Source: a virus
Reading direction: 5' to 3' (one strand)
Virus record (IMG/VR): IMGVR_UViG_3300031578_000200
Location: 1 to 33,309 of that record
DNA length: 33,309 nucleotides
Shown: positions 1 to 33,309 of the stretch, in pieces
Numbering within the stretch: position 1 is the first letter of the stretch
Layout of the letters: the number at the start of each line of letters is the position of its first letter
Program-made: the position numbers and the translations under genes
The notes under the pieces: model-generated
What the model saw: only the letters and a program-made list of their open reading frames with translations
Told to the model about the DNA's origin: nothing
Database searches by the model: none

Positions 1-1180
1 TTATACGGGTTGTATCTACGACAAACTGATTATCTTTTGCGCTCGTTTCAAGGTAATCAACCCACGCAATTCCATCGTCTGAAACCTCCATATTAACAGG
101 AACACCGCCGCCGCCATTGTTTGTAATCGCAGTTAGCGCAACCCCAGTCAAACTAGACGTTTCCGCAAAATCACCAATACCATAATTCAGGGCGGTAACC
201 ATGCTTGATTTTATTGCAGCCTGATCGAAAACCGCGCTTGTAGACGTTTTTTGAATATCGAAACGAATATATAAATCTTCGGCTGTGGGGCGGTCAAACT
301 TCGCAGTAAACACCGACCCAGTGTCAGTGTCTATATTTACAGATACAGCGCCCTTCATTCCAGAGCCAGCCGTTTTACGTGAAAATATAACCTGTGCAAT
401 ATCAGTATTCGCACCAGCTTCAACAATACACCATATGCTGTGTGCGGGTATTCCATCCGCATCCGTTGCGTTTGTGATGTTTTCATATACCTTAACACCA
501 GTAACACCGTCAATATTTAACAGAGCGGCTTCAATCCCGTTCAGGTATCCTGTAGATGCAATCGCAACGCTTCGTTGCCTACGAATACGCAATTCACTGT
601 CAGTTTCTTCATTTTGGCCAGTTTCAAGAACACCACTTGAGTTTGTCACAGAAACAACACCCAAAACAATTGTAACGAAGTTTTCAATAGTCCCCACCGT
701 GGCGGATACCTCGCCAACCGTACGCGCTCTAAAATTACGTGTATAAGAACCAACGGTCAAAACAGCCGTATCAATTAAAATCCATTCATTTCCCGCATCA
801 TCCGCTATTGTATAGCCCACGCCGTCAGGATTATCAAAGTCACCATCAAGCCCCGATAACGTCACAGTGCGATCAACCACAATATCAATCGGCTGCACTG
901 TATATGTACCGCCTTGACGTTCTATGTTATTGAGCGCAACACGTTGATCTAACGTAACACCAACGGCTTGGTCAGGGTCAAACCCTGAATTAATACTCGC
1001 AATATACTCCCTAATATCCCGCGACATTTGCGTAACAATACCGATTATCTGCCCATCAGGTGAGTTTTGATCAACGTTTATATCGTTGCCGTAGATATCC
1101 TGAAAATCAGCAACCAAGTCCGCGCGGATTTCAGTTGATGTTTTTATTTGTAAGCCGTCGGCATCAAAAATATCAGGCAT
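1..1180 (-). CDS. Baseplate J-like protein (3' end off the window)
   Basis: Builds the baseplate wedge rim that links the tail hub to the fibres in contractile-tail phages. I translated 393 codons by hand from ATG at 1180 to the left edge with no stop. The N-terminus MPDIFDADGLQIKT, then DFQDIYGNDINVDQNSPDGQ and QMSRDIREYIASINSGFDPDQA, is the classic J-like opening (Mu gp47/P2 gpJ family). ETDSELRIRRQRSVAIAS and YLNGIEAALLNIDGVTGVKV, also family hallmarks, follow in the middle. GGAG lies 9 bases before the ATG, and the gene begins 3 bases after the gp25-like gene. The last visible residues are FVVDTTRI. Joined to the other window end, the frame adds TILN and a stop. Family call is firm; the true end is not visible. 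Confidence 0.9.
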   Translation of the reverse strand, partial: MPDIFDADGLQIKTSTEIRADLVADFQDIYGNDINVDQNSPDGQIIGIVTQMSRDIREYIASINSGFDPDQAVGVTLDQRVALNNIERQGGTYTVQPIDIVVDRTVTLSGLDGDFDNPDGVGYTIADDAGNEWILIDTAVLTVGSYTRNFRARTVGEVSATVGTIENFVTIVLGVVSVTNSSGVLETGQNEETDSELRIRRQRSVAIASTGYLNGIEAALLNIDGVTGVKVYENITNATDADGIPAHSIWCIVEAGANTDIAQVIFSRKTAGSGMKGAVSVNIDTDTGSVFTAKFDRPTAEDLYIRFDIQKTSTSAVFDQAAIKSSMVTALNYGIGDFAETSSLTGVALTAITNNGGGGVPVNMEVSDDGIAWVDYLETSAKDNQFVVDTTRI

Positions 1181-1183
1181 ATG

Positions 1184-1537
1184 TTAAAACTCCAAATTCA
1201 GGGTATCAGTAAATTCTTGGCTGTAAATCGTTAAAACAGAATAATCAGCCACGAACGCCCTATCGTTAAGTATTGTATCAAATTCTTTTATTGAGGTCAC
1301 GCCCTCACTTTGTAGAATTATACGGCGCAAATCCAACTCGAGCAATAAACGTTGATTTTTGCTACCAATGCGATTTATCCAGTCGATGCCCGCCGATTGA
1401 TCGAAAAAACAATCATTAACCCAAGACTGTATGCGCGTTTTAATATTTAGGCCAATAGCTGTGTTTCTGCTAGTGAAATTCTGCTTTCCACTTCCAAACG
1501 TCCAATCGTTATCACTTGTTAAGTTTCTAAATATCAT
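1184..1537 (-). CDS. Baseplate wedge protein, gp25/Mu gp46-like
   Basis: Likely the gp25/W-like wedge protein that joins the baseplate core to the sheath. It is 117 residues from the chosen ATG (MIFRNLTSDNDWTFG). Matching patterns are NTAIGLNIKTRIQSWVNDCF, GIDWINRIGSKNQ and IILQSEGVTSIKEFD, where a DW or GIDW motif and a helix ending in EGV are typical of the family. The ATG overlaps the 3' end of the spike gene by 11 bases and has GGATGAG just upstream. An in-frame ATG at 1546 and one at 1579 are also open, but the family usually starts close to the DWxFG motif. The order spike, gp25, J is the same as Mu gp45, gp46, gp47. Confidence 0.8.
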   Translation of the reverse strand: MIFRNLTSDNDWTFGSGKQNFTSRNTAIGLNIKTRIQSWVNDCFFDQSAGIDWINRIGSKNQRLLLELDLRRIILQSEGVTSIKEFDTILNDRAFVADYSVLTIYSQEFTDTLNLEF

Positions 1538-2180
1538 TAGGCTCATCCGTATTTCCACCACCAACAAGAACGCCGCCATGCGTATGAGTATTGTGGTTTA
1601 TTTGCTTACCATCAAAGTCAGTCGATAATACACCATTTATATCAACATTTCCATTCATCGTTATATTTCCGTTCATGGTTATGCCATCATCGGTTAAATC
1701 AACACTTGCATTTTCGGAATAAAATATACGTATCCCATCCGCAAGATAATTAGGGATTGGATTAATCAACGGGCGGATACCAACCAAACAAATAGCGTCT
1801 GAAATATCGTGAGTACGTGAAACTGTAGGGGCTTGCCCGTCACCAGAATTTAGCCAGTTGTCAATTTGCCTATCAGCAAAAAATATAATACAGCTATCAC
1901 CCGACTGTATCGGCATACTCATAAACGCATCGCCGCCGAATAGTGATATAACGGGGCATTCAAGCAATAACGGGTATTCTCTTACCTCACGCGTATCATC
2001 ATCATTGATTTTCGTTACTTGCTTCATGGCGATTTTAACCGTTGCAAGCTGTGTTGACGTGCTAAATGATTGGATTGTTCCGATTTGAACGCAGTTGATC
2101 TTCACCGACAAATCACGTTTTGCAGCTTCTAAAACCCTGTTTAAATCAGGGGGGACAATGGTATTAAAACTATCAGCCAT
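1527..2180 (-). CDS. Baseplate spike protein, Gp138/gpV-like
   Basis: Probably the membrane-piercing spike at the tip of the tail tube. The 217-residue protein has an N-terminal OB-fold-like region (about 25-150, with KINCVQIGTIQSF and LLLECPVISLFGG), as in the Gp138/gpV/gp45 family. A short repetitive beta segment follows (MNGNITMNGNVDINGVL, about 168-184), then a C-terminal HNTHTHGG with His196, His199 and His201. In known spikes (P2 gpV, phi92 gp138) a HxH pair from each of three chains binds iron at the needle tip; that role is inferred here. It overlaps the hub gene upstream by 8 bases. RBS-like sequence lies inside the hub gene. Confidence 0.85.
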   Translation of the reverse strand: MADSFNTIVPPDLNRVLEAAKRDLSVKINCVQIGTIQSFSTSTQLATVKIAMKQVTKINDDDTREVREYPLLLECPVISLFGGDAFMSMPIQSGDSCIIFFADRQIDNWLNSGDGQAPTVSRTHDISDAICLVGIRPLINPIPNYLADGIRIFYSENASVDLTDDGITMNGNITMNGNVDINGVLSTDFDGKQINHNTHTHGGVLVGGGNTDEPNDI

Positions 2181-3027
2181 TTACCACCTCAAAACGGTTA
2201 TTTCCAACGAATAATTGTAGCATAGTTCGGCAATTTCCGCCAACGGCTTCTGATATAACTCCCTCATGATTTATGCCGACAACCTTATATTGACCATTAT
2301 AAATTGGAAGAACTCCGCTTTCCAATTCCACCCTTTGCCCGATATCTATGCGCGGCTCAAACAGGGTAGACGTTGTTAAATACGCATCATCACGGCGGGG
2401 TGTTTCGAGTAATCCTGTTTGAGCATTAATAACAAAAACCTGATTTTCCGTTGTTTCGTAACGCTTAAGAACGTAAACGCGGTTATTATCAACAAAAACC
2501 TGATTATCGCTGTATTTTCGAATTAAATCATATGTGTTTCCGTTCAAAACAGTAGGACGTTGCAGCACATCAGAAAAATCACCAACTGCGCCGCGTGTGA
2601 GCGTAGGGAATTGACCAATTAAAAACTCGATAACATCGCCAACGGTATTCCCGCCGTCAATCGTGGTGAACGTTTGAGTTTCGTTCATGTCAAATTTACC
2701 AGAATAAGCAGATATTTTTGTTACAATATCTACGCCCTCACGTGCGCTTGATGCCTCTGATATCGTGCCGTCAAACATAAGTGATAGCGTGTCATAACCG
2801 CCCTCGAAACGAATTGTGCGCCCTGATATATTAAACCTGTCTTGGAATATACGGTCACGCGCGGATTTTCCAAGGTTATAAATATCAATATCAAGTGTAT
2901 TAAAACTATCTAATATAGATCGCTGCACGTTAAAACGCACAGTAAGTGGCATGGTCACAATTATTGGCTCACCTCCATCAAGCGGATCGATTACAATCCT
3001 ATAACTGCGCCCAAACTTATTACTCAT
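2173..3027 (-). CDS. Baseplate hub protein, gpD/gp27-like
   Basis: Likely the trimeric hub between tail tube and spike. The 284-residue protein begins with a beta-rich region (VTMPLTVRFNVQRSILDSFN, about 24-43) and has RIFQDRFNISGRTIRFEGGYD. This resembles baseplate hub or tail-tube-terminator domains that bind the spike. A C-terminal stretch near 225-265 (RIDIGQRVELES, YNGQYKVVGINHEGVISEAV) matches the closing domain of such hubs, where GxYKVxGIxHxG is typical. It sits between the plug-like and spike genes, exactly where a hub is expected. The start ATG overlaps the previous stop as ATGA. Identification is by pattern and position rather than by one diagnostic motif. Confidence 0.75.
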   Translation of the reverse strand: MSNKFGRSYRIVIDPLDGGEPIIVTMPLTVRFNVQRSILDSFNTLDIDIYNLGKSARDRIFQDRFNISGRTIRFEGGYDTLSLMFDGTISEASSAREGVDIVTKISAYSGKFDMNETQTFTTIDGGNTVGDVIEFLIGQFPTLTRGAVGDFSDVLQRPTVLNGNTYDLIRKYSDNQVFVDNNRVYVLKRYETTENQVFVINAQTGLLETPRRDDAYLTTSTLFEPRIDIGQRVELESGVLPIYNGQYKVVGINHEGVISEAVGGNCRTMLQLFVGNNRFEVVNG

Positions 3028-3365
3028 GAGTAATAAAACTCCTCGGTTTCCTCGATATCGTCCGCGTCCATGAGATATAAAAACGCGCTTTGGTCGGTGA
3101 AGTCTCCAATAAAATACGGATCAAGCCCCGAAACTGTGACGCAATTAATACCAAAATCTATATTATTTCTGTATTTCCGCAAGATATTAGGAGAATTAAC
3201 AACACGCACCCCGTTTAGGATAAATCCAGTTTCATCCGATACATCCATAAACCATGCTTCTTGCGTTGGTAGATAACTCAAGGTTAGTGTGATACGTTGA
3301 CCCGCGTTTCCTGTCAAAAATAATTGCTGGTATGTTGCGTCTGATATCTTATCTATATATTTCAT
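3024..3365 (-). CDS. Baseplate plug-like protein (DUF6983 type)
   Basis: A 113-residue small baseplate protein. It has TGNAGQRITLTLSYLPTQEA, then WFMDVSDETGFILNGVRVV, then SPNILRKYRNNIDFGINCV, and ends in an acidic LYLMDADDIEETEEFY tail. This order (L-Y-L-P-T-Q-x-x-WFMDV, L-N-G-V, N-I-L-R, F-G-I) is the pattern I know from the phage baseplate plug family, which occurs next to Dit-like and hub genes. Its exact role in the tail is inferred from the family name and position. It overlaps both neighbours by ATGA, indicating coupled translation. No signal peptide or membrane segment is visible. Confidence 0.7.
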   Translation of the reverse strand: MKYIDKISDATYQQLFLTGNAGQRITLTLSYLPTQEAWFMDVSDETGFILNGVRVVNSPNILRKYRNNIDFGINCVTVSGLDPYFIGDFTDQSAFLYLMDADDIEETEEFYYS

Positions 3366-4213
3366 ATCGAGTACGGATTCCTTCCTATCGCAGCTTCACG
3401 CGCCCTACGCGCAGCCAAGTGTTGTGATAACGGATCACTTGCATTATCAGGATTAACGGTTAGCCCCTCAACATTTCCGATTGTTGTTAAGTCCTCGTAT
3501 TGAGGCTGCGCCCTGCCTTGGTATATATCTTCGGGGCTTGCGTCCGCCGCTATATATTTTGAGTTCTTAACATCCGTTTGCAGCATTTGCGTGGTTCTTA
3601 TTTCTTTCAGGGTTATTGAAAAATCGCTAATATATTTACTATCTTCTCCCTGTCTTGCGGTCACAGTTTCAATCGCCATACGGTTCATAAACTCAAACGG
3701 CGTTTGAACACTCACAAGATATTTACCTTCCATGAGCGCCTTGAAATACATGTACGCTTGCTCTTGCTTTGACGATGGCGGTAATAGATTTTTTGTAAAC
3801 GCGTAATAATCAGTGATTTTGTTTATATCAGTCAATTCTAATTCGGATAAATCAAGATTATCATTTTTCACGGTGTTAACAATCTGCGATGCAGCGCTTG
3901 ATAGCACTGGCAGAAATGGCGTTAATGTTGTGAGTTTTTGAGTAATACGCGCAATCGGTTGACCACCCCTATCATCTCCTTGATAAACCACCTCGCCAAC
4001 ATAGCCCTTTAGTGTCAGGGCTTTTGGGCGTATCGCAATATGATCTTGAACGGTTGTGTTATCTTCAAGGTAATGATCTGTGATTTCCGCGCGTAATTCA
4101 ACGGACGTTTCACCCTCAACATCAAACAAAAACCCGCCAAACCCGAACGCGTTCAAAGGGCGAACAACATAAGCCGAAACGGATGATTTTAATAAATCCA
4201 GATTTGTAGCCAT
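3362..4213 (-). CDS. Dit-like tail/baseplate protein
   Basis: A 283-residue protein with an N-terminal Dit-like domain. Key stretch is VELRAEITDHYLEDNTTVQD followed by HIAIRPKALTLKGYVGEV (about 36-75). That E-I-T-x-HxVEDN-x-x-x-xDHIA signature marks Dit-like phage tail N-terminal domains. Such proteins cap the tail tube and organise the baseplate. The middle carries helical segments with few motifs. Near the C-terminus, MAIETVTARQGEDSKYISDF and SITLKEIRT resemble the second half of the domain. It follows the tape measure gene, the usual Dit position. The ATG overlaps the tape measure stop as TAATG. Confidence 0.75.
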   Translation of the reverse strand: MATNLDLLKSSVSAYVVRPLNAFGFGGFLFDVEGETSVELRAEITDHYLEDNTTVQDHIAIRPKALTLKGYVGEVVYQGDDRGGQPIARITQKLTTLTPFLPVLSSAASQIVNTVKNDNLDLSELELTDINKITDYYAFTKNLLPPSSKQEQAYMYFKALMEGKYLVSVQTPFEFMNRMAIETVTARQGEDSKYISDFSITLKEIRTTQMLQTDVKNSKYIAADASPEDIYQGRAQPQYEDLTTIGNVEGLTVNPDNASDPLSQHLAARRAREAAIGRNPYSI

Positions 4214-5406
4214 TATTGGACAACCCCTCTTGATTGCTGTGATATAGCCGCGTCCAGTGTGCGTTTCTCTTTCTGCGCTATCATATCTGATAATGTTAAA
4301 TTATCACCGTTCGATGCAATATTCCACACATTATTAACCGTGAGTTGCCCAGACGCAGACATGCGGGAAAAATCAGTAGGAGCTGGGATTAGGCCATTAG
4401 CAGGGTTTGAAAAATCCCCACCAACCCCTGCCATATTTGCAGAATATTGGGAAAGACCTTTAGCAAGAAACGCTAATCTATCATACACCTTAAGTATTAC
4501 ACTATCCTCAAGACCTCTCAATGCCTTGCCAAAATCATTGATAGCTAATGCCAGAGCTATAAACAATGAAACCATCGGATTGAGCGCTATAAATAAGGCA
4601 ACAGCCATAGCTTTTATGGAGTTTACCGCTTCGGGCGATAATGTCGAAAAGAATTTTGAAAGCGCGTCAGAAACGGCAATTATGTTTGACGCCGTATCCT
4701 TCATAACAGGAATTAAGTTTTCCATGAAAACGATCATTTCGTCTGAAATATCTGCGGATAACTCACCGCGCAATAACTGCCATTGGAACGCTAACTCTTT
4801 TTGCGCTTCGGCTATATCTTCTAAACGCTTTCTGTTTTCACCGCCCAAAATCGGCTTATTAAACAGGGTGTTAAATTCCTGATTTGTGGCCTTAATCGCT
4901 TGAATAAATTCGGAGGTCAATCCAAGCTCAGACATTAAATCGCGTGTTCGATCTGCGCCATATAGCCCCACGTTTCGAGAATAATTCTCACGCAATCGGT
5001 TAATGACATCCATAGGGTTCATGTTGCCGATATCATTCAAACCAAGCATTCCCGCTTGGCCTATTGCGCCTTGCCCGAACTTCGCTTGTGAAATCGTATC
5101 AGATAACGCACGAAACGCACCGATAGTCTGCTCAAAAGATACATTAGAATTTAAACGCCCGATTACATTGTAAAAACGCTCAACATCATCGGATGCATAC
5201 CCAGTTTCTTCACGGAAGTTTTTAAGCTCAACAGACGTGCGAACCGCGCCAGAAACGAACGCATTCACAGCGAATGCAGCGCCAGACATCACGCCCACCA
5301 TCTTAAGCAAGCCCGTCATGCCGTTTTTAACTTCTTGATTGAAATCTTTTAGCTGTTTATCATCAACATCGAAGCCTAACGCGACAAATAATTCACCGAC
5401 CTGCAT
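4213..5406 (-). CDS. Tape measure protein (short)
   Basis: Sets tail length and probably helps DNA cross the host envelope. It is 397 residues, short for the family. The opening MQVGELFVALGFDVDDKQLK is typical of tape measure N-termini (self-assembly segment). A small hydrophobic stretch lies near 30-50 (GVMSGAAFAVNAFVSGAV), and a longer one near 265-290 (IKAMAVALFIALNPMVSLFI) is probably membrane-active. The rest is helical. Using the rule of about 1.5 angstrom per residue known from other phages, the tail would be near 60 nm (inference). The start overlaps the stop of the frameshifted chaperone gene as TAATG. Confidence 0.85.
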   Translation of the reverse strand: MQVGELFVALGFDVDDKQLKDFNQEVKNGMTGLLKMVGVMSGAAFAVNAFVSGAVRTSVELKNFREETGYASDDVERFYNVIGRLNSNVSFEQTIGAFRALSDTISQAKFGQGAIGQAGMLGLNDIGNMNPMDVINRLRENYSRNVGLYGADRTRDLMSELGLTSEFIQAIKATNQEFNTLFNKPILGGENRKRLEDIAEAQKELAFQWQLLRGELSADISDEMIVFMENLIPVMKDTASNIIAVSDALSKFFSTLSPEAVNSIKAMAVALFIALNPMVSLFIALALAINDFGKALRGLEDSVILKVYDRLAFLAKGLSQYSANMAGVGGDFSNPANGLIPAPTDFSRMSASGQLTVNNVWNIASNGDNLTLSDMIAQKEKRTLDAAISQQSRGVVQ

Positions 5407-5690
5407 TATACGTCACCTCTTTTTGTCATTGCGATATACTCGGCTTCATAATCACGCTCGAACGCTTCGTAGTTAATAATATTCATTACGATATTAACAG
5501 GGGCACGCAATATCGCTTGTGGATTTCCCCCGTAGTATCCTGATTTAGCTAAACGTATGGCATAAAACATAGCCATATCATTTATATCTATTTCGGGGTT
5601 TTCGTCCCTGCCTTCGCTAAAATGCCCATAAACGGTTTTAACTGTGAAAGCAGAGCCTTGAAAAAAGGGCGCAAATTCTCCTTTAGACAT
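5406..5690 (-). CDS. Tail assembly chaperone, frameshift extension (gpT-like)
   Basis: This open frame lies -1 to the preceding chaperone gene and overlaps its last 103 bases. It is most likely made as the C-terminal part of a fusion: ribosomes slip at 5660-5669, and residue F118 of the first frame is followed by QGSAFTVKTVYGHF. The fused product would be 202 residues, 84 of them from this frame. ATG at 5690 opens a 94-residue version but has no good ribosome binding site. The position between tube and tape measure, plus NDMAMFYAIRLAKSGYYGG and the end EAEYIAMTKRGDV, fits the T part of the G/GT chaperones that coat the tape measure during assembly. Confidence 0.8.
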   Translation of the reverse strand: MSKGEFAPFFQGSAFTVKTVYGHFSEGRDENPEIDINDMAMFYAIRLAKSGYYGGNPQAILRAPVNIVMNIINYEAFERDYEAEYIAMTKRGDV

Positions 5691-6013
5691 GCGATAACGA
5701 TTTCATAATAATCTTCACGCGCTTCAATATCTTCAAACGTTTGCAATGTGATTTTCTCACCGCCGCGCGTGCAACGCGCCAAACACTTAAACATTACGTC
5801 TTGAATTTCAGAAGAGCTATCAACCAACAACGCTATTTTTGCAATCGCAGCAACGTCAAATTCCTGCTCATTAACCGATTTACTCGCGTCAACATTAAAA
5901 CTAAAATCAGAACCCGACATCACGCGCCCGATTGCCGATTTTAACTCAAGAACATCTTGAAAATCAGCCGCATTGATAACGATTTTTTTACCGCTTATCG
6001 ACTTAAATTCCAT
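5588..6013 (-). CDS. Tail assembly chaperone (gpG-like)
   Basis: A 141-residue protein with ordinary helical content: MEFKSISGKKIVINAADFQD, AAIAKIALLVDSSSEIQDVM, then a Cys-containing FKCLARCTRGGEKI and EDIEAREDYYEIVIACLKEN. The zero-frame product ends FMGILAKAGTKTPK. A share of ribosomes probably shift at codons 116-118 (CCT TTT TTC) and make a longer GT form. It lies between the tail tube and the tape measure, the standard place for these chaperones in siphoviruses and myoviruses alike. The start overlaps the tube stop as TAATG. Sequence similarity inside this family is low, so the call rests on position plus the frameshift. Confidence 0.8.
   Translation of the reverse strand: MEFKSISGKKIVINAADFQDVLELKSAIGRVMSGSDFSFNVDASKSVNEQEFDVAAIAKIALLVDSSSEIQDVMFKCLARCTRGGEKITLQTFEDIEAREDYYEIVIACLKENLRPFFKALLSQLKPFMGILAKAGTKTPK
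5660..5684 (-). promoter_or_regulatory. -1 programmed frameshift site of the tail chaperone
   Basis: On the minus strand the sequence reads AAAGGAG, eight or nine bases of spacer, then CCCTTTTTTC at 5669-5660. In the first gene's frame this is C CCT TTT TTC, so two nested slippery heptamers exist: C CCT TTT and T TTT TTC. Slipping one base back joins the frame that continues to 5406. The AGGAG is followed by no usable start codon, so it is well placed as an internal Shine-Dalgarno stimulator, as in dnaX. I see no strong stem-loop downstream. Frameshifting at this place is a conserved trait of tail assembly chaperones. Confidence 0.8.
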
Positions 6014-6468
6014 TACTGAATACTCCGTTTTGCGCTTGCAAATCTCATGACATAAATCGCAGTCCCTTGCTCGGTATCGCCTGAAACGTTATCCTTGCTG
6101 TCAGGGCGGCGAGAAATCATTCCGCCTTGCAACTGCGAAACATCGCGGTACACGTTGCCGTCACCATCGCCCAAACGCTTTACAAACTCACCAGACGCTA
6201 AAACAGTCGTTGCGAAATCAGCGTTCATATCAGATAATTTTCTCTGCATGAAACGATCATCACTTGATCCGCGAATTAGACGCAGGGTAAACGTTGCCGC
6301 GTTTCCTTTTTCGTTCTTAGCAAAAATAGTGTTTTGATTTTTACCAACGCTATCCATAACCAAATCTTCGTTATAAACAACCGTGGAAACGTCATTGTCT
6401 GAAAAATCAACAAAAACCCTATCCCATAATGTGAGCGTATCATCGCCCGTAATTGTAAATGTTGCCAT
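6013..6468 (-). CDS. Tail tube protein (DUF3277-like)
   Basis: The 151-residue protein is probably the inner tube subunit through which DNA passes. It starts MATFTITGDDTLTLWDRVFV and continues with VMDSVGKNQNTIFAKNEKGN, AATFTLRLIRGSSDDRFMQ and a beta-rich C-terminus. The layout (a short beta opening, a K-N-E-K-G-N-A-A-T-F-T-L-x-L strand and a central helix of about D-x-x-N-x-x-L) resembles tube proteins that follow DUF3383 sheaths in KPP10-like phages. The position between the sheath and chaperone genes supports this. A clear AGGAG-type site lies before the ATG. The family name is my inference from pattern and order. Confidence 0.75.
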   Translation of the reverse strand: MATFTITGDDTLTLWDRVFVDFSDNDVSTVVYNEDLVMDSVGKNQNTIFAKNEKGNAATFTLRLIRGSSDDRFMQRKLSDMNADFATTVLASGEFVKRLGDGDGNVYRDVSQLQGGMISRRPDSKDNVSGDTEQGTAIYVMRFASAKRSIQ

Positions 6469-6480
6469 GTTTTACTACTC

Positions 6481-6630
6481 CTATAAAATAACTCTAATAA
6501 GTTCACCAACATTGGCGGTGTCAAGTGCCATATAACGCCCATTTTTTCTTGCGTTAAACTTATCGTCTACACTAACGCTTTCACCACGATTGATATCATT
6601 TATAGCCTCGCACCAACGTATTTCACTCAT
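6481..6630 (-). CDS. Small protein between sheath and tube genes
   Basis: A 49-residue reading frame, MSEIRWCEAINDINRGESVS to GELIRVIL. A strong AAGGAG lies eight bases before its ATG and it fills the gap between sheath and tube with the right spacing (15 bases after the sheath stop, 12 before the tube ATG). The sequence has the composition of a soluble, mostly charged protein; no membrane segment is visible. I do not recognise a family. Because it is co-translated with tail genes it may be a minor tail component or an assembly factor. Confidence in its being a gene is fair because of the ribosome site and the exact fit. Confidence 0.7.
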   Translation of the reverse strand: MSEIRWCEAINDINRGESVSVDDKFNARKNGRYMALDTANVGELIRVIL

Positions 6631-6645
6631 ATTTACTACTCCTTA

Positions 6646-8118
6646 TTAATCATTAACCAATACTATAACATCAGAGCTATGAATTGCCCCTGCACGTTTA
6701 ATAGCAATTTGTACAAGCGGCGCTTTTCTTGCTTCACGATCCACCGCGCTTTGTTGTGTAATCGGTTCGCTGTATGTGTAATAACCATTTGTTTCGATAT
6801 TTTCATCAAACACCTCAGGATCACCGAAGCGCTCGGATGAAGTCCATGAACCCGCTGCAATAACACCGTTACGAACATATCGAACACAAACACCAGAATA
6901 CGCAGCTTTAAGGCCGTTCATGCCCTGCTCTGTTTGCGGTACTTTCGTGTTAGTTTGACGTAGATAATTAAAACCAGCCGTTTCAAGCGCAAATTTAAGC
7001 GCAAGGTCATTATATGGATTATCAAAATAATCATTTCCACCAGACGAAACAACACATGGCAAACCATCAACGCTTATATAAACATCTACGCCGTTTGTAT
7101 CTGCTTGTCCAAGGATCGTCTGATTGATACCAGTGTCAGGCGTAATAGTCGCAAGCTGTTTAAACTGCATAGTTTGCGCGGTATTTGAACCACTGAAATT
7201 AACCGAGAACGCACGACCAGCATATGCAGCCTTGTATAAATTCGCCGCTTGTGGTGATGTTGTGTAACCAAGCAAGCGCGTGCGCGTATTTCCTGATTGT
7301 TGCACTGTTTCGCCAATCCCGCCGATAATATCAACCGTTGAAGAAACATGGTGAACAAACATTCTATCTTGCGCCTGTACCGCGTCCGAAGTCGCTTCGA
7401 TAACATCATCTTCCATTTCGAGATTAGTCATAACAGGAACAAAGCCAACCGCACCAGACATGCGCGTGATTGCTTCTAATAGCGTTTCACCAGACGCGTC
7501 AATGCCGCTTGTGGCAGTACCGCCCGCCGCGTTAAAATAACCCGCGCCAGATAAATCAGTACCAGACCCGCCCGCGTCAGAAATAACAACATCGCTATCC
7601 GCGCCGACTTTCTTAGATTTGAACACAAGCGTATTACTAACAGCCGTTACAATAACATTCGCAAGTTGTCCATCAAGGATAGTCGCGACATCATCAAGAT
7701 CAGTGGCGTTTGTAAAATCAAGGCCAAGCAAGTCGATAGAAACACCATCAACGTCAACGTTAATATCTCCATCACTCACCAGAAGAATATCATTTAAATT
7801 TGCGGAAATATTAGCAGTTGTGAAATCGCCCTGTGTAGCAGATACCGCCGCGATCATCGGGATAACAACCAAACGCCCCGTTCCAGTACGAAGGTTTGGT
7901 GACTGTGAAAATACAGCGTTAGCCATTTGAGCGGTAACAGATGCAGTCCCGTATAATTCCGCAACCGTAGACGCGCCAACATGAGTTGTGAACGTATCAA
8001 GCCCGCTTGGTGTTTCGGTTGTGAACAACGCCAATGAATTAACGTTCTTTTCAGTCAACCCGCTTGGGGTGTTTGTGATGCTCACATTAATAAAATAATT
8101 AACAGGGATTATCGCCAT
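6646..8118 (-). CDS. Contractile tail sheath protein (DUF3383 type)
   Basis: The 490-residue protein forms the contractile outer sheath. It opens MAIIPVNYFINVSITNTPSG, followed by NVNSLALFTTETPSGLDTFT and a region rich in small residues typical of DUF3383 proteins. The C-terminal part (QTEQGMNGLKAAYSGVCVRY, AAGSWTSSERFGDPEVFDEN, EPITQQSAVDREARKAPLVQ, then IAIKRAGAIHSSDVIVLVN) is a strong match to the family, where the end strands link neighbouring subunits. An AACGGAG-like site precedes the ATG. The gene is followed by a small 49-residue gene and the tube gene, the expected order. The short tape measure predicts a short sheath. Confidence 0.9.
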   Translation of the reverse strand: MAIIPVNYFINVSITNTPSGLTEKNVNSLALFTTETPSGLDTFTTHVGASTVAELYGTASVTAQMANAVFSQSPNLRTGTGRLVVIPMIAAVSATQGDFTTANISANLNDILLVSDGDINVDVDGVSIDLLGLDFTNATDLDDVATILDGQLANVIVTAVSNTLVFKSKKVGADSDVVISDAGGSGTDLSGAGYFNAAGGTATSGIDASGETLLEAITRMSGAVGFVPVMTNLEMEDDVIEATSDAVQAQDRMFVHHVSSTVDIIGGIGETVQQSGNTRTRLLGYTTSPQAANLYKAAYAGRAFSVNFSGSNTAQTMQFKQLATITPDTGINQTILGQADTNGVDVYISVDGLPCVVSSGGNDYFDNPYNDLALKFALETAGFNYLRQTNTKVPQTEQGMNGLKAAYSGVCVRYVRNGVIAAGSWTSSERFGDPEVFDENIETNGYYTYSEPITQQSAVDREARKAPLVQIAIKRAGAIHSSDVIVLVND

Positions 8119-8121
8119 GGT

Positions 8122-8694
8122 TTATAACTCCGTATCTTCGTTTATTGTAAATTCTATAAGGCCGTCAGGCTCTCCAATTGTTTTTTCATCATCCACACGT
8201 GTTTCAAATTCATCGTAGTAATCCCCACCAGTCGCGGAAAGTAACTTCTCTTTTTTATACCACACATGGCAAGGAATTGTAAGTGTATATCTTGCTAATT
8301 GCGAACCACCCTCCGCCGCCGAAGTATTAACGAACGCCGTGGGAATTGCGAAAATCTTAAAACTGTTTATTTCCATTTGCTGCTGTGCGTAAATCGACTT
8401 TACAGCTGCTAACACTTCCCACCTGCGCTGCATCGCGACCACACCGCGCGACATAATATCAATCTGTATATTCTCACGCATAGTAACGCGGTTTACCTCA
8501 TACACGCCCGTTTCATCTTCACGCAAATATGATTGATTTGACATCGGTTGCGCATCCGCAAGCCCCACCGTAATTATAATATCTTCGGTATCAGGAATAC
8601 GCCAGTTTAAATCATCAAGCGCAATTCTATCGTTAGAAATTTCCATTTCGTGTTTTAAGATATCAACAAATATTTGAGATGCTAAGTTATTCAT
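8122..8694 (-). CDS. Tail/neck terminator-like protein
   Basis: A 190-residue protein just upstream of the sheath. It has ITVGLADAQPMSNQSYLRED, VYEVNRVTMRENIQIDIMSR, RWEVLAAVKSIYAQQQMEIN and a closing strand YTLTIPCHVWYKKEKLLS. Such beta-alpha-beta proteins with an R-x-x-x-Q-I-D-I strand are the neck or tail terminators of phage tails (gp12-like family in my memory). They cap the tube and sheath at the head end. Position before the sheath and after the stopper supports this. The stop of the preceding gene overlaps its ATG as ATGA. The specific family assignment is tentative. Confidence 0.6.
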   Translation of the reverse strand: MNNLASQIFVDILKHEMEISNDRIALDDLNWRIPDTEDIIITVGLADAQPMSNQSYLREDETGVYEVNRVTMRENIQIDIMSRGVVAMQRRWEVLAAVKSIYAQQQMEINSFKIFAIPTAFVNTSAAEGGSQLARYTLTIPCHVWYKKEKLLSATGGDYYDEFETRVDDEKTIGEPDGLIEFTINEDTEL

Positions 8695-9056
8695 GCCGTA
8701 TAATCCCCTACAACATGATACTCAATATATCCGTTTAATGTGTAGTCTTTACGCGCCATAACTTTAAATTTTTTTCCGTTGTAGACAATACGATCATCAT
8801 TTGCAAGCGGGTTACCATTTAACTGCACGTGTATTTGCAGCCACTCCCATGATCGTTGCCCCTCGGGTTTTAGATTTACTTGTTCGGGTGATAGCGGTTG
8901 AACCGTTCCTTTATATGACGCGGTTATCTGCGTATCCGTGGGAATACCATCAATATTAGTTTGGGTGATAATAATCAACGTAAACGGCTTCATCCACCCG
9001 TTCAGAGTGGTTGACATATTCGGCATTCCAGATAATTGGTTTAGGGGTAACGCCAT
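8691..9056 (-). CDS. Head-tail stopper-like protein
   Basis: A 121-residue beta-rich protein in the neck cluster. Notable stretches are WMKPFTLIIITQTNIDGIPT, SYKGTVQPLSPEQVNLKPEG, QRSWEWLQIHV and YNGKKFKVMARKDYTLNGYI, ending EYHVVGDYT. The pattern of G-x-V-Q-P-L-S, L-x-x-x-P-x-G-x-R-S-W and a strand D-R-I-x-Y-x-G-x-x-x-x-V resembles head closure or stopper proteins that seal the portal end of the head. It lies between the gp10-like and terminator-like genes. Overlap with both neighbours (TAATG and ATGA) indicates coupled translation. The role is inferred from order and shape. Confidence 0.6.
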   Translation of the reverse strand: MALPLNQLSGMPNMSTTLNGWMKPFTLIIITQTNIDGIPTDTQITASYKGTVQPLSPEQVNLKPEGQRSWEWLQIHVQLNGNPLANDDRIVYNGKKFKVMARKDYTLNGYIEYHVVGDYTA

Positions 9057-9535
9057 TACATATCCCCTTTGTTTTTAACATCCGAAGAAATCGAACGCCG
9101 TAACTGCTGCGTGTCTTTCAAAATACCAGCGCTTCCCTTAGCCGCTACCGTTCCCGCGCTCAACGAAGGCCATTGACCGAAACCGCCCGTTGCAAACGCA
9201 TCATCAACAATCTGCTCGGCCTTCGCTCCCATCAACTCAAAAACACGTTTATAATCACCATTCGCAATCGCTTCTTTCACGACATTTGCGCCACCAACGC
9301 CTTTGATAAATTCTTTTGATTTCACTTCCAACGGCATACGCAAAAACGAACGTTGTGGAATTTTACCACTTTTAGAGCCGTATTCATGAACAACACCGAT
9401 TTCAGCATTACCCAAGTCACCATCGCCGCGTGCTTCGTGACCACCGAGGACACCAACGCGGGTGACGTAATCCTTACTTAACCCCTTAACGAAGTCATTC
9501 AGGCCGTCCATGTTATACTTAACCTGTACCGTCAT
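9056..9535 (-). CDS. Virion morphogenesis / HK97 gp10-like neck protein
   Basis: The 159-residue protein matches tail-completion or virion morphogenesis proteins. It has RVGVLGGHEARGDGDLGNAE, VVHEYGSKSGKIPQRSFLRM and FGQWPSLSAGTVAAKGSAGI followed by LKDTQQLRRSISS. The signature HEYG...IPxRSFLR...W.PLS..T...KG....L.DTGQLR.SI is very characteristic of this family; here the G of DTGQLR is Q. The protein is thought to help join head and tail. It lies between DUF4054 and stopper-like genes. The ATG overlaps the previous gene's stop as ATGA at 9532-9535. Confidence 0.85.
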   Translation of the reverse strand: MTVQVKYNMDGLNDFVKGLSKDYVTRVGVLGGHEARGDGDLGNAEIGVVHEYGSKSGKIPQRSFLRMPLEVKSKEFIKGVGGANVVKEAIANGDYKRVFELMGAKAEQIVDDAFATGGFGQWPSLSAGTVAAKGSAGILKDTQQLRRSISSDVKNKGDM

Positions 9536-10104
9536 GGGCGCGTCGCCCCCTGTACCGAAACTATATTCCCACGCATTGCAGGTAACGTCAAACTAAGCCA
9601 TTTCAGGCCATACGCAGATTGCGTATAAAACGACAACACAGGATCGCTCGTATACGATGCTGGCACGCCGTAGCTTTCCGAAACGCTACCAACAGATTTT
9701 GAGGTGACAGGAAACATACCTTGTGCAGATATACCCGCCATACCCGCGCGGATGTCATTAACCAAATAATGCGCCGTTAAATATAAATACGCAAGCTCAA
9801 TAGTATCGTCAGAGATATACAGGGCTTGATTAAGATTGACTTTAGCTTCACGGAATGCGCGTGTAATATCGCCGTCCATAATATAATTTAAAACATCATC
9901 ATCAACTTGCGACCAGTTCGCAGTCACAGTCGGGTTAATTCCAGTCGTCCCGTTTACGGTGCAATCATAAAATAATTTTGTAGGGGTGTAATAAACACGA
10001 GTGCCAGCGTTATATAGTTCCGCGTTATCGTATTCAGGTAAGTAGGGGAAATCCCGATAGAACAGGTCTTTAAAATCATCAACTGTGATAGTATCCAAGT
10101 CCAT
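9532..10104 (-). CDS. Head-tail adaptor, DUF4054-like
   Basis: The 190-residue protein is probably the adaptor ring below the portal. It begins MDLDTITVDDFKDLFYRDFP and has DGDITRAFREAKVNLNQALY, then ELAYLYLTAHYLVNDIRAGM and AGISAQGMFPVTSKSVGSVS, ending with the WLSLTLPAMRGNIVSVQGAT pattern. A-Y-L-x-L-x-A-H-x-L and K-S-V-G-x-V-S are the clearest family marks. An inserted segment near 25-65 (RVYYTPTKLFYDCTVNGTTG) looks like an additional small beta domain not always seen in DUF4054 proteins. AAGGA precedes the ATG by ten bases. Confidence 0.8.
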   Translation of the reverse strand: MDLDTITVDDFKDLFYRDFPYLPEYDNAELYNAGTRVYYTPTKLFYDCTVNGTTGINPTVTANWSQVDDDVLNYIMDGDITRAFREAKVNLNQALYISDDTIELAYLYLTAHYLVNDIRAGMAGISAQGMFPVTSKSVGSVSESYGVPASYTSDPVLSFYTQSAYGLKWLSLTLPAMRGNIVSVQGATRP

Positions 10105-10116
10105 CGGGATTAATCC

Positions 10117-10428
10117 TTATTTTTCAACAGGTTTTGTAGCGGCTTCGAGTTCGCCTTCCAATTCCTTGATTTTTTCGTTCGCAGCTTCGATTACAGCTTC
10201 GAGCGCCGCATTTTCATCTTCAAGTTTCTTGTACGCCTTCGCATCCAATTTACCATCAATAACCGAACCCGCTGGAATTAGTTCCTTAGGGTACATGCTC
10301 ATCAGCTTCTCAGCTTGCTTTACAGGGATTTCAAGGTTCTTTTTTGACGCAAGAGTGACTGTTTCGCCATCTTTCTCAATATAGAACTCGCGTTCACCAG
10401 CATTAAAAACATTTAGTGTTTTAGACAT
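10117..10428 (-). CDS. Small capsid-cluster protein with C-terminal coiled coil
   Basis: A 103-residue protein encoded right after the major capsid gene. The N-terminal half is beta-rich (LNVFNAGEREFYIEKDGETV, KNLEIPVKQAEKLMSMYPKE). From about residue 67 it becomes a Glu/Ala/Leu-rich coiled coil (KLEDENAALEAVIEAANEKI), ending TKPVEK. I do not recognise a family with certainty. The position suggests a minor head or neck protein. AAGGAA lies before the ATG, so it is well translated. The sharp split between a beta domain and a coiled coil suggests that it bridges two partners. Confidence 0.65.
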   Translation of the reverse strand: MSKTLNVFNAGEREFYIEKDGETVTLASKKNLEIPVKQAEKLMSMYPKELIPAGSVIDGKLDAKAYKKLEDENAALEAVIEAANEKIKELEGELEAATKPVEK

Positions 10429-10446
10429 AGGTTTTTCCTTTCAAGT

Positions 10447-11457
10447 CTAGTAATCGAAATACAACATTTCAAGCGGACGAAGCGAAATAACACTTGAGAA
10501 TTGACCGAAAGCAACACTTTCATAATCAAATCCGTTAAATGTATCAGCAACACCAGTTGTGAAGTCTACAGGAATTTCGAACAACAGTGAAGTATCATCA
10601 TTACGGCGATAAAGCACATAACGGTCAACAGATAGTCCGCTGTTCGCTTTATCAGCATATGGAAGTGGCTTAACTTCAAACGCTGCATTTCCTGTGATTT
10701 CGATAAACGCTTCTTTCAAACGTGCTAGACGTGATTTACCGTTACCATAGCTTTCATCAACAAATGAACCAAGGCCGTTGTAATCAGTCGCTGGCATAAC
10801 GAACGTGTCAGGCATCGCAGTGTAGTTTGTGCGAGTTTGATACGCTGGAAGCATTCCACCAAGTGCAGCCGCAAATTCAGTCGCGCTCATTGAGCTAAAC
10901 TTCTTCGTAACAACAGTTGTGTTTGATGCAACACCAGTTTGATTAAGTAAACCAGACAACGCCGTGTCAGTCGTTCCAAGGAATGAGGCTTTTTGAATAC
11001 CCAAGTTCCAAGTGTTATAACGTGCGCGTTCTTTGGCTTCGATCAACGACCAGTTACCCGTGCGTGACGCTTGCTCGACTTCAACGATGTTTGTAACAAC
11101 CGCTTCACGCCATCCACGTCTTGGAACGCGAACGCCCTCGACTTGTGTTTCCGCGCGTGGCGCTCGTGCCAAGTTTGAACCAGTTTCAAAGATACCAGCT
11201 TCAAAGTTATCACCAATGTTGTAAGATTTCCAAATCAGGTTATCTTCAAACCATGCGCCTTCACCAACAACAACAGGCATATAGTCAGACGGGCGGTAAT
11301 CAGGGAGCTTTTGCTCTGTGACTTTCGCACGAATTGCCGTATATGTGTCAATCGTTTGTTGTGCGCCAAGGGCGTTTTTGATTTGACCCAACTCGGGTGA
11401 TTGTGAGAATAATTTGACAACGCTATTCTCAATCGCTTGTTCTAGTTTCGTTTTCAT
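10447..11457 (-). CDS. Major capsid protein (DUF2184 type)
   Basis: The 336-residue protein is the main head shell subunit. It shows the DUF2184 pattern: DYRPSDYMPVVVGEGAWFED, LIWKSYNIGDNFEAGIFETG, SNLARAPRAETQVEGVRVPR, then RGWREAVVTNIVEVEQASRT and NLGIQKASFLGTTDTALSGL. FVMPATDYNGLGSFVDESYG and the end strand SVAFGQFSSVISLRPLEMLY complete it. A strong AAGGAG lies before the ATG, consistent with high expression. The length fits DUF2184 capsids (about 310-350). It follows the decoration protein and the protease/scaffold gene, the usual order. Confidence 0.92.
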   Translation of the reverse strand: MKTKLEQAIENSVVKLFSQSPELGQIKNALGAQQTIDTYTAIRAKVTEQKLPDYRPSDYMPVVVGEGAWFEDNLIWKSYNIGDNFEAGIFETGSNLARAPRAETQVEGVRVPRRGWREAVVTNIVEVEQASRTGNWSLIEAKERARYNTWNLGIQKASFLGTTDTALSGLLNQTGVASNTTVVTKKFSSMSATEFAAALGGMLPAYQTRTNYTAMPDTFVMPATDYNGLGSFVDESYGNGKSRLARLKEAFIEITGNAAFEVKPLPYADKANSGLSVDRYVLYRRNDDTSLLFEIPVDFTTGVADTFNGFDYESVAFGQFSSVISLRPLEMLYFDY

Positions 11458-11471
11458 ATCAAATTATCTCC

Positions 11472-11912
11472 TTAAAGTTTGATTTCTACGCGGATCAAGT
11501 CACCATCAGCGGCGGCCTTATCCAATGCAATACCGATTGTTGTCCCAGATGATTGAGTTGCAACCTTGTTACCAGAAATAACAACCTCAACAGACGCGCC
11601 ACGTGCAATAGCCGCAGAAGCCTCCATGAACATAATCGCGCCAGTACGCGCAACCTTAACCTGATCACCAGCTTCATATTCGTTGGTTTTGAAATTCAAC
11701 GGGATAAAGCCGAAAATCGCATTAGTGATAGCCGCGATTTCTTCAACAGGGATTTGACCGCTTACAACGTCCTTGATCAATACAGCTTGACCAGCTACCA
11801 AAGTAGCCGTTTCGCTCAAATCAATTTGGCATGATAGAGTGTTAAAATTAGGATCAAGTGTTAGCTGACCTTTAACGGGGGTAATGTTGAAACTATTTGA
11901 TGTTAGCGCCAT
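11472..11912 (-). CDS. Head decoration / structural cement protein (DUF2190-like)
   Basis: The 146-residue beta-rich protein probably binds the outer capsid surface and strengthens it. Features are an N-terminal MALTSNSFNITPVKGQLTLD, LVAGQAVLIKDV, NAIFGFIPLNFKTNEYEAGD and an alternating Gly/Val pattern to the end (GTTIGIALDKAAADGDLIRV). DUF2190-type cement proteins share the G-D-x-V-x-V and G-x-A-L-x-x-A-x-x-G-D motifs seen at about 82-88 and 127-142. TTAAGGAG precedes the ATG. The gene sits just upstream of the major capsid gene as in related phages. Confidence 0.75.
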   Translation of the reverse strand: MALTSNSFNITPVKGQLTLDPNFNTLSCQIDLSETATLVAGQAVLIKDVVSGQIPVEEIAAITNAIFGFIPLNFKTNEYEAGDQVKVARTGAIMFMEASAAIARGASVEVVISGNKVATQSSGTTIGIALDKAAADGDLIRVEIKL

Positions 11913-11923
11913 GATAATTCTCC

Positions 11924-12913
11924 TTAATACTTGGCTTTACCAACCGCAAGACGGTCAGTGTGTGATTTATAAGATGGTGCTTTATCGGCTTTCACCTTGT
12001 TAGCGTTTTTCAGCTCTTCAAAATGAGAGTTTTTCTTCTCATCTTCATCGGCTTCATTTTCTTTCTCATCTTCATCTTCTGAGTTCTCTTTTTCGTCTTC
12101 CTCGTTAGATTTTTCATCATCTTCGGATGCTTCGTTTTTCTTCGATTTTGTGTAACGATTAATCAGTTCTTTAACTGTCATTTTTTCGTCACCGACATCG
12201 ATTTCAGCGTCCATGTTCATTTTTTCTTCTTCTTTTTCAGCCTCGTTTTTCTTGGCGTTTAGAAGCGCATCACGCATTTCAAAAACTGAAACTTCCGTAA
12301 CAGTCCCATCATCGTTTTTGATTTCTACCATTGTATCTGCGTCAATGGATGAAACCTCTTCTTTCTTCATTTTAAAAAACATTAAATTGCCTTTCTTTGG
12401 GTTCACGTTTTTACTATTTTGCAGCTCATCCAATTGAGCCTTTTTACTCATGCAATACGCCTTGTAATCATCACAAGACATAATACACGCGTCCTCATAA
12501 CGGGGGTTCGGCACAATCGCCAAATGGGTGTAATCCCCGTTTAAAATCTTGCGGTCATATTCAACATTATGGTGCGTTCCGCCGCGTGAATATTCAGTTG
12601 GGATATAAGCGTTCGATACAGCCCATCCCTTATTTACCGCTTCCAGCGCAACTTCATCAGTCAGGATAATCTTTGACCAAACCCAGCCATCAAGCTCATT
12701 GTAAAACGTTTCAGTCACATACCCATGGGCGTTTTCAAGATCAATTTCATCAACATGGAACACATAAACTGGCTTACCGTTGAACGAAGGCATCATCTGC
12801 TTAATCGCGTCTTCGGTAACTAAAATCATTTCGCTATCATACTTAGCCACACCCTGCTGCATATGGCGGGCGTAGTAAATTTGAGCGGGGACTTTAGCGT
12901 TTTTCTTTTCCAT
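11924..12913 (-). CDS. Prohead protease-like protein with acidic scaffold tail (DUF2213-like)
   Basis: A 329-residue DUF2213 protein. The start at ATG 12913 (MEKKNAKVPAQIYYARHMQQ) is preferred over a TTG 24 bases upstream that lies inside a terminator stem. The N-terminal part (to about 160) holds AHGYVTETFYNE, AVSNAYIPTEYSRGGTHHNV and YTHLAIVPNPRYEDACIMS, the core of head-maturation protease-like domains. From about 190 it becomes an extreme acidic and lysine-rich region (EDEKEN-type repeats), the usual composition of a scaffold. It therefore may both shape and trim the prohead. Only a weak GGGT precedes this ATG. The promoter and terminator just upstream could control its level. Confidence 0.8.
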   Translation of the reverse strand: MEKKNAKVPAQIYYARHMQQGVAKYDSEMILVTEDAIKQMMPSFNGKPVYVFHVDEIDLENAHGYVTETFYNELDGWVWSKIILTDEVALEAVNKGWAVSNAYIPTEYSRGGTHHNVEYDRKILNGDYTHLAIVPNPRYEDACIMSCDDYKAYCMSKKAQLDELQNSKNVNPKKGNLMFFKMKKEEVSSIDADTMVEIKNDDGTVTEVSVFEMRDALLNAKKNEAEKEEEKMNMDAEIDVGDEKMTVKELINRYTKSKKNEASEDDEKSNEEDEKENSEDEDEKENEADEDEKKNSHFEELKNANKVKADKAPSYKSHTDRLAVGKAKY

Positions 12914-12923
12914 TTTTACCCAT

Positions 12924-12960
12924 AAAAAAAGCCGCAAAAATCCCTAAAGAAATTTGCAGC
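12924..12960 (-). terminator. Rho-independent terminator before the protease/scaffold gene
   Basis: On the minus strand GCTGCAAA (12960-12953) pairs with TTTGCGGC (12938-12931), an eight-base-pair stem with one G-T pair. It is followed at once by seven T residues (12930-12924). This is a textbook intrinsic terminator, lying only 11 bases before the ATG of the protease/scaffold gene and about 20 bases after a predicted transcription start. On the plus strand no T tract follows, so it acts only on the late transcript. It implies either strong punctuation between the upstream packaging genes and the capsid genes, or an attenuator overcome by anti-termination. Confidence 0.7.
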
Positions 12961-12986
12961 TCGGTTATTCCAATACTGTAACTCGA

Positions 12987-13015
12987 ATTATACTATAGTT
13001 ATTCTTTTAAATCAA
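12987..13015 (-). promoter_or_regulatory. Late-arm internal promoter
   Basis: The minus strand has TTGATT (13015-13010), a 17-base spacer and a perfect TATAAT (12992-12987). The sites lie over the last bases of the 47-residue gene. Transcription would start near 12980, giving a leader of about 67 bases before the protease/scaffold ATG, with a terminator in it. It would drive capsid and tail genes independently of the terminase promoter. The call is by consensus match only. Confidence 0.5.
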
Positions 13016-13142
13016 TAGGTGGTTTTTCAGTGTTTTTCGTTTCCACATGCGTTATTTCACCGTTTTGAAAATATACAGTCACAGAGCCGTATAACTTTTC
13101 ATCCGAGTGTTTATTTAAAATCTGTAATAACCAATTAACCAT
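12999..13142 (-). CDS. Small YezD/DUF2292-like protein
   Basis: A 47-residue protein, MVNWLLQILNKHSDEKLYGS then VTVYFQNGEITHVETKNTEK. The pattern helix-YGSVTVxxxxGExxxVExxEK recalls the YezD/DUF2292 family of small proteins of unknown function. GGTGGAG lies six bases before this ATG. A longer in-frame start at 13196 would run into the MuF-like gene and has no ribosome site. The gene follows the MuF-like stop by one base. Its role in the phage is unknown. Confidence 0.65.
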   Translation of the reverse strand: MVNWLLQILNKHSDEKLYGSVTVYFQNGEITHVETKNTEKPPIDLKE

Positions 13143-13143
13143 A

Positions 13144-14088
13144 TTACTCCACCAACGGCACAGCCACGCACCTGCATCCAAAATCTTCACCAGCATGAGC
13201 GCGGCGGCCTGTATTCAAATCCACAACGGGAGGATTATCCCATGATATTATCTTACCTTCAAGTATTTTATGATCGTGGCGCTCACGGCTATCCATAGCA
13301 CCGCGCCATATGTAACGATTAATCCCCATACCCGTATAACGAGTTTCGCGATATTTCGAAACAAGCAACGATGTTTCTTGCCGCGCTAAGAATTTCGCCT
13401 TGCGTTTTGATACACCATAATTCTTGCGTATATCTGCAATCAGGCTCTCCGCACGCAGCCCACTGCCAAACGTTTCTTTTTCCACCGTCTCGCGCAACGC
13501 TATAATATTTTCAGCCGTCCAGTCCTTAATATATAAATCCAGATTTTGCGACCACTCCGCCGCAATCACGTTTTTTTGATCATCCGTCATTTCAGGGGCA
13601 ATAGCAATTCGCTTTGCAGTCTTGCGGAAATCTTCATCAATTTTAGTGATCGTGTCATAATACTCATCAGGGATTATAGAAATCTCATTTATCCGAGTTG
13701 GTGAAATACTATCAATCGCAGTAATAACAGACTGTTTTACAATTTCGTAATCCGCCCGCGCCACTGCAGCCGCTTGCTGCACTTGGCTAGGCACGTTATC
13801 AGGTAATGACCAAGTTTTACTGCCACTGTTAAAACTCGCGCCAATCCTACGCAGATCACGGCTAATCTTAGAATTAAAACTGCCATAAACACGGTTATCC
13901 TTAATATAAACCCGCCCAGAACGTATAGCATCCGCAAGCACTCCCCCTTGATTTTGAATTTCCGTTTTAGGCATTTTAATCGCCGCTAATATAGGCGCGT
14001 ATATTACCTCGAAAAATATACGGTTTATTTCCCGTTCGATATTATCGAAGTAATCTGTTTTTAGGTAGAGTGGTTCGATTTGTTTCAT
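13144..14088 (-). CDS. MuF-like / SPP1 gp7-like head morphogenesis protein
   Basis: A 314-residue minor head protein thought to be packed or injected, or to help portal assembly. The C-terminal half carries the MuF domain: AKFLARQETSLLVSKYRETR, GINRYIWRGAMDSRERHDHK, then LEGKIISWDNPPV and the closing GRRAHAGEDFGCRCVAVPL. The R-Q-E-T-x-x-x-x-x-x-x-R-x-x-x-Y, W-x-x-x-x-D-x-x-x-R-x-x-H and G-E-D-F-x-C-R-C motifs are diagnostic. The N-terminal half is helical. In most related phages this gene lies straight after the portal; here 3.6 kb of adhesin-like genes intervene. It starts within TAATG overlapping the previous stop. Confidence 0.88.
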   Translation of the reverse strand: MKQIEPLYLKTDYFDNIEREINRIFFEVIYAPILAAIKMPKTEIQNQGGVLADAIRSGRVYIKDNRVYGSFNSKISRDLRRIGASFNSGSKTWSLPDNVPSQVQQAAAVARADYEIVKQSVITAIDSISPTRINEISIIPDEYYDTITKIDEDFRKTAKRIAIAPEMTDDQKNVIAAEWSQNLDLYIKDWTAENIIALRETVEKETFGSGLRAESLIADIRKNYGVSKRKAKFLARQETSLLVSKYRETRYTGMGINRYIWRGAMDSRERHDHKILEGKIISWDNPPVVDLNTGRRAHAGEDFGCRCVAVPLVE

Positions 14089-15635
14089 TAAACATCCACA
14101 AATGCCGTTATGAAAGCACTGCCCGACACTGCCGTTGCAAGTTTACATTCAAAATTTAAATTGGTAGCGTCAATAGTCAATAGTGTTGGTGGTATTTCCC
14201 AATCAAGTCCCGATGTTGCTGAACGGAATGAATACACCACGTCGGCTGTAGATGGTGTCCATAATGATTTGTGTGCTATAGAAAACGTTTGTAGTGTTGT
14301 TGTGTTTGTGGATATAGATGCGGATAGAACCTTAGACGGGTTGTTTGCTACAATATTACCCGTTGCGGTAACCTGCACTTTATCAGACCCCCCATTCGGT
14401 GTCTGCCCTGACCATGCATTTTGACCAGAAGCGGTGAAAATATCTAAATCAGCATTTAAACGGCTACCAGATGTATATTTCAGGGCAGTATCACAATTAG
14501 CGATGAAACCACGCACCATAACAGCAGAGCTTGCAATCTCGACACCGACACGCCCACTACCACTAAATCCATTTATACTGATATTATCGAATGAGGTGTT
14601 TGCTCCGTTGACAACTAATCCATTGCAGTCTGCGCTGTCGTCTGTCATATATATTTGACTAATTCCACCCAACGCTCCGTTCCATTCAATGCATGTTGCA
14701 GCCGAAGCACTCGCGTTTGTTGCTGCTTCAACGCGACCAATAAGAACCTCGGCCTCATCAACCTTTAATCCAATAGCATTCGTTGCGCCTTTACCGACAC
14801 CCGTTACGCGTACAGAATTAATTTGAGATTTAGCCTTACCAACAGCTACATTTTCAAATATAACATTTGTGCTATCACCTTGGATAAGATTACCTTTTGT
14901 AATTCCACCAATGGAAATACCTTTACGATTAGTTGTGTTGGTAGCTTCACCATATACATGAATGATATTAAACCCATCAAGAACCGCCGTATAATTTACT
15001 GTTGTCTCTGATTTAAAACCATAATCACCATCTTCATGAAGCAAACAACGAAATTCATTTATTTTACTATTGTGTGGACCACGATATAACCATCCATAGC
15101 GTTTTGGTTTTATAGCCAAAACCACCGCATCGAAAAAACCTTCCTCTTGCCCTAACCATGAAGTTAGTGTCGCTGCTGCTGGACCTTCTGTGTAGATAGC
15201 ATCCTCATACGCATCACGTACAATAATCTTACCCTCAAAACTGTACGCATTACCGTAAAATTGAATACCACCTCCTGCTGTCTGGTTGTCCCCATTGCAA
15301 TCAATAGATAAATCCTTCAATCCGTACCAATACGGCACTTCTGGGTCAGTTGGTGCATATTTATTTGAGCCTGTTAAATCATCAAAATTGATACTCTTAA
15401 TAGCGTAGCAATTAGCACCATCAGCAATTTTTATAATGGTTGTTGATGCGGATGAACCCATCAATTTTACAAAACTTGGAATAACCAATGACGCACTAAT
15501 TTCATAAGTATTAGAAGGCAGGAAAACAATACCACCACCATTCAAGCTGCACGCGTTTATCCCATCCTGAATACTACCATAGTCTTTAACATTGAATATT
15601 TCACTGTAATCACCAAATGTTCTTGTGCCAGTCAT
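14088..15635 (-). CDS. Pectate lyase-like beta-helix adhesin/depolymerase
   Basis: A 515-residue protein with a right-handed parallel beta-helix fold. The N-terminus has the family mark FNVKDYGSIQDGINACSLNG followed by GGIVFLPSNTYEISASLVIP and VKLMGSSASTTIIKIADG, the opening of pectate-lyase-superfamily phage proteins. Repeating coils follow (LKDLSIDCNGDNQTAGGGI, EDAIYTEGP). The C-terminal about 90 residues resemble a beta-sandwich (TLQTFSIAHKSLWTPSTADV). Such proteins are tailspikes or surface-sugar depolymerases. No catalytic residues can be assigned by eye. It lies between head genes rather than after the baseplate genes. Confidence 0.75.
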   Translation of the reverse strand: MTGTRTFGDYSEIFNVKDYGSIQDGINACSLNGGGIVFLPSNTYEISASLVIPSFVKLMGSSASTTIIKIADGANCYAIKSINFDDLTGSNKYAPTDPEVPYWYGLKDLSIDCNGDNQTAGGGIQFYGNAYSFEGKIIVRDAYEDAIYTEGPAAATLTSWLGQEEGFFDAVVLAIKPKRYGWLYRGPHNSKINEFRCLLHEDGDYGFKSETTVNYTAVLDGFNIIHVYGEATNTTNRKGISIGGITKGNLIQGDSTNVIFENVAVGKAKSQINSVRVTGVGKGATNAIGLKVDEAEVLIGRVEAATNASASAATCIEWNGALGGISQIYMTDDSADCNGLVVNGANTSFDNISINGFSGSGRVGVEIASSAVMVRGFIANCDTALKYTSGSRLNADLDIFTASGQNAWSGQTPNGGSDKVQVTATGNIVANNPSKVLSASISTNTTTLQTFSIAHKSLWTPSTADVVYSFRSATSGLDWEIPPTLLTIDATNLNFECKLATAVSGSAFITAFVDV

Positions 15636-16399
15636 TATAAATCACTCCAATTTGCGTTCCATTTATTTTGTAAATAATTACCGACTTGATTAATTTCTGC
15701 GTCCGAAAACGCTCTTTCATAAATTAAAACCTCTGATATTAACCCATCAAAAAAACCAATCGTATCATTTGATGATCCAATATTGATCGCCGCCAGAACA
15801 TCTAAAGCATCAGAAGATGCGCCCGTACCAGAAAGGCCGTCATACAGGCACGTTAGCGTAGTATCTTCGTGTCTTTGACCGAATATGTTGGCGTTAGTAT
15901 CTATTGTTTCCGTTTGCGCGACTGGGGAAAAAGAGCTATTAGAATTAATAAATTCAATTTTATCCGTTCCGCCTCTGTTAACGATAATACCATATCTTGT
16001 GGAGTTACCACCTGTGACTGCGGTTAATAATCTATAACCATTAACCGCAGATGTTACAACATCCATCGCCGCTACAATAAACATCGTGTTATCAGACGAT
16101 GGAACACTTAATAACCCAGAACCAAGAACCATACTTGATGATGAACCATTAAAATCAAGCGCGTTAAGCCCGTTTATTGTTCTTGTGCCTGTAGTTGGTT
16201 TGTTCGCACCATTTCCTTGCGTTGCGTTATTCCCGCCTCCAGACTTATCCGCCCACACAGAAACCGCGCCGCCGCTTTCCGTAATCGTGCCCGTATCCGC
16301 AGCATCAAGCCATAGCGCCAAACCGTCAACGACAGGCAACATATACTTCTCACCCAACGTCCGCCCTAAACTGCGCCCTAAACTACGGCCTAAATCCAT
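15635..16399 (-). CDS. LamG / concanavalin A-like lectin-domain virion protein
   Basis: A 254-residue protein. It opens with three repeats of G-R-S-L (MDLGRSLGRSLGRTLGEKYM), a short adaptor-like tail seen in some phage surface proteins. The rest is a jelly-roll lectin domain: VVDGLALWLDAADTGTITES, GGAVSVWADKSGGGNNATQG, NGLNALDFNGSSSSMVLGSG and, at the end, FFDGLISEVLIYERAFSDAE followed by INQVGNYLQNKWN. That closing helix pattern is a LamG_3 hallmark. It is probably a sugar-binding decoration or receptor-binding protein. Its ATG overlaps the previous stop as TAATG. Confidence 0.8.
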   Translation of the reverse strand: MDLGRSLGRSLGRTLGEKYMLPVVDGLALWLDAADTGTITESGGAVSVWADKSGGGNNATQGNGANKPTTGTRTINGLNALDFNGSSSSMVLGSGLLSVPSSDNTMFIVAAMDVVTSAVNGYRLLTAVTGGNSTRYGIIVNRGGTDKIEFINSNSSFSPVAQTETIDTNANIFGQRHEDTTLTCLYDGLSGTGASSDALDVLAAINIGSSNDTIGFFDGLISEVLIYERAFSDAEINQVGNYLQNKWNANWSDL

Positions 16400-16704
16400 T
16401 ACACAACCTCTTCGGCGTTAATACCAGATAACACAACGGATGTCGTTGTTCCCGTATCTTGCTCAACATACATGTAGTTCATAACATATTTAAAATCAGC
16501 ATTACCCACAAACGCCGCGCCATTTTCAACGATACTCATTCCCGTTGGCGCTGTCACTGGCTCGACCTGCGACATATAAATATTAACAGTGCCGCCAATC
16601 GTGTCAATATTCGGAGTTATCTGTTCTGCGCCGCGCCCAGACGTGCGAACCTCATACAGTGTATCGACTTCAATTTCAGTTTGATACCATTCTCTTAATG
16701 CCAT
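16399..16704 (-). CDS. Small virion protein, copy 1 of a duplicated family
   Basis: A 101-residue protein of unknown family, MALREWYQTEIEVDTLYEVR then TSGRGAEQITPNIDTIGGTV. It is clearly paralogous to the product of 17300-17659: both share LYEVRxSGRGxEQ, PNI, GGTVNxY, PxGMSI and NxMYxExxxG. A strong AAGGAG precedes the ATG. The beta-rich, small, non-charged composition suits a ring or decoration protein. Its place between adhesin genes suggests it may link them to the head. Confidence 0.7.
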   Translation of the reverse strand: MALREWYQTEIEVDTLYEVRTSGRGAEQITPNIDTIGGTVNIYMSQVEPVTAPTGMSIVENGAAFVGNADFKYVMNYMYVEQDTGTTTSVVLSGINAEEVV

Positions 16705-16716
16705 TTTTAATACTCC

Positions 16717-17307
16717 TTAATTAACTCTAATATACCAACCGTTTACCGTAATGCTTGCATCATCATCGAATAACGCGTGTATTTCGGCGGGGTTGTCAAG
16801 CGTGTTCGTATCCCCCATGTAAAAATGAGCCATAACAATAAGGCTATCATGCGTATCTGCCGACTTGTATGGCTTTTCTTTCTCAAAGTTTAGTGTGTAC
16901 GGTGAAGCCCCGACACCAAGAGTTATACCAAGCGTAAAGTCAGTGTTGGGGCTTGTTGTAATGGGCGTTACATCAAGCCTAACGATAACCTGATCGCCGA
17001 GCACGAGATCAGAAAAATCAAAAGCGTTTGCCGTCGCGTCCCAGATATCAGTCACCGTATTGGGCTTATAGGTTTTATTGGTAAAAGACCCTAGCCCGTC
17101 ATTTGTTAATTTCGTAATCTCATCAGAGGTACAAGATATAGGCGTGATGGATGTAGCTGCATCATTGTAATCAAAAAAACCACCCTCAGTTAGTGTTTTT
17201 GAGTTTATTGGCAATGTAACGCGCTCAGTCACGCTAGAGTTAACGCCCGCAAATACGGTTTCGTTTGAAGCAACACCGCCATCAGGTAATTCGGAAATCT
17301 TAGGCAT
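16717..17307 (-). CDS. Phage structural protein, adhesin cassette
   Basis: A 196-residue protein starting MPKISELPDGGVASNETVFA, then GVNSSVTERVTLPINSKTLT. The N-terminal pattern (K-I-S-E-L-P with a V-x-x-x-D/N-x-x-x-x-x-x-x-x-x-x-T-x-K/R-V-x-L) resembles the attachment end of phage fibre or decoration proteins that begin with xISELP. The C-terminal part is beta-rich (VIVRLDVTPITTSPNTDFTL, ITVNGWYIRVN). The start at 17307 has GGAGAG seven bases upstream and overlaps the previous stop. Probably a minor head or neck fibre. No enzymatic motif seen. Confidence 0.65.
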   Translation of the reverse strand: MPKISELPDGGVASNETVFAGVNSSVTERVTLPINSKTLTEGGFFDYNDAATSITPISCTSDEITKLTNDGLGSFTNKTYKPNTVTDIWDATANAFDFSDLVLGDQVIVRLDVTPITTSPNTDFTLGITLGVGASPYTLNFEKEKPYKSADTHDSLIVMAHFYMGDTNTLDNPAEIHALFDDDASITVNGWYIRVN

Positions 17308-17659
17308 ATATTTGCTCTCCATCTTCTGTATTTAAAAACCCGCCTAATTCAGTAAACAGGGGGAATAATTCAATATATTCTTCCGTGGCTAATCCCGAAA
17401 CGATGATATCAGGCGAACCACTTGCAACCTCAATATACATAAAATTCGGGATATATTCAAACGCTGATAACGTCACATCACTCATGCCGTCAATGATACT
17501 CATTCCGCTTGGTGGCGATGCATTAGCGACTTGAGCGCCGTACACATTCACCGTACCACCAACACATGATATATTCGGGCGTACCTGCTCAGAACCACGA
17601 CCAGACCAACGGACTTCATACAGCGTGCCAGCATCTACAGATATTTGATAATTACGCAT
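17300..17659 (-). CDS. Small virion protein, copy 2 of a duplicated family
   Basis: A 119-residue protein, paralogue of the 16399-16704 product, with LYEVRWSGRGSEQVRPNI, GGTVNVYGAQV and NFMYIEVASG. It has an additional C-terminal stretch (YIELFPLFTELGGFLNTEDG) lacking in the other copy. The start at 17659 is chosen because GGAGAG lies nine bases upstream and the ATG overlaps the portal stop; an open start at 17698 would be deep in the portal gene. Function unknown. The copies flank a 196-residue gene, as expected for a tandem duplication with insertion. Confidence 0.7.
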   Translation of the reverse strand: MRNYQISVDAGTLYEVRWSGRGSEQVRPNISCVGGTVNVYGAQVANASPPSGMSIIDGMSDVTLSAFEYIPNFMYIEVASGSPDIIVSGLATEEYIELFPLFTELGGFLNTEDGEQIYA

Positions 17660-19001
17660 CAACTTTACTCTCCGAACCAACTGTGAATTGACCATCAATC
17701 GGTTCTAAACCTTCCGCATTTTCATCAACCTCAATCGGCAACAAATTAGACTTATTCATGCTTTGCGCCCACTCTTGACGGGTAATCGCGCCCGATTGAT
17801 ATGATGCCATCGTGCGGTTAAATTCCGAATTTTTAACGTTTTCTTCTTCTTCGGATGTCATTTGACGCAGTGCGTGCCACTCAATTGTGAGATCATCAGG
17901 AACGAAACCGAACATCTTTTGACAAACCATGCACACCACGTCCACCATAAGAAACTTAACCTTTGAACGCACTTCCGAATTAATCATAGTGTTATAATTT
18001 TCGATATCATCTTCACCAGAATTAAACCCGCTTGATGAAATACCAAACAGCTTCGTCATGGGAAATTTTAAATCAGCCGCGACCTGCATACGCACTTGGT
18101 TCATGACCTCGGCAATACCAGCGAAATTCATGTGCTTCTGATCGTATGTATCCTCTTTATCCATCACAATCGCGTTAAGGAAATTCTTTGCTTGGTTTCC
18201 TAATTGAATACGTTTTGTGATCTGATCTGTCCCGCCGCTTGTGAGCATCGCAGAATTAAACCCGTTGATACCGTAAACGTCAATTTTCGCCTCATCCATC
18301 AACTCAAACATAACATCTTGATTTTTCATATACTGCGAAATCGAACGCACTAAACGCTCAATTTCAGACATGCCCCAACCACGCATTTGAGGGCGCAGAA
18401 ACGATGGCGCTTCTTTTCCCTTGATCGTCATTACTCGGCTATGATGTATGCGCTTGCCGTAATACAGGAAATATTCCGCATCATCTAAAAACGTATCCAT
18501 GTTTTCAGCAAGAACGCCGCCAGTTGCGGTTGTGAGTTCCCACATGTCAACAGCGCGGAAATCAAGGTTAGATGCTTCATCAATTTTGTCAACATCAAGC
18601 GGGGTATCTGGTTTTTGATCCGTAAGCACCAGCAACGCGCCCCCACCAAACAAACGCGCCCACTTAGCGGATTGCGCCGTAGATTTCACCGCGTCCATGC
18701 GCTCAAGCGTGTTTTCAAGCTGCTCAATTTCTTCTGCGCTTAGTTGCCCCGTTTTGATTTCAAACCCAGTCGAGAACGCATCATCAACGGGCTGGTCAAT
18801 CAGGGTTTGAACAATACCATGCTCAACGTACAACTGGGATAGTAATATTCTGTTTTGTGAAATCAGGTAATTACGTAAATTATATTGCAGCGTATCCGTT
18901 TTAGATAACTGCGCCCCGTTAAACCCAGCCAAGCCAGAAACAAAACCCGTGAATGAGTTTACAAGTTCTTTGGTTGCCGATTTTATGGTTTTATCGCTCA
19001 T
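17652..19001 (-). CDS. Portal protein (DUF1073 type)
   Basis: The 449-residue protein is the DNA portal at the head vertex. DUF1073-type features: LYVEHGIVQTLIDQPVDDAF, RLFGGGALLVLTDQKPDTPL, YGKRIHHSRVMTIKGKEAPS, MRGWGMSEIERLVRSI and LKFPMTKLFGISSSGFNSGE followed by DDIENYNTMI. The W-G-x-S-E-x-E-R and P-x-T-x-L-F-G-x-S-x-x-G-x-x-x-x-G-E-x-D-x-x-x-Y motifs are diagnostic. Databases sometimes label this family with the anti-CBASS Acb1 name because of fused relatives; no nuclease-like C-terminal domain is visible here. It lies 50 bases after the terminase stop. Confidence 0.9.
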   Translation of the reverse strand: MSDKTIKSATKELVNSFTGFVSGLAGFNGAQLSKTDTLQYNLRNYLISQNRILLSQLYVEHGIVQTLIDQPVDDAFSTGFEIKTGQLSAEEIEQLENTLERMDAVKSTAQSAKWARLFGGGALLVLTDQKPDTPLDVDKIDEASNLDFRAVDMWELTTATGGVLAENMDTFLDDAEYFLYYGKRIHHSRVMTIKGKEAPSFLRPQMRGWGMSEIERLVRSISQYMKNQDVMFELMDEAKIDVYGINGFNSAMLTSGGTDQITKRIQLGNQAKNFLNAIVMDKEDTYDQKHMNFAGIAEVMNQVRMQVAADLKFPMTKLFGISSSGFNSGEDDIENYNTMINSEVRSKVKFLMVDVVCMVCQKMFGFVPDDLTIEWHALRQMTSEEEENVKNSEFNRTMASYQSGAITRQEWAQSMNKSNLLPIEVDENAEGLEPIDGQFTVGSESKVDA

Positions 19002-19051
19002 TTTACGCCCAGTGTAAGATTTCCATGAATAATAGCATATTAGTTTTTAAA

Positions 19052-20320
19052 TCACAACACATCAAGAATTGAAACTTGGGTTTTTATATAATCTGCCAGC
19101 GCGTATCGCTCGCCATCAATGTAGTGATTAAATTTATCAACAATAATCGGGAGAATTTCTTTTGTGTTTTTATCGACCTTGTAAGAATATTTTTTGTATT
19201 CTTCGATTGTTTTTGTGCATCGCGGGTGAATATAGATGTTATGAAACCCACGAAGATACTCGATACCGTCTTCTACGCTTCCTTGCCACTTCGGCGCACC
19301 TTCGATATTAAATCCTTGCCGCTTAACATATGATATTGTTTCAGGACGAGCGCAATCACCGTATATCCGCCACTTTCTGCTTTCTGGAACGCTATCAAAT
19401 AACTCTGGTATTTCTTCCATTTCAACACCAACGCCACCAGCCTCATAATCAATATACAGGTTTTTTTCGCCATTCTCTGCCATAATGAACATGCGTGATA
19501 ATGTGGTGGGGTCATTCGCAAAACCCCAGTCAGCACCAAAGAAAAATCTTGATTGATACATGCTATGAACGTTTGGCGTTTCAAATTCGAGTTCTTTCCA
19601 CTTGCCATGGAATACAATCTGTTCAGCGCGACCAACTGCAACGCCCATATACTCATGCTCGTGCGCTAACGGATCAACCTTGCGAAGCGTTTCCGCGTCT
19701 TGGAAAAACGTTTCACCAAGCCAGTGACGTGGAACATCCAAGTAATTAGAAAAATGAACCATCCTATCGGGCATTTCAATTTCACTGTCAGCATTCACCC
19801 AAGCGGCGGGATCATTCGGTGGGTTGTATGTTACAAATTCAACAAACTTATCACCACCACGGCGCGTTGACTGGCGCACGTTACGTATTTCCGCCATGCC
19901 GTTAAATTCTTCCGCCTCCTCAAACCATAGAAACTTGAAATACCCTTGTTTAAGCCTAATAGATTTGAGCTTGCGGGCATCATCTAAGCCTTTCATAATT
20001 ATTTTTTGACCAGTCGGTAAGTAAGTTATTTCAGCAGGGGACTTGATACTGTCAAAATACCGATTAAGGCCAAGCATATCGATAGCCCAAAGCAACGTTT
20101 CATAAACGGACGTTCTGATCGTGTTGTCTACCTTACGCAAAACAAGCGCATTTGCCTTAGGGTCTTTCACCATGCCCAGAACGATTTCAACGGCTGCGAA
20201 ACTAGACTTAGTTGATCCACGCCCACCCTTGAGCCAGTATGACGAATATTCGCCCCGTTTAATAGAATTATGAACAGGGTAGAATGACGGCGCTATGCAA
20301 TCCTTTAGTGAAATATTCAT
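19052..20320 (-). CDS. terL: Terminase large subunit
   Basis: The packaging motor of 422 residues, with an ATPase and a nuclease half. Walker A is GGRGSTKSS (32-40). Walker B is LWFEEAEE (131-138). The nuclease half has FGADWGF with Asp264, IYGDCARPETI with Asp322 and HYIDGERYALADY with Asp402, consistent with an RNase-H-like catalytic acidic triad. The family is PBSX-type (Terminase_3). Length is usual. It overlaps the small-subunit gene by four bases (ATGA), as in most phages. The remainder of the packaging genes follow downstream. Confidence 0.95.
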   Translation of the reverse strand: MNISLKDCIAPSFYPVHNSIKRGEYSSYWLKGGRGSTKSSFAAVEIVLGMVKDPKANALVLRKVDNTIRTSVYETLLWAIDMLGLNRYFDSIKSPAEITYLPTGQKIIMKGLDDARKLKSIRLKQGYFKFLWFEEAEEFNGMAEIRNVRQSTRRGGDKFVEFVTYNPPNDPAAWVNADSEIEMPDRMVHFSNYLDVPRHWLGETFFQDAETLRKVDPLAHEHEYMGVAVGRAEQIVFHGKWKELEFETPNVHSMYQSRFFFGADWGFANDPTTLSRMFIMAENGEKNLYIDYEAGGVGVEMEEIPELFDSVPESRKWRIYGDCARPETISYVKRQGFNIEGAPKWQGSVEDGIEYLRGFHNIYIHPRCTKTIEEYKKYSYKVDKNTKEILPIIVDKFNHYIDGERYALADYIKTQVSILDVL

Positions 20321-20727
20321 TCATCATCAATATCGTCTGAAATAACAGTGGGGGTCATGTCATAATTCTTGACTTCTGATTTGTCTGAATAGCCATGATT
20401 GTTTTTCAGATCAAATATAGAAACAGACGGATTATACTTTCCAAGCAGGGCGTTTTCGAGTTTTGAATTTTCGATATACTTGCGTGATTTCTTTATTGTA
20501 TCGGAGAAAGTCCAGTAATCTTCATACTCGAAATCGTCATATTTACCGCTTGAGTACTCTCCGAATGTGTCTTCGCATATATCCAAGTAGCAGATCAAAC
20601 CAGCCATTGTAAGCGGCCTGTCTTCACTTTCCCACTTCTGAAAATATTCCTGAATAACGGCATGCATTTCTTGAGGTGTTGTATACGCTCTTGGTCTACC
20701 CATTTTTGCAGGTGTTTTATCACTCAT
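20317..20727 (-). CDS. terS: Terminase small subunit
   Basis: The DNA-recognition subunit of packaging, 136 residues from the chosen ATG (MSDKTPAKMGRPRAYTTPQE). GRPRxYxxPxEM followed by FQKWESEDRPLTMAGLICYL and DTIKKSRKYIENSKLENALL then SVSIFDLKNNHGYSDKSEV matches the small-subunit family of gp3 type: a leader GRP motif, a helix-turn-helix, then IFxLKNxxGxxDK. The N-terminal region should bind pac or cos DNA. ATG at 20727 has GGAG six bases before it; an ATG at 20739 is also possible. It is the first gene of the late arm. Confidence 0.85.
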   Translation of the reverse strand: MSDKTPAKMGRPRAYTTPQEMHAVIQEYFQKWESEDRPLTMAGLICYLDICEDTFGEYSSGKYDDFEYEDYWTFSDTIKKSRKYIENSKLENALLGKYNPSVSIFDLKNNHGYSDKSEVKNYDMTPTVISDDIDDE

Positions 20728-20751
20728 ATCAATCTCCATAATTTAATCACA

Positions 20752-20780
20752 ATTATAGCCTTCATAATATCATAGCGCAA
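20752..20780 (-). promoter_or_regulatory. Promoter of the late (minus-strand) arm
   Basis: On the minus strand TTGCGC (20780-20775), a 17-base spacer and TATAAT (20757-20752). Transcription would start near 20745, only about 18 bases before the terminase small-subunit ATG. The -10 is perfect, the -35 is weak (three matches plus a C), so an activator may be needed. Prediction by consensus only. Confidence 0.4.
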
Positions 20781-20810
20781 TCAAAAACGGTATTATTTAA
20801 TTATGTAAAC

Positions 20811-21082
20811 AGCCCAAAAAATTGCCCAATAACTGGGATGCGTGTAATCGTTGATCTACGGGGCGTTCAGATCAATAACCCAAAATAACCCAAAAAAAGT
20901 TTAACCTTTATATATTCATTTTCAAAAAAGTACCTTTTTTATATTCTTCTTTTAAGTTAAAAAGAGAAAGAAAGAGGGCTAAAGGGTTCAAAGCCGCAGA
21001 AAACAGCCAAAAAGATAACCCAAAACTAGCCCAAAAACGCCTAAAATAACCCAAAAAGGGGTAAAGATCGCCCAGTAAAATC
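20811..21082 (+). repeat. CCCAAAA iteron-like array in the divergent region
   Basis: The 490-base gap between the arms carries repeated TAACCCAAAA-type units. TAACCCAAAA occurs at 20876-20885, 20886-20895, 21016-21025 and 21047-21056. AGCCCAAAA is at 20811, TAGCCCAAAA at 21027-21036, and degenerate forms are at 20822 (TTGCCCAATA), 21005 (AGCCAAAAAG), 21037 (ACGCCTAAAA) and 21070 (GCCCAGTAAAA). Spacing is mainly 10-11 bases, one helical turn, so bound proteins would sit on one DNA face. All copies have the same orientation. Candidate replication origin or operator array. The rest is A+T-rich, a usual trait of origins. Confidence 0.65.
20924..20940. repeat. 17-base inverted repeat between the arms
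   Basis: AAAAAAG (20924-20930), TAC, CTTTTTT (20934-20940): perfect 7-base arms around a 3-base centre. Too small a loop for a hairpin, so more likely a protein site, or an easily melted origin element. It lies between the two halves of the CCCAAAA array. Confidence 0.4.
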
Positions 21083-21168
21083 GGTGAGATTTAGGGTGTT
21101 TCAAAAAGGGCATAAAAATATATTTCACGAAAAAGTACACAAAACACGATAAAAAATAAAAATAGGTA

Positions 21169-21197
21169 TTGACGCGGTGATGTTGCGGCGATATAGT
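21169..21197 (+). promoter_or_regulatory. Early rightward promoter P1
   Basis: TTGACG (21169-21174), 17-base spacer, TATAGT (21192-21197), with CGA directly before the -10. Start would be near 21204; a GAAGGG site and the hydrolase ATG at 21228 follow. It shares layout with the promoters at 30533 and 31497: TTGAC, 17-base spacer, CGATAT. A strong housekeeping-type promoter. Confidence 0.7.
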
Positions 21198-21227
21198 GAG
21201 GATAGTTAAACACGAAGGGAAACGAAA

Positions 21228-21665
21228 ATGAACACAATCCTAATAGCACTAGCGGCGATTTCGTCAAATTTAGGCGTAGACCTAAGCCCAAAACAAACAG
21301 AGTGTTTATCTACGGTGATATATCACGAAGCACGTGGCGAACCGATTATGGGGCAGGCTGCAGTGGCGCATGTTGTGTTGAACCGCGTTAAATCTAGGCG
21401 ATACCCTGATACGATTTGTGAGGTTGTTTACCAGCCGTGGCAGTTTTCGCATATCGAACGAGCACGCCCTGATTATAATTCTGGTGCATGGAAACAGGCC
21501 GTTAAGATTGCAACACACACACAAGTGGGATTGGTTGAAGACGAAACAAGCGGCGCAACGATGTATTATTCGCACGCTGTGATGAATGAGCCGCCGAAAT
21601 GGGATTTTAGTAAACTGAGTTACGTGGGAAAATTACAAGGCCACAGTTTTTATAGTGAGATTTGA
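21228..21665 (+). CDS. SleB-type cell wall hydrolase (endolysin candidate)
   Basis: The 145-residue protein is a Hydrolase_2/SleB-family peptidoglycan hydrolase. IYHEARGEPIMGQAAVAHVV (31-50), with E34 as the probable catalytic Glu, then LNRVKSRRYPDTICEVVYQP and WQFS are typical. Toward the end, TSGATMYYSHAVMNEPPKWD and GHSFYS follow. The N-terminus (MNTILIALAAISSNLGV) is mildly hydrophobic and may act as a weak export or SAR signal. It is the first gene of the rightward operon, not beside the tail genes. Either the endolysin or an early wall-modifying enzyme. Confidence 0.85.
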   Translation: MNTILIALAAISSNLGVDLSPKQTECLSTVIYHEARGEPIMGQAAVAHVVLNRVKSRRYPDTICEVVYQPWQFSHIERARPDYNSGAWKQAVKIATHTQVGLVEDETSGATMYYSHAVMNEPPKWDFSKLSYVGKLQGHSFYSEI

Positions 21666-21677
21666 AAGGAAATAATT

Positions 21678-22328
21678 ATGGGATGCGATATACATTTTCA
21701 TGTTGAAATACAAAGTGAAAACGGTGTGTGGTTAAGCGCCGATAAATGGGAGTATAAAGACGATTATATAAACGTTGTTTACAGTGACCAGTTTTATAAT
21801 GGGCGAAATTACGGATTGTTTTCAATTCTTGCTGGTGTTCGTAATGGCACAGGTTTTGCTGGGTGCGATACTGGTGATGGATTTGAGCCTATAGATAGCC
21901 CTCGCGGCTTGCCTGATAATTTGAGTTTTGAAGTAAAAGTGCGTGCAGATCAATGGGGACATGACGGGCACAGCCACTCGCATTTGACTTTAAAGGAAAT
22001 TAAAGATTTTGACTTTAAGTCGAAAAAAACAAAGCGCCGTGGATTTGTTTATCTTGACACTTATTTACAGATGGAGAAACAAAAGAATAAAACCCCAGAT
22101 TTTTATTTTGGTGATACAAACATGACAAAAGTAAAGTGCAATGACATCAAGGGGTTTAGTAAGGACGAAATAGTTAAGCGTTACGGCAACAATGTATGCG
22201 TTCAACTTGAATGGGACATTAGTTATTACGATGTGGCAAAATGTTTTATTGATAATACTTTGCCAAAAATGTCCGAATTGAATAGCGACCCAAATAAAGT
22301 TCGCGCTGTATTTTGGTTTGATAATTAA
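21678..22328 (+). CDS. MGCDIH-family phage protein, unknown function
   Basis: The 216-residue protein starts MGCDIHFHVEIQSENGVWLS, the opening of a widespread phage/bacterial family of unknown function. Other family traits: GRNYGLFSILAGVRNGTGFA, IDSPRGLPDNLSFEVK and DQWGHDGHSHSHLTLKEI with clustered His. The conserved Cys3, His6, His8 and the later HDGHSHSH suggest a metal site, which is inference. A good AAGGAA site precedes the ATG. It follows the hydrolase gene at 12 bases, so both are in one early transcript. Confidence 0.7.
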   Translation: MGCDIHFHVEIQSENGVWLSADKWEYKDDYINVVYSDQFYNGRNYGLFSILAGVRNGTGFAGCDTGDGFEPIDSPRGLPDNLSFEVKVRADQWGHDGHSHSHLTLKEIKDFDFKSKKTKRRGFVYLDTYLQMEKQKNKTPDFYFGDTNMTKVKCNDIKGFSKDEIVKRYGNNVCVQLEWDISYYDVAKCFIDNTLPKMSELNSDPNKVRAVFWFDN

Positions 22329-22519
22329 TGAAACACATAGGAAAGATAATAAACGAAATGGATATTTTGAAACGAAAACCAGTATACATCCGCGCAGATC
22401 ACCACGCGAAATTAAAATCCGTATCCCAAGAAATAGATATGACAATTCAGGATTTTTTGGAAATAATTTTAGATACGGCGCTATATGGGGGAGAAGATGA
22501 AAACAGTGAAAGTGAGTAA
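22328..22519 (+). CDS. Small RHH-like DNA-binding protein (first)
   Basis: A 63-residue protein. The C-terminal half (KPVYIRADHHAKLKSVSQEI then DMTIQDFLEIILDTALYGG) has the strand-helix-helix form of ribbon-helix-helix regulators. The start ATG overlaps the MGCDIH-gene stop (TAATG); a later in-frame ATG at 22358 is possible. Its second half resembles the next gene's start (KVSKYIHDQIAVISDKSGIK), suggesting related proteins. It may regulate early promoters. No other domain seen. Confidence 0.55.
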   Translation: MKHIGKIINEMDILKRKPVYIRADHHAKLKSVSQEIDMTIQDFLEIILDTALYGGEDENSESE

Positions 22520-22889
22520 ATATATACACGATCAGATTGCCGTGATTTCGGACAAGTCGGGTATAAAAATTCAGGACGTGGTTGATATTCTACTGCAACG
22601 TGGAATAGCTGAATTTGAAAGCGATGTTGACGGACTTAAGGAAACCATGCGGAGTATTTACGAAGATGATGAAATTGTGTCAATGTCAATGGAAGCAACG
22701 AACGCGGGGATTGATGAATATAATAAATTTTTAAAACGCCTAACCCGTGACGAAAGAAAGCGGATATCAGGTTTTATTAAAGAGCATAAACAACGTGCAG
22801 AAAATATTACCTACAACGAAAAGAAACGTGTTGCTCTGGAATTAATCGGGGCAGTTTATAATTATGAAATACATGGAAGGGAAGTATGA
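22497..22889 (+). CDS. RHH-like small regulator with C-terminal extension
   Basis: A 130-residue protein. The N-terminal part (VKVSKYIHDQIAVISDKSGI then KIQDVVDILLQRGIAEFES) looks like a ribbon-helix-helix domain; the rest is helical and charged (DEYNKFLKRLTRDERKRISG, KEHKQRAENITYNEKKRVAL). The start at 22497 is preferred: GGGGGAGA lies four or five bases before it, while the upstream ATG at 22485 has no site. It overlaps the first small RHH-like gene by 23 bases and shares the following gene's start by ATGA. A likely DNA-binding partner of the ParB-like protein or an early regulator. Confidence 0.6.
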   Translation: MKTVKVSKYIHDQIAVISDKSGIKIQDVVDILLQRGIAEFESDVDGLKETMRSIYEDDEIVSMSMEATNAGIDEYNKFLKRLTRDERKRISGFIKEHKQRAENITYNEKKRVALELIGAVYNYEIHGREV

Positions 22890-24016
22890 TGGAAATTGAA
22901 AATATTATAGAAGATTTGAAAAAACTTAACACAGATGAGCTTGTATCGGAGCTAAACAACATACGTGAAAAATTGCACGAAATATCACCGTTTAAAACAG
23001 AGCCAGTTGATTTTGTGAGATGGGTAAAAACAGATAACGTAACTGCAAATGATTATAACCCCAACAGCGTTGCGCCTCCTGAAATGGAATTACTTAGGTT
23101 ATCCATTAAAAATGATGGGTACACACAGCCTGTTGTCGCGTGGACTAATTCAGACAAGGGAATGATTGAAGTTGTCGATGGGTTTCACAGAACACGTGTC
23201 TGTAAAGAATTTGATGATGTGAAATCTAGAGTTCATGGATATTTACCGATTGTAGGTATTAATGAAACATGCGCGTCACGTAATGATCGAATGGCATCAA
23301 CAATTCGCCACAACCGCGCGCGCGGTAAACACAATGTAACCGCTATGTCTGATATTGTTACAGAATTAAAAAACAGAAATTGGAAAAACAAGCGAATAGC
23401 CAAAGAGCTTGGGATGGATGAAGATGAAGTCTTAAGATTGTGCCAAATAACAGGGTTGGAAACCATGTTTGAAAACAGAGGTTTTTCTAATGCTTGGGAA
23501 GCAAATGACGCAGTTCATGAGGACACATTTGAGTTATTAACAGATGATTTTGAAGATGATGAGCATAAAGGCAGGACGGTGAATACAAATGATGAGAACC
23601 GTATATTCCATACATACGAAAAATGGGAATGCGTTGGTTATGGTTTTTTTGGCACAAAGAAAGACGGTATGTCAAAAGAACAGTGTGAATTTGCTTTTGC
23701 TGAATTTTTATCAGATGAAAAAAAGTTTAGTGAGGCGCTTGAAAAAATAACAGCGGAATGGAAATATTCATGCGAACATTATCTAACAAATACAGCAATG
23801 AATAGGATAGCATGGCTTGGTCAGGCCGCTGTCGCGTATAGCTTAGGAATACCGTCTAAATTTTGTTCAGGTTGGCAGATCATGAGTGACGATGATCAAG
23901 ATAGAGCGAATGATGTGGCTTTAAAATACCTTAACAAATGGCTAAAAGATCATGATAGGGAAGAGCTAACGTTAGATGAGGCTGTTTCAGTTGGCAGACA
24001 AGTAGAAATTTATTAA
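22886..24016 (+). CDS. ParB-like (IbrB-type) protein
   Basis: The 376-residue protein has an N-terminal ParB/Sulfiredoxin-like domain: ANDYNPNSVAPPEMELLRLS, IKNDGYTQPVVAW and VVDGFHRTRVCKEF (about 96-108), whose DGxHR box marks the nucleotide-binding ParB fold. ASTIRHNRARGKHNVTAMSD follows, then a helix-turn-helix-like NKRIAKELGMDEDEVLRLCQ (about 172-190). The C-terminal half is of unknown form. Directly followed by a PAPS-reductase-like gene; this pair is annotated elsewhere as IbrB/IbrA, described as co-activators of prophage genes. Its real activity is unknown. Confidence 0.8.
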   Translation: MMEIENIIEDLKKLNTDELVSELNNIREKLHEISPFKTEPVDFVRWVKTDNVTANDYNPNSVAPPEMELLRLSIKNDGYTQPVVAWTNSDKGMIEVVDGFHRTRVCKEFDDVKSRVHGYLPIVGINETCASRNDRMASTIRHNRARGKHNVTAMSDIVTELKNRNWKNKRIAKELGMDEDEVLRLCQITGLETMFENRGFSNAWEANDAVHEDTFELLTDDFEDDEHKGRTVNTNDENRIFHTYEKWECVGYGFFGTKKDGMSKEQCEFAFAEFLSDEKKFSEALEKITAEWKYSCEHYLTNTAMNRIAWLGQAAVAYSLGIPSKFCSGWQIMSDDDQDRANDVALKYLNKWLKDHDREELTLDEAVSVGRQVEIY

Positions 24017-24027
24017 GGGGAATTAAA

Positions 24028-25227
24028 ATGTCTAAAAAAGTTTATATAGATAAAAGTGTTTTAGAGGCATCAAGAGAAAGGGTTTCAAAAACCTTTGACG
24101 ACTTCGAACGTATATATATTTCATTTTCAGGAGGTAAAGATAGCACGGTCATGACGCACTTAGTCATGGAGGAGGCCATAAGAAGAAATCGAACCGTTGG
24201 GCTATTAATCATTGATCTTGAGGCTCAATATTCAGACACAATAAAGCATATAGATGAAATGGTTGAGAAGTACAAAGACAACATTGACTTGCACTGGTTT
24301 TGTGGCGAATTGCTACTTAGAAATGCGGTTAGTAATTATCAACCAAAATGGGTTTGCTGGGATGAAGATAAAAAGCAAGATTGGGTTCGTAATAAACCGA
24401 AACAGGCGGCAGATTTATCACAGTATGATTTTTATGTTCCTAAAATGGAATTTGAAGAATTAATGGTTATTTTCGGTGAGTGGTATTCTCAAGGAAACCC
24501 ATGTGCAGCGTTTATTGGTATTAGATCAGATGAAAGCCTACATCGTTATCGAGCAATTACATCAAGAAAAGATGGCTTAATGCACAAAAACAGAAAATGG
24601 ACAACAAAAGTCAGTAAGGATTTGTTTAACATATATCCTATATACGATTGGAGAACAGAAGATATTTGGACGTATCACACAGTTTTCAAGGATAAATGCC
24701 ATAACGAAATATACGATAAAATGACCATGGCTGGTGTAAAAATTAGCGAGCAAAGGCTGTGCCAACCATATGGGGACGACCAAAAGAAAGGTCTTTGGTT
24801 GTATCATATTCTTGAGCCTGACACGTGGTATAAGCTTGTTGCTCGTGTCAACGGGGTTAATTCTGGTGCGCTATACACAAGAGAACGCGGGAATATTAGT
24901 GGCAATGTTAGGATTACTAAGCCAGATGGTCATACATGGGAAAGTTTTTGTAATCTATTGCTTTCTACCATGCCAGAAGCGACAAGAGATAATTATGTTT
25001 CAAGGTTTAAAAAGTTTATTCATTGCTGGCGCGATAGGGGATACGAAAAAATACCCCAAGAAGCACCAATTGAGCTTGAAAATAAATGCTGGGTTCCAAG
25101 TTGGCGTAGAATGTGCAGATGCATATTGAGAAATGATTTTTACTGCAAGGGATTAGGGCAAACACAACCAAAATCAGAAGCATGGGGGAAGTTCAAAAGC
25201 ATAAAACAGGCTCGAAATGGAAATTGA
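24028..25227 (+). CDS. PAPS reductase-family protein (IbrA-type, DUF3440)
   Basis: The 399-residue protein has the PP-loop SGGKDST (34-40), which in this family binds adenylated substrates. Also YISFSGGKDSTVMTHLVMEE, LLIIDLEAQYSDTIKHIDEM, NPCAAFIGIRSDESLHRYRA and YPIYDWRTEDIWTYH, typical of DUF3440/IbrA. The C-terminus has four clustered Cys (354, 363, 365 and 373; CWVPSWRRMCRCILRNDFYC) that may bind a metal or Fe-S cluster (inference). The upstream gene is ParB-like, so the pair acts together. Possible role in nucleic-acid modification or regulation; no evidence here for sulfate assimilation. Good AAGGGG site before the ATG. Confidence 0.85.
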   Translation: MSKKVYIDKSVLEASRERVSKTFDDFERIYISFSGGKDSTVMTHLVMEEAIRRNRTVGLLIIDLEAQYSDTIKHIDEMVEKYKDNIDLHWFCGELLLRNAVSNYQPKWVCWDEDKKQDWVRNKPKQAADLSQYDFYVPKMEFEELMVIFGEWYSQGNPCAAFIGIRSDESLHRYRAITSRKDGLMHKNRKWTTKVSKDLFNIYPIYDWRTEDIWTYHTVFKDKCHNEIYDKMTMAGVKISEQRLCQPYGDDQKKGLWLYHILEPDTWYKLVARVNGVNSGALYTRERGNISGNVRITKPDGHTWESFCNLLLSTMPEATRDNYVSRFKKFIHCWRDRGYEKIPQEAPIELENKCWVPSWRRMCRCILRNDFYCKGLGQTQPKSEAWGKFKSIKQARNGN

Positions 25228-25393
25228 AAACACATACAAATGCAAGGACACATTAGAAATGTTTAATACTAATAACACATACTTAGAAATAAAATTCACA
25301 GATATTGAGATTGAGAAAATCAAGCAAGCTGCGAATGAGCGAAATTTATCGCTAGACGAATTTATTGTAAAATCATCACTGGGAGAAATTTAA
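25217..25393 (+). CDS. Small RHH-like protein (third)
   Basis: A 58-residue protein, MEIENTYKCKDTLEMFNTNN then TYLEIKFTDIEIEKIKQAAN and ERNLSLDEFIVKSSLGEI. The strand-helix-helix arrangement (YLEIKFTDIEIEKI, LSLDEFIVKS) fits the Arc/CopG fold. ATG overlaps the end of the PAPS-like gene, and its TAATG stop overlaps the next ATG, so it is translationally coupled on both sides. No function visible. It could be a regulator or a partner of the PAPS/ParB pair. Confidence 0.65.
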   Translation: MEIENTYKCKDTLEMFNTNNTYLEIKFTDIEIEKIKQAANERNLSLDEFIVKSSLGEI

Positions 25394-25623
25394 TGAAATT
25401 TAAAAACATACACACGGGCGAAGAAATCCGAATTGAACACCCGTTTCTTCTAGTCCTGCTTTTCGGATCACTGTATTTTGCATATAAGGGATGTTTTGGG
25501 GCGGCGGTAGTGTCTTTTATAATCGCGGCTATGACGGCGGGATTATCATGGTTTATATTTCCATTTTTTGGGAGTAGCATTATTCGCAGAGATTACGAAA
25601 AACGCGGATATTATAAAATTTAA
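25393..25623 (+). CDS. Small membrane protein with two transmembrane segments
   Basis: A 76-residue protein, MKFKNIHTGEEIRIEHPFLL then two hydrophobic segments: about 18-34 (FLLVLLFGSLYFAYKG) and about 37-60 (GAAVVSFIIAAMTAGLSWFI). It ends with a charged tail RRDYEKRGYYKI. Two-helix proteins of this size are common in phages; options are a holin-like or superinfection-exclusion role. It is far from a recognisable lysis partner except the hydrolase at 21228. It overlaps the preceding gene by TAATG. Confidence 0.65.
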   Translation: MKFKNIHTGEEIRIEHPFLLVLLFGSLYFAYKGCFGAAVVSFIIAAMTAGLSWFIFPFFGSSIIRRDYEKRGYYKI

Positions 25624-25630
25624 ATAACAC

Positions 25631-25659
25631 TTGCCTAAATACTATCACCACAATACAAT
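25631..25659 (+). promoter_or_regulatory. Possible promoter of the primase operon
   Basis: TTGCCT (25631-25636), 17-base spacer, TACAAT (25654-25659). The -10 has five of six matches, the -35 three or four. Start near 25666, followed by GGGGAAA and the ATG at 25688. It would drive primase, helicase and nuclease genes. By consensus only. Confidence 0.35.
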
Positions 25660-25687
25660 AAAAACGCTTATCATTGACGGGGAAACT

Positions 25688-28153
25688 ATGGCAGATTTCA
25701 TAGAACAATTTACTGACTTTTTAAACAGCCACGGATTTTCCGTTAATGAAAAACTTATCTGTGATGATAAATGGCGCAGCATTTCCGCTAATGGGGAACG
25801 CAAGAAAAAACTAAGATACCACTTACAGGTGATGGATGATTTCGCGAGTGGCGGCTTTATCTACAAAGGCGATGAGTATAAACATTGGAACGCCAAAACT
25901 AGCCGAAAAATGTCAAAGGGCGAACAAGACGCATTACGCGCTAGAATTGAAGCCGATAGAATTTCCAACGAAGCGGAGCGGGAAAAAAACTTTTTAAGAG
26001 TTGCGGAAAAATCCCGTATGTTATGGGCGAAATACGAACCTGCAAGCCCAGATCATCCGTATGCTAAGAAAAAACAAATTGAGCCTATGAGCATCAAGCA
26101 AACGCGGGATATTTTGTGTTTGCCACTATTCCAAAATGGCCAATTATGGAATTTGCAATTCATCAATAAAGACGGTGATAAACGTTTTTTAACAAGCGGA
26201 AAAACCAAAGATTGCTATGGATCATTACTATTTAAATCGGACGACCTCGACACGATAATTATTACAGAAGGTTACGCAACCGCGGTTACAATTCGTAAAG
26301 CGACTGGGTTACCTGTTTTTTACGCATATATGGCGGGCAATTTATTAGGCGTGACCAAGGCGATACGCAAGAAATTTCCAAACGCAAAGATTATAATCGC
26401 AGCCGATAACGATGCGTTTACCATGCACATGAAGCACGCTAAAAATCATCCTGATTACAAGAAAACAGACGGTAATGATGATGCTTGGAATGAATGGCGC
26501 GGAAACGGATATTTATATAATACTGGAATTGACAAGGCGACAAAAGCATGTGTTGAAAGCAATGCGGAAATCGCGTATCCTGTGTTCCAAGATTTATCGA
26601 CTAAGCCCACAGATTTTAATGATTTGTATATTTTAGAGGGCTTAGAAAAAGTAAAAGAACAAATTCTATCATCAAGCACCCCCCACACAGGCGCGATGAT
26701 AGGCGATGAAGGCGGGGCGGTATCGTTTCTCTCGGACGATGATAAGCAGCCGCCCCCTTCATTTGCTGAAATCCCGATTGATTGCCACGGTTTTGATTAC
26801 GTGCCAGATCATATTCATGCGGAATTATACCCAGAACAAACACAATTGACCCGTGATTTATATAATCTTGACGTGCAGGATGATCCAACAACTTGGAACG
26901 ATGTTGTAAATGGCGATGGTGAAGATAAACTGATATTTTCCAAAAATGGTGAATTATCTCCATCATCAATGGTTAATGTAGATTTAATGATAAGATATCA
27001 TCATGAATTTAAAGATTTGTTTTGTTATGATGAATTTGCACACCTAAAAACTATTGTTTCATGCCCACCATGGGAAGACCCTAAGCGTTTTCAGGTTCGT
27101 GAAATATCAGACGAAGATTACACGCGATTAACGATTGAGCTTGAAAAGAAGGGTTTGAAACCGACTATAACCACGATTAAGAAAATCCTTGATAGTTCCG
27201 TTCGCAAGAAAACCAGACACCCCGCTCGGGAGTATTTTGGAAAACTTGTATGGGATGGCACGCCGCGACTTGATACGTGGCTCACATATTATTGCGGCGC
27301 GGAATACGATGATCCTGATTATTTAAAATTCGTAGGACGTAAATGGTTAACCGCGATTGTGGCGCGTATTTTTAGGGCAGGAACGCCATGGCATCACATG
27401 CCGATTTTCGAAGGTGACCAAGGCGCAAGAAAATCAAGTATGCTTGAGGAGTTATCAACAATTCACGGGAAAGCATATTTTGAAGATGGGATAAACGTTT
27501 CTGATCTTGGTAGTGATAAAATCGTTCCAAAATTACAGGGTGTTTTGATTGTTGAAATGGCGGAAATGTCGGGGCTGAATAGAAAAGACGTGAACGAATT
27601 AAAACAGGCAATAACATCCAGCAACGATAGAATTATCAGAAAATACGCGAATGAACCAACATCATACCCGCGCCAGTTTGTTTTTGCGGGTACGATTAAC
27701 CCAACGGACGGATATCTTGATGATCCGACTGGAGCGCGTAGATTTTGGCCTGTGCGCGTTGGAAAGTTAATTGATATTGATGCGCTTGCGAAGGATAAAG
27801 AGCAATTATTTGCGGAGGCCGTGCATTGTTTCAAAAACGGGGAAAAATTATATTTAAACACAGAAGAAGAAAAACTCGCAAAAATCGCGCAAGATGAACG
27901 TTCATTGTCACACCCATGGATGCCGATTATTGAAAATATTGTAAACGGTAAAAACGAGGTTACGAAAAACGAAATTGAAGAAATATGGTTAGCGATAGGC
28001 GTTCCGAAATACCAGCGTGATAAGAAAAACAAATCACAGATATCAAAAATCATGGTGCAGTGCGGTTTTGAGTGGAAGCGTGTTTATACGGATGATGGAA
28101 GCCGTGAACGTATGTGGATTAAAAAAACAGATGAGGTGGAAGTAAAATGGTAA
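25688..28153 (+). CDS. Toprim/VapE-type primase-helicase
   Basis: An 821-residue replication protein. The N-terminal part is primase-like. A Toprim-like region follows: DTIIITEGYATAVTIRKATG (188-207, Glu near 194) and AADND near 238-242. The C-terminal part is a VapE/VirE AAA-like domain with Walker A GDQGARKSS near 576-584, then LQGVLIVEMAEMSGLNRKDV, RKYANEPTSYPRQFVFAGTI and DPTGARRFWPVRVGK. ATG 25688 is chosen for its GGGGAAA; the TTG at 25631 lies in a promoter-like stretch. It may both prime and unwind DNA at the origin. It overlaps the helicase gene at its end. Confidence 0.88.
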   Translation: MADFIEQFTDFLNSHGFSVNEKLICDDKWRSISANGERKKKLRYHLQVMDDFASGGFIYKGDEYKHWNAKTSRKMSKGEQDALRARIEADRISNEAEREKNFLRVAEKSRMLWAKYEPASPDHPYAKKKQIEPMSIKQTRDILCLPLFQNGQLWNLQFINKDGDKRFLTSGKTKDCYGSLLFKSDDLDTIIITEGYATAVTIRKATGLPVFYAYMAGNLLGVTKAIRKKFPNAKIIIAADNDAFTMHMKHAKNHPDYKKTDGNDDAWNEWRGNGYLYNTGIDKATKACVESNAEIAYPVFQDLSTKPTDFNDLYILEGLEKVKEQILSSSTPHTGAMIGDEGGAVSFLSDDDKQPPPSFAEIPIDCHGFDYVPDHIHAELYPEQTQLTRDLYNLDVQDDPTTWNDVVNGDGEDKLIFSKNGELSPSSMVNVDLMIRYHHEFKDLFCYDEFAHLKTIVSCPPWEDPKRFQVREISDEDYTRLTIELEKKGLKPTITTIKKILDSSVRKKTRHPAREYFGKLVWDGTPRLDTWLTYYCGAEYDDPDYLKFVGRKWLTAIVARIFRAGTPWHHMPIFEGDQGARKSSMLEELSTIHGKAYFEDGINVSDLGSDKIVPKLQGVLIVEMAEMSGLNRKDVNELKQAITSSNDRIIRKYANEPTSYPRQFVFAGTINPTDGYLDDPTGARRFWPVRVGKLIDIDALAKDKEQLFAEAVHCFKNGEKLYLNTEEEKLAKIAQDERSLSHPWMPIIENIVNGKNEVTKNEIEEIWLAIGVPKYQRDKKNKSQISKIMVQCGFEWKRVYTDDGSRERMWIKKTDEVEVKW

Positions 28154-29580
28154 TTAATTTATTCAACGACCAAAACCGCCTTGTGAATAAGGCCAGATCA
28201 TCTATAGGGGGTGGGTGTAAGAGTTTACTTATTCAGGCCGCTACTGGGTGCGGTAAGTCTGTCATGGGTACATACATGATACAGCAAGCAAACTTGCGCG
28301 GTAATTCATGCGCGTTTGTTGTGCCGCGCCGTGAGTTATTATCTCAAATGGCGGAAACATGGTATAAATTCGGTGTTAATTATTCATATGTTGCAAGCGG
28401 TCAGTTTTTTGACCCTCAATCGCAAAATCATATATGCTCAATGCAAACGTTGATTAAGCGCCCAGAAGTTATAAACCCGAAGATTTTATTTATTGACGAA
28501 ACGCACTATGCCACAACGCAATTGAAACGCATAGCCGAATATTATGCAGATCGTGGAACGATTATCATCGGGTTATCTGCTACGCCATGGAGGATGAACG
28601 GCAAGGGATTGGGCGATATATATTCTGATATGGTGGAAGGCGAAACTGTTCGGTGGTTGATTGATAATAAACGTTTATCACAATACGAAATGTTTGGTGT
28701 TTCAAGCCCTGATTTTAGCGGGATAGACACGGTAAACGGTGAATACAAGAAAAAACAAATGGACGAACGTATGGAGCAAGACCGCGTTTTAATTGGTGAC
28801 GCGGTGGGGCATTATAAAAAACACGCGAGCGGTAAATTGAATGTTGTTTTCTGCCAGTCGATTAAACATAGCAAAATCACAGCCCAAGCATTTAAGGACG
28901 CAGGAATACCAGCCGCTCATATGGACGCAGAAACACCATCGCATGTCCGTAGGCAAATGATACAAGATTATGCGGATAGGAAATTACACGTATTAACAAA
29001 TGTTGATTTAATGTGTTTTGGTTTTGATTTGGCATCGCAGGTCGGGCGTGATGTGACGGTTGAGTGCATGAGTGATTTACGCCCTACGCAATCGCTTGCG
29101 TTGCAAATGCAGAAATGGGGGCGCGTTTTACGCATGAAAGACCAGCCCGCGTTAATATTTGACCATGCGAATAATTTTAAGAAACATGGTGCGCCGTGTT
29201 GGGATAGGGAATGGACGTTATCGGATAGAAACCGAAAACAGCGCAAGGAAGCCGAAGAAGAAGCCGAAGAAAAACAGCGCCAGTGTGAGTTTTGTTTTCA
29301 TATTCATGAACCCGCGCCGAAATGCCCTAAATGCGGTTTTGTTTATCCAATACGCGAGCGTAAGATTGAAGAAGTTGATGGCGATTTAGAAAAAATAGAG
29401 ATTAAGCAAACCCGCCGCCGCGAAGAATATATGTGCGACACGTTAGAGGATTGGGAAGGTTTAGCGAAAGAACGTGGTCATAAATCAGGGTGGGCGAAAA
29501 TAAGACATGGGCAGCGGGTTAAAAACGAAGCCGAAAAACTAGCCGCAAAATTAAACCAAGCGCAGGGTAGTTTATTATGA
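28147..29580 (+). CDS. SF2 (DEAD/DEAH-like) helicase with a zinc motif
   Basis: The 477-residue helicase has Walker A AATGCGKS (31-38), motif II DETH (117-120), motif III SAT (144-146) and a motif VI-like QMQKWGRVLRMK (320-331). A four-Cys knuckle (C380, C383, C393, C396; CxxC...CPKC) follows. It resembles UvrB/UvsW-type phage helicases that work with VapE primases and RecE/RecT systems. It overlaps the primase gene by seven bases and its stop is coupled to the next small gene. Substrate unproven. Confidence 0.85.
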   Translation: MVINLFNDQNRLVNKARSSIGGGCKSLLIQAATGCGKSVMGTYMIQQANLRGNSCAFVVPRRELLSQMAETWYKFGVNYSYVASGQFFDPQSQNHICSMQTLIKRPEVINPKILFIDETHYATTQLKRIAEYYADRGTIIIGLSATPWRMNGKGLGDIYSDMVEGETVRWLIDNKRLSQYEMFGVSSPDFSGIDTVNGEYKKKQMDERMEQDRVLIGDAVGHYKKHASGKLNVVFCQSIKHSKITAQAFKDAGIPAAHMDAETPSHVRRQMIQDYADRKLHVLTNVDLMCFGFDLASQVGRDVTVECMSDLRPTQSLALQMQKWGRVLRMKDQPALIFDHANNFKKHGAPCWDREWTLSDRNRKQRKEAEEEAEEKQRQCEFCFHIHEPAPKCPKCGFVYPIRERKIEEVDGDLEKIEIKQTRRREEYMCDTLEDWEGLAKERGHKSGWAKIRHGQRVKNEAEKLAAKLNQAQGSLL

Positions 29581-29801
29581 TTTTTAAGCTCGGAACGGTG
29601 GTTTTATCATACACTGGCAGTGATCCTGAAATAGCAATAAACCACTCAAAACGCATGGGCTGGACGGTGCATGATGTTAAAATAATTCGAGAAGAAAACG
29701 GAATTTCAATCAAAACAAAAAGGGATATAGATGTCGGAAACAAATGTAATGAAGAGAGTTATGAAGCACTTGAGCGCGAATGGTTTCACAGTATTTCGTA
29801 A
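29577..29801 (+). CDS. Small protein between helicase and VRR-NUC genes
   Basis: A 74-residue protein, MIFKLGTVVLSYTGSDPEIA, with GWTVHDVKIIREENGISIKT, probably small alpha/beta. The ATG lies in ATGA at the helicase stop, as with other coupled phage genes. It overlaps the next gene by 71 bases in another frame, a large overlap. Without it a 150-base gap would remain. Function unknown; confidence moderate because of the overlap. Confidence 0.5.
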   Translation: MIFKLGTVVLSYTGSDPEIAINHSKRMGWTVHDVKIIREENGISIKTKRDIDVGNKCNEESYEALEREWFHSIS

Positions 29802-30168
29802 TAATGTTGGGCAGTGCTGGACTGGTAAATCAAGGCGCATAACCAAGGCCGATGTTTATTTTTGTGACGTTGGGGATGTGATTGTAAAAAACGCGCGTAT
29901 ATTCCATGGCGGTTTAACAAAGGGAAGCAGCGATATAATTGGATGGAAAACCGTGGAAATAACCACTGATATGGTCGGGAAAACCGTGGCGATATTTACG
30001 GCGGTTGAGGTTAAGAAAAACGAGCGCGAAGCATTGGCGGCGGCGGTATCAAAAACGGAACATAATATATCACAGCAACGATTTGTGAACGCGGTTAAAT
30101 TTAACGGGGGCATATCGGGGTTTGCAGGCTCAGAAGAACAAGCGGATGAGATAGCAAAAACCCTGTGA
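29731..30168 (+). CDS. VRR-NUC nuclease
   Basis: A 145-residue PD-(D/E)xK nuclease of the VRR-NUC family. Family signs: VFRNNVGQCWTG, GSSDIIGW (Asp68) and the AVEVKK motif (Glu93, Lys95), and the C-terminal QQRFVNAVKFNGGISGFAGS. This family processes branched DNA in phages. It forms a replication/repair module with the helicase and VapE protein. AGGGAT lies before the ATG. The stop lies in the left arm of the hairpin at 30159. Confidence 0.88.
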   Translation: MSETNVMKRVMKHLSANGFTVFRNNVGQCWTGKSRRITKADVYFCDVGDVIVKNARIFHGGLTKGSSDIIGWKTVEITTDMVGKTVAIFTAVEVKKNEREALAAAVSKTEHNISQQRFVNAVKFNGGISGFAGSEEQADEIAKTL

Positions 30169-30184
30169 AATTAATCACAGGGTT
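30156..30184 (-). terminator. Terminator of the minus-strand mini-operon
   Basis: AACCCTGTGA (30159-30168), loop AATTAA, TCACAGGGTT (30175-30184): a perfect 10-base-pair inverted repeat. On the minus strand it is followed by a short T run (five Ts at 30160-30156, the first two in the stem). On the plus strand no T run follows. It should therefore end transcripts coming from the minus-strand genes at 30255-30514, and may also weakly end the VRR-NUC transcript. Confidence 0.6.
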
Positions 30185-30254
30185 AATGTACGCAGTTACT
30201 CAGGGAAAGTATGTGTATTTTTAATACGTTACATGCATATCATTGCTGTGTCAA

Positions 30255-30353
30255 TTAAAAATCGTTATCACCAAAATCATCCAGATATTTAATCGCATAT
30301 ATTACCAAACTCACCCAAGCGGCGGCGATGGCGAATATTATCCCGCTAATCAT
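30255..30353 (-). CDS. 32-residue single-pass membrane peptide
   Basis: ATG at 30353 opens MISGIIFAIAAAWVSLVIYA then IKYLDDFGDNDF and a stop. The first about 22 residues are strongly hydrophobic, one membrane helix, and the last ten acidic. It is the second gene of a minus-strand pair. Ribosome site is weak; translation is likely coupled to the upstream RHH gene, nine bases away. Such tiny hydrophobic genes are often toxins, exclusion peptides or holin-like factors. Function unknown; short length limits confidence. Confidence 0.5.
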   Translation of the reverse strand: MISGIIFAIAAAWVSLVIYAIKYLDDFGDNDF

Positions 30354-30361
30354 AATTATCA

Positions 30362-30514
30362 CTAGGCAACCCAGTCACGAATTAAATCGCGCAACCGCCA
30401 TGCGATAGACGTATTTTCAGGAATTTTTCCGTTCTCAATTTCCTGTTTGTGTTTTTCGACAAGTTGATCGTATTCCGATTTTGGCACACGAAAATTAAAT
30501 ACTTTGTAGTCCAT
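30362..30514 (-). CDS. Small RHH (Arc/CopG-like) regulator on the minus strand
   Basis: A 50-residue protein, MDYKVFNFRVPKSEYDQLVE, KHKQEIENGKIPENTSIAWR and LRDLIRDWVA. It has the strand (VFNFRVP) and two helices of a ribbon-helix-helix fold; a loop insert (IENGKIPENTS) lies between. GGAG lies about ten bases before the ATG. It is transcribed away from the promoter at 30533-30561. It is a good candidate for a repressor of the recE/recT promoters, or for its own. Confidence 0.65.
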   Translation of the reverse strand: MDYKVFNFRVPKSEYDQLVEKHKQEIENGKIPENTSIAWRLRDLIRDWVA

Positions 30515-30532
30515 TATTTTTTTCTCCAGTTG

Positions 30533-30561
30533 TTGACATTGCTATATAATACCGATATAAC
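30533..30561 (+). promoter_or_regulatory. Early rightward promoter P2 (exonuclease gene)
   Basis: TTGACA (30533-30538) is perfect, spacer 17, TATAAC (30556-30561), preceded by CGA. An 8-base palindrome TAACGTTA (30558-30565) overlaps the -10 and start, a probable operator. Start near 30568, ATG 30621, AAGGA between. It runs divergent to the minus-strand RHH gene. Confidence 0.7.
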
Positions 30562-30620
30562 GTTAATACAGTAATAGCACATATATATTATATTGCAACC
30601 AAAAAACAAGGACAAATAAC

Positions 30621-31493
30621 ATGACAGAGTTAATCAGGGATTTAACAAACACAGAATACCACAAAAAACCAGCCGTTAGCCGTTCGCAGCTTATGGAATT
30701 ACAAAAATCGCCAAAAAAATACTGGTGGAAATATTTGTCAGGTGAAGCGGAGGAAGAAAAATCAGACGCGCTTGATTTGGGTACGGCGTTTCATACGCTG
30801 ATTTTAGAACCCTCCGATTTTGGGAAAACTATTGCGATTGTTCCAGATGATATTAAAAACCCGACCACGGCGCAGATTAACGCGAAAGAACCCAAAACAG
30901 ACAGCACCCGTTTATTATTGGAGTGGTGGGATAATTTCATAGAGCAAAACGAAAATAAAATCATGTTGCGCCAAAAGGATATTAACAACCTGCAACGTAT
31001 GGCGAAATCAATCCGCGAAGAACCCGCCGCGCAGATTATTTTGGGGCAGAAGGGTATTATTGAGCCAAGTGTATTCTGGACGGACGAAGAAACGGGACTA
31101 CAGATCAAGTCACGCCCTGATTTCATTACAGCAGACGGGAAAATATGCGTAGACGTTAAAACGACAAAATCCGTTGGTTTGGATGATTTTCAAAAATCTA
31201 TTGTTAATTACGGTTATGATTTACAGGCGTTTATGTGTATGGAAGCGTGCCGCCGTTATTTCGGGTATTCGCCAGAAGCGTTTATTTTTGTTGTTTGCGA
31301 AAAAGACGAACCACACGACACAGCGTTTTATTTAGCAGATGAATATGTTTTACGCCGTGGTGAAATGTTATACCGTAATTTGCTTGATAAGCTCAAACAG
31401 TGCCAAGACGCTGATAAATGGCCAAGCGCGGGCGGCGGTGCGATTGAGCCGATATCATTGCCAAAGTGGGAAATTAATAAGATGGAAAAATAA
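30621..31493 (+). CDS. RecE-like exonuclease VIII (PDDEXK, DUF3799)
   Basis: The 290-residue nuclease resects DNA ends to make single strands for RecT. Typical features: YHKKPAVSRSQLMELQKSPK, DLGTAFHTLILEP, SRPDFITADGKICVDVKTTK with D167, D178 and K180 as the catalytic PD...DxK, and YGYDLQAFMCMEA with the later helix. This is the C-terminal nuclease core only, as in many phages. It is followed directly by a recT gene with its own promoter. Confidence 0.88.
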   Translation: MTELIRDLTNTEYHKKPAVSRSQLMELQKSPKKYWWKYLSGEAEEEKSDALDLGTAFHTLILEPSDFGKTIAIVPDDIKNPTTAQINAKEPKTDSTRLLLEWWDNFIEQNENKIMLRQKDINNLQRMAKSIREEPAAQIILGQKGIIEPSVFWTDEETGLQIKSRPDFITADGKICVDVKTTKSVGLDDFQKSIVNYGYDLQAFMCMEACRRYFGYSPEAFIFVVCEKDEPHDTAFYLADEYVLRRGEMLYRNLLDKLKQCQDADKWPSAGGGAIEPISLPKWEINKMEK

Positions 31494-31496
31494 AAC

Positions 31497-31525
31497 TTGA
31501 CGATGTGATATTATTGCGATATCGT
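31497..31525 (+). promoter_or_regulatory. Early rightward promoter P3 (recT)
   Basis: TTGACG (31497-31502), 17-base spacer, TATCGT (31520-31525). The -10 region lies inside the perfect palindrome CGATATCG (31517-31524). ATG 31557 follows with GAGGAA. Same layout as P1 and P2. Confidence 0.65.
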
Positions 31526-31556
31526 TACTATATTAAATAAAACGAGGAATAAATAA

Positions 31557-32411
31557 ATGACAAACCTACCAGCAATTCAAGAAACATTACGAGCACCCGC
31601 CACGCAAGGAAAGTTAATGCTTGCGCTTGGATACAACGACCCAAAAAACCCAGAAGGCAAAAACGATGCACGCCGTTATTGCGCGTCCGTACTGGCAGAA
31701 ATAGAAAAAACTGCGGGGGATAAAAACAAGGATTTAACGCAGTGCCGCCCTGATAGCGTAGTCCAGTGTATGATTGATGCAGCGCAGTTTAAGATTATGA
31801 TTGATGGCAGACAGCACGCTCATATTGTTAAATACGGAAACCGCGCAACACTCCAAATTGGATACCGCGCATATCTCGCGAAAATCAAGGAAATTTATCC
31901 CGATGCAGATTTTACGATTGAGCCGATTTATCAAGGCGATGATTTACAGGTTTGGCACGATGAAAACGGCTCTAATTACTCATTGAAGAAAAAATCTGTA
32001 TTTGGTAATTCGGACGAAAATTTACAGGGCGTTTTATTCGCCGTTAAATACACAGAAAACGGGCGCTTAATTTCAAAGGTTGTGCCAGTTGATAAGTCAC
32101 GTATTGACCGCGCCCGTGGTGCAGCAAAACAGGACTATATTTGGAAATCAGACTATATTGAGAAAGCCAAGGCCGCAGCGATTAAAAACGCATGTAAACA
32201 CCTATTTGCAAGTTTAACGTTGGTTGAAAAACTTGTGACATACGACAACGCCGAAAATTACGATATTGAAAAACCCGCCGTATCTGAAAAGCAGGAAAGC
32301 GTTCTTGATAATCTTAACGCGCAGATTAAAACCGATAGCGATGTTTTAGAGCTTGATGACGATATTATTATTGAGGGCGAGCTAGTTGATGATGATGTGG
32401 TGATCGTATGA
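31557..32411 (+). CDS. RecT-family single-strand annealing protein
   Basis: A 284-residue RecT protein: DSVVQCMIDAAQFKIMIDGR, HAHIVKYGNRATLQIGYRAY, LAKIKEIYPDADFTIEPIYQ, then GVLFAVKYTENGRL and YIEKAKAAAIKNACKHLFAS. These match RecT's core (A-A-x-x-x-L, the Q-x-G-Y-x-x-x-x, and E-K-A-x-x-x-A-I-K), with an acidic C-terminal tail (about 245-284). It pairs with the RecE-like exonuclease for phage recombination and end processing. Ends ATGA, overlapping the next ATG. Confidence 0.92.
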   Translation: MTNLPAIQETLRAPATQGKLMLALGYNDPKNPEGKNDARRYCASVLAEIEKTAGDKNKDLTQCRPDSVVQCMIDAAQFKIMIDGRQHAHIVKYGNRATLQIGYRAYLAKIKEIYPDADFTIEPIYQGDDLQVWHDENGSNYSLKKKSVFGNSDENLQGVLFAVKYTENGRLISKVVPVDKSRIDRARGAAKQDYIWKSDYIEKAKAAAIKNACKHLFASLTLVEKLVTYDNAENYDIEKPAVSEKQESVLDNLNAQIKTDSDVLELDDDIIIEGELVDDDVVIV

Positions 32412-32581
32412 TTAGCAAGGACGAAGCACAAGAAGCGATTAAGTACATGGAGCATGTGATACGTCACCATGAATGGAAAGCGTCACAAGTTAAGAAGTTA
32501 CACGAAGTCGAATACCAACAAACGGCGGCGCGTAATTTACGGAATTCGGTTAAGGTTTTAAAATTATATTTAGGAGAATAA
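32408..32581 (+). CDS. Small helical protein after recT
   Basis: A 57-residue protein, MISKDEAQEAIKYMEHVIRH then HEWKASQVKKLHEVEYQQTA. It is highly helical and charged with no recognisable domain. ATGA overlap with recT and TAAAATG spacing to the next gene support a real gene. Could be a RecT accessory factor, but nothing proves it. Confidence 0.65.
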   Translation: MISKDEAQEAIKYMEHVIRHHEWKASQVKKLHEVEYQQTAARNLRNSVKVLKLYLGE

Positions 32582-32582
32582 A

Positions 32583-33002
32583 ATGATTGATTTAAGTACA
32601 TTGAAAAAAGGCGATACTGTTAAATTTAGATGTGGTGGGGAGTATTTACTCAAACACGAACTAATAAAAAATCATGAACTGACAGTGATTAGATTTGGCG
32701 GGTTAAGTATTAATTATAAAAAAAATGGTGATGTGTATGGTGAGAATGAAAACCACATATTCGACATTATCGAAATAATCCCTACGCCTTTTGATTGGGA
32801 TAATGTTGAGCAAGGGATGGCGTTCCGTGGGTTTGACGATAATAGCATAGTTTGGTATGCCGCTTCATTTTACACAAAAGAAGATAGCCATGTCATAGTT
32901 TTCAGGGGCTTGAATGAAGATGGTACTCTTGCATTGCCGAGAGGGGCTTTTAAATCATATTTAACCCGCTCCCCAGAAAATGACATCGAGGTAAAATCAT
33001 GA
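32583..33002 (+). CDS. Hypothetical phage protein with KGDTVKF start
   Basis: A 139-residue protein, MIDLSTLKKGDTVKFRCGGE, with a beta-rich N-terminal half (KGDxVKFRxGGE, as in small SH3-like barrel proteins) and a second beta part (FDWDNVEQGMAFRGFDDNSI, VIVFRGLNEDGTL). I do not recognise the family. The strong TTAGGAG before the ATG and operon position support expression. The first half resembles the product of 33124-33309, which also begins KKGDKV. Confidence 0.65.
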   Translation: MIDLSTLKKGDTVKFRCGGEYLLKHELIKNHELTVIRFGGLSINYKKNGDVYGENENHIFDIIEIIPTPFDWDNVEQGMAFRGFDDNSIVWYAASFYTKEDSHVIVFRGLNEDGTLALPRGAFKSYLTRSPENDIEVKS

Positions 33003-33121
33003 CAGAATATCAACGCGCAATAATAATGGCACTACTCGATTGCCCCGACCTTAATCATGATGAACTGGATGATATCACGATTGACGCGCTGCATAATGTT
33101 AAATTGATGATGGAGGTTTGA
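32999..33121 (+). CDS. 40-residue small protein
   Basis: MTEYQRAIIMALLDCPDLNH, DELDDITIDALHNVKLMMEV, then stop. ATGA overlaps the previous gene's stop at 32999-33002. Helical and acidic, no domain recognised. Its 3' end supplies the GGAGG site for the next gene. Probably real because spacing is exact on both sides. Confidence 0.6.
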   Translation: MTEYQRAIIMALLDCPDLNHDELDDITIDALHNVKLMMEV

Positions 33122-33123
33122 GG

Positions 33124-33309
33124 ATGAAAAAAGGCGATAAAGTTATTGATACCATAGACGGTGAGCAAAGAATTTTTCAAGGGTGGTCTACATTTTACGA
33201 GGGTAAATGTGGTGACACAACGAAAAAACTTGCAATACTTTCAGATAATTGGGGCGAGGAATTTTATATGATAGCTCGTGAATTTATTAGTGAAATTAAT
33301 TTAAAATAG
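33124..33309 (+). CDS. Small KKGDKV-type hypothetical protein
   Basis: A 61-residue protein, MKKGDKVIDTIDGEQRIFQG, then WSTFYEGKCGDTTKKLAILS and EEFYMIAREFISEINLK. The stop TAG is the last three bases of the window. ATG 33124 has GGAGG seven bases upstream; TTG 33118 is also open but has no better site. The KKGDxV start resembles 32583-33002, so both may be small SH3-like folds. Function unknown. If the genome is circular, the end overlaps the J gene tail-to-tail by a few bases. Confidence 0.65.
   Translation: MKKGDKVIDTIDGEQRIFQGWSTFYEGKCGDTTKKLAILSDNWGEEFYMIAREFISEINLK

Follow-up and report, generated by a model that had tools for sequence, protein, structure and literature searches.

The window analysed here (an entire IMG/VR virus record of 33,309 bases) encodes an IbrB/IbrA pair of which the ParB-like member, IbrB, was found to carry an additional C-terminal domain, termed C. 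Judged by gene linkage, C appears to be a dedicated third component of the IbrAB system, with an unrelated small protein, K, as its mutually exclusive alternative. We tentatively propose, at somewhat less than an even chance, that IbrAB(C) is a ParB-guided, ATP-consuming complex of three components which marks its target, most likely DNA, by adenylylation. The pair itself is already known, as an uncharacterised one, and is widespread in phages, where it is usually mislabelled as a sulfur-metabolism enzyme and a DNA-partition protein. No description of the C domain, of its fusion to IbrB or of the alternation of C and K was found in the open-access papers searched. With a dedicated component and its exclusive alternative, what was a vague "co-activator" pair becomes a complex of A and B with C or K that is defined and open to testing. 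The features of the locus are as follows.

22328-22519, RHH-like neighbour (DUF3408, 5e-5; weak, under the cut-off)
22485-22889, RHH-like neighbour (Omega repressor, 0.04; weak, under the cut-off)
22886-24016, plus strand, IbrB ORF, 376 aa
22886-23509, plus strand, IbrB core (residues 1-208), a ParB/Srx-type nucleotide-binding domain followed by a HTH (phrog_2159, AF2, Foldseek)
23510-23593, plus strand, IbrB linker (residues 209-236), low confidence (model segments 194-215 and 225-230 with pLDDT < 50)
23594-24013, plus strand, C domain (IbrB residues 237-376), all-alpha, with core SCEHYLTN..MNRIAWLGQA, fused here (linkage, AF2)
24014-24027, plus strand, IbrB stop, then the ribosome-binding-like sequence AAGGGGA ahead of IbrA (direct sequence reading)
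24028-25227, plus strand, IbrA ORF, 399 aa, a PP-loop (PAPS reductase/CysD/FAD synthase-like) enzyme with DUF3440 (PF01507, PF11922, phrog_2302, AF2, Foldseek)
24127-24147, plus strand, ATP pyrophosphate loop SGGKDST, IbrA residues 34-40 (conservation)
25132-25155, plus strand, ND..C..L motif of the DUF3440 tail, N369, D370, C373 and L376 of IbrA (conservation)
25217-25393, RHH-like neighbour (NikA, 3e-5; weak, under the cut-off)

The G+C content of the window is 41%. The minus strand carries the virion genes (terminase, portal, major head, tail sheath and baseplate hub). The plus strand holds early genes for a VapE-like primase-helicase, a DEAD-type helicase, an endonuclease, a RecE-like exonuclease and RecT, and the IbrB/IbrA pair stands at the beginning of this block. 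IbrB starts (22886) four bases within the preceding gene and the gene at 25217 starts within the end of IbrA, so that the early block looks translationally coupled. Promoter scans gave matches no commoner than chance, and no close DNA relatives of the locus were present among phage records or E. coli genomes.

Three further observations concern the region upstream of the pair. Iteron-like CCCAAAA repeats, possibly an operator or origin, were seen at 20807-21065, where the early and late blocks diverge. TARCCCAAAA occurs five times, against an expectation of 0.35 for the whole window, and the repeats are not present in the 88%-identical relative L003. The ORF at 21228-21665, which has a homologue in L003 and looks by eye like a SleB-type cell-wall hydrolase, opens the early block, away from the lysis genes. 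Just upstream of the RHH genes, a 216 aa protein (21678-22328) matches phrog_10141, a family of unknown function, over its full length (4e-50).

The earlier note on this DNA had pointed out three RHH-like genes flanking the pair. Their domain matches exist, weakly and under the cut-offs, but no homologues of the three genes were detectable across 147 related loci. For this reason they were rejected as parts of the system, and a link with DndE, which has two RHH domains, was dropped likewise. They appear to be incidental to the phage in the window.

IbrA scores over the cut-off of both PF01507 (PAPS_reduct, 62.7 bits) and PF11922 (DUF3440, 131.8 bits) and matches phrog_2302 (6e-83). Its AF2 model (pLDDT 86.9) gave Foldseek matches to CysH, CysD and FADS, and by profile its nearest solved relatives are FAD synthase (1.3e-6), CysD (4.7e-6) and CysH (5e-6). 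IbrA homologues are filed in phrog_2302 as 'phosphoadenosine phosphosulfate reductase', category moron/AMG, and viral PAPS reductase (cysH) is discussed as a sulfur-assimilation auxiliary metabolic gene. That IbrA is a true PAPS reductase with such a role, as this label and CysH as its top Foldseek match would have it, is nevertheless hardly credible. The SGGKDS of IbrA is intact where the loop of CysH is degenerate, the catalytic C-G-[LIV]-H tail occurs in 0 of 414 IbrA homologues, and the scores stay far below TIGR02057 (29.1 vs 254.2) and NF002537 (32 vs 154 bits). The constant pairing with IbrB and with C or K argues in the same direction. The sequence evidence says that the IbrA family is not CysH.

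The ATP loop was found exactly at the residues given in the earlier note. S34, G36, K37, D38 and S39 are present in 413 of 414 homologues (the remaining row is a gap) and are also kept in actinophage homologues; they form a conserved active-site set together with D63, E65, R166, E169, R173, D207 and D212. Because this loop and the acidic and arginine residues are kept while the cysteines vary, the catalytic core of IbrA would be an ATP-pyrophosphatase active site. FAD synthase and CysD both transfer AMP from ATP, which is why adenylylation is proposed for IbrA.

The DUF3440 tail is strongly conserved at D370 (414/414), N369 (412/414) and C373 (408/414), but not in distant actinophage IbrA, and the match of the Athena and LiSara proteins spans only the part before it. 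The tail was also seen alone, stand-alone or fused, in A-B-C loci (L406:8632-8892, L407:8606-8845 and L359:4074-5336), with the conserved Cys replaced, and it appears to be a mobile module. In cellular genomes of two phyla DUF3440 scored over the cut-off sporadically (1/198 and 3/199, tallies that include the seed genome).

The C-terminal cysteines of IbrA (354, 363, 365 and 373) were likewise confirmed in the window protein, and the hint of an Fe-S or Cys cluster that had been attached to them found no support. The complete set is present in 7 of 414 homologues, or 1 of 77 after dereplication. Among 81 close homologues, a Cys at 363 usually goes with none at 365 and vice versa: 30 have C,V at these positions, 30 have A,C, and 14 have Cys at both, of which six carry the full four. 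Twelve of the 81 have Gln at 354. No Cys is universal; one or more actinophage homologues carry another residue at C92, and the same holds for C110, C245 and C373. The IbrAs of Athena (gp4) and LiSara (gp6) keep SGGKDS, D63, E65, R166, E169, R173, D207, D212 and R243 and lack C110, C245 and C373, LiSara also C92. A four-Cys Fe–S site was rejected by this conservation pattern.

Phosphorothioation of the DndC type, or another sulfur transfer with an Fe-S cluster on these cysteines, would agree with a PP-loop enzyme beside a ParB-superfamily partner, an arrangement common to DndB/DndC, and with the retention of C373 in 408 homologues. We regard it as very improbable, since the score of IbrA against the DndC model TIGR03183 is 22.3 bits (cut-off 290.4), no Dnd partner was found among the ten flanking proteins scanned, and actinophage homologues stay paired without these cysteines. 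With the four-Cys set unconserved and C373 absent in the most distant homologues, an Fe–S or sulfur-transfer reading is without basis; in the IbrA family, a supporting role for Cys chemistry is possible in most proteins, though not in all.

IbrB matched the ParB-like family phrog_2159 (E 9.7e-70) and the ParB part of the phage DNA methyltransferase family phrog_498 (1.2e-7). Its AF2 model (pLDDT 84) consists of a ParB N-domain and a HTH, for which Foldseek retrieved Noc, ParB and KorB at 1e-6 to 1e-5 (Noc 1.5e-6, KorB 9e-6), then the SbnI/SerK kinases (SbnI 1e-2) and sulfiredoxin. IbrB falls under the cut-offs of the ParB models ParB_N (15.6 vs 26.3) and TIGR00180 (21.7 vs 58.45 bits). Two motifs stand out, DGFHR at residues 98-102, to which the GERR motif of ParB aligns, and TIRHNRARGKH at 139-149. 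Among 418 IbrBs, D98, G99, H101 and R102 are each found in 417 and F100 in 410, while N143, A145 and G147 are invariant (418/418). DGFHR is, we assume, similar to the DGQHR in the name of DndB and to the Srx/SerK motifs. In databases, the phage IbrB genes L235:3069-3999 and L086:5302-6201 are labelled 'ectoine synthase/ParB multidomain' or 'L-ectoine synthase', which is probably misleading.

The C domain (23594-24013), a feature absent from the earlier note, was modelled mostly at pLDDT 92-98, and sequence and profile searches of Pfam, PHROG and PDB gave no convincing match. About 130 of the fetched loci have it fused to IbrB. In about 14 it is a gene of its own between B and A, as in Microcystis phage Mwe-JY13; a C gene following B was seen in Mycobacterium phages Gaia/Nebkiss (gp106) and Pseudoalteromonas phage XCL1123, and the orders B-C-A, A-B-C and C-A-B all occur. 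Loci fetched by C alone contained IbrA in 151 of 151 cases and IbrB in 150 (71/71 IbrAB loci with the C query; IbrA 80/80 and IbrB 79/80 with a divergent C query), and the sole locus without IbrB starts 61 bases from a contig end. All five phage records with C carry the IbrAB pair, and no C domain was found in plasmids.

In other IbrAB loci, IbrA is preceded by K, which belongs to phrog_26647 (unknown function). K alone fetched loci with IbrA in 12 of 12 cases and IbrB in 11, the twelfth being cut off. Among 429 loci, 267 have C without K or the SNF2 helicase H, 47 have K (one also with H), 35 have H without C or K, three have C with H and none has C with K. A tree of 77 IbrAs called for 6 changes of C (at least 5 of them forced), 7 of H and 3 of K, counts that are approximate in that the C locus L086 was wrongly scored as lacking C. 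The loci behind the tree and the counts were picked by similarity to a few queries, to which exclusivity and linkage are less sensitive than the frequencies.

K (f48) and a GNAT-like protein (f57) were considered as diverged copies of C and rejected at a hhalign probability below 1%. H adjoins A in many loci lacking C, but it was not accepted as a dedicated partner because phage replication modules commonly have a helicase beside a primase. The f57 protein, of 122-141 aa and GNAT-like by eye, is encoded next to the pair or between its two genes in L119, L134, L145, L154 and L157, often with the SNF2 helicase.

The statement of the earlier note that IbrB/IbrA-type pairs recur in phages with unsettled chemistry was right. 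IbrB was present in 224 of 231 IbrA loci, nearly always on the same strand and adjacent or one gene apart, and several of the IbrA loci without IbrB are near contig ends. In the phage collection, 216 records contain IbrA and 218 IbrB, with nearly identical host breakdowns. In actinophages a distant IbrB–IbrA pair persists beside terminase genes, to which LiSara adds a gene annotated as methyltransferase; ParB, PAPS-like and IbrB-like genes stand directly beside the terminase genes in Athena (L563:1069-2717) and LiSara (L564:3325-6137). Compared with L003, pN was far below pS for IbrA (0.09 and 0.86), IbrB (0.17 and 0.84) and the C domain (0.18 and 0.86), and all three are therefore under purifying selection.

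The evidence points to modification, of DNA or of a nucleotide, or else to a regulatory role. In the proposed complex, IbrB would bind DNA through its HTH and work as a nucleotide-dependent switch or clamp of the ParB/Srx type, placing IbrA on DNA. IbrA, as an ATP pyrophosphatase, would adenylylate (AMP-activate) the target presented by IbrB, most likely DNA, leaving the site chemically marked, and the mark could protect phage DNA or alter transcription. C may be an accessory subunit, either an adaptor or a partner for a second half-reaction, that completes or targets the reaction and is replaceable by K; as C is all-alpha and without a known relative, its role is a guess. The pairing of IbrA with IbrB, the linkage of C or K to the pair, the intact ATP loop, profile relatives that include the adenylyl-transferring FAD synthase and CysD, the likeness of the ParB-HTH part to the DNA-binding Noc and KorB, and the phrog_498 match support this scheme. 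The enterobacterial chromosomal copies (YbdN/YbdM), which lack C and K, count against it, and so does the fact that we know of no modified nucleoside for any IbrAB phage. ParB-like proteins are paired with DNA-modifying enzymes in DpdB with DpdA (PMC12839542) and DndB with DndC (PMC10853773), which supports the scheme by analogy, as does the place of the distant actinophage pair beside terminase genes and, in LiSara, a gene annotated as methyltransferase.

The main rival is regulation: IbrB would bind an operator and IbrA would sense or hydrolyse a nucleotide as a switch, the DNA being left chemically unchanged. As cited in PMC8065619 and PMC6008420, Sandt 2002 reported that IbrA and IbrB activate the transcription of prophage eib genes in E. 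coli ECOR-9; in these accounts it is the only activity reported for the pair, and it counts against modification. The closeness of the IbrB ParB-HTH fold to the KorB repressor and the place of the pair among the early genes of the window also fit a regulator. A fully conserved PP-loop active site, however, implies catalysis beyond sensing alone, and third partners swap, so that we hold regulation to be possible and somewhat doubtful. Alternatively, the product could be a small nucleotide or cofactor (a modified dNTP, an adenylylated metabolite or an anti-defence nucleotide) instead of DNA. FAD synthase and CysD indeed have small-molecule substrates, and SbnI and SerK, relatives by the ParB fold, are small-molecule kinases; the HTH of IbrB and its best structural matches, DNA-binding proteins of the ParB family, make this unlikely.

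Should the marking complex act on DNA as proposed, one more chemistry would be added to the known phage modifications. In a stronger form of the proposal, which seems fairly unlikely, IbrAB(C/K) would stand as a class of its own among phage DNA-modification systems, in which a ParB-guided PP-loop enzyme with interchangeable C and K sets a new, non-sulfur, ATP-derived or ATP-activated mark. Laboratory hosts exist for M. smegmatis phages Gaia/Nebkiss, for S. thermophilus phages and for E. coli K-12 ybdNM.

The closest known systems are IbrA/IbrB of E. coli ECOR-9 and YbdN/YbdM of E. coli K-12, which are the same pair with the motifs SGGKDS, DGFHR, RHNRARG and the ND..C tail; YbdN is 39% identical to the window IbrA. 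The K-12 pair is chromosomal, in the order A-B and without C or K, whereas the window has IbrB, with C fused to it, ahead of IbrA. Dnd likewise has a ParB-superfamily protein (DndB) beside a PP-loop ATPase (DndC), but the window IbrA fails the DndC model and has no conserved Cys dyad or cluster, and DndD, DndE and DndA were absent from the ten flanking proteins scanned. With Dpd the ParB-like ATPase DpdB serves the DNA-modifying DpdA, which is a TGT and not a PP-loop protein (PMC12839542). IbrA has its fold and the DW..DIW motif in common with CysH, CysD and FAD synthase, from which it differs in its extra DUF3440 tail and its partner proteins and, in the case of CysH, in its intact ATP loop. 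IbrB, finally, has the ParB N-domain and HTH fold of the CTPases ParB, Noc and KorB, with DGFHR in place of GERR, scores below the Pfam and TIGR cut-offs and no known ParA or parS.
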